DNA from: Quisquiliibacterium transsilvanicum
GTDB taxonomy: Bacteria > Pseudomonadota > Gammaproteobacteria > Burkholderiales > Burkholderiaceae_E
Assembly: GCF_014202215.1 (NCBI RefSeq)
Contig: NZ_JACHGB010000001.1
Coordinates: 592,847-656,846, forward strand
Direction of reading: 5' to 3'
Length of the DNA: 64,000 bases
Below are positions 1-64,000 of the stretch, piece by piece. Position 1 is the first letter of the stretch; each line of letters begins with the position of its first letter. Below the pieces are notes generated by a model. It did not search any database. It was not told where the DNA came from and saw only the letters and a list, made by a program, of their open reading frames with translations. The position numbers and the translations under genes were made by a program.

Positions 1-53
1 CGCTGCGACAGGTGGGCGTTGACCATGTCCTCGACGATGCTGTTGAAGGTCAT
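1..53 (-). CDS. 5' end of an incomplete CDS, clpP candidate by position
   Basis: Only the first 17 codons are in the window; the gene continues past base 1. The ATG at 53-51 follows an AAAGGAG ribosome binding site by about seven bases, so the start is well supported. The visible residues (MTFNSIVEDMVNAHLSQ) are too few to identify a family. A gene directly downstream of tig is usually clpP in this group, and the ClpP N-terminus is variable, so clpP is the best guess, but it rests on gene order alone. Confidence 0.5.
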   Translation of the reverse strand, partial: MTFNSIVEDMVNAHLSQ

Positions 54-85
54 CGACTCGCTCCTTTAGGTTGGGTCGGCGGGGT

Positions 86-1387
86 TCAGCCCGCGCTCAT
101 CAGGTCGTCGAAGCTCAGGGTCTGGTCGGTGACCTTCGCGTTGGCCAGCGTCCAGTCGACCACGTTCTGCTCGACCACCAGCGCCTCGACTTCGGCGAGG
201 CGGTTGCGATCGCTGAAGTAGTAGCGGATCACTTCGGCCGGGTTCTCGTAGGACTGGGCGAATTCCTCGATCTGCTTGCGGATCTGGTCGGGCTTGGCCT
301 GCAGGCCCTGCGCCTTGACGATCTCGCTGACGATCAGACCCAGGCGCACGCGCTTCTCGGCCTGCTCCTTGAACGCGTCCGGCGGCACCGGGATGTTCTT
401 GGTGTCGATGCCGCGCTGCTGGAGGTCGGCGATCGCGCGCTCGAGGAGCGCCTGGCCTTCGGATTCCACCAGCGCCTTGGGCAGCTCGATCGCGGCGATC
501 GCGGGCAGCGCATCCATCACGGCCGACTTGGTGCGGGCGCGCAGGCGCTGCGCGACTTCGCGCTCGAGGTTGGCGCGCACGTCGGCCCGCATCTTCTCGA
601 CGCTGCCGTCGGCGATGCCGAACTGTTTGGCGAACTCCTCGTCGACCGCCGGCAGCACCTGCTGCTCGATCTTCTTGACGGTGACCTCGAACTGCGCGGT
701 CTTGCCGGCGAGTTCTGCGGCGCCGTACTCGTCGGGGAACTTGACGTCGAAGCTGCGGCTCTCGCCGGCCTTCGCGCCGCGCACACCGGCCTCGAAGTCG
801 GGGAGCATGCGGCCCTGGCCGATCTGGAACTGGAAGTCGGAGGCGGCGCCGCCTTCGAAGGGCACGCCGTCGACGCTGCCCTTGAAGTCGAGCGTCATCC
901 GATCTTCGTCCTGCGCGGCACGATCGGCAGTCTCCCATCCGGCACGCTGCTTGCGCAGGATGTCGATGGTGCGGTCGACCTCGGCGTCGCCCACTTCGCA
1001 GGCCGAGCGCTCGACCTCGAGCGCGGCCACGTCGCCGAGCACCACGTCGGGGTAGACCTCGAAGGTGGCGGCGAAGCCGAGTTCGCCTTCGGCGGCGTCC
1101 TCGCGGCGCTCGATCGAGGGCTGGCCCGCGACGCGCAGCGAATGCTCGGCCACCGCGTCGGAGAAGGCACGCGAAACCGCGTCGCCCAGCACCTCGGCAT
1201 GCACCTGCGGGCCGTAGGACTGCTCGATCATCTTCATCGGCACCTTGCCGGGGCGGAAGCCCGCCATCTTCACCGTGCGCGAGAGCTTGCGCAGGCGGTC
1301 TGCGACCTCCTTGTCGACGTCGGCCACGGCCACCGCCATGGCAAGACGTCGTTCGAGGGTGCCGGTCGTTTCGAGTTGGGTAGCCAT
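86..1387 (-). CDS. tig: Trigger factor, ribosome-associated chaperone and prolyl isomerase
   Basis: This 433-residue protein matches trigger factor in length and sequence. Trigger factor binds the ribosome exit tunnel and shields nascent chains in the cytoplasm. The N-terminal ribosome-binding domain carries the signature GFRPGKVPMKMI near residues 44-55. A central FKBP-like isomerase domain (around 150-240) and a helical C-terminal substrate-binding domain follow. The ATG has no obvious Shine-Dalgarno sequence. The gene lies 76 bases downstream of the tRNA-Leu gene on the same strand, and the incomplete gene follows it after 32 bases, as in the usual tig-clpP order. Confidence 0.97.
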   Translation of the reverse strand: MATQLETTGTLERRLAMAVAVADVDKEVADRLRKLSRTVKMAGFRPGKVPMKMIEQSYGPQVHAEVLGDAVSRAFSDAVAEHSLRVAGQPSIERREDAAEGELGFAATFEVYPDVVLGDVAALEVERSACEVGDAEVDRTIDILRKQRAGWETADRAAQDEDRMTLDFKGSVDGVPFEGGAASDFQFQIGQGRMLPDFEAGVRGAKAGESRSFDVKFPDEYGAAELAGKTAQFEVTVKKIEQQVLPAVDEEFAKQFGIADGSVEKMRADVRANLEREVAQRLRARTKSAVMDALPAIAAIELPKALVESEGQALLERAIADLQQRGIDTKNIPVPPDAFKEQAEKRVRLGLIVSEIVKAQGLQAKPDQIRKQIEEFAQSYENPAEVIRYYFSDRNRLAEVEALVVEQNVVDWTLANAKVTDQTLSFDDLMSAG

Positions 1388-1463
1388 CGTTGAAAGAAAT
1401 CCGTTGTCGAGGGGTGTTCGTGTGCGATCCGTGCCGCTTCCCGCACCGAAAGCGCCACCCGCG

Positions 1464-1548
1464 TGGTGCGGCCGAAAGGACTCGAACCTTCACGCCTTGC
1501 AGCGCCAGGACCTAAACCTGGTGCGTCTACCAATTCCGCCACGGCCGC
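1464..1548 (-). tRNA. tRNA-Leu, anticodon TAG, CCA encoded
   Basis: On the minus strand the sequence folds as an 85-base class II tRNA. The acceptor stem GCGGCCG pairs with CGGCCGC, the discriminator is A, and CCA is encoded. The anticodon stem CCAGG/CCTGG closes the loop TTTAGGT, giving anticodon TAG, which reads CUA and related leucine codons. A short variable arm and a T arm containing GGTTCGAGTCC are present. It lies between the RND pump gene and tig. Confidence 0.96.
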
Positions 1549-1556
1549 GAAACCCA

Positions 1557-4500
1557 TCATTGTATCGGAACCGCGGGCCGTACCCGATACCAGGCCACGT
1601 AGAGCGCTGGCACGAAGAGCAGCGTGAGCACGGTGGCGACGATCAGCCCGCCCATGATGGCCACTGCCATCGGCCCCCAGAGCACGTCACTTGACAGCGG
1701 GATCATCGCCAGCACTGCGGCGGCGGCGGTCAGACAGATCGGCCGGAAGCGCCGGACCGCGGACTCGCGCACCGCATCCCACTGCGTGCTGCCCGCCTCG
1801 AGGTCCTGGCGGATCTGGTCGACCAGGATCACCGTGTTGCGCATGATCATCCCGCCCAGCGCGATGGTGCCGAGCATCGCGACGAAGCCGAAGGGACGCC
1901 CGGACAGCAGCAGCGCCGCGGCCACGCCGATGATGCCCAGCGGCGCGGTCAGCAGCACCATGATGGTCAGCGAGAAGCGGCGCAGCTGGATCATCAGCAG
2001 TGCCACCACCAGCGCCAGCATCAGCGGCATGCCTGCGGCGATCGAGCCCTGTGCCTTGGCGTTGTCCTCGGCGGGCCCGCCGACTTCGATCCGATAGCCG
2101 TCCGGGAGCCGCGCGCGGATCGGCGCCAGCGTGGGATCGATCCGTTTGGCAAGGTCGGGGGCCTGCGCGCCCTCCACCGCGTCGGCCCGCACCGTCAGCG
2201 TGGGCGTGCGGCTGCGCCGCCAGAGGATCGGCTCCTCCATCACTTCTGCGAGGGTGGCGACCTGCGACAGCGGCACCGTGCGGCCCGCCGCGGTGCGCAG
2301 CGGCAGGTTGGCCAGATCGGCCGGACTGCTGCGCTCGCCCTCGGGCGCGCGCAGCACCACTTCGATCAGCCGGTCGTCCTCGCGGAACACGCCGAGCGTG
2401 GTCCCCGACACCGCCGCGCCCAGCGTGCGCGCGACCTGCGCGCTGGACAGCCCGATCGCGCGCGCCTTCGCCTGGTCGATCTCGATCCGCAGCGCGGGGG
2501 CGCGCTCGCCCCAGTCGGCATGCGGATCGATGGTGTCCGGGTCTGCGCGGATCGCATCGGCCACCTGCGCGCCGATCCGCTTGAGTTCGGCGGGATCCGG
2601 ACCCATCACCCGGAACTGCACCGGATAGGCGACCGGCGGACCCAGCGGCGTGCGGAAGGCGCGCGAGCGGACCTCCGGGAAGTCCTCCGCGAGCAGCGTG
2701 CGCAGCCTCGCCAGGGCCCGGTCGCGCCCGGCGACGTCATGCGTGAGGATGACGAACTGCGCGAAATTGGACCGGAACAGCTGCTGGTCCAGCGACAGGT
2801 AGTAGCGCGGCGAGCCATTGCCAACGTAGCCGACGTAGGTGGCGATGTCCTCGTCGTCGGCCAGCCGCGCCTCCAGGCGGCGCGCCACCGCCTCGGTGGC
2901 CCGGTAGCTCGAGCCCTCGGGCAGCCACATCTCGACCAGGAGCTCGGTGCGATTGGACGAGGGGAAGAACTGCTTCTCGGTGGCGGCCATTCCCGCCGCC
3001 CCGAGCGCCAGCGAGGCCACGGTTGCCGCGATCGTCAGCCAGCGGTGCCGCATGCACCACTCGATCGTCGCGCGCAGCCGCCGGTAGAAGCGGCTGTCGA
3101 AAAGCTCATGTCCGCCGCGCTGCTCCTTGAGCAGCCAGGTGCCGATGAAGGGCGTGGCGCCGACCGCAGCGACCCAGGAGACGAGCAGCGCGATGGTCAC
3201 CACCGCGAAGATCGCGAAGGTGTACTCGCCAGTGTTGGAGCGCGCGGTGGCGATCGGCAGGAAGCCGGAGGCGGTGATCAGGGTGCCGGTCAGCATCGGG
3301 AAGGCGGTGCTGGTGTATGCGTAGGTGGCGGCGGAGAACTTGTCGAGGCCCTCCTCGATCTTGCGGGCCATCATCTCCACCGCGATCATCGCGTCGTCGA
3401 CCAGCAGCCCGAGCGCGATCACCAGCGCTCCGGTGGACACGCGGTGCAGGGCGATGCCGGTCCAGGCCATGATCGCGAAGGTGGCCGCCAGCACCAGCGG
3501 GATGGTGAGCGCCACCACCGCCCCTGCGCGCAGCCCCAGGCTCAGGAAGCTCACCGCAAGCACGATCGCGACCGCCTCGAGCAGCACCTTCATGAACAGG
3601 TCGACCGCACTTTCGACGATCTTCGGCTGGTCCGAAACCTTGGCGAACTCGACGCCCAGCGGCAGCCGCGCCAGCATCCCCGCCATCGCCGCATCGAGGT
3701 TGCGGCCCAGCGCCAGCACGTCGCCGTCGGCGGTCATCGCGACGCCCAGGCCGATCGCCGGCCGGCCGCCGAAGCGCATCGTCTGGACCGGCGGATCCTG
3801 GTCGCCGCGCCACACCCGGGCGACGTCGCCCAGCGCCAGCGCGCGCCCGCCGACGTCCAGCCGCAGCGCGCGCACCTCCTCGACACTGTCGAACTGGCCG
3901 GTGACCCGCAGCGGCACCGCCCGGCTCTCGCCCTCGACGCTGCCCGCGGGCGCCACCAGGTTCTGCGCCTGCAGCTGCGCCGCGATGGCCGCGGCATCGA
4001 TGCCCAGCCGGGCCAGCGACTGCGGCGAGATCTCGACGAAGATGCGCTCGTCCTGGAGGCCGAACAGCTCGATCTTCTGCACGTCGGCCACCCGCAGCAG
4101 CTCCTGGCGCACGTCCTCGACCAGCGTGCGCAGCTCGCTCAGAGGGATGCCGTCGCCGGTGAACGCGTAAATGGTGCCGAAGACGTCGCCGAACTCGTCG
4201 TTGAAGAAGGGCCCGACCACTTCCGCCGGCAGCGCGGCTCGGATGTCACCGACTTTCTTGCGCACCTGGTACCAGATCTGCGACACCTCCTTCGAGGGCG
4301 CGGTGTCCTGCAGCTCCAGGACGATCAGCGACTCACCGGCCTTGGAGTAGCTGCGGGTCCACTTGAAATGCGGCACCTCCTGCAGCTTCTTCTCGATGCG
4401 GTCGGTGACCTGGCGGTCGACCTGCTCGGCGGTGGCCCCCGGCCAGAGCGTGCGCACCACCATTGCGCGGAATGCGAAGTCCGGATCCTCGCGCCGGCCG

Positions 4501-4604
4501 AGCTCGAAGTACGACAGCGCCCCGGCGACGGCCACCACGAGCAGGAAGAACAGGGTCAGCTGCGGCTGCCGGATCGCGGCCGCGGAGAGGTTGAAGCCCT
4601 TCAT
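1557..4604 (-). CDS. RND-family efflux pump, inner-membrane permease (AcrB/MexB type)
   Basis: The 1015-residue product is a full-length RND permease of the hydrophobe/amphiphile efflux type. It uses the proton gradient to export small molecules from the inner membrane and periplasm. Hydrophobic segment 1 lies at about residues 13-31, a large periplasmic loop follows, and a block of membrane segments from about 335 includes LGLLVDDAMIAVEMM, the acidic proton-relay segment. A second half repeats the layout and ends in a short basic tail. Its ATG overlaps the adaptor stop as ATGA, so the two are co-translated. No outer-membrane channel gene is adjacent, so the pump probably uses a TolC encoded elsewhere. 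The substrate cannot be told from sequence. Confidence 0.93.
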   Translation of the reverse strand: MKGFNLSAAAIRQPQLTLFFLLVVAVAGALSYFELGRREDPDFAFRAMVVRTLWPGATAEQVDRQVTDRIEKKLQEVPHFKWTRSYSKAGESLIVLELQDTAPSKEVSQIWYQVRKKVGDIRAALPAEVVGPFFNDEFGDVFGTIYAFTGDGIPLSELRTLVEDVRQELLRVADVQKIELFGLQDERIFVEISPQSLARLGIDAAAIAAQLQAQNLVAPAGSVEGESRAVPLRVTGQFDSVEEVRALRLDVGGRALALGDVARVWRGDQDPPVQTMRFGGRPAIGLGVAMTADGDVLALGRNLDAAMAGMLARLPLGVEFAKVSDQPKIVESAVDLFMKVLLEAVAIVLAVSFLSLGLRAGAVVALTIPLVLAATFAIMAWTGIALHRVSTGALVIALGLLVDDAMIAVEMMARKIEEGLDKFSAATYAYTSTAFPMLTGTLITASGFLPIATARSNTGEYTFAIFAVVTIALLVSWVAAVGATPFIGTWLLKEQRGGHELFDSRFYRRLRATIEWCMRHRWLTIAATVASLALGAAGMAATEKQFFPSSNRTELLVEMWLPEGSSYRATEAVARRLEARLADDEDIATYVGYVGNGSPRYYLSLDQQLFRSNFAQFVILTHDVAGRDRALARLRTLLAEDFPEVRSRAFRTPLGPPVAYPVQFRVMGPDPAELKRIGAQVADAIRADPDTIDPHADWGERAPALRIEIDQAKARAIGLSSAQVARTLGAAVSGTTLGVFREDDRLIEVVLRAPEGERSSPADLANLPLRTAAGRTVPLSQVATLAEVMEEPILWRRSRTPTLTVRADAVEGAQAPDLAKRIDPTLAPIRARLPDGYRIEVGGPAEDNAKAQGSIAAGMPLMLALVVALLMIQLRRFSLTIMVLLTAPLGIIGVAAALLLSGRPFGFVAMLGTIALGGMIMRNTVILVDQIRQDLEAGSTQWDAVRESAVRRFRPICLTAAAAVLAMIPLSSDVLWGPMAVAIMGGLIVATVLTLLFVPALYVAWYRVRPAVPIQ
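1559..1564 (-). promoter_or_regulatory. Possible -10 box of the tRNA-Leu gene
   Basis: TACAAT on the minus strand ends 10 bases before the mature tRNA 5' end. It touches the stop codon of the upstream pump gene. No good -35 match is visible at 16-18 bases, so this is a moderate call. Confidence 0.45.
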
Positions 4605-5683
4605 TGCGCGGCCCGCGCGGCGGGCAGGCGAACCTTCTGGCCGGCCACCAGCAGGTTGGCGCCGGCCACCACCACCCGGTCGCCCGGCGCGAGGCCGTCG
4701 ACGATGTGCACGGTGTCGCCGTCCAGCCCCGCGGTGGTCACCGGCACCTGGCGCACTGTCGAGGAGGCGGGATCGACCAGCCAGACGCGCGGCTGGCCGT
4801 CGAGCGTGTGCAGCGCCGACACCGGCAGCACGAAGACCCTGCCCTCCCCCTCGCGAACGCTGGCCGCGACCGCGCTCATTCCGAGCGCCAGGCCGGAGGT
4901 GTCGCCCTGCAGCTCGAGGCGCATCGGATAGGTGCGCGACGCGGGATCGGCCACCGGGGACAGCTCGCGAACCCGCGCGTTCAGGACAAGGTCGCCCGCT
5001 GCCGGCACGCGCACCTGCCAGCGCGCCGCGCCGCGCGCAGTGGCCAGGTCGCGCTCGGGCACGTCCACCCTGGCTTCGATCTCGCCTGCACGGGCGATCC
5101 GCAGCACCGGCTGGCCCGCGGCCACCACCTGGCCCGCCTCTGCGTCCACGGCGGCGACGACCCCCGCAGCCGACGCGCGCAGCAGCTCGTAGGACACCGC
5201 GTTCTGCGCCTGGCGCAACTGCGCCTGCGCGGCCTCGACCCGCGCCTGCGCCGAGTCCCGTCCGGCCAGGAAGCGCTCCAGCCCCGCCTGGCTGAGGTAG
5301 CCGCGGCCGTGCAGTTCCTGCTGGCGGTTCAGCTCGCCCTGCGCCAGGCGCGCGTCGGTGCGGGCCGCGGACAGTGCCGCCTGCGCGCCCGCGAGCGCCG
5401 GGGCAGTGTCGGAGGAGTCCAGGCGCGCGAGCGGCTGGCCGGCATCGACCCGGTCGCCCACCGAGACCAGGCGCTGCGCGATCTTGCCGCCGATCCGGAA
5501 CGCGTGGACGACCTCCACGCGGGGACGCAGCTCGCCCGGCAGGCGCAGTTCCGCGCCGACCTGCTGCGGCTGCGCAATGCTCGTGCGCACCAGCCGCACC
5601 GGCTCCGCAGCCGGGGGTTCGGGTCGCTTGCAGGCGGCCAGCGCCAGAGGCAGGAGGAACAGGAGGAGGCGTGAAGGGCGCAT
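4601..5683 (-). CDS. RND efflux periplasmic adaptor (membrane fusion lipoprotein)
   Basis: This 360-residue protein links the RND permease to an outer-membrane channel. The chosen ATG at 5683 gives a lipoprotein signal ending in the lipobox LALAAC, so the mature protein is anchored through Cys17. Farther-upstream in-frame starts lack a signal sequence. Biotinyl-lipoyl-like halves flank an alpha-helical hairpin (about residues 95-150, rich in AQARVEAAQAQLRQAQ), followed by a beta-barrel and membrane-proximal domain. It is the first gene of a two-gene operon with the permease. Its promoter region holds two inverted repeats. Confidence 0.93.
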   Translation of the reverse strand: MRPSRLLLFLLPLALAACKRPEPPAAEPVRLVRTSIAQPQQVGAELRLPGELRPRVEVVHAFRIGGKIAQRLVSVGDRVDAGQPLARLDSSDTAPALAGAQAALSAARTDARLAQGELNRQQELHGRGYLSQAGLERFLAGRDSAQARVEAAQAQLRQAQNAVSYELLRASAAGVVAAVDAEAGQVVAAGQPVLRIARAGEIEARVDVPERDLATARGAARWQVRVPAAGDLVLNARVRELSPVADPASRTYPMRLELQGDTSGLALGMSAVAASVREGEGRVFVLPVSALHTLDGQPRVWLVDPASSTVRQVPVTTAGLDGDTVHIVDGLAPGDRVVVAGANLLVAGQKVRLPAARAAQ

Positions 5684-5691
5684 GGGACGTC

Positions 5692-5707
5692 GCCCGCCTT
5701 GGCGGGC
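5692..5707. promoter_or_regulatory. Short GC-rich inverted repeat in the adaptor leader
   Basis: GCCCGCC-TT-GGCGGGC is a perfect 7-base inverted repeat with a 2-base centre. It lies 8 bases before the adaptor start codon, between it and the larger palindrome. In the mRNA it could fold over the translation start, or it could be part of a protein-binding site. Confidence 0.4.
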
Positions 5708-5711
5708 ATTA

Positions 5712-5733
5712 TTAATGACTTTCCGGTCATTAA
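5712..5733. promoter_or_regulatory. Operator-like palindrome between the efflux operon and hpnC
   Basis: TTAATGAC, six bases (TTTCCG), then GTCATTAA forms a perfect 8-base inverted repeat. It is an AT-rich island in GC-rich DNA and lies 28 bases before the adaptor start. TetR-family repressors that control RND pumps commonly bind palindromes of this size and placement. No regulator gene is adjacent, so a repressor would have to be encoded elsewhere. Confidence 0.6.
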
Positions 5734-5776
5734 AGCATGAATTCCTGCGCCGGGACGCGCCGGGCCCGCCCTTGCC

Positions 5777-5782
5777 TACAAT
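5777..5782 (+). promoter_or_regulatory. -10-like box immediately before hpnC
   Basis: TACAAT ends 7 bases before the hpnC ATG and there is no Shine-Dalgarno sequence. Transcription would start at or next to the start codon, giving a leaderless mRNA. No convincing -35 is visible. Confidence 0.45.
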
Positions 5783-5789
5783 CCGACGC

Positions 5790-6644
5790 ATGCACGCCAC
5801 GTCCGCGCCCGGCCTCGTCACCGGCATCGATCACTACGAGAATTTCCCGGTCGCTTCGGTGCTGGTGCCGCGCCCGCTGCGCCCCGCGCTGATCGCTCTC
5901 TACCGCTTCGCGCGCTTCGCGGACGACGTCGCCGACGAGGGGGAAGCGCCGCCGCTGGCGCGCCTCGCCGAACTCGACCGGCTCGAGGCTGCGCTGCGCG
6001 GCGCGGCCGACCCAGATCATCCGGTCGTCGCCGCCCTGCGGCCGCACCTCGAGGAACGCAGGCTGTCGGTCGACGACTGCCGCGCGCTGCTGTCGGCGTT
6101 CCGGCAGGACGTCACCGTCACCCGCTACCGCGACTTCGCCGAGCTGCTCGACTACTGCCGGCGCTCCGCGGATCCGGTCGGCCACCTGGTCCTCGAGCTT
6201 TTCGGCTGCCGAACGCCGCAGACCGAGCCGCAGTCGGATGCGATCTGCAGCGCGCTGCAGCTCGTCAATTTCCTGCAGGACGTGGGGCCGGACTGGCGGC
6301 GCGGCCGACTCTACCTGCCGCTGGAGTCGCTGGCGCGCGAAGGGCTGGACGCGCAGGACGTCGGCGCCGCAGTGGGCGCCGGCGCGGCCGGGCCCGCGCT
6401 GCGTCGCTGCATCGCTGCCGAGGCGCGGCGGGCCGGCGCGCTGCTAGAATCCGGCGCGCCGCTGCTGCGCCAGGTGCCCCGGCGCCTGGCCTGGGAGCTG
6501 CGCGCGACGCTGGCCGGCGCGCGCCGGATCCTCGAGCTGCTCGAGGCCGGCGGACACGACCCGATCGCCTGCCGGCCGCGGCTGCGCTGGCAGGATGCCC
6601 CCGCCCTCCTCCGCCTGATGCACAGCCCGCCCCGAGTCCGATGA
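5790..6644 (+). CDS. hpnC: Hydroxysqualene synthase HpnC
   Basis: HpnC converts presqualene diphosphate to hydroxysqualene in the three-enzyme bacterial squalene route. The 284-residue product has the trans-isoprenyl diphosphate synthase fold. The first aspartate-rich motif is DDVADE at 45-50 and the second is NFLQDVGPD near 160. The ATG at 5790 gives the normal HpnC N-terminus (GIDHYENFPV) and is preceded by a -10-like box rather than a Shine-Dalgarno site. The stop overlaps the hpnD start by ATGA, so hpnCDE form one operon. Squalene would feed hopanoids or another triterpenoid. Confidence 0.94.
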   Translation: MHATSAPGLVTGIDHYENFPVASVLVPRPLRPALIALYRFARFADDVADEGEAPPLARLAELDRLEAALRGAADPDHPVVAALRPHLEERRLSVDDCRALLSAFRQDVTVTRYRDFAELLDYCRRSADPVGHLVLELFGCRTPQTEPQSDAICSALQLVNFLQDVGPDWRRGRLYLPLESLAREGLDAQDVGAAVGAGAAGPALRRCIAAEARRAGALLESGAPLLRQVPRRLAWELRATLAGARRILELLEAGGHDPIACRPRLRWQDAPALLRLMHSPPRVR

Positions 6645-7498
6645 GCCCAGACGAGTACTGCCAGGACAAGGCCGCGCGCAGCGGGTCCAGCTTCTACTAC
6701 AGCTTCGTCTTCCTGCCCCGGCCAAGGCGCAGCGCGATCACCGCGCTGTACGCCTTCTGCCGCGAGGTGGACGACGTGGTCGACGAAAGCACCGACGCCG
6801 GCCTGGCCCGCACCCGCCTCGCCTGGTGGCGCCAGGAGCTGGCACGCCTCTATGCCGGCGCGCCCCAGCACCCGGTGACCCGGGCGCTGCAGCCGCACCT
6901 CCAGCGCTATTCGATCGACCGCGGCCGGCTGGAGGAGATCGTCGACGGGATGGAGATGGACCTCGAGCAGGACCGCTACCTGGACTTCGAGGGGCTGCGC
7001 CTGTACTGCCATCGCGTCGCCGGCGTGGTGGGCACGCTGTCGGCGGGCATCTTCGCCGACGGCGACCAGGGCTGCCGCGACTACGCCGAGTCCCTCGGCC
7101 TGGCGCTGCAGCTCACCAACATCATCCGCGACGTCGGCGACGACGCCCGGCGCGGGCGCATCTACCTGCCGATCGACGACCTGCGGCGCTTCGGCGTCGG
7201 CGCCCACGAAATCCTCGCGGCGCGCAGCAGCGAGGCCTTCGTCGAGCTGATGCGCTTCCAGTCACAGCGGGCGCGCTCGCACTACCGGGCGGCCTTCGAT
7301 GCGCTGCCGCCCGCTGCGGTGCGCGCCCAGCGGCCCGGGCTGATCATGGCCGCGGTCTACGCAACGCTGCTCGACGAGATCGAGGACGACGGCTTCCAGG
7401 TGCTGCGGCACCGGGTCGCCCTGCCGCCGTCCCGTAAGCTGTGGATCGCCTGGCGGACCTGGCTGCGCCGCGGCCCGCCGAAGATCCGCGGCACATGA
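6641..7498 (+). CDS. hpnD: Presqualene diphosphate synthase HpnD
   Basis: HpnD condenses two farnesyl diphosphate molecules to presqualene diphosphate, the first step of the hpnCDE route. The 285-residue protein has DDVVDE at 44-49 and NIIRDVGDDARRGRIYLP near 158-175, the two Mg-diphosphate binding motifs of phytoene/squalene synthases. It overlaps hpnC by ATGA and hpnE by ATGA. It resembles phytoene synthase, but the flanking hpnC and hpnE fix the assignment. Confidence 0.94.
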   Translation: MSPDEYCQDKAARSGSSFYYSFVFLPRPRRSAITALYAFCREVDDVVDESTDAGLARTRLAWWRQELARLYAGAPQHPVTRALQPHLQRYSIDRGRLEEIVDGMEMDLEQDRYLDFEGLRLYCHRVAGVVGTLSAGIFADGDQGCRDYAESLGLALQLTNIIRDVGDDARRGRIYLPIDDLRRFGVGAHEILAARSSEAFVELMRFQSQRARSHYRAAFDALPPAAVRAQRPGLIMAAVYATLLDEIEDDGFQVLRHRVALPPSRKLWIAWRTWLRRGPPKIRGT

Positions 7499-8829
7499 GG
7501 GTCGGCATCGTCGGCGCCGGCTGGGCGGGGCTCGCCGCGGCGCTGACGCTCGCCGAGCGGGGCGTCGAGGTGAGCCTCTACGACGCTGCGCCGGCGGCCG
7601 GGGGGCGCGCGCGCAGCGTGCCCCTGGACACCCGGCTTGGCCGCTTCACGGTCGACAACGGCCAGCACCTGATCGTCGGCGCCTACCGCGAGAGCCTGGC
7701 GCTCGCGGCATCGCTCGGCAGCGACCGCCTGTTGCGGCGCGTGCCGCTCGCGCTGTCCTCTCCCTCGGGACTGTCGCTGCGCGCCGCACGGCTGCCGGCG
7801 CCGCTGCACCTCGGCTGGGCGCTGCTGTGCGCCCGCGGCCTGGGCGCCGGCGGGCGCGTGGCCGCAGTGCGGCTGATGGCCGGCCTGCGCCAGGCCGACT
7901 GGCGCACCCGCCCCGGGGAGACGGTCGCAGGCCTGCTCGATCGTTTCCGCCAGCCGCCCGGGCTGGCCGGGCGGCTCTGGGCGCCGCTGTGCATCGGCGC
8001 GCTCAACACGCTGCCGGACGCGGCATGCGCGGCGGCCTTCGCTGCGGTGCTGCGCGACACGCTCGGGGGCGCGCGCCAGGACTCCGACTTCGTGATCGCG
8101 GATGCGCCACTGGGCCGGCTGCTGCCTGAGCCCGCCCTCGAGCGCCTCGCCGCGCAGGGCGCGACGATCAGCCTGCGCACGCCGGTGCGCAGGCTGGTCC
8201 GGGATGCCGGCGGCTGGCGGATTGGCGGCGAACGCTTCAGCCGGCTGCTGCTGGCGCTGCCTCCATGGTCGGCGGCCGCCCTGCTGGAGGCCTCCGGACT
8301 GCCCGCCGGCCGCCTGATCGAATTCGAGCCCGAGCCGATCGCCACCGCCTGGGCGCTGTGGCGCGCCGAAGCGGCCCCGCAGCTGCCGGGCTGGAGCCTG
8401 CTCGACGAGGACGCTTCGAGTGGTCACCATGGGCAATGGCTGTTCGACCGCGGCGTCGTGCAGGCTGAGGACGCAGCCCAGCGCGGCGACGGCCGCGCCC
8501 GTCTGGCAGGCATCGTCATCAGCGCCGCCAGCCGGCTCGACCGCCTGCCCTCCGCAACACTGGCGGAGGGTCTTGCCGCGCAGCTGCGCGCGGCCTTCGG
8601 CGGCCCGCCACCCGATGACATCAGGGTCGTGACCGAGCGCCGGGCGACCTTCCGCTGCACCCCGCAGCGCCCCCGGTTGGACCCCGGCTGCCTGCAGCAC
8701 GCTGCTCCCGGCCTGTGGCTGGCCGGCGACTGGCTCTGGGACGACTACCCCGCGACGCTGGAAGCCGCGGTGCGCAGCGGCATCGAAACGGCCCGGCGGA
8801 TTGCCGGATCGGCCGGACCCGCCCGCTGA
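7495..8829 (+). CDS. hpnE: Hydroxysqualene dehydroxylase HpnE (FAD-dependent)
   Basis: HpnE reduces hydroxysqualene to squalene. The product, 444 residues from the ATG at 7495, opens with the FAD-binding Rossmann motif VGAGWAG (residues 6-12) and an amine-oxidase-type fold. It ends with LWLAGDWLWDDYPATLEAAV, the second FAD contact typical of phytoene-desaturase-like proteins. An in-frame GTG at 7441 lies inside hpnD and would add 18 residues; the ATGA overlap and the immediate Rossmann motif favour 7495. No squalene-hopene cyclase gene follows. Confidence 0.92.
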   Translation: MRVGIVGAGWAGLAAALTLAERGVEVSLYDAAPAAGGRARSVPLDTRLGRFTVDNGQHLIVGAYRESLALAASLGSDRLLRRVPLALSSPSGLSLRAARLPAPLHLGWALLCARGLGAGGRVAAVRLMAGLRQADWRTRPGETVAGLLDRFRQPPGLAGRLWAPLCIGALNTLPDAACAAAFAAVLRDTLGGARQDSDFVIADAPLGRLLPEPALERLAAQGATISLRTPVRRLVRDAGGWRIGGERFSRLLLALPPWSAAALLEASGLPAGRLIEFEPEPIATAWALWRAEAAPQLPGWSLLDEDASSGHHGQWLFDRGVVQAEDAAQRGDGRARLAGIVISAASRLDRLPSATLAEGLAAQLRAAFGGPPPDDIRVVTERRATFRCTPQRPRLDPGCLQHAAPGLWLAGDWLWDDYPATLEAAVRSGIETARRIAGSAGPAR

Positions 8830-8895
8830 TTTCCGGCCCGCCGGTCGCTGCGAACGGTGCGCCCGGCGGCGCCGAGTCCCCGGCGCTGCCCGGCC

Positions 8896-10257
8896 TCAGC
8901 CCCAGGCAGCTTCGATCGCCTGGTCGACGCGATCGAGCGCCACGGTTTCCACCCCTTCCACCGGACGCTTGGGCGCGTTCGCCCTGGGGATCAGCAGCTT
9001 CGAGAAGCCCAGCTTCCCCGCCTCGCGCAGCCGCTCCTGGCCGCGCGGCGCCGGTCGGATCTCGCCGGCCAGGCCGACCTCTCCGAACACCGCCAGCCCG
9101 CGCGGCAGCGGCCGGCTCTTGAGCGACGAGACGATGGCGAGCAGCACCGCGAGGTCGGCCGCCGGCTCGCCGATCCGCACACCGCCCACGGCGTTGATGA
9201 AGACGTCGTGGTCGTAGAGGGCGACGCCCGCGTGGCGGTGCAGCACCGCCAGCAGCATTGCCAGCCGGTTCTGCTCCAGCCCCACTGAAAGCCTGCGCGG
9301 GTTCGGCACGTGGGCCGTGTCGACCAGCGCCTGCACCTCGACCAGCAGGGGCCGGCTGCCCTCCTGGGTGACCAGCACGCAGGCGCCCGGCACCTCCTGC
9401 GCATGCTGCGAAAGGAACAGCGCCGACGGATTGGAGACGCCGCGCAGCCCGCGGTCGGTCATTGCGAACACGCCCAGCTCGTTGACCGCGCCGAACCTGT
9501 TCTTGAAGGCCCGCACCAGCCGGAACGAGGAATGCGTGTCGCCCTCGAAGTAGAGCACCGTGTCGACCATGTGCTCCAGCACCCTCGGGCCGGCCAGCGT
9601 GCCTTCCTTGGTCACGTGGCCGATCATCACCACCGACACGCCGGTCTGCTTGGACAGGCGGGTGAGCTGCGCGGCGCACTCGCGCACCTGGGCCACCGAG
9701 CCCGGCGCGGACTGCAGCTGCTCCGAGTACAGGGTCTGGATCGAATCGACCACGACCACCGCCGGGCGCCGCGCCTCGATCGATGCGCAGATGCGCTCCA
9801 GCGAGATTTCGGCGAGCAGCGGCAGGCGCGCCACCTCCAGACCCAGCCGGCGGGCCCGCAGCGCCACCTGGGCTGCCGACTCCTCGCCGCTCACGTAGAG
9901 CACGTCATGGCTGGCGCTCAGGTGAGCGAGCGACTGCAGCAGCAGCGTCGACTTGCCGATCCCCGGATCGCCGCCGATCAGCACCACCGAGCCCTCGACC
10001 AGCCCGCCGCCCAAGGCGCGGTCGAACTCGTCGACGCCGGTCGACATCCGGTCCAGTTCCTCGGCCGCCACCTCGCCGAGCATCTGCACGTCCTGGGTGG
10101 GCGCCAGCGCGGCGTAGCGGTTGCGGGCCGGCGCGCGGTCCGGCTCGACGCCCTCGACCAGGGTGTTCCAGGCATGACAGGCCGGGCACTGGCCCAGCCA
10201 CTTGGGGCTGATGCCGCCGCATTCGCTGCAGACGTAGCGGGAGCGAAGCTTCGCCAT
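8896..10257 (-). CDS. radA: DNA repair protein RadA/Sms
   Basis: RadA is an ATP-dependent helicase that promotes branch migration in homologous recombination. The 453-residue protein has an N-terminal zinc finger (C10, C13, C24, C27), a RecA-like core with Walker A GDPGIGKST near 96-104, the RadA-specific KNRFG motif near residue 252, and a C-terminal Lon-protease-like domain. The ATG at 10257 shares one base with the alr stop (TGATG), so the two genes are translationally coupled. A longer in-frame reading runs upstream through alr but is not a gene. Confidence 0.97.
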   Translation of the reverse strand: MAKLRSRYVCSECGGISPKWLGQCPACHAWNTLVEGVEPDRAPARNRYAALAPTQDVQMLGEVAAEELDRMSTGVDEFDRALGGGLVEGSVVLIGGDPGIGKSTLLLQSLAHLSASHDVLYVSGEESAAQVALRARRLGLEVARLPLLAEISLERICASIEARRPAVVVVDSIQTLYSEQLQSAPGSVAQVRECAAQLTRLSKQTGVSVVMIGHVTKEGTLAGPRVLEHMVDTVLYFEGDTHSSFRLVRAFKNRFGAVNELGVFAMTDRGLRGVSNPSALFLSQHAQEVPGACVLVTQEGSRPLLVEVQALVDTAHVPNPRRLSVGLEQNRLAMLLAVLHRHAGVALYDHDVFINAVGGVRIGEPAADLAVLLAIVSSLKSRPLPRGLAVFGEVGLAGEIRPAPRGQERLREAGKLGFSKLLIPRANAPKRPVEGVETVALDRVDQAIEAAWG

Positions 10258-11327
10258 CAGGCCGCCGCCTCGACGCGCACCCGCGCAGCCAGCGCGCACA
10301 TCAGCTCGTAGCCGATCGTTCCAGAGGCCTCTGCGACCTCGTCGATCGGCACCGTCGCGCCCCAGAGCTCCACCTCGGCGCCAATGTCGGCCCCGGGCAC
10401 TGGCGTCAGGTCCACGGTAAGCATGTCCATCGCCACCCGGCCGACCAGCCTGGTGCGTACCCCGGCCACCGCCACCGGCGTGCCGTTGGGAGCGTGCCTT
10501 GGATAGCCATCGGCATAGCCGCAGGCGACCACGCCGATGCGCATCGGCCCGGGCGCGGTGAAAGTGGAGCCGTAGCCCACCGTGTCGCCGGCCTGCAGCC
10601 GCTGGACGCCGATCAGCCGCGAGGCGAGCGTCATCGCTGGACGCAGGCCCAGCGACGCCGCGCTGCGCCCGGCGAAGGGACTGGCGCCATAAAGGATGAC
10701 GCCGGGCCGAACCCAGTCGCAGCGCGCGGCCGGGATGTCGATCAGCGCCGCGGAGTTGGCCAGCGAGCGCTCGCCCGCCAGGCCCCGCGACGCAGCGAGA
10801 AAGCATTGCAGCGCGCGCTCGGCGCCGCCGCGGACGTCGGCATCGGCGAAGTGCGCCATCGTCGCGACGGTGGGAACCGAGGCAAGCGCGCTCAGCCGCG
10901 CATGGGCCAGGCGGAACTCCGCTGGCGGAAAACCGAGGCGGTTCATTCCGCTGTTGAGCTTCAGGTGCACCGGAATCCTGCCCGCGCCGCGCCAGGCCTC
11001 CAGCCAGCGCAGCTGCGCTTCGGAGTGCACCGCAAGCGCCAGGCCAAGGGCCGCTGCCGCATCGAGGTCGGCTGGCTCGAAGGCCCCCTCGAGCATCAGG
11101 ACCGGTCCGCGCCAGCCGGCGTCGCGCAGGCGCTGCGCGTGCTCGAACTCGATCAGCGCCAGACCGTCCGCGGCTGAAAACCCCCGCAGGGCGCTCTCGA
11201 TGCCGTGGCCGTACGCGTTTGCCTTGACCACCGCCCAGACGCGGGCGCCTGCGGCCCAGCTGCGCGCCCGGGCAAGGTTATGCTGCATTGCAGCAGAAGA
11301 AATCGTGGCCTGGGTGGGTCGCGTCAT
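10257..11327 (-). CDS. alr: Alanine racemase
   Basis: Alr makes D-alanine for peptidoglycan. The 356-residue product has the PLP-binding lysine in VVKANAYGHG (K35) and the opposing catalytic tyrosine in VGYGSTF near residue 252, with the fold-type III barrel between them. The ATG at 11327 starts the usual N-terminus (RPTQATISSAAMQHNL); in-frame upstream codons to 11438 lie in the divergent promoter region. It is followed by radA with a one-base overlap, a common pairing in betaproteobacteria. Confidence 0.96.
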   Translation of the reverse strand: MTRPTQATISSAAMQHNLARARSWAAGARVWAVVKANAYGHGIESALRGFSAADGLALIEFEHAQRLRDAGWRGPVLMLEGAFEPADLDAAAALGLALAVHSEAQLRWLEAWRGAGRIPVHLKLNSGMNRLGFPPAEFRLAHARLSALASVPTVATMAHFADADVRGGAERALQCFLAASRGLAGERSLANSAALIDIPAARCDWVRPGVILYGASPFAGRSAASLGLRPAMTLASRLIGVQRLQAGDTVGYGSTFTAPGPMRIGVVACGYADGYPRHAPNGTPVAVAGVRTRLVGRVAMDMLTVDLTPVPGADIGAEVELWGATVPIDEVAEASGTIGYELMCALAARVRVEAAA

Positions 11328-11522
11328 GCCTGAGATCCGGATCGACGCAGAACTATACCCGGTCGGGACGCCACGCCCGCGGGTGCGGTTACGCGCATCG
11401 GAGCTCCAGCGCCGCGCGCCGGTGCGCCTCGGGAACACCCGCAGCCCGCGCCCGGATTCGCGTCGCTGCCTTCATGGTATAAACCGTGCGCCCCGGCATG
11501 CGTCGGGTCCGGCTGGGGACAG

Positions 11523-12785
11523 ATGAAACGCGGCTTCTACACGATCATGGCGGCGCAGTTCTTTTCGTCGCTCGCCGACAACGCGCTGCTCATCGCCGCG
11601 ATCGCGCTGCTCATCGAACTGGCGGCGCCGGAGTGGATGAAACCGCTCCTGAAGCTGTTCTTCACGATCTCCTACGTGCTCCTCGCGCCCTTCGTCGGCG
11701 CCTTCTCGGACGCGATGCCCAAAGGCAGGGTGATGTTCATCACCAACTCGATCAAGGTCGTCGGCTGCCTGCTGATGTTCTTCACGATCCACCCGCTGCT
11801 GGCCTATGCCGTGGTTGGCTTCGGCGCCGCCGCGTACTCACCGGCCAAGTACGGGATTCTCACCGAGCTGCTGCCGCCCGAGAAACTGGTGGCGGCGAAC
11901 GGCTGGATCGAGGGGACCACGGTCGGGTCGATCATCCTCGGCACCGTCCTCGGCGGGGCGCTGATCAGCCCGACGGTCTCGGGCGCCCTCCTCGCCCTCG
12001 ACCTGCCGCTGGTCGACACCGGGATCGACACTCCGGCCGAGGCCGCCATCCTGGTCATCTCGGTGTTCTACGTGGTGGCAGCGCTCTTCAACCTGCGCAT
12101 CCCTGACACCGGGGCCCGCTACCCGGACCAGACTCGCAACCCGCTCGGGCTGCTGGTGGACTTCGCGCGCTGCTTCAAGGTGCTCTGGCGCGACCGCCTC
12201 GGGCAGATCTCGCTGGCGGTGACCACGCTGTTCTGGGGGGCGGGCGCCACGCTGCAGTTCATCGTCCTCGAATGGGCGAAGACCGCGCTCGGGATGCCCT
12301 TGAACAAGGCCGCGATCCTGCAGGGCGTGGTCGCGCTCGGCATCGCCCTGGGCGCGGTGGGCGCGGCCCGGCTGATCCCGCTCAAGGGTTCGCTGAGGGT
12401 GCTGCCGGTGGGCGTGGGGATGGGCCTGCTGGTGCCGCTGATGACCCTGGTGTCCACCGAGACCGCCGCCTGGCCGCTGCTGATCCTGATCGGCGCGCTG
12501 GCAGGGTTCTTCGTCGTGCCGATGAACGCGCTGCTGCAGCATCGCGGGCACGTGCTGATGAGCGCCGGCCACTCGATCGCGGTGCAGAACTTCAACGAGA
12601 ACCTGATGATCCTGGCGATGCTCGGGCTCTACGCGCTGCTGATCCGGCTCGAGCTGCACATCAACTGGATCGTGCTGCTTTTCGGGCTGTTCGTCGCCGG
12701 GGCGATGCTGCTGGTGATCGGCCGCCACAACGCCAACCAGCGCGAGTTCGACTCGATCGCGCTGATCGGCAAGCCGCGCCACTGA
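11523..12785 (+). CDS. lplT: Lysophospholipid transporter LplT (MFS)
   Basis: LplT flips lysophospholipids across the inner membrane so they can be re-acylated. The 420-residue protein has about 12 membrane segments and begins KRGFYTIMAAQFFSSLADNALL, the characteristic LplT start. A Shine-Dalgarno-like GGGGACAG precedes the ATG. TATAAA at 11478-11483 could be its -10 box, with no clear -35. It diverges from alr across 195 bases. Confidence 0.93.
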   Translation: MKRGFYTIMAAQFFSSLADNALLIAAIALLIELAAPEWMKPLLKLFFTISYVLLAPFVGAFSDAMPKGRVMFITNSIKVVGCLLMFFTIHPLLAYAVVGFGAAAYSPAKYGILTELLPPEKLVAANGWIEGTTVGSIILGTVLGGALISPTVSGALLALDLPLVDTGIDTPAEAAILVISVFYVVAALFNLRIPDTGARYPDQTRNPLGLLVDFARCFKVLWRDRLGQISLAVTTLFWGAGATLQFIVLEWAKTALGMPLNKAAILQGVVALGIALGAVGAARLIPLKGSLRVLPVGVGMGLLVPLMTLVSTETAAWPLLILIGALAGFFVVPMNALLQHRGHVLMSAGHSIAVQNFNENLMILAMLGLYALLIRLELHINWIVLLFGLFVAGAMLLVIGRHNANQREFDSIALIGKPRH

Positions 12786-12834
12786 CTGCCGCCGGCGCTG
12801 ACCGGCGCCCTGCGACGACCAGCAGCGGCTGGCG

Positions 12835-13770
12835 TCAGCCTTCGGCGGCGAAGACCGAGCGGGCCAGGCAGAGGTCCGCCCAGGCCAGCGCCTTGTCCTC
12901 CGGCTTTCGCAGCAGGTAGGACGGGTGCCAGGTGACCACCGCGGGGATTTCCCGCGCCCCGGCGCGCAGCGCATGGACCCGGCCGCGCAGGCTGCCGACC
13001 GCGGCATCGGTGTCCAGCAGGACATGCGCGGCGACCCGACCCAGCAGCAGGATCAGGTCGGGCTGGACCAGTTCGATCTGCCGGCGCAGGTAGGGCAGAC
13101 AGCTCGCCGCTTCCTCGGGCGACGGATTGCGGTTGCCCGGCGGCCGGCACTTGACCACGTTGGCGATGAACACGTTGCGCGCGCGATTCAGCCCGACCGA
13201 CGCCAGCATCACATCCAGCAGGCGGCCGGCCTGGCCCACGAAGGGTTCGCCGCTGGCGTCCTCCTCGGCCCCGGGCGCCTCGCCCACCACCAGCCAGCGG
13301 GCATCCTGCGGCCCCGCACCGAACACCGTCCGGGTGCGCGTCTCGCACAGCCCGCAGGCCCGGCACTGCTCGACGGCAGCCTGCAGCCCGGTCCAGTCGA
13401 GCGCAGCGACTTCCGCCGCGCCGGCGGACGGCGACAGCGCGGCGCCAGCCGGCCGGCCGGCGCCAGGAGAAGGCTGGCGCGCCGGATCGAGATGGGCAGC
13501 CGATTCAGCCGATCGCCGCGCCGCCACGGGCTCCATTGAAGCCTGGGGCGCGGCGGATCTCGGAATCGCCGGCGCGGGCAGCGCGCCGGCGCCCGCAGCG
13601 TCCGGCCGCGGATCGATCGCGCTGTGCGCGCCGCCCTCCACGCCCTCCACGCCCTCCACGCCCTCCACGCCCGCCACGCCCGCCGCGCCCGCTGCGCCCG
13701 GCGCCGCCCTTGGCAGCCAGAGCGGCCCCAGATCCAGCGCCTTCCAGGCGCGCAGCCGTGCCTCATCCAC
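12835..13770 (-). CDS. Uracil-DNA glycosylase, iron-sulfur family 4/5 type
   Basis: This enzyme removes uracil from DNA. The C-terminal 200 residues carry the family markers: CRACGLCETR (two cluster cysteines), GEAPGAEEDASGEPFVG (catalytic loop), further cysteines in KCRPPGNRNP and SCLPYL, and TWHPSYLLR (minor-groove loop). The four cysteines should bind a [4Fe-4S] cluster. The first 110 or so residues are low complexity with a GVE repeat. No ATG fits: the GTG at 13770 is chosen because it overlaps the rimI stop (GTGGATGA) and begins DEARLRAWKALDLGPLW, a typical start for this family. Family 4 with an N-terminal extension is most likely. Confidence 0.9.
   Translation of the reverse strand: MDEARLRAWKALDLGPLWLPRAAPGAAGAAGVAGVEGVEGVEGVEGGAHSAIDPRPDAAGAGALPAPAIPRSAAPQASMEPVAARRSAESAAHLDPARQPSPGAGRPAGAALSPSAGAAEVAALDWTGLQAAVEQCRACGLCETRTRTVFGAGPQDARWLVVGEAPGAEEDASGEPFVGQAGRLLDVMLASVGLNRARNVFIANVVKCRPPGNRNPSPEEAASCLPYLRRQIELVQPDLILLLGRVAAHVLLDTDAAVGSLRGRVHALRAGAREIPAVVTWHPSYLLRKPEDKALAWADLCLARSVFAAEG
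13633..13704. repeat. 9-base in-frame tandem repeat within the glycosylase gene
   Basis: Four perfect copies of GCCCTCCAC at 13633-13668 are followed by four degraded copies to 13704. On the coding strand they encode repeated Gly-Val-Glu, then Gly-Val-Ala and Gly-Ala-Ala steps. Copy number changes would keep the reading frame. Confidence 0.9.
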
Positions 13771-14254
13771 GGCCGAGCTCCCGGCGCAGCACCAGCGCGT
13801 CCTCGCGCGCGCCGTCGGCCGCGGGGTAGTAGCCGCGGCGCAGCCCGACCTGGGCGAAACCGCGCGCCGCGTAGAGCGCGCGCGCAGCGGCGTTGGACGG
13901 CCTGACTTCCAGCAGGATCGAGCGCGCCCCGCGCGCACGGGCATCGCCGCACAGCCAGTCGAGCATGGCCCGGCCGTGGCGGCGGCCCTGGAAAGCGGCG
14001 TCCACGCTGATGTTCAACAGGTGGATCTCGTCGGGCAGCCACATCACGATCGCGTAGCCGACGATGCCGGCAGGCGCTCCTGCGGCCGATTCGAACACCC
14101 AGGCGTCATGGCCGGCCTTCAGAGAGTCACTGAAATTGCCCCGGGTCCAGGGAAAGGGATAGACCGCGGTCTCGATCTCCATGACCCGCTCCAGGTCGAC
14201 GACCGTCATCGCGCGCGCGCGCAGCGCGGCAGCGCTTGCCTGCAGCGCGCTCAC
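13763..14254 (-). CDS. rimI: Ribosomal protein S18 alanine N-acetyltransferase RimI
   Basis: RimI is a GNAT enzyme that acetylates the N-terminal alanine of ribosomal protein S18. The 163-residue product has MTVVDLERVMEIE near the start, the acetyl-CoA loop QGRRHGRAM near 90-98, and the typical LEVRPSNAAARALYAARGF block at 115-133. Its ATG overlaps the tsaB stop by ATGA and its stop overlaps the glycosylase start by 8 bases, so tsaB-rimI-glycosylase are one operon. Confidence 0.93.
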   Translation of the reverse strand: MSALQASAAALRARAMTVVDLERVMEIETAVYPFPWTRGNFSDSLKAGHDAWVFESAAGAPAGIVGYAIVMWLPDEIHLLNISVDAAFQGRRHGRAMLDWLCGDARARGARSILLEVRPSNAAARALYAARGFAQVGLRRGYYPAADGAREDALVLRRELGRG

Positions 14255-15066
14255 CGGGAATCGCGCGCCTGCCTCAGGCGCTGCTGTTCGGCGACGTCCA
14301 GCGCCACCTTGTCGCGAACGTAGAGCGGCGCGGCCTCGCTGGCCGGCACCGCCCGGCCCTGGGCAAAGCGAAGCGCGGCGACCTCGGCGACCGCGTCCGC
14401 GCGCGGCCAGGCATCGTCGATCACCCGCAAGCCGCGGCCGCGCAGGGCTTCACCGAGCTCGGGATGACGACTGGCGGTATCGCCGATCGCAACCGCACCC
14501 CCGGGGTCCGCGCGTTCGCCGCCGCGCTCCAGGCAGTCGAGCAGGTGGCCGAGCGCTGCCGCCGGCGGCAGCACCCGGACCGGATCCAGGGGCCGGGGAT
14601 CGCCGTCCACCATGCGGTACGCGCTGCAGTACACCTCGTTCATCCGGGCATCGATCGCAGCAAGCGCCAGGGACGCACCGGACTGCTGGGCAAGCGCCTC
14701 GAGCGAGGACACCGGAACCAGCGGCAGGTCGAGAGCGAAGCCCAGCCCCTGCGCAATTCCGCAGCCGATGCGCAGGCCGGTGAAGGTGCCGGGTCCGGAG
14801 TCGAAGCCGATCGCATCGAGGTCTGCGAAACCGAGCCCGGCCTCGCTGAGCAGGCGGCGCGCCATCACGAGCACGAGCCGGGAATGATCCTGGCCGGCGT
14901 GCTCGCCGAGGAACGCGCGGCGCACGCCACCCGGCGCCCGCTGGCGAAGCGCGACCGAACACCATGCGGTGGAAGTCGAGAGCGCGAGCAGGCAGCGCGG
15001 CTCGGCGCCGGGGGCGTGCTCGGGCGGCGCGCCGGCGCGCGGATCTTGGAAGGGCTGGTCGGACAC
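14251..15066 (-). CDS. tsaB: tRNA threonylcarbamoyladenosine biosynthesis protein TsaB
   Basis: TsaB is the non-catalytic partner of TsaD in making the t6A base of ANN-reading tRNAs. The 271-residue protein has the ASKHA fold start (LLALSTSTAWCSVAL), the HSRLVLVMARRLL segment, and the diagnostic GFDSGPGTFTGLRIG near 88-102. The start is GTG at 15066, preceded not by a Shine-Dalgarno site but by a -10-like TAGAAT 6 bases upstream. It is the first gene of the tsaB-rimI-glycosylase operon. Confidence 0.94.
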   Translation of the reverse strand: MSDQPFQDPRAGAPPEHAPGAEPRCLLALSTSTAWCSVALRQRAPGGVRRAFLGEHAGQDHSRLVLVMARRLLSEAGLGFADLDAIGFDSGPGTFTGLRIGCGIAQGLGFALDLPLVPVSSLEALAQQSGASLALAAIDARMNEVYCSAYRMVDGDPRPLDPVRVLPPAAALGHLLDCLERGGERADPGGAVAIGDTASRHPELGEALRGRGLRVIDDAWPRADAVAEVAALRFAQGRAVPASEAAPLYVRDKVALDVAEQQRLRQARDSR

Positions 15067-15072
15067 CCCGGC

Positions 15073-15078
15073 ATTCTA
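15073..15078 (-). promoter_or_regulatory. -10-like box immediately before tsaB
   Basis: TAGAAT on the minus strand ends 6 bases before the GTG start, with no Shine-Dalgarno sequence between. A leaderless transcript is suggested. The -35 region (CTTATC at 17 bases) is weak. Confidence 0.45.
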
Positions 15079-15124
15079 GTCCAGCGGGCCCGGCGGATAA
15101 GCCGTCCGCCGAGGGCTTGCCGGG

Positions 15125-15157
15125 CAGCCGAAGGGCAGCCACAGGGCAGCCACAGGG
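15125..15157. repeat. 11-base tandem repeat between tsaB and the next gene
   Basis: CAGCC(G/A)(A/C)AGGG occurs three times in a row, two copies identical, with a degraded fourth copy to 15168. It lies upstream of the tsaB promoter in the 167-base gap. No gene is seen here. Confidence 0.8.
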
Positions 15158-15233
15158 CAGACGTAGTGCGGCCGCGTGGCAGCCGCGGGGTAGTTGCCGG
15201 TCGCGCCACCGTTCGCGGAGCACGCCCGCCGGA

Positions 15234-15632
15234 TCAGTCGCGCCGCTCGCGCCGATGCTCCCTGAGCATCCGCCGGAGCTGCTCACGGTCCTCCGGCGCC
15301 ATCCGGCGACGCTCCTCGCGGTCGACCTGATCCGGCCCGCGCCGGTAGTCGTCGCGCGCGAAGCGGTCGGGCGCGCGCCGATAGTCATCGCGCTCGACGC
15401 GGTCCGGCCCGCGCCGGTAAGCGTCGCGTTCGAATGAACGCCCCGAACGTTCGCGATCCTCGCGGGCCTGCCGCCGCAACTCATGCCGCAACTCCTCGCG
15501 CTCGGCGCGATCCAGCCGCGGTCCTGCCTGGACCGGCGCCGGCGCCGCGGCGAACGCGGCCACAGCAACGAGACCGCAGGCCAGCGCCCGCGCCACGGCT
15601 GACTTGGAGAGGAGTCTGTAGCGGATGCCCAT
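15234..15632 (-). CDS. Hypothetical exported protein with 12-residue charged repeats
   Basis: The family is not recognised. The ATG at 15632 gives about 132 residues: a basic start, a hydrophobic signal (LACGLVAVAAFAAA) and a likely cleavage site after PAPVQA. The mature part is very rich in Arg, Glu and Asp. It contains three copies of a 12-residue unit of the type (R/E)RDDYRRGPD(R/Q), then an Arg/Glu helix-like tail. It is expected in the periplasm. A short Arg-rich exported protein beside a two-component pair could be a regulated envelope factor, but that is only inference. An alternative ATG lies at 15641 and a TTG at 15650. Confidence 0.65.
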   Translation of the reverse strand: MGIRYRLLSKSAVARALACGLVAVAAFAAAPAPVQAGPRLDRAEREELRHELRRQAREDRERSGRSFERDAYRRGPDRVERDDYRRAPDRFARDDYRRGPDQVDREERRRMAPEDREQLRRMLREHRRERRD

Positions 15633-15639
15633 GCCCTGC

Positions 15640-15645
15640 ATTCTA
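15640..15645 (-). promoter_or_regulatory. -10-like box immediately before the repeat protein gene
   Basis: TAGAAT on the minus strand ends 7 bases before the ATG at 15632. The spacing argues for that start over the in-frame codons inside or upstream of the box. A leaderless mRNA is implied if the box is used. Confidence 0.4.
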
Positions 15646-15742
15646 GGCAAGCCCCGGTCCCGGGTCGTGCCCGCGCGGGTAAATCCTGTAACAAAAGGTG
15701 ACCCCGGCCACGCCGGCCGCGCGGCGCTCGCCCGCGCCTCGG

Positions 15743-15748
15743 TATCAT
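15743..15748 (+). promoter_or_regulatory. -10-like box immediately before the response regulator gene
   Basis: TATCAT ends 6 bases before the ATG at 15755. There is no Shine-Dalgarno sequence. About 50 bases upstream the AT-rich stretch TGTAACAAAAGG stands out, but no -35 is clear. Confidence 0.4.
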
Positions 15749-15754
15749 CGCTGC

Positions 15755-16474
15755 ATGTCCACGTCCGGCAAACACCTCCTGGTCGTCGACGACGACCCCA
15801 AGCTGCGCGAGCTGCTGCGCCGATATCTCGCCGAGAACCAGTTCGAGGTCAGCCTCGCGCAGGACGGTCCCGCAATGAACCGGCTGCTGCAGCGCCAGCC
15901 GGTCGACCTGATCGTCCTCGATCTGATGCTGCCCGGCGAGGACGGGCTGTCGATCGTCCGGCGCCTGCGCGGCGGCGGCGACACCACCCCGGTGATCATG
16001 CTGACCGCCAAGGGCGACGACGTCGACCGCATCGTCGGGCTGGAGATGGGCGCCGACGACTACATCGCCAAGCCCTTCAACCCGCGCGAGCTGCTCGCCC
16101 GGATCCACGCGGTGCTGCGCCGCCAGCCCGCCGCCGACCTGCCGGGCGCGCCCAGCGCGGACGCCGCCGAGGTCGAGTTCGGCGAGTTCAGGCTGAACCT
16201 TGCCCAGCGCACCCTGCATCGCAAGGACGAGCAGATGCCGCTGACCAGCGGCGAGTTCGCGGTGCTCAAGGTGTTCGCCCGGCACCCGAGGGTGCCGCTG
16301 TCGCGCGAGAAGCTGATGATGCTCGCGCGCGGCCGCGAGTACTCCGCGTTCGACCGCAGCCTCGACGTGCAGATCTCCCGGCTGCGCAAGCTGATCGAGG
16401 CCGATCCGCAGCATCCGCGCTACCTCCAGACGGTCTGGGGGGTGGGCTACGTGTTCATCCCGGACGAGCGCTGA
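15755..16474 (+). CDS. ompR: OmpR-type response regulator
   Basis: The 239-residue protein is a DNA-binding response regulator. The receiver domain (about 6-120) has the acidic pocket VVDDD, the phosphoryl-accepting aspartate in VLDLMLPGEDG (D56) and the conserved lysine in YIAKPFNP. The C-terminal winged-helix domain (about 140-235) ends in DVQISRLRKLIE and QTVWGVGYVFIP, as in OmpR. It is followed after 26 bases by the sensor kinase gene. OmpR is the best family name; the regulon here is unknown. Confidence 0.9.
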   Translation: MSTSGKHLLVVDDDPKLRELLRRYLAENQFEVSLAQDGPAMNRLLQRQPVDLIVLDLMLPGEDGLSIVRRLRGGGDTTPVIMLTAKGDDVDRIVGLEMGADDYIAKPFNPRELLARIHAVLRRQPAADLPGAPSADAAEVEFGEFRLNLAQRTLHRKDEQMPLTSGEFAVLKVFARHPRVPLSREKLMMLARGREYSAFDRSLDVQISRLRKLIEADPQHPRYLQTVWGVGYVFIPDER

Positions 16475-16500
16475 GGCAGCGTCCGCCAAAGCCCGCGCAG

Positions 16501-17832
16501 ATGCGGATCAGCCTCTTCTGGCGCACCTTCCTGCTGATCGGCGGGCTGATCGTCTTCAGCCTGGCCGCCAGCCTGCAATTTGTGCGCTCGTTCGAGCGGG
16601 TGCCGCCCGAGCAGCGGCTGGCCTGGGAGATCTCCTCGGTCGTCAACCTGACGCGCTCGGCGCTGATCAGCTCGCAGGGCGAGCGGCGCTGGCAGCTGCT
16701 CGACGAGCTGGCCCGGGAAGAGGACGTGCGCGTGGCTCCGCTGGAGCCGGGCGACCGCGTCGCCCCGCTCCCGGGGCAGGACGAAGCGGAACGGCTGCGC
16801 CTGCGGCTCCAGGGCATCCTCGGCCCCGGCACCCGGATCGCCGGCGCGGTCAACGACGAGCCTGGCCTGTGGGTGAGCTTCGACATCGACGACGATCGCT
16901 ACTGGCTGGCGATGGGCCTGGAGCGCTGGACCCGGCAGTTCGGGCCGCCCTGGTGGCTGATCGCGTCGCTGGCCATCCTGGTGTCCATCCTGGGGGCGAT
17001 GGCGATCAGCCGCCTGGTCAACCGGCCGCTGGCGGCCCTGGCCACGGCCATCGGCCGGATCAGCTCGGGTGCGCCCGCGCCGCCGCTGCCCGAGGACGGC
17101 CCCTCCGAGATCGCCTCGCTCAACCGCCACTTCAACCGGATGGCGAGCGACCTGGCCGAGCTCGAGGCGGACCGGGCGCTTGCGCTGGCCGGCATCTCGC
17201 ACGACCTGCGCACTCCGCTCACGCGCCTGCGCATGGAGATCGAGCTGTCGCGAATGGAGGAGGCGGAGAAGCAGTCGATGAGCGGCGACATCGAGCGCAT
17301 CGACGCGATCGTCGGCAAGTTCGTCGAGTACGCGCGCAGCGGTTCCGGCGATCGCGGTGCGGACGCAGTGGTCGAGGTGGACGTCGCAGCGGCGATCGAC
17401 GGGCTGCGCAGCTCCTGGCTGCCGCGGATCGAGGCCGGCGAAATGGAGCTGGAGGTGCGCGTGCCGGCCGGACTGCGCTGGCGCGGCGACCCGCTCGACC
17501 TGGCCCGCATCGTCTCCAACCTGGTGGAGAACGCCGCGCGCCACGGCCGCAGCGGCGAGGAGACCGCACAGATCTCGATCGCCGCCCGCCGCGAGGCGCA
17601 GACGCTGCGCCTGGAGGTTGCCGACCACGGGCCAGGGGTGCCGCCCGACCAGCTCGAGCGCCTGCTGCGTCCCTTCGCCAGGATCGGCGACGAGCGCAGC
17701 GACCGCGGCGGCAGCGGACTGGGGCTGGCGATCGTCCAGCGGCTGGCCCATCGGCATGGCGGGCGCTGCATCCTGCGCAACCGTGACGGCGGCGGCCTGG
17801 CCGCCACCGTCCTGCTGCCCGATGCGCAATAG
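16501..17832 (+). CDS. envZ: EnvZ-type sensor histidine kinase
   Basis: The 443-residue protein is an inner-membrane histidine kinase paired with the upstream regulator. Membrane segment 1 is at about 8-24, a periplasmic sensor domain runs to about 148, and membrane segment 2 is at about 152-172. A HAMP linker follows. The phospho-accepting histidine lies in AGISHDLRTPLTRLRMEIE. The ATPase domain has the N box NLVENAARHG, the G1 box VADHGPGVP and the G2 box RGGSGLGLAI. The ATG at 16501 opens with RISLFWRTF, as in EnvZ relatives. Confidence 0.9.
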   Translation: MRISLFWRTFLLIGGLIVFSLAASLQFVRSFERVPPEQRLAWEISSVVNLTRSALISSQGERRWQLLDELAREEDVRVAPLEPGDRVAPLPGQDEAERLRLRLQGILGPGTRIAGAVNDEPGLWVSFDIDDDRYWLAMGLERWTRQFGPPWWLIASLAILVSILGAMAISRLVNRPLAALATAIGRISSGAPAPPLPEDGPSEIASLNRHFNRMASDLAELEADRALALAGISHDLRTPLTRLRMEIELSRMEEAEKQSMSGDIERIDAIVGKFVEYARSGSGDRGADAVVEVDVAAAIDGLRSSWLPRIEAGEMELEVRVPAGLRWRGDPLDLARIVSNLVENAARHGRSGEETAQISIAARREAQTLRLEVADHGPGVPPDQLERLLRPFARIGDERSDRGGSGLGLAIVQRLAHRHGGRCILRNRDGGGLAATVLLPDAQ

Positions 17833-17955
17833 CGGAACTCAATCGCCCTGATTGCCTCCTTCAACTGTTCGACAGCGCCGTCGCTCACTAGAATGGACCG
17901 CACCCGGCCTGCGGCCGGTCGATTCCGGACCAAACGAGAGACAGGAGACACAGAG

Positions 17956-18375
17956 ATGCCGAGCCTCAAGGGAACCAGGACCCACCAGAACCTCAAGGAC
18001 GCGTTCGCCGGCGAGAGCCAGGCCAACCGGCGCTACCTCTACTTCGCGAACAAGGCGGACATCGAAGGCCAGCCCGAGGTGGCTGCGCTGTTCCGCTCCA
18101 CCGCCGAAGGCGAGACCGGTCATGCGCACGGTCACCTGGACTACCTGGCGGAGGTCGGCGACCCCGCAACCGACCTGCCGATCGGCAGCTCGGAGAAGAA
18201 CCTGAGGTCGGCGGTGGCCGGCGAGACCCACGAGTACACCGACATGTACCCGGGGATGGCCAAGTCGGCACGCGATGAAGGCTTCGACGAGATCGCCGAC
18301 TGGTTCGAGACGCTGGCCAAGGCCGAGCGCTCACACGCGAACAAGTTCGCCAGGGCCCTCGAAACACTGGGCTGA
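17956..18375 (+). CDS. Rubrerythrin-like diiron protein without rubredoxin domain
   Basis: The 139-residue protein is a single ferritin-like four-helix bundle. The diiron ligands are visible as E20, E53xxH56, E90 with E93, and E124xxH127, the rubrerythrin pattern. The C-terminal rubredoxin domain (two CxxC pairs) of classical rubrerythrin is missing. Such proteins reduce peroxide and need an external electron donor. An AGGAGA ribosome binding site precedes the ATG. The next genes encode an iron-sulfur protein and a DUF3501 protein in the same direction, so the electron donor may be the GlpC/HdrD-like protein. That link is inferred. Confidence 0.9.
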   Translation: MPSLKGTRTHQNLKDAFAGESQANRRYLYFANKADIEGQPEVAALFRSTAEGETGHAHGHLDYLAEVGDPATDLPIGSSEKNLRSAVAGETHEYTDMYPGMAKSARDEGFDEIADWFETLAKAERSHANKFARALETLG

Positions 18376-18376
18376 C

Positions 18377-18399
18377 GCGGCGGGCGGGCCGCCTGCCGC
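18377..18399. other. GC-rich hairpin after the rubrerythrin gene
   Basis: GCGGC-G-GGCGG and CCGCC-T-GCCGC face each other around a single G just after the stop codon. There is no T run, so it is not a clear intrinsic terminator. It could stabilise the rubrerythrin mRNA or mark a processing point. The rest of the 176-base gap shows nothing else recognisable. Confidence 0.35.
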
Positions 18400-18551
18400 G
18401 CAGCGCTCCCGCCCTCACCGGCCGAGCGCAGGCGCGGTCCGCAGCGGCCGGCGCCGCTGCGCGGCGGCGTGCCGCCACGCTCGGCCCGCGCGGCGGGGCC
18501 GCCCAGCTCCCCAGCCCCCAGCCCCTCGCCACCGTTCGCCGAGACGCCGAC

Positions 18552-19910
18552 ATGACCGCAAGAGAAGGTTCGCTCGAAGCCCCCACCCGGCATCCGCTCG
18601 ACTGGAAGAACCCCGAGTTCTACGACGAGAAGTCCTGCTTCGACGAGATGGAGCGGGTCTTCGACATCTGCCACGGCTGCCGCCGCTGCGTCAGCCTGTG
18701 CAACGCATTCCCCACGCTGTTCGACCTGGTCGACGAGAGCTCGACCATGGAGGTCGACGGCGTCGACCGCACGGACTACTGGAAGGTCGTCGACCAGTGC
18801 TACCTGTGCGACGTCTGCTACATGACGAAGTGCCCATACGTGCCTCCGCACCCGTGGAACCTCGACTTCCCGCACCTGATGCTGCGCGGCAAGGCGATCC
18901 AGTTCAGGCAGGGCACGCCCACGCAGTTCCGCGACAAGGCGCTCTCTTCCACCGACCGCAACGGCAAGCTGGCCACCATCCCGATCGTGGTCCAGGTGGT
19001 CAACAAGGCCAAGGAATCGCCCCCGCTGCGCAAGCTTGGCGAGCACATGGTGGGCGTTCACAGGACCGCCTGGCTGCCCGATTTCGCGAGCAGGCCGTTC
19101 CCGCGCAGCGCGGCCGCATCCAGCGCGCACCCGGTGGTGAACGGTGCGCGCTCCCCAGGCAAGGTGGCGGTGTTCGCAACCTGCTACGTCAACTACAACG
19201 AGCCCGGCATCGGCCACGACCTGCTCAAGGTGCTGGACCACAACGCGATCCCCTACGCACTGGTCGAGAAGGAGGCCTGCTGCGGCATGCCCAAGCTCGA
19301 GCTCGGCGACCTGGACTCGGTCGCCGCGCTCAAGGAAAAGAACATCCCGAAACTGGCGGCGCTGGCGCGCGACGGCTGGGCCATCGTCGCCCCCATCCCC
19401 TCGTGCAACCTGATGTTCAAGCAGGAGCTGCCGCTGATGTTCCCGGACGATCCGGATGTCCGGGCGGTGCGGGACGCGATGTTCGATCCCTTCGAGTACC
19501 TCGTGCTGCGCCTGAAGGACGGCCTGCTGAAGACCGATTTCGCCAGAGGGCTGGGCAAGGTCTCGTACCACGTCGCCTGCCACCTGCGCGTGCAGAACGT
19601 CGGGCAGAAGACCCGCGAGATGCTGGAGCTGGTGCCCGGCACGCAGGTCCACACGGTTGAGCGCTGCTCCGGCCATGCGGGCACCTGGGGCGTGAAGAAG
19701 GAATTCCACGAGACCGCGCTGAAGATCGGCCGGCCGGTGTTCCGGAAGATGGGCGAGCATGCTGCGGGCGGAGCGCCGGATTTCATCGCCTCGGACTGCC
19801 AGCTGGGCGGCCACCACATCCAGCAGGGAATGGGGCTCGCCGGCGCGGACGTCAAGGGCAGGCTGCAGCACCCGATCAGCCTGCTGCGAATGGCCTACGG
19901 AATCGACTGA
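18552..19910 (+). CDS. GlpC/HdrD-like iron-sulfur protein with CCG domains
   Basis: This 452-residue cytoplasmic protein belongs to the heterodisulfide reductase/GlpC/LutA-related group. Two [4Fe-4S] motifs lie at the N-terminus: C40xxC43xxC46xxxC50 and C83xxC86xxC89xxxC93. Two CCG-type domains follow. The first has a normal CCGMP (about 242-246). The second reads CSGHAGTWG near 371, with serine in place of the second cysteine, and its downstream CxxC is reduced to one cysteine (DCQLGGHH). It probably moves electrons or holds a cluster, but no substrate is known. It lies between rubrerythrin and DUF3501 genes, a grouping that suggests a shared redox or peroxide-defence role. Confidence 0.85.
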   Translation: MTAREGSLEAPTRHPLDWKNPEFYDEKSCFDEMERVFDICHGCRRCVSLCNAFPTLFDLVDESSTMEVDGVDRTDYWKVVDQCYLCDVCYMTKCPYVPPHPWNLDFPHLMLRGKAIQFRQGTPTQFRDKALSSTDRNGKLATIPIVVQVVNKAKESPPLRKLGEHMVGVHRTAWLPDFASRPFPRSAAASSAHPVVNGARSPGKVAVFATCYVNYNEPGIGHDLLKVLDHNAIPYALVEKEACCGMPKLELGDLDSVAALKEKNIPKLAALARDGWAIVAPIPSCNLMFKQELPLMFPDDPDVRAVRDAMFDPFEYLVLRLKDGLLKTDFARGLGKVSYHVACHLRVQNVGQKTREMLELVPGTQVHTVERCSGHAGTWGVKKEFHETALKIGRPVFRKMGEHAAGGAPDFIASDCQLGGHHIQQGMGLAGADVKGRLQHPISLLRMAYGID

Positions 19911-19926
19911 ACACGGAGACAGGCAG

Positions 19927-20511
19927 ATGCCGCAGATCGAACGCGATTCACTGATGACCCTGGAGGCCTACGCCAGGGCGCGGTCCGAGTTCCGCAGGAA
20001 GGTGCTCGAACACAAGAAACACAGGGCCGTTCACGTCGGCCCGCACGTCACGCTGCTGTTCGAGGACGAGCTCACCGTGCGCTACCAGGTGCAGGAGATG
20101 CTGCGCATCGAAAAGATCTTCGAAGAGGACGGCATCCTCCAGGAACTCGAGGCCTACAACCCGCTGATTCCCGATGGCCGCAACTTCAAGGCCACGATGA
20201 TGATCGAGTACGAGGACGCCGCGGTGCGCCGGACGGAGCTCGGCCGCCTGAAGGGCATCGAAGACCGCGTCTGGGTGCAGGTCGAGGGCGCGCCGAAGGT
20301 GTACGCAATCGCCGACGAGGACCTGGAGCGCGAGAACGAGGAGAAGACCTCGGCGGTGCACTTCCTGCGCTTCGAGCTCACCGAGGACATGGCCAGATCG
20401 CTGAAGTACGGCGTGTCACTGTCGATCGGGGTCGACCACCCCAACTACACCGCGGCGGTGGAGCCGGTGCCGGCCGCGACCCGCGCCGCGCTGGCCGCCG
20501 ACCTCGGCTGA
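19927..20511 (+). CDS. DUF3501 family protein
   Basis: The 194-residue soluble protein matches the DUF3501 pattern as I know it: an N-terminal helix (SLMTLEAYARARSEFRRKVLEHKKHR), then VHVGPHVTLLFEDELTVRYQVQEMLRIEKIFE, then a beta-rich half ending VSLSIGVDHPNY. There is no signal, membrane segment or cysteine motif. It starts 16 bases after the iron-sulfur gene with a GGAGACAGGCAG ribosome binding region, so the two are likely co-expressed. The function is not established; its neighbours tie it to rubrerythrin. Confidence 0.85.
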   Translation: MPQIERDSLMTLEAYARARSEFRRKVLEHKKHRAVHVGPHVTLLFEDELTVRYQVQEMLRIEKIFEEDGILQELEAYNPLIPDGRNFKATMMIEYEDAAVRRTELGRLKGIEDRVWVQVEGAPKVYAIADEDLERENEEKTSAVHFLRFELTEDMARSLKYGVSLSIGVDHPNYTAAVEPVPAATRAALAADLG

Positions 20512-20549
20512 GCGATCGCGCCCCCTCCCCGCGCGCCAAAGCCGCCCCG

Positions 20550-21398
20550 GTGCCCGGCCTCTACGGCTTCGACGCGTACTCCCCGGGCGAGGTTGCCCGG
20601 CGGGTGGAGAACGTCGGCGTCGCCAAGGCGCGGCTGCCGCTGCTGCAGACCGCGCTGCTGGGTGTGCTCGCCGGCGCCTTCATCGGCCTGGGCGCGCTGG
20701 TCTTCACGCTGGTTGCGTCCGACGCCACCCTCGGCTTCGCCGCGTCGCGCCTGCTGGGCGGCCTGTGCTTCTCGCTGGGCCTGATCCTGGTCTCGGTGGC
20801 CGGCGCCGAACTCTTCACCGGCAACAACCTGCTCGCGATGGCCTGGGCGGACCGGCGCATCACCAGCTTCGAACTGCTGCGCAACTGGGCCGTGGTCTGC
20901 ATCGCCAACTTCGCCGGCGCCGCGGGCCTGGCGGTGCTGGTCTGGCTGTCCGGCCACGCGGCGATGAACGCAGGCGCGGTCGGCGATACCGCGGTGCGGA
21001 TCGCCGCGGCCAAGGCCGCCCTGCCCTGGCACCAGGCCTTCTTCCTCGGCGTGCTCTGCAACGTGCTGGTCTGCATGGCCGTGTGGATGGCAATGGCCGC
21101 ACGCAGCGTCGCGGACAAGGTGCTGGCCATCGTGTTCCCGATCACCGCGTTCGTCGCTGCGGGCTTCGAGCACAGCATCGCCAACATGTACTTCATCCCG
21201 CTGGGGATGCTGTTGGTGGAGTCTGGCGCAGTGGCCACACCCGCGGCGAACGCGCCCGGCTGCGCGGGCCTGTTCGGCAACCTGGCGCCGGTGATCGCAG
21301 GCAACCTGGTCGGCGGCAGCGTGCTGGTGGCGCTGGTCTATCACCTGATCTACCGGAAGGCGGCGCCTTCCAGCGAGCTTCCGCAGCCACCCCGCTGA
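20550..21398 (+). CDS. Formate/nitrite transporter family channel
   Basis: The 282-residue inner-membrane protein has six hydrophobic segments and the FNT-family signatures AGAFIGLGALVF, VAGAELFTGNNLL and NVLVCMAVWMA. FNT proteins form pentameric channels for small anions such as formate, nitrite or hydrosulfide. The GTG at 20550 is used; it lies 38 bases after the DUF3501 stop. Sequence alone does not separate FocA, NirC and HSC types. Co-transcription with the rubrerythrin cluster is likely from spacing and direction. It converges with the next gene, 10 bases away. Confidence 0.88.
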   Translation: MPGLYGFDAYSPGEVARRVENVGVAKARLPLLQTALLGVLAGAFIGLGALVFTLVASDATLGFAASRLLGGLCFSLGLILVSVAGAELFTGNNLLAMAWADRRITSFELLRNWAVVCIANFAGAAGLAVLVWLSGHAAMNAGAVGDTAVRIAAAKAALPWHQAFFLGVLCNVLVCMAVWMAMAARSVADKVLAIVFPITAFVAAGFEHSIANMYFIPLGMLLVESGAVATPAANAPGCAGLFGNLAPVIAGNLVGGSVLVALVYHLIYRKAAPSSELPQPPR

Positions 21399-21408
21399 CT
21401 GCGCCGGC

Positions 21409-21693
21409 TTACCAGCCGGCCGCAAGCAGCCCAGCCACCTCCGGATGCCGCCTCGCCCAGGCCCGCACGTAGGAACACATCGGCGCCACCTTCAGCCCCT
21501 CGCGCTGCGCATGCGCGAACACCTCGCGCACCAGCTCGCCCGCGATGCCCTGGCCCTCCAGGATCGGCGCCACCTCGGTATGGACGACGAGCATGGTGTC
21601 GCCGTCCATCCGGTAATCGGCGCGGCACAGGCGCCCCTCGACCTCCGCCTCGAAACGCGAGGCGGCGGGGTTGTGGACGACCCGCACCGTCAC
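21409..21693 (-). CDS. Small GNAT-type acetyltransferase (YidJ-like, Acetyltransf_CG)
   Basis: The 94-residue protein is a minimal GNAT domain: RVVHNPAASRFEAEV, then a YRMDGDTMLVVHTEV strand pair, the acetyl-CoA loop GQGIAGELV near 48-56, and a closing CSYVRAWARRHPE helix. Its substrate is unknown. It lies 16 bases downstream of the TrpB-like gene on the same strand and may share its transcript. Confidence 0.85.
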   Translation of the reverse strand: MTVRVVHNPAASRFEAEVEGRLCRADYRMDGDTMLVVHTEVAPILEGQGIAGELVREVFAHAQREGLKVAPMCSYVRAWARRHPEVAGLLAAGW

Positions 21694-21709
21694 CGTCGCC
21701 TCGCCGGCT

Positions 21710-23080
<1,371 letters not shown>

Positions 23081-23180
23081 TGGAAGTCTCCTCTGTGATG
23101 GGTCTGGTCGGATGCGCGCACGGCGGAGCGCAGACCGGGGTGCGGAGACTATAGCAAGCGGCGGCGGGGACGGCCGCCCC

Positions 23181-23230
23181 GCGCGGTCACTCGCCGTCAC
23201 TCGCCGTCACTCACGGTCAATCGCCGTCGA
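23181..23230. repeat. 10-base degenerate tandem repeat at the efflux operon end
   Basis: Five 10-base units of the form TCGCCGTCAC run from 23181 to 23230. Units two and three are identical and the others differ at two or three bases. The last units form the final codons and stop of the TolC-like gene. Confidence 0.7.
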
Positions 23231-24485
23231 AGTCCCAGAGCAGATGCGCATCCAGGCGCAGCCGCGCCAGCGCCTCCAGCGCGTCGATCCGCGCGGTCTG
23301 TTCCGCCAGCGCTGCATCGAGCACCGTCCGGCGCGCGAGCAGAAGATCGGTCAGCGTGCCCTCGCCCAGCTCGAAGGCGCGCGCGGAAACGCGCGCCGCG
23401 GCCTCGGAGCGCTCGCGCGCGTCGGCCAGCGCGCGCCAGGCGCGCCCGCCGGCCTCGGCCGCCTCGTACGAGGACAGCGCGGCGGCCAGCACGCGGCGCT
23501 CGGTCGCCGCCGCGCGGGCCTCGCCCTCGTCGGCAAGCGCGAGCGCCTCGCGTTCCGCCGCCGCCCGCCCCCCGCCGGCCAGCGGGATGCTGACGAAAAC
23601 GCCCAGGATCCGGTCGGCACGGGCGCGATCGGTGGAACCGCGCAGCCCGATCGACGGGTCCGGCGTGCGCTCGGCGCGCGCCCGGCCTGCCTGCGCGCGG
23701 CGAATCCCGGCCTCGGCCCTCTGCAGCGCGATCTCGTGGTTCACCGACATGATCCGCTCGACCCACCAGGGACGCTCGTGCTCCGCTGGCGTCGGGCGCG
23801 TGTCGGCGGAGTCGATGGCGGGCATGGCCACGCGGGTCAGCTGCGGGAAGTTGCGCTCGAGCGAGATGCGCGCCGCATCCACCCGGTGGCGGGCCAGCTG
23901 GAGCTGCCCGTCGGCCAGCGCCAGCGCCGCCTGCGCCTGCAGCTCCTCCAGGCGGGCGGCATCGCCGGCGCGGATGCGCCGGCCCACCACGTCCACGATC
24001 TCGGCCAGCACCTCGGCCTGGCGGGCCGCCTGGGCCGCGCCCGCGCGCTGGCGCAGCAGGTCGAACCAGCCTGCCAGCAGCAGACGGCTCGTCTCGTGGC
24101 GCGCGTCGAGCGCAGACATGCGGCCGCGCTCGGCGAGGCGGTCGCCGAGCGCGAAATCCGCTTCACGCTTGGCGGGCAGGCGCAGCGGGCGGGCGATCGC
24201 AACCGACCAGTCCACCTCCGGCGCGCCGTCCGCCCCAGGCGCGCGGCGCTGCCCGCCGGCCTCGAGCTGCGTTTCGTAAGGGCCGACCCGAAGCCGCTCT
24301 CCGGTGGCGCGGTCGCGCTCGAAGCCCGCGTCGGACGCGCGCACCAGCGGGTGCGTCAGCACCGCATCGCGCACCACCGCCTCCGGCGGCATCAGCGCGC
24401 CCTGCCACACTGCCTCACCCGCCGCCCATGCCGCCGCAGGCGCGGCGGCGAGGGCGATCGAGAACATCAGGTTCATGCGTTTCAT
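23217..24485 (-). CDS. TolC-family outer-membrane efflux protein
   Basis: This 422-residue protein is the outer-membrane channel of the metal efflux system. It has a signal peptide (KRMNLMFSIALAAAPAAAWA) and long alanine/arginine-rich coiled-coil helices typical of TolC, CusC and CzcC. No lipobox cysteine is seen. The ATG at 24485 shares one base with the stop of the pump gene (TGATG). It is the last gene of the operon. Confidence 0.88.
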   Translation of the reverse strand: MKRMNLMFSIALAAAPAAAWAAGEAVWQGALMPPEAVVRDAVLTHPLVRASDAGFERDRATGERLRVGPYETQLEAGGQRRAPGADGAPEVDWSVAIARPLRLPAKREADFALGDRLAERGRMSALDARHETSRLLLAGWFDLLRQRAGAAQAARQAEVLAEIVDVVGRRIRAGDAARLEELQAQAALALADGQLQLARHRVDAARISLERNFPQLTRVAMPAIDSADTRPTPAEHERPWWVERIMSVNHEIALQRAEAGIRRAQAGRARAERTPDPSIGLRGSTDRARADRILGVFVSIPLAGGGRAAAEREALALADEGEARAAATERRVLAAALSSYEAAEAGGRAWRALADARERSEAAARVSARAFELGEGTLTDLLLARRTVLDAALAEQTARIDALEALARLRLDAHLLWDFDGD

Positions 24486-27400
24486 CAGGTTCTCCCCAGG
24501 CGTCGCTGCGCGAGCCATCGCCACGCCACCGGCAGCACGACCAGCGTCACCGCGGTGGCGCTCACCAGCCCGCCGACCACCACCACGGCCAGCGGCCGTT
24601 GCACCTCGGAACCCGGACCGGTGGCCAGCAGCAGGGGCACCAGTCCCGACCCCGTGATCGTGGCGGTCATCAGCACCGGGCGCAGACGCTCGAGCGCGCC
24701 CGCGCTAGCTGCTTCGCGCGGCGGCGCCCCTTCGGCGAGCCGCCGGTCGAAGGTCTCGACCATCACCACGCCATTGAGCACCGCGATGCCCAGCAGCGCG
24801 ATGAAGCCGACCGAGGCCGGCACCGACAGGTACTCGCCGAAGCCCAGCAGCGAGAAGACCGCGCCGGCCACCGCGAAGGGCACCAGCCCGACGATCAGCA
24901 CTGCCGTGGCCACGCTGCCGAAGGACAGCCAGAGCACGAAGAGCACCAGCGCCACCACGGCCGGCACCACCAGCGCCAGGCGCGCCGAGGCACGCTGCTG
25001 GTTCTCGAACTGCCCGCCCCAGACCAGCCGGTAGCCTTCGGGCAGCTTCACCGCGGCATCGACGGCGACCCGGGCGTCCGCGACAAAGCCGACCAGATCG
25101 CGCCCGCGCACGTTGGACTGAACAGTGACGTAGCGCTGGCCGAACTCGCGGTCAATCTTCACCGGGCCCTCGCTGTGCAGGATGCGGGCAAGACCGGACA
25201 GCGGCGCCACGGTGTCCGGGTCGAACGCGAGCTGCAGGTCGGCGAGATTGCGCGGGTCCTCGCGCAGATGCCCCGGGCCGCGCAGCAGCACCGGCGTGCG
25301 CCGTCCGGCCTCGACCACCAGCCCCACCGGCTCGCCCTCCACTTCCATCCGCATCGTGCGCTGCAGCTGTTCGGCGGACACGCCCAGCCGGGCCGCGGCG
25401 AGGCGATCGACCACGACGCGCAGCGTCAGCACGCCCTCGTTCCTGAGCGCGAAGACGTCCTCGGCCCCGTCGACCCCGCGCAGCGCGGCGGCGATCGAGT
25501 CCGACAGGCGGCCCAGCGTCTCGAGGTCGGGGCCGAAGACCTTGACCGCGAGGTCGCCGCGTACGCCGCTGAGCATCTCCGACACCCGCATCTCGATCGG
25601 CTGCGTGAAGCTCGCCGCGATCCCGGGGAAGTCGGCCAGCACCTCGCGCAGCCGGTCGAGCACCCAGGCCTTGTCCGCCTGGCGCCATTGCTCACGCGGC
25701 ACCAGCATCACGAAGCTGTCGGTCTGGTTCAGTCCCATCGGGTCCAGGCCCAGCTCGTCGCTGCCGGTGCGGGCCACCACGCCACGCACCTCCGGCACCC
25801 GCTCCATCAGCGCCCGCTGCACCTTCAGGTCCAGGTCGACCGACGCCTCCAGCGAGATCGACGGCAGCTTCTCCAACTGCACGATCACGTCACCCTCGTC
25901 CAGCGTGGGCACGAAGCTGCGCCCAAGCAGCGGCAGCGCGGCGATGGCGGCGAGCAGCAGCACCGCGGCGCCGCCCGCCACCCAGCGTGGTCGGGCGAAC
26001 GCCCAATCGAGCACCCGCGCGTACGCCGGCAGCAGCCGCTCCATCAGCCAGGCGCGGCCGCTCGGCGCCCGCGCGAAGGCCAGGCTGGCCATCACCGGCA
26101 CGGCAGTCAGCGACAGCACCAGCGAGGCGGCCAGCGCGAACACGATCGCCAGCGCCACCGGCGAGAACATCTTGCCCTCGTAGCCCTCGAGCGTGAGCAG
26201 CGGCACGAAGACCAGCGCGATGATCCCCACGCCGGTGGCCACCGGCCGTGCCACCTCGCCCACCGCCTCGCCGATGGTCTCGATCGTCGGCCGTCCGGCA
26301 GGCGCGGCCTGCAGGCGCGACACCGCGTGCTCGACCACCACCACCGCGCCATCGACCAGCATGCCGATGGCGATCGCCAGGCCGCCCAGGCTCATCAGGT
26401 TCGCCGACATTCCCGCCCAGCGCATGGCGACGAAAGCGGCCAGCGCCGCCAGCGGCAGTGTGGCCGCCACCACCAGCGCGGCGCGCACGTTGCCCAGGAA
26501 CGCGAACAGCAGCACGACCACCAGCACCGCGGCCTCGAGCAGCGCGCGGGTGACCGTGGAGACCGCGCGGTCGACGAGGTCGCCGCGATCGTAGAAGGGC
26601 ACCAGCCGCGTGCCGGCCGGCAGCGCCGCCTCGATCTCCGCGAGCCGCGCGCGCACCCGCCCGACGATCGCGCGCGCATCCGCGCCGCGCAGCGACAGCA
26701 CCAGGCCCTGGACCGTTTCGCCCTTGCCGTCGTGGCTCACCGCGCCGTAGCGGGTGAGGCTGCCGATGCGCAGGTCGGCGACGTCCCCCACGCGCACCGG
26801 AACGCCGCCCCGGGTGGCGATGCCGATCGCGGCCAGGTCGTCCAGCCCCAGCACGCCCGCCTCGACGCGCACCTGCATCGTCTCGCTGCCCTCGCGGACC
26901 CGGCCGGCGCCGTCGTTGCGGGAATTGGCGCGCAAGGCGTCGGCCAGCTCGACGAGGCTCACGCCGCGCGCGTTCATGTCCATCGGCCGCGGGCTGACCT
27001 CGAAGCTGCGCACCTCGCCGCCCAGCGAGTTGACCTCGGCCACGCCTTCGATCGTGCGCAGTCTGGGCCGCACCACCCAGTCGAGCAGGCTGCGCCGCTC
27101 GGCCAGCGACAGCGCGGGGTTCTCCACGGTGAACATGAAGACTTCGCCGAGCGGAGTGGTCGCGGGCGCCAGCCCCCCTGACACGCCCTCGGGAAGGTCT
27201 GGCAGCACGCGTGCCAGGCGCTCGGCCACCTGGTTGCGCGCCCAGTAGACGTCGGTGCCGTCGGCGAAATCCACCGTGACATCGGTCAGCGCGTACTTGG
27301 CCACCGAGCGCAGCATCCGCTGACCGGGGATGCCCAGCAGCTCCTGCTCGATGGGCACGGTGATCCGCGACTCCACCTCCTCGGGCGTCATCCCGGGCGC

Positions 27401-27604
27401 CTTGAGCACCACCTTGACCTGCGGCACCGACACGTCGGGAAATGCGTCGACCGGCAGCTGCCGCCAGGCGGAGATGCCCGCCCAGGCAAGCAGCAGCATC
27501 GCCAGCACCACGATCGGGCGCCGGCGCAGGCTGGCCCGGGACATCCGCGCCAGCAGGCCGGTGTCGGCTTCGGCCTGCCCCTGGGGGGCTGGCGCGCCGC
27601 TCAC
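24485..27604 (-). CDS. Heavy-metal RND efflux pump (CusA/CzcA family)
   Basis: The 1039-residue inner-membrane pump exports metal cations. It has the HME-RND start (ARMSRASLRRRPIVVLAMLLLAWAG, then LPVDAFPDVSVPQV) and the family stretch TPEEVESRITVPIEQELLGIPG. The membrane proton-relay segment IAIGMLVDGAVVVVEH lies near 410-425. The start is the GTG at 27604, which overlaps the adaptor stop as GTGA. The absence of a clear CusA methionine set or CzcA-specific loop prevents a metal call. Confidence 0.92.
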   Translation of the reverse strand: MSGAPAPQGQAEADTGLLARMSRASLRRRPIVVLAMLLLAWAGISAWRQLPVDAFPDVSVPQVKVVLKAPGMTPEEVESRITVPIEQELLGIPGQRMLRSVAKYALTDVTVDFADGTDVYWARNQVAERLARVLPDLPEGVSGGLAPATTPLGEVFMFTVENPALSLAERRSLLDWVVRPRLRTIEGVAEVNSLGGEVRSFEVSPRPMDMNARGVSLVELADALRANSRNDGAGRVREGSETMQVRVEAGVLGLDDLAAIGIATRGGVPVRVGDVADLRIGSLTRYGAVSHDGKGETVQGLVLSLRGADARAIVGRVRARLAEIEAALPAGTRLVPFYDRGDLVDRAVSTVTRALLEAAVLVVVLLFAFLGNVRAALVVAATLPLAALAAFVAMRWAGMSANLMSLGGLAIAIGMLVDGAVVVVEHAVSRLQAAPAGRPTIETIGEAVGEVARPVATGVGIIALVFVPLLTLEGYEGKMFSPVALAIVFALAASLVLSLTAVPVMASLAFARAPSGRAWLMERLLPAYARVLDWAFARPRWVAGGAAVLLLAAIAALPLLGRSFVPTLDEGDVIVQLEKLPSISLEASVDLDLKVQRALMERVPEVRGVVARTGSDELGLDPMGLNQTDSFVMLVPREQWRQADKAWVLDRLREVLADFPGIAASFTQPIEMRVSEMLSGVRGDLAVKVFGPDLETLGRLSDSIAAALRGVDGAEDVFALRNEGVLTLRVVVDRLAAARLGVSAEQLQRTMRMEVEGEPVGLVVEAGRRTPVLLRGPGHLREDPRNLADLQLAFDPDTVAPLSGLARILHSEGPVKIDREFGQRYVTVQSNVRGRDLVGFVADARVAVDAAVKLPEGYRLVWGGQFENQQRASARLALVVPAVVALVLFVLWLSFGSVATAVLIVGLVPFAVAGAVFSLLGFGEYLSVPASVGFIALLGIAVLNGVVMVETFDRRLAEGAPPREAASAGALERLRPVLMTATITGSGLVPLLLATGPGSEVQRPLAVVVVGGLVSATAVTLVVLPVAWRWLAQRRLGRT

Positions 27605-28743
27605 GGCCGGCTCCCCGGCGCGGTTTCGCCGGCCGGCGCGCCCAGACCCGTCACTGCGCCCTTGAGCGCCGCGACGTTGCCGGCCGCGACGCGCGCCTTC
27701 GCGTCAAGCGGCCCGCGCACCACCTGGCTCTCGCCCTCGCCCGCCTGCAGCTCGATCTCGACCGGCACCAGACTGCCGCCGCGCTCGACCAGGACCCAGT
27801 GAGCCTCGCCCAGGCGGAACACCGCGCTGCGCGGGACCCGCCAGCCGCTGCGGCCGGTGTCGAGCCGCACCTCGACGGACTGCCCCAGCAGCCAGGGCAT
27901 CGCGCCGGCCGCCAGCCGGGCGCGCACGTCGACGGTCTGAGCCATCGACACGGCGCCCGGCGCGGGGCCCAGGGTGCCGATCTGGCGGCCGGAGGTGTCG
28001 CGCACCGGGCTGCCGGCGCGCAGCCGCAGCGCCTCGGCCGCCGGCAGGCGGATCTCGAGTGCAAGCCGGTCGGTGCGGACCACCCGCGCCACCGCGGCGC
28101 CGGCCTCGAGCCGCTGGCCGGCGGCCACCGGCAGTTCTGCCACGACCCCGGACACCGGCGCACGCAGCGTGAGTTCCATCGGCATTGCGGCGCCGGCCGG
28201 CAGCGCCCCCAGCGCCCGCTCGTCCAGGCCGAACAGCCGCAGGTGCGCGCGCTCCGCGTCCAGGTCCGCCCGCGTCTGCTCGGCCTCGGCATCCGCCTGG
28301 CGGGCCCGTGCGGGGGCCACCACGCCCTCGTCGACCAGCGCGCGCTGGCGAACCGCTTCGCGCTGCGCCAGCAGCGAGCGCGAACGGGCCTTGCGCCAGT
28401 CGGCGATGGCCTGCGCCACCTCCGGGCTCTGGACGATGGCAAGCGGCTGTCCCGCAGACACGCGCTGGTTCGCCTCGACCTTCAGTGCGGCGAGCAGGCC
28501 GGTGACGGGAGTGGCGATCCACTGTGCCTCGGACGGCGGGGCGACCACCGTGGCGGGCCAGGTCCGCGAGCCGGCCTCGGCGGGCTCAGGCGTCGCCCAT
28601 TCGACACCGAGGGCCTTGCGCTGCGCGTCGGTGAGGCGGATCGGCCGCGGCGCATCGTCGGCGGCAGTGACCCGGGAGGGCGTGGAGGAAAGCGCGAGCA
28701 TGGCCGCGGTCAGCGCGGCCGCCGCGAGGCGTCTGGAGGACAT
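27601..28743 (-). CDS. Periplasmic adaptor of the metal RND efflux system
   Basis: The 380-residue protein is a CusB/CzcB-type membrane fusion protein. The ATG at 28743 gives an export signal (SSRRLAAAALTAAMLALSS), with AGGGG upstream. LTDAQRKALGVEWATPE is a typical HME-adaptor N-terminal stretch. A hairpin domain (about 125-185, arginine and alanine rich) and beta-barrel domains follow. It is translationally coupled to the pump gene. Confidence 0.9.
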   Translation of the reverse strand: MSSRRLAAAALTAAMLALSSTPSRVTAADDAPRPIRLTDAQRKALGVEWATPEPAEAGSRTWPATVVAPPSEAQWIATPVTGLLAALKVEANQRVSAGQPLAIVQSPEVAQAIADWRKARSRSLLAQREAVRQRALVDEGVVAPARARQADAEAEQTRADLDAERAHLRLFGLDERALGALPAGAAMPMELTLRAPVSGVVAELPVAAGQRLEAGAAVARVVRTDRLALEIRLPAAEALRLRAGSPVRDTSGRQIGTLGPAPGAVSMAQTVDVRARLAAGAMPWLLGQSVEVRLDTGRSGWRVPRSAVFRLGEAHWVLVERGGSLVPVEIELQAGEGESQVVRGPLDAKARVAAGNVAALKGAVTGLGAPAGETAPGSRP

Positions 28744-28805
28744 CGGTGCCCCTGATTCTGGTCGTGGCGTGGGAACGCGCCGCGACCCTTGCGGGCACGC
28801 GACGC

Positions 28806-29291
28806 TCAGCAGCGGACGGGGACGGCCGGCGGCGCAGCGGCCGGATAGGCGAGGACCGCGAACGGCCGCTGCGCGGGCCGGGCCTCGGCCAGCATGGGCA
28901 AGGGCTCGTGCGAGCGCTGCGTCGCAGGCGGTGCGCGCACCGGCAGCAGCGCCGCATCGACGAAGACCGGCTTCGGCTGGTCGCGCCGCCATTCCACCGG
29001 CATCTCGAAGGCCGGCGACTCGCCGGCCGAGTCGATCGCAGGGCGCTGCGCAAGCGCAAGCTCATGGAACGCCGGCGCAGCCGCTGCGGAGTCGCGCTGC
29101 CCGCCTGTAGCCGCATGCTGCCCGGCCCTGAGCGCATGCTGCCCGGTCGTTTCCGCGAACTGCCCGGCGGCCGATGGCAGGTGCATATGCAGGCCGCCCG
29201 CCGCGCTCGCCGACGCGTGCGTATGCAGGTAGGGCGCCAGCAGCTGCAGCAGGACGAGCAGCGCCAGCAGGCCATGACGAAAGCAGATCAT
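28806..29291 (-). CDS. Small exported histidine-containing protein, first gene of the metal efflux operon
   Basis: The family is not recognised. The 161-residue product begins with a strong hydrophobic signal (LLALLVLLQLLAPYL) followed at once by HTHASASAAGGLHMH, a short histidine cluster. The remainder is alanine and proline rich. It starts the operon and precedes the adaptor by 62 bases. Periplasmic metal capture or sensing is plausible from position and histidines, but not shown. There is no Shine-Dalgarno site; GACAAT at 29301-29306 ends 9 bases before the ATG and may be a -10 box. Confidence 0.7.
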   Translation of the reverse strand: MICFRHGLLALLVLLQLLAPYLHTHASASAAGGLHMHLPSAAGQFAETTGQHALRAGQHAATGGQRDSAAAAPAFHELALAQRPAIDSAGESPAFEMPVEWRRDQPKPVFVDAALLPVRAPPATQRSHEPLPMLAEARPAQRPFAVLAYPAAAPPAVPVRC

Positions 29292-29353
29292 TTCGGAACG
29301 ATTGTCTCACCTGCGGCGCCTCGCGCGAACGGCCGCCGTCGCGCCGCCCACGA

Positions 29354-29845
29354 TCAGGCGGCCGGACTCGCCCACAAAAGCGCCACCGCCTGCGCCTCGA
29401 TGCCTTCCATGCGCCCGACGAAACCCAGGCGCTCGCTGGTCTTGGCCTTCACGTTGACCCGGTCGGCGGTGACGTCCAGCGCCGCCGCGATGCGCGCGAC
29501 CATCGCCGGGATGTGGGGCGCCATCTTCGGCGCCTGCGCGACGATGGTCGCGTCCACGTTGCCGACCTCGAAGCCGGCAGCCCGCACCCGCGCGCGCGCC
29601 TCGCGCAGCAGCGCGATGCTGTCGGCGCCCCGGAAGCGCTCGTCGGTGTCGGGGAAGTGCCGGCCGATGTCGCCCAGCCCCGCAGCGCCGAGGATGGCAT
29701 CGGTGATCGCATGCAGCAGCACGTCGGCGTCGGAATGTCCGAGCAGGCCCGCCGTATGCGGGATGTCCACGCCGCCGATCACCAGCCGGCGCCCCGGCGC
29801 GAGCGCATGCACGTCGTAGCCCTGCCCCACCCTGATCCCGATCAT
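29354..29845 (-). CDS. ispF: 2-C-methyl-D-erythritol 2,4-cyclodiphosphate synthase
   Basis: IspF catalyses the fifth step of the MEP isoprenoid pathway. The 163-residue protein has the metal-binding D11xH13 (GYDVHAL) and [15 protein letters not shown], with the terminal KTSERLGF motif. The ATG at 29845 overlaps the ispD stop by ATGA. With ispD it makes isopentenyl diphosphate precursors, which also supply the hpn genes in this window. Confidence 0.96.
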
Positions 29846-30597
29846 CCCGCCTCCTCGTCCGCCGGCCGCGCGTCGCCGAGCAGCGCCGCCATCATGTCCA
29901 GGTCGTCGCGCGTAGTCACCTTGAAATTGCGGCGCTCGCCCGCCACCAGCAGCACCGGCTCGCGCTGTGCCTCCATCGCGGCCGCCTCGTCGGTGACTTC
30001 GGGGTGCCGCTCCAGCGCAGCGCGCAGCGGCCCGAAGCGGAACATCTGCGGCGTCTGCGCCAGCCACAGCCCCTCGCGCGGAACGGTCGCCGCCACTTCT
30101 CCGCCCGCGCCGGCCCGCTTGACGGTGTCGGCCACCGGCAGCGCCAGCAGCCCGCCGGCCGGATGCCCGTCGAGCCGATCGCGCAGCCTGGCCAGCGCCG
30201 AGTCGCTCAGGCCCGGCCGGGCAGCATCGTGGACCAGCACCCAGTCGTGCCCGCCGCAGCCCGGGTCACGATCGAGCGCGAGCAGCCCGGCCAGCACCGA
30301 GTCGCGGCGCGTCGCGCCACCCACCGCCACCACCCTGAGCCGCTCGCGCGCCCCGCCGGCCAGCGCCGCGCAGGCCCGGGCGGCGCGCTCGTCCCCGGGG
30401 GCGACCACCACCAGCACCTGCTCGATCCAGGCGGCGCGCAGCAGCGGACGCAGCGACCACGCAAGCAGGCTCGTGCCCGCGATCTCCAGGTACTGCTTGG
30501 GCACGTCGGCGCCGAGGCGCGCACCGACGCCGGCCGCCGGGACCACTGCGAAGAAGCGGGGCCGCGGGCCGTCCGGATGGGAAGTGGAAGGGCTCAT
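29842..30597 (-). CDS. ispD: 2-C-methyl-D-erythritol 4-phosphate cytidylyltransferase
   Basis: IspD activates methylerythritol phosphate with CTP. The 251-residue product has the nucleotide loop [18 protein letters not shown], the VHDAARPG motif near 143-150 and DEAAAME, all typical. The ATG at 30597 has no Shine-Dalgarno site; a TAGAAT box lies 8 bases upstream. It diverges from mfd across only 38 bases. Confidence 0.95.
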
Positions 30598-30598
30598 C

Positions 30599-30614
30599 GG
30601 CTAAAATTCTAGCC
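30599..30614. promoter_or_regulatory. Palindromic divergent promoter core between ispD and mfd
   Basis: GGCTA-AAATTC-TAGCC is an inverted repeat that contains TAGAAT on the minus strand (30606-30611, facing ispD) and TAAAAT on the plus strand (30602-30607, facing mfd). Both could be -10 boxes, so the two promoters would overlap. The minus-strand box is 8 bases from the ispD ATG. Confidence 0.45.
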
Positions 30615-30635
30615 TTTGCCGCCTGGCAGCCCGCA

Positions 30636-33600
30636 TTGACCTCCGCAGTCGCCCCACCGGTCCGCCCCGCCCCGCTGGCTGAAGTCCTCGCCCGGAACAT
30701 CAAGACCCCGAAACCCGGCGCGGTCCACACGCTGCCGCGCGCCACCGGATCCTCCGATGCCCTGCTGATCGCGCACCTGGCGCGCGCCGGGCTGCCGGCG
30801 CCGACGGCGCCCGCCGGAGCGCCGCCGGATCCTGCCCAGCAGCCCGCCCGTGCGCTGGCCGTCATCGCCGCCAGCGCACCCGACGCGCAGCGCCTGGCCG
30901 ACGAGATCGCCTTCTTCGCGCCCGGCCTCACCGCCCGGCTGCTGCCCGACTGGGAGACGCTGCCCTACGACAACTTCTCGCCGCACCAGGACCTGATCTC
31001 CGAGCGGCTGGACACCCTGTTCCTGCTGCAGCAGGGCCGCTGCGACGTGGTCGTCGCCACCGCCACCACCGCGCTGCACCGGCTCGCTCCGCCGTCCTTC
31101 CTGGCCTCGCACACCTTCTTCTTCGACAAGGGGCAGCGGCTCGACGAGGCGGCGCTGCGCACCCAGCTCGCAGTGGCCGGCTACGACCACGTCACCCAGG
31201 TGGTGCGCCCCGGCGAGTACAGCGTGCGCGGCGGCCTGATCGACCTCTATCCGATGGGCGCAACGCTGCCCTACCGGCTGGATATGTTCGGTGACGAGAT
31301 CGATTCGATCCGCACCTTCGACCCGGACAGCCAGCGCAGCCTCTTCCCGATCGACCGGGTGCGCCTGCTGCCCGGACGCGAGTTCCCGCTCGACGAGCAG
31401 GCGCGCGCGGCCTTCCGCGGCCGCTGGCGAGAGCGCTTCGAGGGCGATCCGTCCAAGGCCGGCGTCTACCGCGACGTCGGCAACGGGATCGCCAGCGCCG
31501 GCATCGAGTACTGGCTGCCGCTGTTCTTCGAAGCCACCGCCACCGTCTTCGACTATCTCCCCGCAGGCTCGCTGGTGCTCACCCATGGCGACGTCGACGG
31601 CGCGGCGCGCCGCTTCGGCGAGGAGGCCGTCCAGCGCCACCGCTTCCTGGCGCATGACCGCGAGCGGCCTCTGCTGCGCCCCGACGAGCTCTTCCTCGAC
31701 TCGGAGCGCTTCTTCGTCGAGGCCGCCCGCTTCGGGCGCTGGTCGATGGCCTCGCCGCTGGCGGCCGAGGCCCTGGCGGCCGATACGCTGGCAGTTGAAA
31801 CGCGGGTGGCCGAGGCGCAGGCCGCCACCCCCGCTCCCGCAGCCAGCGAGCCTGCCGCCGGGCGCACGCGCCTGGGCCAGTTCCTGCCATCGCTGGCGGT
31901 GAACCGCCGGGCCGAGCAGCCGCTGGCCCTCCTCGAGCAGTGGCTTGCGCAGCCTCCGCTGCGCAAGCTGATCCTGGCGGAGTCGGCGGGCCGGCGCGAG
32001 ACGCTGGTCCAGCTCTTCGAGGAGCACCGGCTGCTCGACGGCGGCGCGGGCCAGCTCCCGCAGGTCGACGACTGGGCGGGCTTCGTCGACGGCGGACACG
32101 AGATCGCGATCGGCATCGGGCCGCTGCACGAGGGCTTCGCGCTGCCGGAAGCAGGCATCGCGGTGGCGACCGAGGCGGAGCTCTTCGCCGGCGTTGCCCG
32201 GCGCGGCGCGCGCGGCCGGCGCGAGGCGCAGACCAACGTCGACGCGATCATCCGCGATCTCTCCGAGCTCAAGGTGGGCGACCCCGTGGTCCACGCGCAG
32301 CACGGCATCGGCCGCTACGAGGGCCTGGTCACGATGGACCTCGGCGACGGGCCCACCGAGTTCCTGCACCTGATCTACGCGAACAAGGCCACGCTCTACG
32401 TGCCGGTCTCGCAGCTGCACGTGATCGGCCGCTACAGCGGCGCCAGCCCCGACGAGGCGCCGCTGCACACGCTGGGTTCGGGCCAGTGGGAGAAGGCGCG
32501 TCGGCGCGCCGCCCAGCAGGCGCGCGACACCGCCGCCGAGCTGCTCAACATCTACGCGCGCCGCGCGGCGCGGCAGGGACACGGCTTCCAGTTCAAGACC
32601 CACGACTACGAGGCCTTCGCCGAAGGCTTCGGCTTCGAGGAGACCCCCGACCAGCTCGCGGCGATCCATGCGGTGGTCCAGGACATGGTGTCCGGCCGCC
32701 CGATGGACCGGCTGGTGTGCGGCGACGTCGGCTTCGGCAAGACCGAGGTCGCACTGCGCGCGGCCTTCGTCGCGATCGCCGACGGCCAGCAGGTGGCGGT
32801 CCTCGCGCCCACCACGCTGCTGGCCGAGCAGCACTTCCAGACCTTCAGCGACCGCTTCGGCGGCTGGCCGGTGCGGCTGGCCGAGCTGTCGCGCTTCCGC
32901 TCCGGCAAGGAGGTGAAGGCGGCGATCGAGGGCATCAACGCAGGCCAGATCGACATCGTCATCGGCACCCACAAGCTGCTGTCGGGCGACGTCAAGTTCC
33001 CGCGGCTGGGTCTGGTCATCATCGACGAGGAGCACCGCTTCGGAGTGCGCCAGAAGGAGGCGCTCAAGAGCCTGCGTGCCGAGGTCGACGTGCTCACGCT
33101 CACTGCCACGCCGATCCCGCGCACGCTGGCGATGAGCCTGGAGTCGATCCGCGACTTCTCGGTGATCGCCACCGCGCCGCAGCGCCGGCTGGCGATCAAG
33201 ACCTTCGTGCGCAAGGAGAGCGACGGCACGATCCGCGAGGCGCTGCTGCGCGAGCTCAAGCGCGGCGGCCAGTGCTACTTCCTGCACAACGAGGTCGACA
33301 CCATCGGCAACCGCCGCCAGATGCTCGAGAAGCTGGTGCCCGAGGCGCGCATCGGCGTGGCGCACGGCCAGATGCCCGAGCGCGAGCTGGAGCGGGTGAT
33401 GCGCGACTTCCACCAGCAGCGCTACAACGTGCTGCTGTGCACGACCATCATCGAAACCGGCATCGACGTGCCCAGCGCCAACACCATCGTGATGCACCGC
33501 GCCGACCGCTTCGGTCTGGCGCAGCTGCACCAGCTGCGCGGCCGGGTCGGCCGCTCGCACCACCAGGCCTACGCCTACCTGCTCATCCCCGACGAGGGCG

Positions 33601-34268
33601 CGATCACCAAGGACGCGACCAAGCGGCTGGAGGCCATCCAGTCGATGGAGGAGCTCGGCTCCGGCTTCTACCTGGCGATGCACGACCTCGAGATCCGCGG
33701 TGCGGGCGAGGTGCTCGGCGACTCGCAATCCGGCGACATGCAGGAAGTGGGCTTCGCGCTCTACAACGAGATGCTCAACGAGGCGGTGCGCGCGCTGAAG
33801 GCGGGCCACGAGCCGGACCTCTCCGCGCCGCTGGCCGCGACCACCGAGATCAACCTGCACATGCCGGCGCTGCTGCCGACCGACTACTGCGCCGACGTGC
33901 ACGAGCGCCTCACGCTCTACAAGCGGCTGGCCAACTGCGACACCGTCGACGCGCTGGACACGATGCAGGAGGAACTCGTCGACCGCTTCGGCAAGCTGCC
34001 CGAAGCCGCCCGCGCACTGGTGGATACGCACCGGCTGCGCATCCTGTCGAAGCCGCTGGGCATTTCGCGCATCGACGCTTCCGGCGAGGCGATCGCGATC
34101 CAGTTCGTGCCCAAGCCGCCGATCGAGCCCGAGAAGATCATCCGCTTCATCCAGAGCCGGCGCGACGCCAGGCTCGCCGGCCCGGACCGCCTGCGCCTCA
34201 CCGTGAACTCCACCGACCTCGCCTCGCGCATGCAGCGCATCCGCGAGGTGTTCAAGGCCCTCTCATGA
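30636..34268 (+). CDS. mfd: Transcription-repair coupling factor Mfd
   Basis: Mfd removes stalled RNA polymerase and recruits UvrA. The 1210-residue protein has a UvrB-like N-terminal module (ATTALHRLAPPSFL region), a polymerase-interaction domain starting near DPVVHAQHGIGRYEGL, and a RecG-like helicase with Walker A GDVGFGKTE near 696 and DEEH at about 797-800. The TRG segment and C-terminal autoinhibitory domain follow. The start is TTG at 30636; no earlier start is free because ispD begins 38 bases away. Residues near 370-410 hold an alanine-rich insert. Confidence 0.96.
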   Translation: MTSAVAPPVRPAPLAEVLARNIKTPKPGAVHTLPRATGSSDALLIAHLARAGLPAPTAPAGAPPDPAQQPARALAVIAASAPDAQRLADEIAFFAPGLTARLLPDWETLPYDNFSPHQDLISERLDTLFLLQQGRCDVVVATATTALHRLAPPSFLASHTFFFDKGQRLDEAALRTQLAVAGYDHVTQVVRPGEYSVRGGLIDLYPMGATLPYRLDMFGDEIDSIRTFDPDSQRSLFPIDRVRLLPGREFPLDEQARAAFRGRWRERFEGDPSKAGVYRDVGNGIASAGIEYWLPLFFEATATVFDYLPAGSLVLTHGDVDGAARRFGEEAVQRHRFLAHDRERPLLRPDELFLDSERFFVEAARFGRWSMASPLAAEALAADTLAVETRVAEAQAATPAPAASEPAAGRTRLGQFLPSLAVNRRAEQPLALLEQWLAQPPLRKLILAESAGRRETLVQLFEEHRLLDGGAGQLPQVDDWAGFVDGGHEIAIGIGPLHEGFALPEAGIAVATEAELFAGVARRGARGRREAQTNVDAIIRDLSELKVGDPVVHAQHGIGRYEGLVTMDLGDGPTEFLHLIYANKATLYVPVSQLHVIGRYSGASPDEAPLHTLGSGQWEKARRRAAQQARDTAAELLNIYARRAARQGHGFQFKTHDYEAFAEGFGFEETPDQLAAIHAVVQDMVSGRPMDRLVCGDVGFGKTEVALRAAFVAIADGQQVAVLAPTTLLAEQHFQTFSDRFGGWPVRLAELSRFRSGKEVKAAIEGINAGQIDIVIGTHKLLSGDVKFPRLGLVIIDEEHRFGVRQKEALKSLRAEVDVLTLTATPIPRTLAMSLESIRDFSVIATAPQRRLAIKTFVRKESDGTIREALLRELKRGGQCYFLHNEVDTIGNRRQMLEKLVPEARIGVAHGQMPERELERVMRDFHQQRYNVLLCTTIIETGIDVPSANTIVMHRADRFGLAQLHQLRGRVGRSHHQAYAYLLIPDEGAITKDATKRLEAIQSMEELGSGFYLAMHDLEIRGAGEVLGDSQSGDMQEVGFALYNEMLNEAVRALKAGHEPDLSAPLAATTEINLHMPALLPTDYCADVHERLTLYKRLANCDTVDALDTMQEELVDRFGKLPEAARALVDTHRLRILSKPLGISRIDASGEAIAIQFVPKPPIEPEKIIRFIQSRRDARLAGPDRLRLTVNSTDLASRMQRIREVFKALS

Positions 34269-35113
34269 ATCTCGTCGTCCAGCACCCAGAACTCTCCGAC
34301 GCCACCGTGCAGGCCCTCGGCGCGCAGCTTGCCGCGCCGGCCGCGCGCCGCGCCGACGGCTTCGCCCGCTGGAGCGGGGTCGGACTCGACCGCGAGGCGG
34401 TGCGCGCGCTCGGCGAGGCCCATGGTGTCGACGCCGGGCTGGTGCCGGCCGGTCAGCGCCTGGCGGACTTCCGCCTGATGGCCTTCGACATGGATTCGAC
34501 GCTGATCACCATCGAGTGCATCGACGAGATCGCCGACTTCATCGGCAGGAAGCCCGAGGTGGCCGCGATCACCGAGGCAGCGATGCGCGGCGAGATCAAG
34601 GACTTCAAGGAGAGCCTGCGGCGCCGCGTGGCGCTGCTGGAGGGGCTGGAGGAGTCGGCGCTGCAGCGGGTCTACGACGAACGCCTGGAGCTGACGCCCG
34701 GCGCGCCGGCGCTGCTCGACGCCGCCAGGTCGGCGGGGCTGAAACTGCTGCTGGTTTCCGGCGGCTTCACCTTCTTCACCGACCGCCTGCGCGATCGCCT
34801 CGGGCTCGACTTCGCCCGCTCGAACACGCTGGAGGTGGTGGACGGCCGGCTCACCGGACGCGTGCTCGGCGAGATCGTCGACGCCGCGGGCAAGCGTGAG
34901 GCGGTGCTCGAGGCCTGCCGCGCGATCGGCTGCAGCCCCGCGCAGGCCGTGGTGCTGGGCGACGGCGCCAACGACCTCGAGATGATGGGCGTGGCCGGCG
35001 TGTCGGTGGCCTACCGGGCCAAGCCCGTGGTGCGCGCGCAGACCACGTACGCGCTCAACCACTGCGGGCTCGACGCGGTGGTGCGGCTGTTCTCGGACGC
35101 GCCGGGGTGGTGA
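34265..35113 (+). CDS. serB: Phosphoserine phosphatase
   Basis: SerB makes serine from phosphoserine. The 282-residue HAD-family enzyme has the nucleophile motif FDMDSTL (first aspartate about residue 75), the SGGFTFF motif and GDGANDLEMM. A short N-terminal region of about 70 residues replaces a full ACT domain. The ATG overlaps the mfd stop (ATGA), so the two are co-translated. Confidence 0.95.
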   Translation: MNLVVQHPELSDATVQALGAQLAAPAARRADGFARWSGVGLDREAVRALGEAHGVDAGLVPAGQRLADFRLMAFDMDSTLITIECIDEIADFIGRKPEVAAITEAAMRGEIKDFKESLRRRVALLEGLEESALQRVYDERLELTPGAPALLDAARSAGLKLLLVSGGFTFFTDRLRDRLGLDFARSNTLEVVDGRLTGRVLGEIVDAAGKREAVLEACRAIGCSPAQAVVLGDGANDLEMMGVAGVSVAYRAKPVVRAQTTYALNHCGLDAVVRLFSDAPGW

Positions 35114-35201
35114 GCCCGACGCGCACCCGGTCGCGGGCGCGCGGACCGGCGATTGCCGGGCGACCCGCCAGCACGGCCGCCGTCCTGCGTCCCCTGGGTC
35201 G

Positions 35202-36437
35202 ATGACCCGCCCGGTCGCCCTCGCCCTGGCCGGCGGCTGCGCGCTGGCCGCCGGCATGGGCATCGGCCGCTTCGCCTACACGCCGCTGCTGCCGGCGATG
35301 CAGCGCGAACTGGAGCTCAGCCTCGCGGCCGCAGGCTACGTCGCGTCGGCCAATTTCCTCGGCTACCTGCTGGGCGCGCTGCTGGCGATTCGCGTGGCGC
35401 GCGAGCATCGCAGCTTCTGGTTCCTCTGCGCGCTGGCCGCCAGCGTGGCCACCACCATCGCCATGGCGCCGGCCGAATCCCCATGGGCGCTCGGTTCGAT
35501 CCGGATCCTGGCGGGCGCCGCCTCCGCCTACATCATGATCCACGGCTCGGCGATCGCGCTCGATGCGCTGGCGCGCGCCGGCAAGCCGATGCTGTTCAGC
35601 CTGCTCGCCGCTGGCGTCGGCATCGGCATCACGATCACCGCGCTGATGGTGGAAGCGATGTCGCGCGCGGACGCGAGCGCCGCCACGATGTGGCTGGCGC
35701 TCGGCGGGCTGGCCGCACTGCTCGCCCTTCCCGCCACCCTGCTGCGCGACCCGCCGCTGCAGCACCCGCGGCCGGTCGCAGCGGCAGCGCCAGCGGACGC
35801 GGCCGCCGCGGCCGCTGCAGCCCCTGCGGCCGCCGCGACCCCCGGAATGGCGGGCCTGCCGGCGCCCAACGAGCGTCGCGCACTCGCCTGGCTCACCACC
35901 GCCTACGGACTGCTCGGCTTCGGCTACGTGATCACCGCCACCTTCATCGTGGTGATCGTGCGCGGCACCCCTGAATGGCGCGCCTGGGAGATGGCGGTCT
36001 GGATGTGCGTGGGCCTGGCCGGCGCGCCTTCCAACTACGTCTGGATGAAGATCGCACAGCGGATCGACCCCTACCGCGCGATGATCGCAGCCTTCCTGCT
36101 CGAAGCCATCGGCGTGATGGCCGCAGTGGCCGGCGGCAGCCTGCCGATGGTGATGCTGGGCGCAGTGCTGCTGGGCGGCACCTTCATGGCGATCACCGCC
36201 GTCGGCCTGAGCACCGGCCGCCTGCTCGCCCGCGGCGAGAGCGGCCCCACCCTGGGCCGCATGACCGCCGCCTTCGGCCTCGGCCAGATCGTGGGCCCCG
36301 GCCTGGGCGGCTGGCTCGCCGAACGCACCGGGAGCTTCCTCGCCCCGTCGATGCTCGCCTCCGCCACCCTGGTGGCCTGCGCCCTGATGGTCGCCAAGGC
36401 CCGCAGCGAAGCCCGCGCCGGCACGGCCTCCGCATGA
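35202..36437 (+). CDS. YbfB/YjiJ-family MFS transporter
   Basis: The 411-residue inner-membrane protein has about 12 hydrophobic segments in two halves. It begins ALAGGCALAAGMGIGRFAYTPLLPAMQ, the signature of the YbfB/YjiJ group. The loop between the halves (about 190-222) is nearly pure alanine and proline. The substrate is unknown. The gene is convergent with metY. Confidence 0.85.
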   Translation: MTRPVALALAGGCALAAGMGIGRFAYTPLLPAMQRELELSLAAAGYVASANFLGYLLGALLAIRVAREHRSFWFLCALAASVATTIAMAPAESPWALGSIRILAGAASAYIMIHGSAIALDALARAGKPMLFSLLAAGVGIGITITALMVEAMSRADASAATMWLALGGLAALLALPATLLRDPPLQHPRPVAAAAPADAAAAAAAAPAAAATPGMAGLPAPNERRALAWLTTAYGLLGFGYVITATFIVVIVRGTPEWRAWEMAVWMCVGLAGAPSNYVWMKIAQRIDPYRAMIAAFLLEAIGVMAAVAGGSLPMVMLGAVLLGGTFMAITAVGLSTGRLLARGESGPTLGRMTAAFGLGQIVGPGLGGWLAERTGSFLAPSMLASATLVACALMVAKARSEARAGTASA

Positions 36438-36492
36438 CAGCGCCCGCGGGCCCGTTCCACTCGACCCACCGAGCGGAGCGGAGCAGACCAGA

Positions 36493-37768
36493 TCAGCCCG
36501 CAGCCTTCGCCAGCGCCTGATCGACGTCCGCCAGGATGTCGTCCACGTGCTCGATCCCGATCGACAGGCGCACCAGCTCCGGCGTCACCCCCGCCTTCGC
36601 AAGCTCATCGGGCGACAGCTGCCGGTGCGTCGTGCTCCCAGGATGCGTCGCAAGCGAACGCGTATCGCCGATGTTGACCAGTCGCAGCACCAGCTGCAGC
36701 GCGTCCAGGAAGCGCTCGCCGCCGGCGCGACCGGCCTTTACCCCGAAGGAGAGCACGCCCGAGGCACCCTTGGGCAGGTAGCGCTGCGCAAGCTCGCGCT
36801 GCGGGCTCGAGGCCAGGCCCGGATAGACCACCCAGCTCACCGCCGGATGCTTCTCCAGGTGCTGCGCCACCGCCAGCGCGTTGGCCGAGATCCGGTCCAT
36901 GCGCAGCGGCAGCGTCTCCAGCCCCTGCAGGATCAGGAAGGCGTTGAACGGCGACAGCGCGGCCCCGGTGTTGCGCAGCGGCACGACGCGCGCGCGCGAT
37001 GTATGCGGCTGCACCCAGCGCCTCGACGTAGTTGACGCCGTGGTAGGAGGGATCCGGCTCGTTCAGGCGGCGGAACCTGGCCTTGTGCTCGCCCCACGGG
37101 AACTTGCCCGAGTCGACGATCAGCCCACCGATCGAGTTGCCGTGGCCGCCGATGTACTTGGTCAGCGAGTGCACGACGATGTCGGCGCCGTGCTCGATCG
37201 GACGCAGCAGGTAGGGCGACGGCACCGTGTTGTCGACGATCAGCGGCACTCCGTGCGCATGCGCGACCTTCGCGATCGCGGCGATGTCGGCCACCGACGC
37301 CGACGGATTGCCGACGCTTTCCACGAACACCGCCTTGGTGCGCTCGTCGATCAGCGCAGCGAACGAGGCCGGGTCGTCGCCGTTGGCGAAGCGGGTGGTG
37401 ATGCCGAACTGCGGCAGGGTATGGGCGAACAGGTTGTAGGTGCCGCCGTAGAGCCGCGTGGCCGAGACGATGTTGTCGCCGGCCTCCGCGATGGTCTGGA
37501 TCGCGTAGGTGATCGCCGACTGCCCTGAGGCCAGCGCCAGGCCGCCAATGCCGCCCTCCATCGCCGCGACGCGCTTCTCGAGCACGTCGGTGGTCGGGTT
37601 CATGATCCGCGTGTAGATGTTGCCGGCCACCTTCAGGTCGAAGAGGTCGGCGCCGTGCTGCGCGGAATCGAACGCGTAGGAAGTGGTCTGGTAGATGGGC
37701 ACGGCCACGGACTTGGTGGTCGGCTCGGGCGTGTAGCCCGCGTGCACCGCGAGGGTTTCCAGCTTCAT
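36493..37768 (-). pseudogene. metY: O-acetylhomoserine aminocarboxypropyltransferase (metY), frameshifted
   Basis: MetY makes homocysteine from O-acetylhomoserine and sulfide with PLP. The first part, from the ATG at 37768 (ribosome binding site AGGAG), reads as a normal MetY, including the PLP lysine in [12 protein letters not shown], down to AAAYIARAR. There it leaves frame. The rest of the enzyme ([17 protein letters not shown] to the C-terminus) continues in another frame and ends at 36493. The break is in the alternating CG run at 36987-36998; adding one CG pair (2 bases) restores 425 codons and the usual AYIAxARVVPLR. It is either a real mutation, a slippage-variable gene or a sequencing error. 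Confidence 0.9.
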
Positions 37769-37870
37769 CGGGAGCTCCTGGGGAATGAGCCCGCAAGGAT
37801 GACATGCAGAGGCGGCCGCGCAAGCATTGCCGGGCCGGTTCTTTGCTTATTGCGCAGGCCCCGCCAGGGC

Positions 37871-39268
37871 TCAGCCCGCCATCCGCCCGCTCAGGTCGTG
37901 CGCATCGCTCGCAGTAATTTCGACGTCGACGAACTGTCCGGCGCCGAGCTTGCCGCTGCCGGTGAAGCGCACCACGCCGTCGATCTCCGGCGCATCCATC
38001 GCGGTACGCCCGACGGCGACGACGCCATCGTCGGTCTGCTCGAAGCCGTCGACCAGCACGCGCATCGTCCGCCCCACAAACCGCTCCAGGCGCCGGGTGC
38101 TGATCCGCGCCTGGACCTCCATGAAGCGCGCGCGGCGCTCTTCGCGCACCTCGTCAGGCACGGCACCGGGCAGCGCATTGGCGGCGGCGCCCTCCACCGG
38201 CGAATACGCAAAGCAGCCGACCCGGTCGAGCTGGGCTTCCTCGAGGAAGTCCAGCAGGTACTGGAACTCCTCCTCGGTCTCGCCGGGAAAGCCGGCGATG
38301 AAGGTGCTGCGGATGGTCAGGTCGGGGCAGATGTCGCGCCAAGCGCGGATGCGCTCGATGTTGCGCTCGCCGGAGGCCGGGCGCTTCATCAGCTTCAGGA
38401 TGCGCGGATGCGCATGCTGGAAGGGAACGTCCAGGTAGGGCAGCACCTTGCCCTCGGCCATCAGCGGCAGCACCTCGTCGACATGCGGATAGGGGTAGAC
38501 GTAGTGCAGCCGAACCCAGGCGCCGAGCTGCGAGAGCTCCTGCACCAGCTCGGTCATCCGCGTGCGCACCGGGCGGCCGCGCACCGTGCCCTCCGCGTAC
38601 CGGAGATCGACGCCATAGGCGCTGGTGTCCTGCGAGATCACCAGCAGCTCGCGCACGCCGACCTTCACCAGCGCCTCGGCCTCGCGGACCACTTCGCCGA
38701 TCGGCCGGCTCACCAGGTCGCCGCGCATCGCCGGGATGATGCAGAAGCTGCAACGGTGGTTGCAGCCCTCGGAAATCTTCAGGTAGGCGTAGTGCCTGGG
38801 AGTGAGCTTGACGCCGGCCTCGGGCACCAGCGAAGTGAAGGGATCGTGCGGCCTGGGCAGGTGCCTGTGCACGTGCTCCATGACCTCCGCGGCCGCGTGG
38901 GGACCGGTGACCGCGAGCACTTTCGGATGCACCTGCTCGATCAGGTTGCCGCCGCCAGCAGCGCTGCGCGCACCAAGACAGCCGGTGACGATCACCTTGC
39001 CATTCTCGGCCAGTGCCTCGCCGATCGCATCCAGCGACTCGGCGACCGCCTCGTCGATGAATCCGCAGGTGTTGACGACGACGAGGTCGGAGTTCTCGTA
39101 GGTGCCGGAAACCTCGTAGCCCTCGGCGCGCAGTTGCGTGAGGATGCGCTCGGAGTCGACCAGCGCCTTCGGGCAGCCGAGGGAGACAAACCCCACCGTC
39201 GGCGGCCGCTGGGGAGCGGCCTTCGGCTTGCGGGGACGGGACGGGCGGGGGGTTTCGGCTTGGCTCAT
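37871..39268 (-). CDS. rimO: Ribosomal protein S12 methylthiotransferase RimO
   Basis: RimO adds a methylthio group to an aspartate of ribosomal protein S12. The 465-residue product has an N-terminal UPF0004 domain ([25 protein letters not shown]) with three cluster cysteines, the radical SAM motif CNHRCSFC, and a C-terminal TRAM domain. The ATG at 39268 has no Shine-Dalgarno site but a TAGAAT box 10 bases upstream. Confidence 0.96.
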
Positions 39269-39278
39269 GGCGCGGCGG

Positions 39279-39284
39279 ATTCTA
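39279..39284 (-). promoter_or_regulatory. -10-like box before rimO
   Basis: TAGAAT on the minus strand ends 10 bases before the rimO ATG, giving a 5' leader of only a few bases. No clear -35 is seen. Confidence 0.4.
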
Positions 39285-39331
39285 GCAGCCGGGCCCGAAA
39301 CCTGCCCGCCGCCGTGGGCCGACCGGCCCGA

Positions 39332-39889
39332 CTACTTGCGGCGCTCGTCGTCGGCGCCCGGCGCCGGGAACGGGAATGACTGGAACACTGTGCGGGCCTG
39401 CTGCTGCATCTGGTCCTGCATCTGCACGAACAGATTCTTGCTCTGCTCGATGTAGTTCCCCATCATCGTCTGGATCATGGGGGTCTGCACCGCCATGAAC
39501 TGCGCCCACAACTCGGGGCTGGGCAGGCCCTTGTTGTCGTAGAAGGCCTTGGACTGGTCCTGCATCCGGTCCTGGATCTCGACGAAGGCCTGCATGGTCT
39601 TCTCGAGGTAGGAGCCCATCATCCCCTGCATGGCGTGGCCGTAGAAGCGGATGATCTGCGACAGCATCGGCGAGGTGAACAGCGGCGCGCCGCCGGCCTC
39701 TTCTTCCAGGATGATCTGCAGCAGGATGCTGCGGGTGAGGTCGTCGCCGGATTTCGCGTCGAGAACCTGGAACTCCTCGCTCTCGAGCACCAACTGCTTG
39801 ACGTCGGCCAGCGTGATGTAGGCGCTGGTCCGCGTGTCGTAGAGCCGGCGGTTGGGGTACTTCTTGATCAGCCGGATGTTGCTCGCCAT
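39332..39889 (-). CDS. phaR: Polyhydroxyalkanoate synthesis repressor PhaR
   Basis: PhaR represses phasin and PHA genes and binds both DNA and PHA granules. The 185-residue protein has the N-terminal DNA-binding domain (RLIKKYPNRRLYDTRTSAYITLADV) and glutamine- and methionine-rich C-terminal helices (MQDQMQQQA). The ATG at 39889, with GGAG about 10 bases upstream, gives the usual N-terminus; longer readings start without a ribosome binding site. It is the last gene of phaC-phaB-phaR. Confidence 0.93.
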   Translation of the reverse strand: MASNIRLIKKYPNRRLYDTRTSAYITLADVKQLVLESEEFQVLDAKSGDDLTRSILLQIILEEEAGGAPLFTSPMLSQIIRFYGHAMQGMMGSYLEKTMQAFVEIQDRMQDQSKAFYDNKGLPSPELWAQFMAVQTPMIQTMMGNYIEQSKNLFVQMQDQMQQQARTVFQSFPFPAPGADDERRK

Positions 39890-39980
39890 CTGCGGGTGCT
39901 CCAGGAATAGGGGAAAAGAACGCATCGCACTGCCGGGCAGGCGCGGCGGGCGCCTCGCGCCCGCGCGGCTGCTCCAACCC

Positions 39981-40721
39981 CTAGCCCATGTGCAGGCCGC
40001 CGTTGCAGGAGAAGTCCGCGCCGGTCGTGAAACCGGCGTCTTCGGTGGTGAGCCAGCCGACAATGGAGCCGATCTCCTCGGCCTTGCCCAGGCGCTTGAC
40101 CGGGATGGTCTGGATGATCTTCTCGCGCACGTCCTCGCGCACCGCCATCACCATGTCGGTACCGATGTAACCCGGAGACACCGTGTTCACGGTCACGGCC
40201 TTGTTCGCCACTTCCTGCGCGAGCGCCATCGTGAACCCGTGCATGCCGGCCTTGGCCGCCGAGTAGTTGGTCTGCCCGAACTGGCCCTTCTCGCCGTTGA
40301 CCGACGAGATGTTGATGATCCGGCCCCAGCCCTGGTCGAGCATCCCGTCGATGACCTGCTTGGTGACGTTGAAGAGCGAGTTCAGGTTGGTGCTGATGAC
40401 GGCATTCCAGTCGTCGAGGCTCATTCGGCGGAAGGTGCCGTCGCGAGTGATGCCGGCGTTGTTGACCAGGATGTCGACCGTGCCATGCTCGGCCTTCACC
40501 TTGTCGAATGCCTGCCTGGTGGACTCCCAGTCGGCGACGTTGCCCACCGAAGCGATGAAGTTGTAGCCGTCCGCCTTCTGCTCGCCCAGCCACTTGTCGA
40601 AGTCGCGCGTCGGGCCGCATCCGGCGATCACGGTGTAGCCCATGTCATGGAATCTCCGGCAGATCGCGGTACCGATCCCGCCCATTCCGCCCGTCACGTA
40701 TGCAACTTTTTTCTTTGACAT
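39981..40721 (-). CDS. phaB: Acetoacetyl-CoA reductase PhaB
   Basis: PhaB reduces acetoacetyl-CoA to (R)-3-hydroxybutyryl-CoA with NADPH, the monomer for PHB. The 246-residue short-chain dehydrogenase has the cofactor loop TGGMGGIG (10-17), NNAG, and the catalytic TNYSAAKAG. A GGAGACAAGC ribosome binding region precedes the ATG at 40721. It follows phaC after 53 bases. Confidence 0.95.
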   Translation of the reverse strand: MSKKKVAYVTGGMGGIGTAICRRFHDMGYTVIAGCGPTRDFDKWLGEQKADGYNFIASVGNVADWESTRQAFDKVKAEHGTVDILVNNAGITRDGTFRRMSLDDWNAVISTNLNSLFNVTKQVIDGMLDQGWGRIINISSVNGEKGQFGQTNYSAAKAGMHGFTMALAQEVANKAVTVNTVSPGYIGTDMVMAVREDVREKIIQTIPVKRLGKAEEIGSIVGWLTTEDAGFTTGADFSCNGGLHMG

Positions 40722-40774
40722 GCTTGTCTCCATTGAAGTTCTTGTACCCCCCAGCGGGGCTTGGTCGCGCGCCC

Positions 40775-42814
40775 TCAGGGCGCCTTGGTCTTCACGTAAC
40801 TGCCGGGGGCAGGCTCGATCGGCGGGTGATCGGGCGAGCCCACGGCCCTGGGCGCCGGCTTCAGCGGACCCTGATAGGCCCCCAGCCAGCGGGTCCATTC
40901 GTTCCACCAGCTGCCGGGCTTCTCCTCTGCCTGCGCAAGCCAGTCATCCGGTTCGAGCTGGGGCGAGGGTCCGAGCCAGTAGCTGCGCTTGTTCTTGCTG
41001 GCGGGATTGATGGCCCCCGCGATGTGGCCGCTGGCGCCGAGCACGAAGCGCACGTTGCCGGCCAGAAGGCGCGCACCGCCGTAGGCCGCAACCCAGGGCA
41101 CGATGTGGTCCTCGCGCGCGCCGAACACGAAGCTTGGCAGCTCGATGCGCCGCAGATCGATGGGCTCGCCCGCGCAGACCAGCCGGTCCGGGATGCGCAG
41201 CTCGTTCTGCAGGTACATGTGGCGCAGGAACCAGCAGAACATCGGCCCCGGCAGGTTGGTGCTGTCGGAGTTCCAGTAGAGCAGATCGAAGGCGGGCGGC
41301 TGCTCGCCCTTCAGGTAGTTGTTGACGTAATAGTTCCAGACCAGGTCGTTGGGCCGCAGGAACGAGAAGGTGGTGGCGAGCTCGCTGCCGGGGAGGATGC
41401 CGCCTGCCGCGATGGCCTTTTCCTTCATTGCAACCGCGGACTCGTCGACGAACACTCCCAGCACGCCAGGCTCGGCGAAATCGAGCAGCGTGGTCATCAG
41501 TGTCATCGAGGCGACCGGCCTCTCGCCGCGGCGCGCGAGCGCCGCCAGCGCGGTGGCGAGGATGGTGCCGCCGACGCAGAAACCCAGCGTGTTGATCGAA
41601 TCGGCGCCGGTGATCTCGCGGACCACGCGGATCGCCTCGAAGATGCCGGACTCGATGTAGTCGTCCCAGCCGAGCTGCCCCTGCTCGGGACCGACGTTGC
41701 GCCAGGACAGCATGAAGACGGTGTGCCCGTTCGAGATCGCGTGAGCGACCAGCGAGTTGTCGGGCTGCAGGTCCATGATGTAGAACTTGTTGACGCTGGG
41801 CGGCACCATCAGCAGCGGACGGGTGCCGACGGTGGGCGTGGTGGGCTCGTACTGGATCAGCTGGATCAGTTCGTTCTGGAAGACCACCGAGCCCGGAGTG
41901 GTGGCCACGTTGCGGCCGACCTCGAAGGCGTTCTCGTCGGTCTGCGAAATGCGCCCCTTCCCGATGTCCCCGAGCAGGTTCTGCAGTCCGGCCTTGAGGC
42001 TCTCGCCGCGGGTTTCGACGAGCTTGCGCTGCGCCTCCGGGTTGGTCGCCAGGAAGTTGGCCGGCGACAACATGTCGACCCACTGCTGGACGGCGAAACG
42101 AACGCGGTCGCGGCCGCGCGCATCGCCCTCCATGGCCTCGGCCAGCTTGCGCATGAAATCGGCATTGAGAAGGTACAGCGCCGCGGTCCAGGCGAAGGGA
42201 TTGTTCTCGCGCCAGCTCTCGTGGGAGAAGCGCTTGTCGGCAAGGCGCGGGGCAGCCTGGCCGCCGGCAGTCTGCAGCAGTTCCTGCCAGCGCTCGACGT
42301 ATTCCTGCTGCAGTGCCGCGAGCCGCTCCGGCGGGATGGCAAGCTTGGGCATCTGGCCCAGCAGACTGCCGAACGCGGCCGAAGCGCCGTCGCCGAAAGG
42401 GGTCGAGCCCGCTGCGCCCGAGCCTCTTGCGCCCGAGCCTCTTGCGCCGGAGCCTCCTGCGTGCGGGCGTTCCGCACTGGCGCGGGCTGCGCCCGCCTTC
42501 GCTGCCGGGGCATCCGCGGCGCCGGCCCTGGCTGCACCAGCGCCTTGCGCGCTGCCCCTGGCGCCGACCGGATCGGCACCGACCTGTGCGGACCCGCGCC
42601 CGGCACGCGGAGCCGCGGCCGACTGCCTGCGCGCCGCAGGCTGCGCTGCGCCGGCCTTCGCGTGCGGCACCGCTTTCGCGCCCGCCTTGCCGCGCGCCTT
42701 CGCCGCGGGCTTGGCGTCCGGTGCCGCCACACGCTTGCTGTCGTCCGCCCGCGCCGCAGCCGTCTGGCCTGCCGCCGGGCTCCGGGGCGGTTTCCTGCCG
42801 TTCGCCGTTGCCAT
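40775..42814 (-). CDS. phaC: Class I poly(3-hydroxyalkanoate) synthase PhaC with long N-terminal extension
   Basis: PhaC polymerises hydroxyacyl-CoA into PHA granules. The 679-residue product has the lipase-like box GFCVGG with the catalytic cysteine at about 413, the catalytic aspartate region GAREDHIVPW and the histidine in GASGHIAGA. The cysteine of the Cupriavidus necator enzyme is at 319, so this one carries about 95 extra residues. The first 140 are almost all Ala, Arg, Lys, Gly and Pro, like a histone H1 or phasin tail. AGGGG lies before the ATG. No phaA follows; the thiolase must be elsewhere. Confidence 0.94.
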   Translation of the reverse strand: MATANGRKPPRSPAAGQTAAARADDSKRVAAPDAKPAAKARGKAGAKAVPHAKAGAAQPAARRQSAAAPRAGRGSAQVGADPVGARGSAQGAGAARAGAADAPAAKAGAARASAERPHAGGSGARGSGARGSGAAGSTPFGDGASAAFGSLLGQMPKLAIPPERLAALQQEYVERWQELLQTAGGQAAPRLADKRFSHESWRENNPFAWTAALYLLNADFMRKLAEAMEGDARGRDRVRFAVQQWVDMLSPANFLATNPEAQRKLVETRGESLKAGLQNLLGDIGKGRISQTDENAFEVGRNVATTPGSVVFQNELIQLIQYEPTTPTVGTRPLLMVPPSVNKFYIMDLQPDNSLVAHAISNGHTVFMLSWRNVGPEQGQLGWDDYIESGIFEAIRVVREITGADSINTLGFCVGGTILATALAALARRGERPVASMTLMTTLLDFAEPGVLGVFVDESAVAMKEKAIAAGGILPGSELATTFSFLRPNDLVWNYYVNNYLKGEQPPAFDLLYWNSDSTNLPGPMFCWFLRHMYLQNELRIPDRLVCAGEPIDLRRIELPSFVFGAREDHIVPWVAAYGGARLLAGNVRFVLGASGHIAGAINPASKNKRSYWLGPSPQLEPDDWLAQAEEKPGSWWNEWTRWLGAYQGPLKPAPRAVGSPDHPPIEPAPGSYVKTKAP

Positions 42815-42900
42815 CCCTGTCCCCTACACTTCTGCCTGCGAATCGATGGAGCCAACAGCTCGAGCCGCCGGATCTTGTGAATTCATTGTGCCCCGCAGAC

Positions 42901-42917
42901 CGGATTTGTCAAATCCG
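42901..42917. promoter_or_regulatory. Operator-like palindrome upstream of phaC
   Basis: CGGATTTG-T-CAAATCCG is a perfect 8-base inverted repeat with one central base. It lies 87 bases before the phaC start and 59 before the divergent small-protein start. It could bind a dimeric regulator of either gene. PhaR is a candidate only by location. Confidence 0.45.
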
Positions 42918-42976
42918 CGAATGCCCTCGAAACCCGGCTGTAACACTCAAGAATTCAGCACACCTGGAACCCGCAC

Positions 42977-43279
<303 letters not shown>

Positions 43280-43300
<21 letters not shown>

Positions 43301-44086
43301 GGCCATGCGCCCGGTGACGCGGTCGCGGCGATAGGAATAGAAGCGCCCGGAGTCGCACGCGGTGCATGCGCCGCCGCCATGCACCGACTGCACGCCGCAG
43401 CCAGCCAGCCAAATGCGCGCAAGCGCGTAGAGGTCCGCCTGCCACTTGCCCGGCCTGGCGCCCGCAGCGAACGCTTGCGCCGCGGCCGCGTCCTGCGCGA
43501 CGAAGACCTGGCGCACCTCGTCGCCCACCTCGAAGCAGCAGGGCCCGATCGCCGGCCCGAGCCACGCGATCCAGCGGCGATCCCCGCTGCGGCGCGCGAG
43601 CGCCTCGACGGTACGCTCCAGCACCCCGTGCGCGAGCCCGCGCCAGCCCGCATGCGCGACGCCGGCCACGCTGCCGCTCACGTTGCACAGCAGGACCGGC
43701 AGGCAGTCTGCGGTCAGCACCGCCAGCACCGTGCCGGGCCGCGCGGTCACGGCGGCGTCCGCCTGCGGCACGCGCTGCGCGCCAGGCGCCGGCGCATCCG
43801 CATCGAGCACCGTCGTGCCATGCACCTGGTCGAGCCAGCGCGGCTCCCCGGGCAGCCGCTGCCGCAGGAGCGCACGATTGCGGGCCACGTCACCCGGGTC
43901 GTCGCCGCAGTGCCCGCCAAGGTTCCAGCCGCCGGGAAGTCCGCCCGCCCGGCCCCAGCCGTCGCGGCTGACGCCGCCGCTGCGCAGCGTGACGAAGCCG
44001 TGCACGCCGGGCGGCGCCGGCCAGTCGGGCAGCAGCAGATGGGCGGGCGCCGGATCAGCCGGCCGCGATGCGTTGGTCGAGCTCAT
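43280..44086 (-). CDS. pgeF: Peptidoglycan editing factor PgeF (YfiH, laccase-domain family)
   Basis: PgeF hydrolyses wrongly built muropeptides and belongs to the purine-nucleosidase/laccase-domain family. The 268-residue product has the metal ligands in DQVHGTTV, LTADCLPVLL and VAHAGWRGLAHG. The ATG at 44086 overlaps the end of rluD by 32 bases; a later start cannot be excluded. rluD-pgeF is a conserved pair. Confidence 0.92.
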
Positions 44087-45110
44087 TGCAGAGGATCCCG
44101 AAATCGATGCCTGCCAGCGCGGCAAGCGCGCGCATGTCGTCCGGCGGAACGCTGGTCCAGCGCACCCGCCCGCGGCCGGCCGGATGATCCAGCCCCAGCC
44201 GCCAGGCGTGCAGCGCCTGCCGCCCGATGCCGATCGCCGGCCCGCCGTAGACCGCGTCGCCAAGCAGCGGATGACCGAGATGGCGCAGGTGTACCCGGAT
44301 CTGATGGGTGCGGCCGGTCTCGAGCCGGCACTCGACCAGCGACGCCTGCTGCCCCTCGACCTGGAAGCTGCCGATCCGCTGCACGTGGGTGCGGGCAGGC
44401 CGCCCTGCGGGCGGTTCGACCACGGCCATCCTGACGCGGGTCTGCGGGTCCCTGCCGATCGGCGCATCGACCTGGGCCTGCGCTGCGGGCACGCCCTTGA
44501 CGAAGGCGAAGTAGCGCCGCGACATCGAGCGGTCCGCGAGCTGGGCGGAGAAAGAGGCCAGCGCGAGCTCCGATTTCGCGACCACCAGCAGTCCGCTGGT
44601 GTCCTTGTCGAGCCGATGGACGATTCCCGCCCGCGGCAGCGCGGCGAGGGCTGGCCGATGATGCAGCAAGCCATTGAGCAGCGTGCCGCGCCAGTTCCCT
44701 GCGGCCGGGTGCATCACGAGACCGGCGGGCTTGTCGATCACCAGCAGGTGCTCGTCCTCGTCGACGAAGGTCAGCGGCACCGGATCAGGCTCGAAGGCGC
44801 GGTCCGCCTCGCGCGGCAGCGGCTGCACCAGCAGGCGCTCATGCCCGAGCAGGCGGGTCTTGGCAGTGAGCGCACGCTCCTCGCACCAGACGGCGCCCAG
44901 TGCGATCCATTGCTGGATCCTGGTACGCGAGACCCCGGGGAAGACCGCCGGGAGCACCCGCGCCAGGTGGCGGTCGACCCGCTCGCCCGCGCCGTCGCGC
45001 GCCGCGAAAGCGTGCACGGGCAGATCCTCGCCTCCCCCGGCTTCGGGCTCGGGCGCGTCAGCGGTCCGCCAGTCATCGGCGGACCCTTCGATATAATCGG
45101 TCGGTTTCAA
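44055..45110 (-). CDS. rluD: 23S rRNA pseudouridine synthase RluD
   Basis: RluD modifies U1911, U1915 and U1917 (E. coli numbering) of 23S rRNA. The product has an S4 domain (ERVDRHLARVLPAVFPGVSRTRIQQWI) and the catalytic GIVHRLDKDTSG with its aspartate, plus RTHQIRVHLRHLGHP. The longest start is a TTG at 45110 (351 residues). A GTG at 45017 preceded by AGGA is an alternative that removes 31 residues and frees the bamD promoter. It diverges from bamD. Confidence 0.93.
   Translation of the reverse strand: MKPTDYIEGSADDWRTADAPEPEAGGGEDLPVHAFAARDGAGERVDRHLARVLPAVFPGVSRTRIQQWIALGAVWCEERALTAKTRLLGHERLLVQPLPREADRAFEPDPVPLTFVDEDEHLLVIDKPAGLVMHPAAGNWRGTLLNGLLHHRPALAALPRAGIVHRLDKDTSGLLVVAKSELALASFSAQLADRSMSRRYFAFVKGVPAAQAQVDAPIGRDPQTRVRMAVVEPPAGRPARTHVQRIGSFQVEGQQASLVECRLETGRTHQIRVHLRHLGHPLLGDAVYGGPAIGIGRQALHAWRLGLDHPAGRGRVRWTSVPPDDMRALAALAGIDFGILCNELDQRIAAG
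45092..45097 (+). promoter_or_regulatory. Consensus -10 box upstream of bamD
   Basis: A perfect TATAAT lies 87 bases before the bamD ATG. The -35 position (CCAGTC at 17 bases) is weak. It falls inside rluD if the TTG start of that gene is used. Confidence 0.45.
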
Positions 45111-45184
45111 GAACGGCTCTCGATGGCCGGTCCGCGGCCGCTGGCGGCGGCGGTCGTCGACGGGGGCGACAGGCGGTGCATGCG

Positions 45185-45994
45185 ATGAAGAGTGGGTCGT
45201 GGTTCTGGAGGATGATCGCCGCGGCGATCGCGGCGCTGGTGGTGGCGGGGTGCAGCACGGCCGAGCCGCCGGATCCCACGCTGGGCTGGACGCCGGAAAG
45301 ATTATATGAAGACGCCCGCGACGACATGGAGGGCGGGCGCTGGGACGCTGCGATCAAGACGCTCGAGAAGGTCGAGGCGCGCTATCCCTTCGGCCGCTGG
45401 GCCCAGCAGGCGCAGATCGACACCGCCTACTCGCACTACCGCCAGGGCGACCGCGCGCTGGCGCTGGCGGCCACCGACCGCTTCCTCAAGCTCCACCCCG
45501 ACCACGCATCGCTCGACTACGTCTACTACCTGCGCGGGCTGATCAACTTCAACGAGCAGCAGGGCTGGATCGCGCGGCTGGGCGGCCAGGACCTCTCCGA
45601 GCGCGACCTGAAGGCTGCGCGCGATGCCTTCGACGCGTTCAAGGAAGTGGTCACCCGCTTCCCGACCAGCCGCTACGCGGCGGACTCGGAAGCTCGGATG
45701 AAGTACCTGGTCAACGCCATGGCCAGCGGCGAAGTCCATGTCGCGCGCTACTACTTCGAGCGCGGCGCATACGTGGCGGCGGCCAACCGCGCCCAGGCCG
45801 CGGTGCGCAGCTACCCGCAGGCTCCCGCGATCGAGGAAGCCCTCTACATCCTGATGACCTCGCAGGACAAGCTCGGGCTTGCCGATCTGCGCGACGACAC
45901 GCGCCGCATCATGCAGCGCAACTTCCCGAACAGCGCCTGGCTGACCGGCAAGGGACCTGGAAGCGACAAGCGCTGGTGGCAGATCTGGCGCTGA
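45185..45994 (+). CDS. bamD: Outer-membrane protein assembly factor BamD
   Basis: BamD is the essential lipoprotein of the BAM complex that inserts beta-barrel proteins. The 269-residue protein has the lipobox LVVAGCS with lipid-modified Cys23, then TPR-like repeats (YEDARDDMEGGRWDAAIKTLE onward) and the conserved VYYLRGLINF. The ATG at 45185 gives a proper lipoprotein signal. The divergent rluD neighbour is conserved in proteobacteria. Confidence 0.95.
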   Translation: MKSGSWFWRMIAAAIAALVVAGCSTAEPPDPTLGWTPERLYEDARDDMEGGRWDAAIKTLEKVEARYPFGRWAQQAQIDTAYSHYRQGDRALALAATDRFLKLHPDHASLDYVYYLRGLINFNEQQGWIARLGGQDLSERDLKAARDAFDAFKEVVTRFPTSRYAADSEARMKYLVNAMASGEVHVARYYFERGAYVAAANRAQAAVRSYPQAPAIEEALYILMTSQDKLGLADLRDDTRRIMQRNFPNSAWLTGKGPGSDKRWWQIWR

Positions 45995-46015
45995 GCGCCG
46001 GACCCTGCGGAAGCC

Positions 46016-48136
46016 TCAACCGGGAACGACCGTCGGCGCCTCAGCCAGGTCGATCCCCTCGATGAAGCCGAGCACCTCGTCTGGCGCGCGCGTGCGCCTG
46101 AACGGCGGGAGACTGCGCAGCAGCGTCCTCCCGTAGGACTTCTCCGCAAGCCGCGCGTCGCAGACCACCAGCACGCCCCGGTCCTCCTCCGAGCGGATCA
46201 GCCGTCCCGCCCCCTGCTTCAGCGCCATCGCCGCCGCGGGCAGCTGCAGCGTCCGGAACGGATCGGCGCCCGCACGGCGTGCAGCGTCGATCCGCGCGCG
46301 CAGCACAGGATCGTCCGGGGGCGCGAACGGGAGCTTGTCGATGATCACCAGGGACAGCTGGCGGCCGGGGACGTCCACCCCCTCCCAGAAGCTCGCGCTG
46401 CCGATCAGCACCGGCGCTCGTGCGACGCGGAAGCGATCGAGCAGCTCGGCGCGCGATGCGCGGCCCTGCACCAGGAGTTCGAGCGCACTGCCGTCGGACG
46501 ACTGCGCTGTGTCCAGCAGCCCGGCGAGCTGGTCCACCATGCGCAGCGTGGTGCACAGCACGAAGGCGCGTCCGCCGTTGGCGGCCAGCAGCGGACGGAT
46601 CGCCGACGCCACGCGGGCTGCGAAGTCCGCACCGGCGGGCAGCCCGATCCCCTGGGGGACGTACAGCAGTGCCTGGTTCGCGTAGTCGAAGGGACTCTCC
46701 CACACCAGCTGCCGCGCCTCTTCCAGCCCCATGGCCGAGACGAAGTGGCCGAACGCGCCGCCCACCGCCAGCGTCGCCGACAGGAAGACCCAGGCCCGCG
46801 GCCGAGCGGACAGATGCCTGCGGAACACCGGCGCCACCGACAGCGGCGTGGCGTGCAGCGTCACGCTGGCGCCATGGACCTCGACCCAGGTCACCGTGGG
46901 GCCCTCGATCGTGCCCCCGGCGGCGGCGGGCTGCCCATCGACGGCCGGGGCGTCCGGGACTGGGTCGGGACTCGCAGCGCCGGCAGTTGCGGCCTCAGCG
47001 TTCGCGGCGTTCGCGGCGTCGGCAGTCACGGCGCCGGCCGCCGCATCGAGCCAGGCCTGCAGCTGCGAGCACAGTTCGGTGGCGCGCAGCGCGCAGCGCT
47101 GGACCTCCTTGCCGCGTTCCGCGGCCCGCTCCAGCGCAGCACCCGCGGCAGCGATCGCGCGCGAACAGCCGTCGATCGCCTGGACGAAGGGCGCGTGGCC
47201 GAGCGCTTCCCGCCCTTCCATCCGGCCGACCGTGCCCGCGTGCAGCCGCAGTTCGCGCAGCGCCTGCTCGATGCCGCGCGACAGGGCAGTCCAGTCGGCG
47301 CCGTCACGCGCCTCCGCGAGCCCGGCGCGCAGCAGGTCGCGCGCGAAGTCCAGGATCCGCCGGGTCGACACCGACATGCCGAAGAAGGCGGTGGCCACGG
47401 CGGGCAGCTGGTGGGCCTCGTCGAAGATCAGCGCGTCGGCAGTCGGCAGCAGGTCGGCCACGCCCTCGTCGCGCAGCGCGAGGTCGGCGCAAAACAGATG
47501 ATGGTTGACCACGACCACCTCGGCGCGCTGCGCCGCCTGGCGCGCCTTGAAAACGAAGCAGCGCGCCAGCTCGGGGCAATCCTGGCCCAGGCAGTTCTCG
47601 CGGGTCGAAGTGGCCATCGTCCAGGCCGGCGCCTCCTCGGCAACCCCGGGGAAGTCCGATCGATCGCCGGACTGGCTGACCACCGCGAAACGCTGGATCC
47701 GGTGCAGATCGGCGATGTCCTCGCGGCGCGCGAAGCGGCCCTCGGAGAGGTTGCGCTGCAGGTGATGCCAGCAGACGTAGTTCGCGCGCCCCTTGAGCAG
47801 CGCAGTGTCGACGCGCACGTCGAGCAGGCGGGCAAGCTCCGGCAGGTCGCGATGGAAGAGCTGGTCCTGCAGGTTGCGGGTGCCGGTGGAGATCAGCACC
47901 CTGGCGCCCGACAGCAGCGCGGGCACCAGGTAGGAGAAGGTCTTGCCGGTGCCGGTGCCAGCCTCGGCCACCAGCGCGGAACGCGCGTCGATCGCCTGCG
48001 CCACCGCATCGGCGAGGCCCAGCTGCCCGTCGCGCACCACGTAGCCCGCGTGCTCGCGGGCAAGCGGGCCCTGCGCGCCCAGCGCGTTGGCGACTGCGCC
48101 GGCGAGACCGTCGGCCGCGTCTGGAATTCCGCTCAA
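46016..48136 (-). CDS. ATP-dependent DNA helicase of the DinG/YoaA family
   Basis: The 706-residue enzyme is an XPD-like superfamily 2 helicase. Walker A is in EAGTGTGKTFSY near 57-68, and the DEAH box is in IFDEAHQLP. Four cysteines (one in NYVCWHH, then CLGQDC and ARC) form the iron-sulfur domain. The C-terminal half has the motifs ATLAVGG and QGAGRLIRS. Residues near 360-410 hold an alanine-rich insert. It probably resolves R-loops or stalled forks. DinG and YoaA cannot be separated with confidence. Confidence 0.9.
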   Translation of the reverse strand: MSGIPDAADGLAGAVANALGAQGPLAREHAGYVVRDGQLGLADAVAQAIDARSALVAEAGTGTGKTFSYLVPALLSGARVLISTGTRNLQDQLFHRDLPELARLLDVRVDTALLKGRANYVCWHHLQRNLSEGRFARREDIADLHRIQRFAVVSQSGDRSDFPGVAEEAPAWTMATSTRENCLGQDCPELARCFVFKARQAAQRAEVVVVNHHLFCADLALRDEGVADLLPTADALIFDEAHQLPAVATAFFGMSVSTRRILDFARDLLRAGLAEARDGADWTALSRGIEQALRELRLHAGTVGRMEGREALGHAPFVQAIDGCSRAIAAAGAALERAAERGKEVQRCALRATELCSQLQAWLDAAAGAVTADAANAANAEAATAGAASPDPVPDAPAVDGQPAAAGGTIEGPTVTWVEVHGASVTLHATPLSVAPVFRRHLSARPRAWVFLSATLAVGGAFGHFVSAMGLEEARQLVWESPFDYANQALLYVPQGIGLPAGADFAARVASAIRPLLAANGGRAFVLCTTLRMVDQLAGLLDTAQSSDGSALELLVQGRASRAELLDRFRVARAPVLIGSASFWEGVDVPGRQLSLVIIDKLPFAPPDDPVLRARIDAARRAGADPFRTLQLPAAAMALKQGAGRLIRSEEDRGVLVVCDARLAEKSYGRTLLRSLPPFRRTRAPDEVLGFIEGIDLAEAPTVVPG

Positions 48137-48152
48137 GGGACCGGGGAGCGCG

Positions 48153-48353
48153 TCAGGCCTGGACGTCCGGCACCAGCTGCATCTGCAGCAGCATGATCGA
48201 GTCCTTGATCTGGAGCTTGCGCTTCTTGAGGCGACGCAGCTGGAGCTCGTCGAACCGGGTCTGCTGTCCGATGGCGTCGATCATGGCGTCGAGCCCGCGA
48301 TGCTCGAGCTGGAGCTCGGCGATGCGCCGCTTGATCGATTCCTTATCCGTCAT
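48153..48353 (-). CDS. YdcH-type DUF465 protein
   Basis: The 66-residue, coiled-coil protein starts MTDKESIKRRIAELQLEHR and continues with the LRRLKKRKLQIKDSI motif typical of DUF465 (YdcH). Function is unknown. It is followed by the DinG-type gene on the same strand after 16 bases. Confidence 0.9.
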   Translation of the reverse strand: MTDKESIKRRIAELQLEHRGLDAMIDAIGQQTRFDELQLRRLKKRKLQIKDSIMLLQMQLVPDVQA

Positions 48354-48495
48354 GGTCGAGTGAAAGCTCCCGGGAGAACCCGCTGCAGGCAGGCCGCTGC
48401 GTCAGCTCGGAATGATAGACCGCCGGATGCCCGCCGTCCAAGTCCGCGGGCGCCGCCGCCACGCAACGTCAGATGCGCGCCGCGCGGAGCGCCGC

Positions 48496-49593
48496 TCAGG
48501 CAGGGTCCGCCGCGGACTCCCGGCGCGGCGCATCGAGATATTCGCGCGACTGCATCTCGACGATCCGGCTGACGGTGCGATGGAATTCGCCGGCCATCGC
48601 GCCTGCGGTGTAGAGCTCCTCGGGCGGGCATTCCGCCGAGATCAGCAGCTTCACCCGCTGGTCGTAGAAGACGTCGACCAGCCAGACGAAGCGCCGCGCC
48701 TCCGAGGCCATTGCCGCGCTCATTCTCGGCACCCCTGACAGGATCACGGTGTGGAAGCGCTGCGCAATCTCCAGATAGTCGTTCTGCGAGCGCGGGCCGC
48801 CGCACAGCGTGCGGAAGTCGAACCACACCACGCCGCCCGAGCGTCGCAGCGCGCGGATCTCCCGGTTCTCGATCGACAGCGCCGGATCTTCGTCGTGCGC
48901 GCCGGCCAGCGAAGCGAACGCATCGCGCAGCTCACGGTCCGTGTCCGGCCCTGGCGGTGTCAGGTAGGCGCGCACCTGCTCCATGGTGCGCCGGCGGTAG
49001 TCGATGCCGGCATCCACGCTGAGCACGTCGAGACTGGACTTGAGCAGCGCGATCGCCGGCAGGATCCGGTCCCGGTGCAGGCCGTCCGGGTAGAGCCGAT
49101 CGGGCTCGTAGTTCGAGGTCATCACGAAGGTCACGCCGTGCTCGAACAGGCCGCGCAGCAGCCGCTCGAGGATCATCGCGTCGGCGATGTCGGAGACGTG
49201 GAACTCGTCGAAGCAGACGAGGCGGTAGCGGCGGGCGAGCCGCCGGGCCACCTCGTCCAGCGGATTGGCCACCCCCTTGAGCGTGTCCAGCTCGCGGTGC
49301 ACGCCGCGCATGAACTCGTGGAAGTGCAGCCGCGTCTTGCGCACCACCGGGACCGCATCGTAGAAGCAGTCCATCAGAAAGCTCTTGCCGCGCCCCACTC
49401 CGCCGTGCATCCAGACGCCGCGCGGCACCTCCGGCCGGTTGATCAGCTTCTTCAGGCGATTGGAACGCCGCGCCTTGAACGCGACGAGCTCGTCGTACAT
49501 CTGCTGCAGGCGGCCGATGGCCGCGAGCTGGGCGTCGTCCGCCGTGTGCCCGCGATCCGCCAGCGCCTGTCGATATGCCTCGGTGACCTTCAA
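48496..49593 (-). CDS. zapE: Cell division protein ZapE (AFG1-like ATPase)
   Basis: ZapE binds FtsZ during division and belongs to the AFG1 ATPase family. The 365-residue product has Walker A in HGGVGRGKSFLMD, the Walker B region VCFDEFHVSDIADAM, and TSNYEPDRLYPDGL, all family hallmarks. No ATG is suitable; the TTG at 49593 lies 8 bases after the lpdA stop with an AGGGC ribosome binding element. A longer reading runs into lpdA. zapE after lpdA is usual in Burkholderiales. Confidence 0.93.
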   Translation of the reverse strand: MKVTEAYRQALADRGHTADDAQLAAIGRLQQMYDELVAFKARRSNRLKKLINRPEVPRGVWMHGGVGRGKSFLMDCFYDAVPVVRKTRLHFHEFMRGVHRELDTLKGVANPLDEVARRLARRYRLVCFDEFHVSDIADAMILERLLRGLFEHGVTFVMTSNYEPDRLYPDGLHRDRILPAIALLKSSLDVLSVDAGIDYRRRTMEQVRAYLTPPGPDTDRELRDAFASLAGAHDEDPALSIENREIRALRRSGGVVWFDFRTLCGGPRSQNDYLEIAQRFHTVILSGVPRMSAAMASEARRFVWLVDVFYDQRVKLLISAECPPEELYTAGAMAGEFHRTVSRIVEMQSREYLDAPRRESAADPA

Positions 49594-49601
49594 GACGCGC
49601 C

Positions 49602-51035
49602 CTACATGTTCAGGGCGCGCTTGTCGCTGGCGGCGAGCGCGGCCTCGCGGATCACCTCCGACAGCGACGGATGCGGATGGCAGATCCTGCCGATGTCCTC
49701 GGCCGAGGCGCGGAACTCCATCGCCACTGCCGCCTCGGCGATCAGGTCCGAGGCGTTGGAGGAGACGATGTGGACGCCGAGGATCTCGTCGGTCTTCGCG
49801 TCGGCCAGCACCTTCACGAAGCCTTCCTCCAGCGCCATCCCGAGCGCCCGGCCGTTGGCCGCGAACGGAAACTGCCCGGTCTTGTAGGCCACGCCGTCGG
49901 CCTTCAGCTGCTGCTCGGTGCGGCCGACCCAGGCGATCTCGGGCGAGGTGTAGACCACCCAGGGGATGCAGTTGTAGTCGATGTGCGGTTTCTGTCCGGC
50001 GATCAGTTCGGCCACCATCACGCCCTCGTCCTCGCCCTTGTGCGCGAGCATCGGCCCGCGCACCACGTCGCCGATCGCGAAGATGCCTGGCTGCTTCGTG
50101 CGGCACTGGTCGTCGACTTCGATGAAGCCGCGCGCATCCGGCTGCAGCCCCACGGTGTCGAGCCCCAGCCCGTCGGTGTTGGGAACCCGTCCGACCGACA
50201 CGATCAGCCGGTCCACCTCGAGGGTCTGCGCGCCGCCCTGGTCGTCGGTCCAGGCCACCGAGACGCCCTTGCTGCCGGCCTTCACCTCGCCGAGCTTGGC
50301 CCCCATGCGGATATCAAGACCCTGTCTGGTGAAGATCTTCCAGCACTCCTTTGCAACCGCATCGTCGCAGGCGGCAAGGAAGGTCGGCATCGCCTCGAGC
50401 ACCGTGACCTGAGAGCCGAGCCGGCGCCACACCGAACCGAGCTCCAGTCCGATCACGCCCGCGCCGATCACGCCGAGGCGCTCGGGCACGGATTCGAAGG
50501 CAAGCGCGCCCTCGTTGTCGCAGATCAGACGGTTGTCGACCTCGATACCCGGCAGGTGCCGCGCCTTGGAGCCGGTGGCAACGATGACGTTCTTCGCCTC
50601 GTTGACGTCCACCCCGCCATCGCCGTCCACCTCGATCTTCCAGAACCCGTCGGCAGCCCCGGCGAAGCGGCCGTGGCCCTTGAGCCAGGCGATCTTGTTC
50701 TTGCGGAACAGGAACTCGATGCCCTTGGTCATCTTGTGGACGATGCGGTCCTTGCGGGCCAGCATCTTGGGCACGTTCACCGACACGCCGCTGGCAGAGA
50801 TGCCGTGCTCGCCGAGATGGTGCGCCGCGTTCTCGAACTGCTCGGAGGACGCGAGCAGCGCCTTCGAGGGGATGCAGCCCACGTTCAGGCAGGTGCCTCC
50901 CAGGGCGAGCTCGCCGCCGGGAGTCTTCCACTTCTCCACGCAGGCGACCTTGAAGCCGAGTTGCGCCGCGCGGATGGCGGCGATGTAGCCGGCCGGGCCC
51001 GCGCCGATGACGATGACGTCGTAACGTTCAGCCAT
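49602..51035 (-). CDS. lpdA: Dihydrolipoyl dehydrogenase (E3)
   Basis: E3 re-oxidises the lipoyl groups of 2-oxoglutarate dehydrogenase with NAD. The 477-residue flavoprotein has the FAD motif GAGPAG near 11-16, the redox disulfide in [15 protein letters not shown], the NAD-binding [10 protein letters not shown], and the C-terminal catalytic [18 protein letters not shown] ribosome binding site precedes the ATG. It follows sucB after 21 bases and serves the same complex. Confidence 0.97.
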
Positions 51036-51056
51036 GGTGTGTCTCCCTCGCCGTCT

Positions 51057-52361
51057 TCAGAGATCGAGCAGGAGACGCGCCGGATCCTCGAGCGCCTCCT
51101 TGATCGAGACCAGGAAGAGCACCGCCTCGCGCCCGTCGATGATGCGATGGTCGTAGGAGAGTGCCAGGTAGTTCATCGGCCGGATGACGATCTGCCCGTT
51201 CTCGACCACCGCGCGGTCCTTGGTCGCATGCACGCCGAGGATCGCCGACTGCGGCGGGTTGATGATCGGCGTCGACAGCATCGACCCGAACACCCCGCCA
51301 TTGGAGATCGAGAAGGTGCCGCCGGTGAGGTCCTCGAGCGCCAGCTTGCCTTCGCCCGCGCGCTTTCCGTATTCGGCGATCTGCTTCTCGATCTGCGCGA
51401 AATTCATCTGGTCGGCATTGCGAACCACCGGCACCACCAGGCCCCGCGGCGACCCCACCGCAACGCCGATGTCGAAGTAGCCGTGATAGACGATGTCGGT
51501 GCCGTCGACCGACGCATTGACCACCGGGTATTTCTTCAGCGCATGCACCGCGGCCTTGACGAAGAAGGACATGAAGCCGAGCCGTGCGCCGTGCTCCTTC
51601 TCGAAGCGCTCCTGGTACTTCTTGCGCAGATCCATCACCGGCTGCATGTTCACTTCGTTGAACGTGGTGAGGATGGCGTTGGTGGCCTGCGATTGCAGCA
51701 GGCGCTCCGCGACCCGCTGGCGCAGCCGTGACATCGGCACCCGCTGCTCCGGCCGGCCCTCGAGCAGCGCAGCCGCGTCGACCGGCGGCCTGACCTGCGG
51801 CAGCGAGCTGGCCGGCGCTGCGACCGCCGGAATGGCGGGCGCCGGCGGCGGCACCGCCGCGGGACGCGCCCCGCCCTCGATGGCGGCGAGCACGTCGCCC
51901 TTGGTGATCCGCCCGTCTCGTCCGGTGCCGGCAACCTCGGCGGTGCCGAGGCTGTGTTCCGTCATCAGCTTGGCCGCGGCCGGCATCGCCACGTTGCCCT
52001 TCAGCCCGGAAGGCGCCGGCGCAGGCGCCGCCCGCGAACCGGGCGCCTGCACCTCGGTGATCGGCGCCGCCGGGATGCCCTCGGGCACGGGTCCGGGCAC
52101 CGCCACCGCGCCCGCCTTGGCCTCGGTGTCGATCACCGCGATGACCTCCCCCGCCACCACGGTGGCCCCGTCGCCCTTGATGACCTGGGTGATCACGCCG
52201 GCCACGGGGGCCGGCAGCTCGAGCACGACCTTGTCGGTCTCGATGTCGATCAGGTTCTCGTCGCGGGCGACCGCATCGCCCGGCTGCTTGTGCCACTGCA
52301 GGAGCGTCGCTTCGGCGACCGATTCCGACAGTTGCGGCACTTTCACTTCAATCAAAGCCAT
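51057..52361 (-). CDS. sucB: 2-oxoglutarate dehydrogenase E2 (dihydrolipoyl succinyltransferase)
   Basis: E2 transfers succinyl groups to CoA. The 434-residue product has one lipoyl domain with the modified lysine in [12 protein letters not shown] (about 43), an alanine/proline linker, an E3-binding domain ([29 protein letters not shown]), and a catalytic domain ending in [12 protein letters not shown] with the active histidine. It belongs to the sucA-sucB-lpdA operon. Confidence 0.96.
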
Positions 52362-52442
52362 TTGCTGCTCCGGATCTCTTGTCTTGTTCGGCCGGGCCGG
52401 CCTTCAGGCCGCGCCCCGGTCCTGGATGCCTTGTGCCGCCCG

Positions 52443-55304
52443 TCAGGCCTTCTTGGCCCGGCCGGTGCGCGCCTCGCCGAGCGCCGCTGCGATCAGCTCC
52501 TTCTGCTGGGCGTAGTGCTTGTCGTAGTAGCCCACCGCCGGCGACGCCGACGCCGCGCGCCCCGCGTACACCAGCCGCTGGCCCTCGCGCAGCGCCTCGG
52601 AGATGTGGTGCTGCACGTAGAACCAGGCGCCCTGGTTCTGCGGCTCGTCCTGGCACCAGACGATCTGGGTAGCGTGCGCGTACCGCTTCATCTCGGCCTC
52701 GAAGGCCTTGTGCGGGAACGGATACAGCTGCTCGACGCGTACCAGCGCGACGTCGTCGAGCTCGCGCTCGCGGCGCGCGCCCAGCAGGTCGTAATAGACC
52801 TTGCCGGTGCAGAAGACCACGCGCTTGACCTTCCTGGCATCGACCGCCGGGTCGGTCTCGCCGATCACGGTGTGGAAGCCGCCGCGGGAGAACTCTTCGA
52901 GCGTCGAGGTGGCCTCCTTGTTCCGCAGCAGCGACTTCGGCGTCATGATGACCAGCGGCTTGCGGAACAGGCGGATCATCTGCCGGCGCAGCAGATGGAA
53001 GATCTGTGCCGGGGTGGTCGGCTGGCAGACCTGCATGTTGTGCTCCGCGCACAGCTGCAGGAAACGCTCGATGCGCGCCGACGAGTGCTCGGGGCCCTGC
53101 CCCTCGTAGCCGTGCGGCAGCATCATCGTGAGACCGCAGACCCGGCCCCATTTCGTCTCGCCCGAGGAGATGAACTGGTCGATGACCACCTGGGCGCCAT
53201 TGACGAAATCGCCGAACTGCGCTTCCCAGATCACCAGGGTGTTGGGCTCGGCGGTGGCGTAGCCGTACTCGAAGCCGAGCACCGCCTCCTCCGACAGCAC
53301 CGAGTCGATCACGGTGAACGGCCCCTGGTTGTCGGCGACGTGCTCGAGCGGGATGTAGCTGCCGGCATCCCAGCGCTCGCGGGCCTGCTCATGGAGCACC
53401 GCGTGACGGTGCGTGAAGGTGCCGCGCCCCGAGTCCTGACCGGACAGGCGCACGCCGAATCCCGACGAAAGCAGCGAAGCGAACGCCAGATGCTCACCCA
53501 TGCCCCAGTCGAGCGGCAGGTCGCCCGCCACCATCGACCGGCGGTCGGCGATCACCTTCTGCACCAGCGGATGCAGCCGGAAGCCTTCGGGCACCGTGGT
53601 GATGCGCTCGCCGATGCGGCGCAGCTCGGTCTTGGGCACGGCGGTATCGGCAGAGTCGGTCCAGCGCCGGTTCAGGAACGGCATCCAGTCGACCGCGAAC
53701 TTGCTCTTGAAGTTCGACAACACCGGATCGGCGGTGTGACGCCCCTCGTCCATCGCCGCGCGGAAGCGCTGCACCTGCTCGTCGCCGTACTCCGGCGCCA
53801 CCACGCCCTGCGTGGCGAGGCGATCCGCATACAGCTTGCGCGTGCCCGGATGCTGGCCGATCTTCTTGTACATCAGCGGCTGCGTGACCGCCGGAGTGTC
53901 CTGCTCGTTGTGGCCCAGCTTGCGGAAGCAGACGATGTCCACCACGATGTCCTTGCCGAACTCGCGCCGGAAGTCGAGCGCGATCTGCGTGGCGAAGACC
54001 ACGGCCTCCGGATCGTCGCCATTCACGTGCAGCACCGGCGCCTCGATCATCTTGACCACGTCCGAGCAGTAGGACGTCGAGCGGGTGTCGCGCGGATCGG
54101 AGGTGGTGAAGCCGATCTGGTTGTTGATCACGATGTGCACCGTGCCGAAGGTGCCGTAGCCGCGCGTCTGAGCGAGGTTCAGCGTCTCCATCACCACGCC
54201 CTGCCCCGCGAAGGCCGCGTCGCCATGCACCAGCACCGGCAGGACCTGGTCGCCAGCCTCGTCGCCGCGACGGTCCATGCGCGCCTTGCAGGAGCCCTCC
54301 ACCACCGGGTTGACGATTTCCAGGTGCGAAGGATTGAAGGCGAGCGACAGGTGCACCGGTCCGCCCGGAGTGGAGATGTCGCTGGAGAAACCCTGGTGGT
54401 ACTTGACGTCCCCCGAGGGCAGGTCCTCCGCGTGACGACCTTCGAATTCGGCGAACAGGTCCTTGGGCATCTTGCCCAGCGTGTTGACCAGCACATTGAG
54501 GCGGCCGCGGTGGGCCATGCCGATCACGATCTCCTGCACGCCCTGCTCGCCGGCGCGCTGGATCAGCGCATCCATCGCCGCGATGAAGCTCTCGCCGCCC
54601 TCGAGCGAGAAGCGCTTCTGGCCGACGTAGCGGGTGTGCAGGTACTTCTCGAGCCCTTCAGCCGCGGTGAGCCGGTCGAGGATGCGCTTGCGCTGCTCGG
54701 CGGAGAAGGCGGGGCGCGACCGGGTGCTCTCGAGACGCTCCTGGATCCAGCGCTTCTGCGCCGGATCGGAGATGTACATGAATTCGGCGCCGATCGTGCC
54801 GCAGTAGGTCTCGCGCAGCGCCTGCAGGATGTCGCGCAGCGGCGCCTGCTCGAAGCCGAAGTAGGTGTTGGCCGCCGAGTAGATGTTCGCGTGGTCGCCT
54901 TCGGTGAAATCGTAGAACGCGGGTTCCAGCTCGGGGATCGCGGGCCGCTCCTGACGCTTGAGCGGATCCACGTCGGCCCAGCGTGCGCCGAGGAAGCGGT
55001 AGGCCGCCACCAGCTGCTGCACGTAGACCTGCTTGCGCGCCGTGCTGGCGTCGCCGCCCATCACGCGCGGCTGCAGCGTGCCTTCCTTGGCGCGTTCAGC
55101 GAAGGACTGGACGATCGGCGCGTGCGCGATGTCGCGGGTCTGCGGGTTGCCGTCGGCCGCGGGCACGGCCTGGAGGCTGTCGAACCACTCCCGCCAGCGT
55201 TCGGGCACCGACCCCGGGTTGTGGAGGTAGCTCTCGTACAGCTCCTCGACGTACGGCGCGTTTCCGCCGAACAGATAGGAGTTCGACAGGAAGGCTCTCA
55301 TCAT
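52443..55304 (-). CDS. sucA: 2-oxoglutarate dehydrogenase E1
   Basis: E1 decarboxylates 2-oxoglutarate with thiamine diphosphate. The 953-residue protein has the N-terminal E2-binding segment (YVEELYESYLHNPGSVPERW), the HRGRLNVLVN motif, the TPP motif starting GDAAFAGQG and ending NNQIGF, and a transketolase-like C-terminus. The ribosome binding site AAAGGTGA precedes the ATG at 55304. It opens the operon and faces away from the ferredoxin-oxidoreductase genes. Confidence 0.97.
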   Translation of the reverse strand: MMRAFLSNSYLFGGNAPYVEELYESYLHNPGSVPERWREWFDSLQAVPAADGNPQTRDIAHAPIVQSFAERAKEGTLQPRVMGGDASTARKQVYVQQLVAAYRFLGARWADVDPLKRQERPAIPELEPAFYDFTEGDHANIYSAANTYFGFEQAPLRDILQALRETYCGTIGAEFMYISDPAQKRWIQERLESTRSRPAFSAEQRKRILDRLTAAEGLEKYLHTRYVGQKRFSLEGGESFIAAMDALIQRAGEQGVQEIVIGMAHRGRLNVLVNTLGKMPKDLFAEFEGRHAEDLPSGDVKYHQGFSSDISTPGGPVHLSLAFNPSHLEIVNPVVEGSCKARMDRRGDEAGDQVLPVLVHGDAAFAGQGVVMETLNLAQTRGYGTFGTVHIVINNQIGFTTSDPRDTRSTSYCSDVVKMIEAPVLHVNGDDPEAVVFATQIALDFRREFGKDIVVDIVCFRKLGHNEQDTPAVTQPLMYKKIGQHPGTRKLYADRLATQGVVAPEYGDEQVQRFRAAMDEGRHTADPVLSNFKSKFAVDWMPFLNRRWTDSADTAVPKTELRRIGERITTVPEGFRLHPLVQKVIADRRSMVAGDLPLDWGMGEHLAFASLLSSGFGVRLSGQDSGRGTFTHRHAVLHEQARERWDAGSYIPLEHVADNQGPFTVIDSVLSEEAVLGFEYGYATAEPNTLVIWEAQFGDFVNGAQVVIDQFISSGETKWGRVCGLTMMLPHGYEGQGPEHSSARIERFLQLCAEHNMQVCQPTTPAQIFHLLRRQMIRLFRKPLVIMTPKSLLRNKEATSTLEEFSRGGFHTVIGETDPAVDARKVKRVVFCTGKVYYDLLGARRERELDDVALVRVEQLYPFPHKAFEAEMKRYAHATQIVWCQDEPQNQGAWFYVQHHISEALREGQRLVYAGRAASASPAVGYYDKHYAQQKELIAAALGEARTGRAKKA

Positions 55305-55648
55305 GGCGCTTCACCTTTCAAAACGAGTTTCTCGTCAAAGATGCGCGGTGGCAGCGGGATGCGGCGACCGGCGGCTGCCCGCCGGTTTCCGGGGGTCAGC
55401 GTGCGTCCTGCAGGGGGGCGTGAGTCAGGTCATAGGCAGGCTTTGGCGAATCACGCGAGCATATCACCGCACCTCCCGCGGCGCCGCGCCCCGGGCGATG
55501 CGGCGCGACGGTGAAAACGGCACAGAAACAGTGCATCTCGCACCGGTATTGCTTCTGCGCCGCCCCCCACCGCGCTAGACTTACACGGCACCCGTCTTGA
55601 AGACCGTCGTGCCTGCGCTGCGCGCGCGGGCGACCCGGAGGAGTCCAG
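55305..55648. other. 344-base divergent regulatory region between sucA and the GltD-like gene
   Basis: No gene is seen here. It must hold the promoters of both operons. TAGACT at 55576-55581 is a possible -10 box for the rightward operon, with a poor -35 (TTCTGC). The hairpin-like element at 55587-55613 lies just after it. No clear promoter is visible for sucA. Confidence 0.6.
55587..55613. promoter_or_regulatory. Imperfect inverted repeat in the leader of the rightward operon
   Basis: GGCAC-CC-GTCTT-G-AAGAC-CGTC-GTGCC has two nested arms (5 and 5 bases) around a single central base. It lies about 36 bases before the TTG start and about where transcription would begin, so it could be an operator or a 5' hairpin. 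Confidence 0.4.
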
Positions 55649-57472
55649 TTGCAACCGACCGATATCCGCAATCCCGACTATTTCCACAAGGTCGTCGATT
55701 GCCAATGGGCCTGCCCGGCCCACACCCCCGTTCCCGAGTACATCCGGATGATCGCCGCAGGGCGCTACACCGACGCGTACATGGTGAACTGGAAGTCCAA
55801 CGTCTTTCCCGGCATCCTGGGCCGCACCTGCGATCGCCCCTGCGAGCCCGCGTGCCGTCGGGGTCGCGTCGAAGAAGCACAGGCGCAGCGCCCCGAGCCC
55901 GTGGCCATCTGCCGCCTCAAGCGCGTGGCCGCCGACTACAAGGACGACGACATCTCCGCCCGGATGCCGCGCCCCGCCGCCCGTAGTAACGGCAGGCGCG
56001 TGGCATGCGTCGGCGCAGGCCCGTCCTCGCTGACCGTGGCGCGCGACCTGGCACCGCTCGGCTACGAGGTCACGGTCTTCGACCAGGACCCCAAGGCAGG
56101 CGGCTTCATCCGCTCGCAGATTCCCCGCTTCCGGCTCCCCGAGGAAGTCATCGACGAGGAGACCGGCTACATCTTCGATCTCGGCGTCGAGTTCCGCGGC
56201 GGCGTGCGCATCGACTCGATGAAGGCGCTGCTGGCCGAGGGCTTCGACGCTGTGTTCGTGGGCTCGGGCGCGCCGCGCGGCCGCGACCTCGACCTGCCCG
56301 GCCGCCAGGAGGCCGCAGCGCACATCCACGTCGGGATCGACTGGCTGTCGTCGGTTTCCTTCGGCCACATCACCTCGATCGGCAAGCGCGTCATCGTGCT
56401 GGGCGGCGGCAACACCGCGATGGACTGCTGCCGCACCTCCAGGCGGCTGGGCGGCGAGGACGTGAAGGTCATCGTGCGCTCCGGCTTCGAGGAGATGAAG
56501 GCCTCCCCCTGGGAGAAGGAGGACGCCATCCACGAGGGCATCCCCATCCTGAATTTCATGGTCCCCAAGAGCTTCGTCCACGACCAGGGCCGGCTCACCG
56601 GGATGACCTTCGAGAAGGTCAAGGCCGTCTACGACGACAAGGGCCGCCGCAGCCTGGTGCCCACCGGTGACCCGGACGAGCTCGTCGAATGCGACCACGT
56701 CCTGATCGCCGTCGGCCAGGAGAACGCCTTTCCCTGGATCGAGAAGGATTGCGGCATCGCCTTCGACAAATGGGGCATGCCGGTCCTCGACGAGAACACC
56801 CTGCAGTCGACGCGCCAGAATGTCTTCTTCGGCGGCGACGCGGCACTGGGCCCGAAGAACATCATCTGGGCGGTGGCCCATGGCCATGATGCGGCGGTGT
56901 CCATCGACAAGATGCTGAACGGCGAGGACGTGCGCGAGCGCCCCGCCCCCGGCGTCACCCTGATGTCCCAGAAGATGGGCATCCACGAGTGGAGCTACGA
57001 CAACGAGGTGGCGCCCGACGCGCGCCACAAGGTGCCGTGGCGCGACGTCAACCAGTCGCTGCGCAACATCAAGGTGGAGGTGGAGCTTGGCTTCGATCCG
57101 GCCACCGCGTGGAAGGAGGCGCAGCGCTGCCTGAACTGCGACGTGCAGACAGTGTTCAACGAACGCCAGTGCATCGAGTGCGATGCCTGCGTCGACATCT
57201 GCCCCACCGACTGCATCACCTTCACTGACAACGGCGTGGAGGCCGATCTGCGCACCCGCCTGCGCGCGCCGTCGACCAACACCGAGCAGGAGCTCTACGT
57301 CTCGGACGGCCTGAAGACGGGCCGCGTCATGGTCAAGGACGAGGATGTCTGCCTGCACTGCGGACTCTGCGCCGAGCGCTGCCCGACCGGCGCCTGGGAC
57401 ATGCAGAAGTTCCTGCTCACGATGACCCACGCCGGCCCCGGTTGCCGGGCACCTCAGCGGGAGGCCGCATGA
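55649..57472 (+). CDS. GltD-like FAD/NAD(P) oxidoreductase with ferredoxin domains
   Basis: This 607-residue flavoprotein resembles the glutamate synthase small subunit and related ferredoxin:NAD(P) oxidoreductases. It has an N-terminal cysteine-rich domain (CQWACPAHTPVPEY, CDRPCEPAC), the FAD motif VGAGPSSL, the NAD(P) motif LGGGNTAMDCC, and a C-terminal pair of [4Fe-4S] motifs (CIECDACVDICPTDC and CLHCGLCAERCPTG). It starts at TTG after GGAGGAG and overlaps the next gene by ATGA. It likely passes electrons between the oxidoreductase, ferredoxin and NAD(P). No gltB is present, so glutamate synthesis is unlikely. Confidence 0.88.
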   Translation: MQPTDIRNPDYFHKVVDCQWACPAHTPVPEYIRMIAAGRYTDAYMVNWKSNVFPGILGRTCDRPCEPACRRGRVEEAQAQRPEPVAICRLKRVAADYKDDDISARMPRPAARSNGRRVACVGAGPSSLTVARDLAPLGYEVTVFDQDPKAGGFIRSQIPRFRLPEEVIDEETGYIFDLGVEFRGGVRIDSMKALLAEGFDAVFVGSGAPRGRDLDLPGRQEAAAHIHVGIDWLSSVSFGHITSIGKRVIVLGGGNTAMDCCRTSRRLGGEDVKVIVRSGFEEMKASPWEKEDAIHEGIPILNFMVPKSFVHDQGRLTGMTFEKVKAVYDDKGRRSLVPTGDPDELVECDHVLIAVGQENAFPWIEKDCGIAFDKWGMPVLDENTLQSTRQNVFFGGDAALGPKNIIWAVAHGHDAAVSIDKMLNGEDVRERPAPGVTLMSQKMGIHEWSYDNEVAPDARHKVPWRDVNQSLRNIKVEVELGFDPATAWKEAQRCLNCDVQTVFNERQCIECDACVDICPTDCITFTDNGVEADLRTRLRAPSTNTEQELYVSDGLKTGRVMVKDEDVCLHCGLCAERCPTGAWDMQKFLLTMTHAGPGCRAPQREAA

Positions 57473-59325
57473 GCACCACCACCACCCGGCGCATCGAGGC
57501 CGTCAACGACTTCGTCGTCAAGTTCGCAAACGTCAACGGCTCCGGCTCCGCCTCCGCCAATGAGCTCTTCGCCAAGAGCTTCATGCGGATGGGCGTGCCG
57601 GTCAGTCCGCGCAACATCTTCCCGTCGAACATCCAGGGGCTGCCCACCTGGTACGAGGTGCGCGTCACCGAAAAGGGCTACCTCGGGCGGCGCGGCGGCG
57701 TCGATCTCATGGTCGCCATGAACCCGCAGACCTGGGACAAGGACGTCGCCGAGATCGAGCCCGGCGGCTACCTGTTCTACGACAGCACGCGGCCGATGCC
57801 CGCATCGAAGTTCCGTCCCGACATCCACGTGATCGGCGTGCCGCTCACCGAAATGTGCAACGCGGCGTTCACCGACGCGCGCGAGCGGCAGCTGCTCAAG
57901 AACATCATGTACGTGGGCGCGCTGGCGGCGCTGCTGGGCATCGATGCCGAGGTTCTCCCGGAGCTGCTCGGCGAGCAGTACCGCGGCAAGGAAAAGCTGA
58001 TGAAGCCCAACCTTGACGCCTTCCGCAAGGGCTGGCACTACGCCACCGAACACTTCGACGACGCGGTGGGCCTGCGCGTGCGCCGCGCCGCCAACGTCGG
58101 CGACCGCATCTTCATCGACGGCAACGCGGCCGCGGCGCTGGGCGCCGTGTACGGCGGCGCCACCGTCTGCGCCTGGTATCCGATCACGCCTTCCTCATCC
58201 GTGGCCGAGGCCTTCGAGAAATACTGCTCGAAGCTGCGCGTCGACAAGGAGACCGGGCGGCACAAGTACGCAATCGTGCAGGCCGAGGACGAGCTCGCCT
58301 CGATCGGCATGGTGATCGGCGCGGGCTGGAACGGCGCCCGCTCGTTCACCGCCACTTCGGGCCCTGGCGTGTCGCTGATGACCGAGTTCATCGGCCTGGC
58401 CTATTTCGCCGAGATCCCCGCGACCATCATCAACGTGCAGCGCGGCGGACCGTCGACCGGCATGCCGACCCGCACGCAGCAGGCCGACCTGACCGCCTGC
58501 GCCTACGCGTCGCATGGCGACACCAAGCACGTGCTGCTGTTCCCCGAAGACCCGTACGAGTGCTTCGAGTTCACCGCGCAGGCGCTCGACCTCGCCGACC
58601 GGCTGCAGACGCCGGTGTTCCTGATGACCGACCTGGACATCGGGATGAACCAGCGCCTCACCGCCCCCTTCCAGTGGGACGACGCGCGCCGCTTCGACCG
58701 CGGCAAGGTGATGACGGAAGAGGAGCTCGAGGCAGGCCGTGACTTCGGCCGCTATCTCGACGTGGACGGCGACGGCATCCCCTTCCGCACCCTGCCGGGC
58801 ACGCACCCGACCAAGGGCTCCTTCTTCACGCGCGGCACCACCAGGGACGCCTACGCCCGCTACTCCGAGGCAGGCCCCGACTACCTCTACAACGTCAACC
58901 GCCTGCTGAAGAAGTTCGACACCGCGCGCGCCCTCGTGCCGCAGCCGATCGAACGCAAGGCCGCGCAGAAGACCCGCTTCGGCGCGATCTTCTACGGCTC
59001 CACCAGCCCCGCGATGGAGGAAGCCAGCGACGTGCTAGAAGCCCAGGGTCTCCATGTCGACACCCTGCGCCTGCGCGCCTTCCCATTCCCCGAATCGGTG
59101 CGCCGCTTCATCGATGAGCACGACGTGGTCTACGTGATCGAGCAGAACCGGGACGCGCAGCTGCGCTCGATGCTGGTCAACGAACTCGAAGCCGCGCCCG
59201 CCCAGCTGGTGCCGGTGCTGCATTTCGACGGCACGCCGATCACCGCCCGCTTCATCGTCCGCGAGATCGCCGACCGCGTGAAGGGCAGCAACGTCGAGCC
59301 GCTCAAACGCGGCAAGGTCGCCTGA
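57469..59325 (+). CDS. korA: 2-oxoacid:ferredoxin oxidoreductase, fused gamma-alpha subunit
   Basis: The 618-residue product has a gamma domain first (NGSGSASANELFAKSFMRMG, about 1-190) and then an alpha domain (VCAWYPITPSSSVAEAFEKY; TATSGPGVSLMTEF). This fusion is typical of KorA. With the beta subunit it oxidises a 2-oxoacid to acyl-CoA, reducing ferredoxin. The 2-oxoglutarate assignment comes from the KorA-like build and the TCA setting, not from a visible specificity residue. The ATG at 57469 overlaps the upstream stop (ATGA). Confidence 0.88.
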   Translation: MSTTTTRRIEAVNDFVVKFANVNGSGSASANELFAKSFMRMGVPVSPRNIFPSNIQGLPTWYEVRVTEKGYLGRRGGVDLMVAMNPQTWDKDVAEIEPGGYLFYDSTRPMPASKFRPDIHVIGVPLTEMCNAAFTDARERQLLKNIMYVGALAALLGIDAEVLPELLGEQYRGKEKLMKPNLDAFRKGWHYATEHFDDAVGLRVRRAANVGDRIFIDGNAAAALGAVYGGATVCAWYPITPSSSVAEAFEKYCSKLRVDKETGRHKYAIVQAEDELASIGMVIGAGWNGARSFTATSGPGVSLMTEFIGLAYFAEIPATIINVQRGGPSTGMPTRTQQADLTACAYASHGDTKHVLLFPEDPYECFEFTAQALDLADRLQTPVFLMTDLDIGMNQRLTAPFQWDDARRFDRGKVMTEEELEAGRDFGRYLDVDGDGIPFRTLPGTHPTKGSFFTRGTTRDAYARYSEAGPDYLYNVNRLLKKFDTARALVPQPIERKAAQKTRFGAIFYGSTSPAMEEASDVLEAQGLHVDTLRLRAFPFPESVRRFIDEHDVVYVIEQNRDAQLRSMLVNELEAAPAQLVPVLHFDGTPITARFIVREIADRVKGSNVEPLKRGKVA

Positions 59326-59336
59326 AGGACCGCACG

Positions 59337-60392
59337 ATGACATTCCTCGCAAAACCCAAGCTGCACCACCCCACCCTTCCCGCCAACCGCCTGGGCTACA
59401 CCCGGCGCGACTACGAGGGCAAGATCTCCACGCTGTGCGCCGGCTGCGGGCACGACTCGATCTCCGCGGCCATCATCCAGGCCTGCTGGGAGCTCGACGT
59501 CGAACCGCACCGGGTCGCCAAGCTGTCCGGCATCGGCTGCTCTTCCAAGACACCCGACTACTTCCTCGGCAGCTCGCACGGCTTCAACACGGTGCACGGC
59601 CGCATGCCGTCGGTGCTGACCGGCGCCAACCTGGCAAACCGCGACCTGATCTATCTCGGCGTCTCCGGCGACGGCGATTCCGCGTCGATCGGCCTCGGGC
59701 AGTTCGCGCACGTGATGCGCCGCGGCGTGAACATGACCTACATCGTCGAGAACAACGGCGTGTACGGGCTCACCAAGGGGCAGTTCTCGGCCACCGCCGA
59801 CCAGGGCTCGAAGTCCAAGCGCGGCGTCGTGAACACCGACTCCCCGATCGACATGGTCTCGCTAGCGCTGCAGCTGGGCGCGAGCTTCGTCGGGCGCAGC
59901 TTCTCCGGCGACAAGGAGCAGCTCGTGCCGCTGATCAAGGCCGCGCTGGCACACCCGGGAGCTGCCTTCATCGACGTGCTCAGCCCCTGCGTGGCCTTCA
60001 ACAACCACGCCGGCAGCACCAAGAGCTACGACTACGTCCGCGAGCACAACGAGGCGGTCAATCGCATCGACTTCATGCCGCGCCGCTCGGAGATCACCAC
60101 CGATTACGCGCCCGGCTCGGTCACCGAGGTCGTCCAGCACGACGGCTCCGTGCTGCGCCTGCGCAAGATCGCGGAGGACTACGACGCGTCCGACCGCATC
60201 GGCGCGATGAACTTCGTCCAGGGCCACCAGGCCCGCGGCGAGATCGTCACCGGCCTGCTCTACCTCGATCCCGAGGCGGACGACCTGCACGCCCACCTCA
60301 ACACCGTCGACCAGCCGCTCAACCGCCTGGACGAGGCCGCGCTGTGCCCTGGCGCGGCGATGCTCGAGCGCCTGAACGCCTCGCTGCGCTGA
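59337..60392 (+). CDS. korB: 2-oxoacid:ferredoxin oxidoreductase, beta subunit
   Basis: The 351-residue subunit binds thiamine diphosphate and a [4Fe-4S] cluster. The cluster cysteines are in LCAGCGHDSIS and GIGCSS, and the TPP site has GVSGDGDSASIG with the partner ENNGVYGLTKGQ. An AAGGA ribosome binding site lies 7 bases before the ATG. It is the last enzyme gene of the three-gene group, 11 bases after korA. Confidence 0.9.
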   Translation: MTFLAKPKLHHPTLPANRLGYTRRDYEGKISTLCAGCGHDSISAAIIQACWELDVEPHRVAKLSGIGCSSKTPDYFLGSSHGFNTVHGRMPSVLTGANLANRDLIYLGVSGDGDSASIGLGQFAHVMRRGVNMTYIVENNGVYGLTKGQFSATADQGSKSKRGVVNTDSPIDMVSLALQLGASFVGRSFSGDKEQLVPLIKAALAHPGAAFIDVLSPCVAFNNHAGSTKSYDYVREHNEAVNRIDFMPRRSEITTDYAPGSVTEVVQHDGSVLRLRKIAEDYDASDRIGAMNFVQGHQARGEIVTGLLYLDPEADDLHAHLNTVDQPLNRLDEAALCPGAAMLERLNASLR

Positions 60393-60491
60393 CCGCGAAC
60401 GGGGCCGGCGCCAAATGCGATCGCCGGCCCCCGTCTCTCCCGACCCCGGGTCGCCAACCTCTTGTGCCCGGTTCGCGCCGGGAGACGCTCG

Positions 60492-61847
60492 ATGAAATCA
60501 CGCATGCACGCCGGGCGTGCCTGGGCGCTCGGAGCCCTCGCCATTGCGCCCGCGAGCGCCCACGCCGCCGGTTCCGCGGCCGCTGCCGAGGCCTTCGCCT
60601 GGCTGGCGCTGATCCTCGTCGCCGCGCGCCTGGGCACCCTGCTCGAGCGCTGGCGGCAGCCCTCCGTGCTGGGCGAGATCCTGATCGGCGTGGTCATCGC
60701 CAACGTTGCGCTGGTCGGGCTCCCGGACATCTCCAGCAGCGAGGCGCTGCCCTTCGTCGACTTCCTGGCGCAGCTCGGCGCGGTGATCCTGCTGTTCCAG
60801 ATCGGCCTGGAAACCAACATCCAGTCGATGCGCCGGGTCGGCGGGCGCGCCTTCGCGGTCGCCAGCCTGGGCGTGGTGGTGCCGTTCGTCCTCGGCACCT
60901 TCCTGGTCGGCCCGCTGCTGATGCCAGGCATGAGCGAGGCCGCCTACCTGTTCCTCGGCGCCGCGCTCACCGCGACCTCGGTGGGCATCACCGGCCGCGT
61001 GTTCCGCGACATGAACTGCATCCTCAAGCCCGAGGCGCAGATCGTCCTGGGGGCGGCGGTGATCGACGACGTGCTCGGCCTGATCGTCCTCTCCGTGGTC
61101 TCCGCCATCGCGACCCAGGGCAGTGTGTCCGCCGCCAGCGTCGCCATCCTGAGCGCGCAGGCCCTGGCCTTCCTCGTGGCGTCGGTCCTGCTGGGGCAGA
61201 TGGCTGCGGGACACCTGAGCCGGATGTTCGCAGCCATCCACACGGGGGCCGGAACCAAGCTCGCGGTTGCGCTCGGCTTCTGCCTTCTGATGGCCTGGCT
61301 TGCGCATCTGATCGGCCTGGCGCCGATCGTCGGCGCGTTCGCCGCCGGCCTGGTGCTCGACGAGGTGCAGTTCCGTCACTTCGACGACCCGACGATCAAG
61401 ACCGAGCTGCTCGAGGCGACCGCACATGCCGCCCCCGACACGAGGGAGTCGGTGCGCCGCGTCGTCGACGCCCACGCCCACAAGCACCTCGAGCACATGC
61501 TCGAGCCGGTGGGGCACCTGCTGGTGCCGGTGTTCTTCGTGGTCGCCGGCATGCAGGTGAAGCTGCAGCACCTGACCGACCCGCGGATCCTGCTGCTGGC
61601 GCTGGCGCTGACCGTCGCTGCGGTGGCCGGCAAGGTCGTCGCCGGAGTCGTCGCCGGACCGGTGAACCGCTGGGTGGTCGGCTGGGGCATGGTGCCCCGC
61701 GGCGAGGTCGGCCTGATCTTCGCGTTCGTCGGCAAGCAGCTCGGGGTGGTCGACGACCAGATGTTCTCGGTGATCGTGCTGATGGTGATGTTCACCACGC
61801 TGATCACGCCGCCGATCCTGGGCCTCCTGCTTCGGCCGAAGCGCTGA
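60492..61847 (+). CDS. Kef-type cation:proton antiporter
   Basis: The 451-residue inner-membrane protein has about 12 hydrophobic segments and the CPA2/Kef signature (LARLGTLLERWRQPSVLGEILIG-type start, IGLETN, VIDDVLGLIVLSVV). It lacks the C-terminal TrkA-N nucleotide domain of KefB/KefC. A histidine-rich loop (DAHAHKHLEH) lies near 330-339. It starts 99 bases after korB with GGGAG upstream and may share the transcript. Its ion is unknown. Confidence 0.85.
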   Translation: MKSRMHAGRAWALGALAIAPASAHAAGSAAAAEAFAWLALILVAARLGTLLERWRQPSVLGEILIGVVIANVALVGLPDISSSEALPFVDFLAQLGAVILLFQIGLETNIQSMRRVGGRAFAVASLGVVVPFVLGTFLVGPLLMPGMSEAAYLFLGAALTATSVGITGRVFRDMNCILKPEAQIVLGAAVIDDVLGLIVLSVVSAIATQGSVSAASVAILSAQALAFLVASVLLGQMAAGHLSRMFAAIHTGAGTKLAVALGFCLLMAWLAHLIGLAPIVGAFAAGLVLDEVQFRHFDDPTIKTELLEATAHAAPDTRESVRRVVDAHAHKHLEHMLEPVGHLLVPVFFVVAGMQVKLQHLTDPRILLLALALTVAAVAGKVVAGVVAGPVNRWVVGWGMVPRGEVGLIFAFVGKQLGVVDDQMFSVIVLMVMFTTLITPPILGLLLRPKR

Positions 61848-61854
61848 CGGCGCG

Positions 61855-61900
61855 CCGGGACGCAAAAAAGCCGCCTTCGGGCGGCTTTTTTGCGTCCCGG
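61855..61900. terminator. Bidirectional intrinsic terminator with TTCG loop
   Basis: Two 21-base arms (61855-61875 and 61880-61900) are perfect reverse complements around TTCG. Each arm holds GCCGCC beside a run of six A or T, so each strand gives a GC stem followed by a T run. It sits between the convergent antiporter gene and gltA and can end both transcripts. Confidence 0.95.
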
Positions 61901-61933
61901 GCCCGGCAGCAGCCGGCCCCGGCTTCCAGCGCA

Positions 61934-63241
61934 TCAGCGCTGCGCGATGGGCACCACCTCGCGGCGCGTCGAGCCCGTGAACAGCTGGCGCGGACGGCCG
62001 ATCTTCTGGTCCGGCTCGCCGATCATCTCGCCCCACTGCGCGATCCAGCCCACGGTGCGGGCCAGCGCGAAGATGCAGGTGAACATCTCGGTCGGGATGC
62101 CGAGCGCCCTCTGCACGATGCCCGAGTAGAAATCGACGTTCGGGTAGAGCTTGCGCTGCACGAAGTACTCGTCCTCGAGGGCGATCTGCTCGAGCTTCAT
62201 CGCCAGCGCAAACAGCGGGTCGTTTTCCAGGCCCAGCTCGCCCAGCACTTCGTAGCAGGTCTCGCGCATCAGCTTGGCGCGCGGATCGTAGTTCTTGTAG
62301 ACCCGGTGGCCGAAGCCCATCAGCTTCACGCCGGAGTTCTTGTCCTTCACGTTCGCGATGAAGTCGCCGATCTTCTCGATGCCGCCCTGCTGCTGGATCT
62401 CGCCGAGCATCACCAGGCAGGCCTCGTTGGCGCCGCCGTGCGCCGGACCCCAGAGGGTGGCAATGCCCGCAGCGATGCAGGCGAAGGGGTTCGCTCCCGA
62501 CGAGCCCGCCAGCCGCACCGTGGAGGTGGAGGCGTTCTGCTCGTGGTCCGCGTGCAGGATCAGGATGCGGTCGAGCGCGCGCTCCAGCACCGGATTGACC
62601 TGGTACTCCTCGCAGGGCGTGCCGAACATCATCCGCATGAAATTGCCCGCATACGACAGGTCGTTGCGCGGATACATGAACGGCTGGCCGACCGAATACT
62701 TGTAGGCCATCGCCACCATGGTCGGCATCTTGGCGATCAGGCGGATCGCCGAGACGAAGCGGTGCTCGGGGTTCTGGATGTCGAGCGAGTCGTGATAGAA
62801 AGCCGACAGCGCCCCCACGCAGCCCACCAGGATCGCCATCGGGTGCGCGTCACGGCGGAAGCCGGCGAAGAAGCGCGTCATCTGCTCGTGGATCATCGTG
62901 TGCTTGAGCACACGATTCTCGAAGTCCTTGCGCTGCGCTTCGTTCGGCAGATCGCCGTTGAGCAGCAGGTAGCAGGTCTCGAGGTAGTCGCAGTTCACCG
63001 CAAGCTGCTCGATCGGGAAGCCGCGGTACAGCAGCTCGCCCTTGTCGCCATCGATGTAGGTGATCTTCGACTCGCAGGCGGCGGTCGACAGAAAGCCCGG
63101 GTCGAAGGTGAACTTGCCGGACGCGCCATACAGCTTCCGGATGTCGACCACGTCCGGTCCCATCGTGCCCTTGTGGATGGGCAGCTCGACGGACGGGGTG
63201 CCGTCGGAGAAGGACAGCGTGGCTTTGTGCTGTGTGGTCAT
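61934..63241 (-). CDS. gltA: Citrate synthase
   Basis: GltA condenses acetyl-CoA and oxaloacetate. The 435-residue enzyme is the Gram-negative type, with the catalytic histidines in [12 protein letters not shown] and [14 protein letters not shown] and the conserved aspartate in [13 protein letters not shown] lies 9 bases before the ATG. It is the third gene after sdhB and sdhE. Confidence 0.97.
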
Positions 63242-63278
63242 CGGTCGGATTCCTGTAGTGCTCTCAATAATGTTCGGG

Positions 63279-63563
63279 TCAGGCCTCGCGCAGCCCCTGC
63301 AGCACGTGCAGCGCGCCGGGCGACAGCTCGCCGGGCTCCGGCTCCCGCCGCGCGAGGATCAGGTCCATCAGCTCGTTGTCCGAAAGGTCGAGCAGTTCGT
63401 GCAGCCCGGAGACATCCTCGTCCGCCAGCGACTCCTCGTGCGCGTCGAGGAAGCGGGTCAGCACGAGGTCGTTTTCCAGCAGACCGCGGCGCGAGCGCCA
63501 GCGCAGGCGCCGACGCCGCGCCGGATCGGCCTGGTGCGAATCGCCGGGCGTCGGATCGTCCAT
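63279..63563 (-). CDS. sdhE: Succinate dehydrogenase assembly factor SdhE
   Basis: SdhE helps attach FAD covalently to SdhA. The 94-residue protein has the RGxxE motif (RRGLLENDL) and the [13 protein letters not shown] helix. GGGGGAG precedes the ATG. The position between sdhB and gltA is usual. Confidence 0.93.
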
Positions 63564-63584
63564 GGTTAGCTCCCCCGCGCGCGA

Positions 63585-64000
63585 TCAGACCGCGCGCCGG
63601 ACCATCAGTTCCTTGATCTTGCCGATCGCCCGCGTGGGGTTGAGCCCCTTCGGACAAACGTCGACGCAGTTCATGATGGTGTGGCAGCGGAACAGCCGGT
63701 ACGGATCCTCGAGGTCATCGAGGCGGGCGCTGGTGGCCTCGTCCCTGCTGTCGGCGATGAAGCGGTAGGCCTGCAGCAGGCCGGCGGGGCCGACGAACTT
63801 GTCGGGGTTCCACCAGAACGACGGGCAGGAGGTCGAGCAGCAGGCGCACAGGATGCACTCGTAGAGCCCGTCGAGCTCCTCGCGCTCCTCGGGGCTCTGC
63901 AGGCGCTCCTTCTCGGGCGGCGGCGTGTCGTTGATCAGATAGGGCTTGATCGAGTCGTACTGCTTGAAGAACTGCGTCATGTCCACGATGAGGTCGCGGA
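63585..64000 (-). CDS. sdhB: Succinate dehydrogenase iron-sulfur subunit, C-terminal part
   Basis: The gene runs off the right edge, so only about 138 C-terminal residues are visible, beginning [33 protein letters not shown] and [17 protein letters not shown] bind the [4Fe-4S] and [3Fe-4S] clusters. SdhB passes electrons from SdhA to quinone. An ATG at 63986 is internal, not the start. Confidence 0.95.

Follow-up and report, generated by a model that had tools for sequence, protein, structure and literature searches.

A rubrerythrin, RFO and DUF3501 gene trio of Quisquiliibacterium transsilvanicum as a probable peroxide-reductase system

The aerobic-type rubrerythrin system, which comprises a rubrerythrin (RBR), the iron-sulfur protein RFO and a DUF3501 protein, was described in 2016 by Cardenas et al., and the name RFO as well as the idea that this protein acts as electron donor come from the same paper (PMC5114695; this and the other papers cited here were available as partial text). 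The system is widespread in aerobic proteobacteria and has been reported from some mitochondria (PMC7050145). Ferriperoxin from Hydrogenobacter thermophilus and sulerythrin are, like RBR, single-domain rubrerythrins. Ferriperoxin is a peroxidase that is required for aerobic growth, and NADPH and FNR alone suffice for its turnover in vitro (PMC3317640). Sulerythrin reacts fast with H2O2, whereas its reaction with O2 is very slow (PMC12851003).

The trio and its gene products

The window, a stretch of 64,000 nucleotides, contains four consecutive plus-strand genes at 17956-21398, which a preliminary description had delimited in the same way. The features are as follows.

17829-17865, plus strand: OxyR-like element ATAG-N7-CAAT-N7-ATTG-N7-CAAC, 15 of 16 specified bases matched
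17956-18375, plus strand: aerobic-type rubrerythrin (RBR), a diiron four-helix protein without rubredoxin domain, 139 aa
18552-19910, plus strand: RFO, a GlpC-like iron-sulfur protein, 452 aa
19927-20511, plus strand: DUF3501 protein, 194 aa
20550-21398, plus strand: FNT (formate/nitrite) channel, a downstream neighbor judged to lie outside the system, 282 aa

The genes are separated by 176 bp (RBR-RFO), 16 bp (RFO-DUF3501) and 38 bp (DUF3501-FNT), and a scan of the plus strand from 17780 to 21500 found neither a terminator-like site nor a sigma-70-like promoter. Their Pfam assignments are Rubrerythrin (E 4.1e-29), CCG (8.3e-14), DUF3501 (1.1e-75) and Form_Nir_trans (3.7e-74).

DUF3501, RFO and the aerobic-type RBR were found in the identical 22 of 299 sampled genomes of the phylum and lie side by side in all 22. 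The preliminary description had proposed that the first three genes belong together and had suggested such a survey; its outcome bears the proposal out, as DUF3501 and the iron-sulfur gene are not scattered without rubrerythrin. Where DUF3501 has no adjacent RFO gene, RFO was found elsewhere in the genome in six of seven cases, the exception being genome G504, in which no RFO was found. In locus L036, RFO is present only as a C-terminal piece and there is no RBR upstream, and six genomes carry a second DUF3501 copy without a matching second RFO or RBR. The trio is also present in a Methyloversatilis (locus L084).

RBR contains no cysteine and no rubredoxin domain. Residues E20, E53, H56, E90, E93, E124 and H127 are invariant in an alignment of 17 RBRs, and we take them to be the expected diiron ligands, with positions derived from the family; the earlier reading of a rubrerythrin with full diiron ligands but without rubredoxin domain thus holds. 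The closest solved relatives are aerobic-type rubrerythrins, and sulerythrin (PDB 1j30) matches from end to end (E 1.9e-55), so that this single-domain protein falls into the aerobic type. A classical rubrerythrin with C-terminal rubredoxin domain could be ruled out, because the model NF045767 scores 128.9 bits against a cut-off of 200 and is covered only at positions 1-142 of 194. A further Pfam match of RBR is to the ferritin family (1.9e-10).

The two N-terminal [4Fe-4S] motifs that had been noticed earlier in RFO (C40/C43/C46/C50 and C83/C86/C89/C94) are invariant in 30 aligned RFOs, with Pfam Fer4 matches under their cut-offs. Both motifs and the four cysteines of the first CCG domain are kept in 131-132 of 132 distinct RFOs, which fits the expectation for an electron-transfer protein. 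The hallmark of RFO is C[S/A]GH, which replaces the second CCG motif in 132/132 sequences and provides a residue-level handle on this protein. GlpC resembles RFO in having a pair each of [4Fe-4S] motifs and CCG domains, and E. coli GlpC is 28-29% identical to it, but the second [4Fe-4S] motif is one residue longer in RFO, and the second CCG domain of GlpC carries CCG and CETC where RFO has C[S/A]GH and a single cysteine. The GlpC models NF008369 and TIGR03379 score 209.9 and 143 bits on RFO, below the NCBI cut-offs of 278 and 279.9. The scores under curated cut-offs, together with a second CCG domain that lacks the CCG motif, exclude GlpC proper, and the gene adjacent to RBR is GlpC-like but distinct. 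An RFO model gave at least 653 bits in 22 genomes, with the next match down at 192 bits; the genome of the window scored 758 bits with this model, which includes the window's own sequence. At the sequence level no solved chain matched RFO at E 0.01. In fold, its two CCG domains resemble LutA and HdrB CCG proteins (PDB 8rwn, 5odc and 7bkb, and the integrative model 9a6l), with seven matches at E-values between 1.0e-7 and 1.3e-5 and TM-scores, normalized to the target length, of 0.62-0.78; however, no fold match spans the whole of RFO, and its second CCG site is altered.

The DUF3501 protein, assigned with 254 bits (Pfam cut-off 25), contains no cysteine, and the family alignment revealed no cofactor motif or ligands. 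Its predicted structure matched PDB entries at E 0.001 or better only twice, in both cases chains of 3fjv, which is another DUF3501 protein and the only PDB match to this fold. A natural RFO-DUF3501 fusion in locus L185 (5227-7206) suggests that the two proteins touch. Apparent fusions in the long open frames of L140 and L146 are artefacts of a different reading frame, and in L186 the RFO frame stops before DUF3501. No DUF3501 match was found in phage records, and the four matches in plasmid records all lie on Burkholderia replicons of at least 2.4 Mb.

Upstream element and peroxide

The element at 17829-17865, which we read as OxyR-type by comparison with the E. coli OxyR consensus, ends 90 bp ahead of the start codon of RBR, and its initial bases are shared with the stop codon of the histidine kinase gene that lies upstream. 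No other site in this genome matches with two mismatches or fewer. At a threshold of at least 12/16 bases the element occurs in 47 of 87 RBR upstream regions versus 0.34% of shuffles, and 40 of the 87 are without it. It also precedes ahpC (12/14 upstream regions, against 0/16 for other peroxiredoxins) and lies between katA and oxyR in relatives, so that the trio shares a putative OxyR-type operator with known OxyR targets. OxyR genes are found near the trio in several loci, and in Sideroxydans an oxyR gene adjoins the cluster (PMC7852563). Other clades possess a different palindrome, TTAGA-N5-TCTAA. OxyR probably acts at the candidate element in the window, judging from its sequence, and the element points to peroxide as the first stress of interest. 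In the open literature searched, and as far as its accessible text goes, no OxyR operator for an RBR-RFO-DUF3501 operon was found; subscription journals may hold one.

A two-component system (15755-17832) adjoins the trio upstream. Of the 12 family stretches that contain a trio and extend 2.3 kb upstream of DUF3501, 10 have both genes of this system ahead of the trio. As the element is also present in loci without this neighbor and before ahpC, we prefer OxyR and rejected the two-component system as the dedicated regulator; it may provide a second regulatory input.

Clusters of this kind were induced by H2O2 in two organisms according to array studies (PMC2739297, PMC4175613). In one published case the induction needs sigma E (PMC4175613), and H2O2 treatment of S. 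solfataricus led to a decrease in two out of three protein spots of RBR (PMC2739297).

The downstream FNT channel

The fourth gene encodes a member of the FNT family (PF01226, 249.6 bits, cut-off 34.6), whose score with the FocA model is 221.4 bits and thus under the cut-off of 290.1. The preliminary description had included the channel in the system and had suggested that it moves a small acid or sulfide linked to the reaction. Such a four-gene system, with nitrite as a further possible substrate, is compatible with the start of the channel gene 38 bp past DUF3501 on the same strand, and in this genome the gene may for that reason share the transcript. However, among loci with at least 1 kb of downstream sequence, no FNT gene follows DUF3501 in 76 genome-contig loci of relatives or in 17 family stretches. 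FNT genes over the cut-off occur in 24/94 genomes with DUF3501 versus 36/106 without (Fisher p 0.22), and in a hand count only one of those 24, the window's own, has FNT adjoining the trio. The presence of FNT does not track that of DUF3501, and gene neighborhood and co-occurrence led us to reject the channel as a member. No support was found for the proposed transport; the upstream element and the published arrays point to peroxide, and we consider the four-gene version highly improbable.

Proposed mechanism and comparison with described systems

We think that the first three genes probably constitute a peroxide-reductase system next to an unrelated channel gene. As has been shown for homologues, the diiron site of RBR would reduce H2O2 to water and might act on organic hydroperoxides as well. 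The [4Fe-4S] clusters and CCG core of RFO would carry the electrons that re-reduce this site, thereby replacing the missing rubredoxin, and DUF3501, without cofactor ligands, could serve as an adaptor that holds RFO and RBR together. Peroxide would switch on the operon, probably via OxyR at 17829-17865, and the channel would play no part. The preliminary description had likewise proposed the iron-sulfur protein as electron donor, which remains plausible as a replacement for the rubredoxin, but the idea had been published in 2016. In favor of the peroxide-reductase reading are the co-occurrence of the trio, the retention of RFO, the L185 fusion, the RBR ligands, the peroxide reactions of ferriperoxin and sulerythrin, the OxyR-like element, the oxyR genes near the trio and the H2O2 induction of such clusters, and further the resemblance of the RFO core to the electron-transfer proteins LutA and HdrB. 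Counted against it were the cases discussed below in which RFO is dispensable or missing, G504, L036, the six extra DUF3501 copies, the upstream regions lacking the element, the sigma E case and the S. solfataricus spots.

As alternative, RBR could chiefly oxidize iron or reduce O2, with RFO as a respiratory-chain-linked reductase. The ferritin match and the Hdr and Lut electron-transfer proteins as fold relatives of the RFO core would suit such a function, but the preference of sulerythrin for H2O2 over O2 and an upstream element common to ahpC and the katA/oxyR interval make it quite improbable. It is also conceivable, though unlikely, that RFO and DUF3501 assemble, repair or protect the diiron site, while general reductases such as FNR feed RBR. 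RFO is not always needed, since ferriperoxin runs on NADPH and FNR (PMC3317640) and Thermoproteales possess RBR and DUF3501 without RFO (PMC5114695), and the altered second CCG site of RFO as well as the lack of a cofactor motif in DUF3501 can be read in the same direction. However, the near-complete conservation of the [4Fe-4S] motifs and first-CCG cysteines is what electron transfer would require. The open literature searched, including the accessible parts of PMC7465337, PMC7760498 and PMC12699882, yielded no assay of RFO, of its electron transfer or of DUF3501.

More tentatively, the peroxide-reductase reading could be extended such that RFO represents a distinct class of CCG reductase, which together with DUF3501 forms a dedicated rubredoxin-free relay to the diiron site, and of which unrelated peroxide sensors independently took control. 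In that extension, the second CCG site of RFO consists of three cysteines and an invariant histidine, where the GlpC type has paired cysteines, and the sensor would be OxyR in part of the clades, while others might use a regulator of the Fur/PerR type.

Although the redox system had been called uncharacterized in the preliminary description, the trio is an ordinary copy of an already known system, with a few testable leads. As far as the available text of PMC5114695 goes, the system of Cardenas et al. agrees with the trio in gene content and gene order, with an RBR without rubredoxin domain, a COG0247/GlpC-type RFO and DUF3501. The present locus differs in the same-direction FNT gene after the trio, which no other examined locus has. 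In H. thermophilus, unlike here, the RFO gene lies apart from the other two (PMC5114695), and FNR was the donor in the ferriperoxin assay (PMC3317640). No mention of the OxyR-like element or the C[S/A]GH hallmark was found in the accessible part of PMC5114695; the element shared with ahpC, the palindrome of the other clades and the hallmark are, to that extent, additions to the published description.

The locus and the co-occurrence of its genes

The four genes that the preliminary description had placed in a row on the plus strand are indeed found there, each with an unambiguous Pfam match.

Features of the locus (positions in the window)
17829-17865: OxyR-like element upstream of RBR, the sole match in the genome at ≤2 mismatches
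17956-18375, plus strand: RBR, aerobic-type rubrerythrin
18552-19910, plus strand: RFO, GlpC-like Fe-S protein
19927-20511, plus strand: DUF3501 protein
20550-21398, plus strand: FNT channel

RBR is a single-domain protein of 139 residues with no cysteine, and the classical rubrerythrin model reaches 128.9 bits on it (cut-off 200), covering the diiron domain alone. Its residues E20, E53, H56, E90, E93, E124 and H127 are invariant in an alignment of 17 RBRs, and its best solved relatives are the rubrerythrins 9onm, 4di0 and 8fuh as well as sulerythrin (1j30). Two minus-strand genes converge on FNT, a GNAT-type acetyltransferase (21409-21693) and a TrpB-like PLP enzyme (21710-23200; NF009057, 728 bits), and relatives of one or both are found near the trio of RBR, RFO and DUF3501 in several family stretches.

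The co-occurrence survey proposed in the preliminary description was carried out with 299 genomes of the phylum (completeness ≥90%), and DUF3501 is present in 22 of them. The RFO model, built from 30 sequences, scores at least 653 bits in 22 genomes (next match 192 bits), and the RBR model, built from 17 sequences, at least 258 bits in 22 (next match 166 bits), with up to 5 and 13 first-look candidates scored per genome, respectively, so that a low-ranked copy could be missed. The three genome sets are identical, and the genes are adjacent in all 22 genomes: the DUF3501 and RFO matches are never more than 578 bp apart, and those of RFO and RBR never more than 305 bp.

In the order, 94 of 200 genomes possess DUF3501. 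Among the best 80 genome_contigs loci, 63 extend 2.3 kb upstream of this gene; the whole trio is found in 57 and RBR without RFO in four, L036 has a C-terminal RFO piece (5481-5945), with no RBR found at this locus, and L081 has neither. L006 likewise contains only a C-terminal RFO piece (975-1439) beside an intact DUF3501, and both L036 and L006 are possibly decaying or broken loci. Seven genomes in which DUF3501 lacks an adjacent RFO were checked (those of L075, L078, L081, L090, L099, L105 and L108). RFO occurs elsewhere in six, in that of L108 as a fragment at a contig end, and was not found in the seventh, G504 (L099); aerobic-type RBR is present in all seven. A break of the operon thus still leaves the genes mostly together in the genome.

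The preliminary description had also included the FNT channel, as a possible conduit for a small acid or sulfide, in the possible system. FNT is absent from all 76 genome_contigs loci, and from all 17 family stretches (one of them around a second DUF3501 copy), that cover at least 1 kb downstream of DUF3501. The window's genome apart, it exceeds the cut-off in four of 26 family members searched, lying on a different contig from DUF3501 in three (G003, G008, G022) and occurring without a DUF3501 match in G016. Its presence in the order sample does not track DUF3501 (24/94 genomes with versus 36/106 without, Fisher p 0.22), and in only one of those 24, the window's own, does it stand beside the trio. 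These counts argue against the channel as a system member, even though the gap of 38 bp between DUF3501 and FNT means that the two may share a transcript in this genome.

RFO and DUF3501

In 30 aligned RFOs the motifs CxxCxxCxxxC and CxxCxxCxxxxCP are invariant, as are C211, C243, C244 and C285 of the first CCG domain and C343, C372 and C416 with H375 of the second. The second-domain CCG is present in all three aligned E. coli CCG proteins (GlpC, GlcF and YkgE), whereas 132 distinct near-full-length RFOs show CSGH (120) or CAGH (12) at this position and none possesses two CCG motifs. RFO falls below NCBI's GlpC cut-offs, and the fold of its AlphaFold2 model (mean pLDDT 89.0, pTM 0.90) resembles LutA and HdrB in the CCG part only (E ≤1.3e-5). 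In our reading, RFO is an electron carrier of the GlpC-like kind in which the second CCG site has lost the paired cysteines.

The predicted structure of DUF3501 (mean pLDDT 92.5) has one significant fold match, 3fjv, itself a structural-genomics DUF3501 protein. The window's copy contains no cysteine. Thirteen residues are invariant in 39 sequences (R19, F45, E46, Q54, E57, E73, Y77, P82, T90, R101, F146, F149 and H171), and as judged from the alignment they give no hint of metal binding. Because RFO and DUF3501 form a single continuous frame of 659 aa in G442 (L185:5227-7206), the two proteins probably touch, and such fusions are reported for Nitrosomonas in PMC5114695. The simplest reading of DUF3501 is that of an adaptor. 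Six genomes (G013, G027, G353, G426, G457 and G485) carry a second DUF3501 copy, although each has just a single full RFO and a single aerobic-type RBR, and G003 has a weak partial second match. The two second copies examined (L178:7522-8133 and L187:6527-7129) have diverged from the DUF3501 of the window (40% and 39% identity), and neither RBR nor RFO was found near them in these stretches; their genomes possess the usual trio as well.

Upstream elements

An alignment of the DNA upstream of RBR from 21 loci revealed the element ATAG-N7-CAAT-N7-ATnn-N7-CAAT, whose four half-sites lie 11 bp apart, the spacing of OxyR operators (E. coli consensus). The best match is at least 12/16 in 47 of 87 distinct RBR upstream regions versus 0.34% of 1740 single-base shuffles, and at least 13/16 in 42 versus none, counts that are inflated by related sequences and by a pattern partly derived from these regions. 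The element precedes RFO in 4/88 and DUF3501 in 3/139 cases. The ahpC gene is a standard OxyR target, and its upstream regions provide an independent test: 12 of 14 AhpC loci reach 12/16, among them that of the window's genome (score 12), and none of 16 loci of other peroxiredoxins does. For one species, ahpC is stated to be an OxyR target in PMC4175613.

When 34 genomes were searched throughout with the pattern, it matched 20 times, at 19 sites distributed over 16 genomes, and the reversed control pattern matched once. With gene names assigned by reading the sequences, 11 sites lie upstream of RBR (that of G338 judged solely by its distance to DUF3501), two before ahpC (G242, G307), one between katA and oxyR (G361) and one near rpoH (G022); no peroxide gene was recognised near the other four (G015, G020 and two in G344). 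Six trio loci (L032, L035, L039, L052, L069 and L074) and L146, a stretch with RFO and DUF3501, encode proteins related to E. coli OxyR (37-42% identity).

Other clades show a different pattern. TTAGA-N2..8-TCTA or its mirror form occurs in 22 of 40 RBR upstream regions without the element (e.g. L104, L047 and L154), in none of 47 with it and in 1.5% of shuffles. The strict palindrome TTAGA-N5-TCTAA resembles a Fur/PerR-type box. The fetched DNA, 1.75 Mb and rich in RBR loci, contains it at 15 places, and 14 of these fall in the 300 bp upstream of RBR. In L213 of G243, a genome without RFO, a Fur-family gene (32% identity to E. coli Fur) adjoins an intermediate-scoring rubrerythrin (166 bits).

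Directly upstream of RBR, the plus strand encodes an OmpR-type response regulator and a RisS-type histidine kinase with a periplasmic RisS domain (15755-17832). The pair precedes the trio in 10 of the 12 family stretches that contain it, and might give the operon a second regulatory signal.

Proposed electron path and comparison with described systems

In the proposed mechanism, RFO would donate electrons to RBR, DUF3501 would serve as adaptor between them and OxyR would switch the trio. No flavoprotein was recognised among 17 neighbour proteins (one per recurring cluster, named by reading), so a general donor for RFO is likely. In PMC4175613, three adjacent B. pseudomallei genes, encoding a hypothetical protein, a "ferredoxin" and rubrerythrin, are co-induced by H2O2 (listed values 3.37, 3.31 and 3.36); from the gene order, we infer that the hypothetical protein is DUF3501 and the "ferredoxin" RFO. 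As these genes are listed there as sigma-E dependent, OxyR does not fully account for the control, at least in this species. For S. solfataricus, PMC2739297 reports that H2O2 raises rubrerythrin on arrays together with the cluster to which it belongs, in which a COG0247 gene with the annotation glpC rises 5.2-fold; one of three rubrerythrin protein spots goes up and two go down. Peroxide reduction is shown for homologues of RBR: ferriperoxin with NADPH and FNR is described as reducing H2O2 and organic hydroperoxides, and its loss as abolishing aerobic growth (PMC3317640), and sulerythrin reportedly reacts rapidly with H2O2 (PMC12851003).

Cardenas et al. 2016 (PMC5114695) described the aerobic-type rubrerythrin lineage without a rubredoxin domain, its co-localisation with DUF3501 and the GlpC-like Fe-S protein, there named RFO, and triple co-occurrence in 185 of 4461 genomes, and proposed that RFO compensates for the lost rubredoxin domain. 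The same system was later repeated for a protist mitochondrion (PMC7050145), a hot-spring scaffold (PMC7852563) and Acidihalobacter (PMC7760498). The core idea of the preliminary description is right for RBR, RFO and DUF3501, FNT being unsupported, but it is not new, as the three-gene system is already known. The modest interest of the locus rests on the question of the donor, the change in the second CCG site of RFO and the element upstream of RBR.
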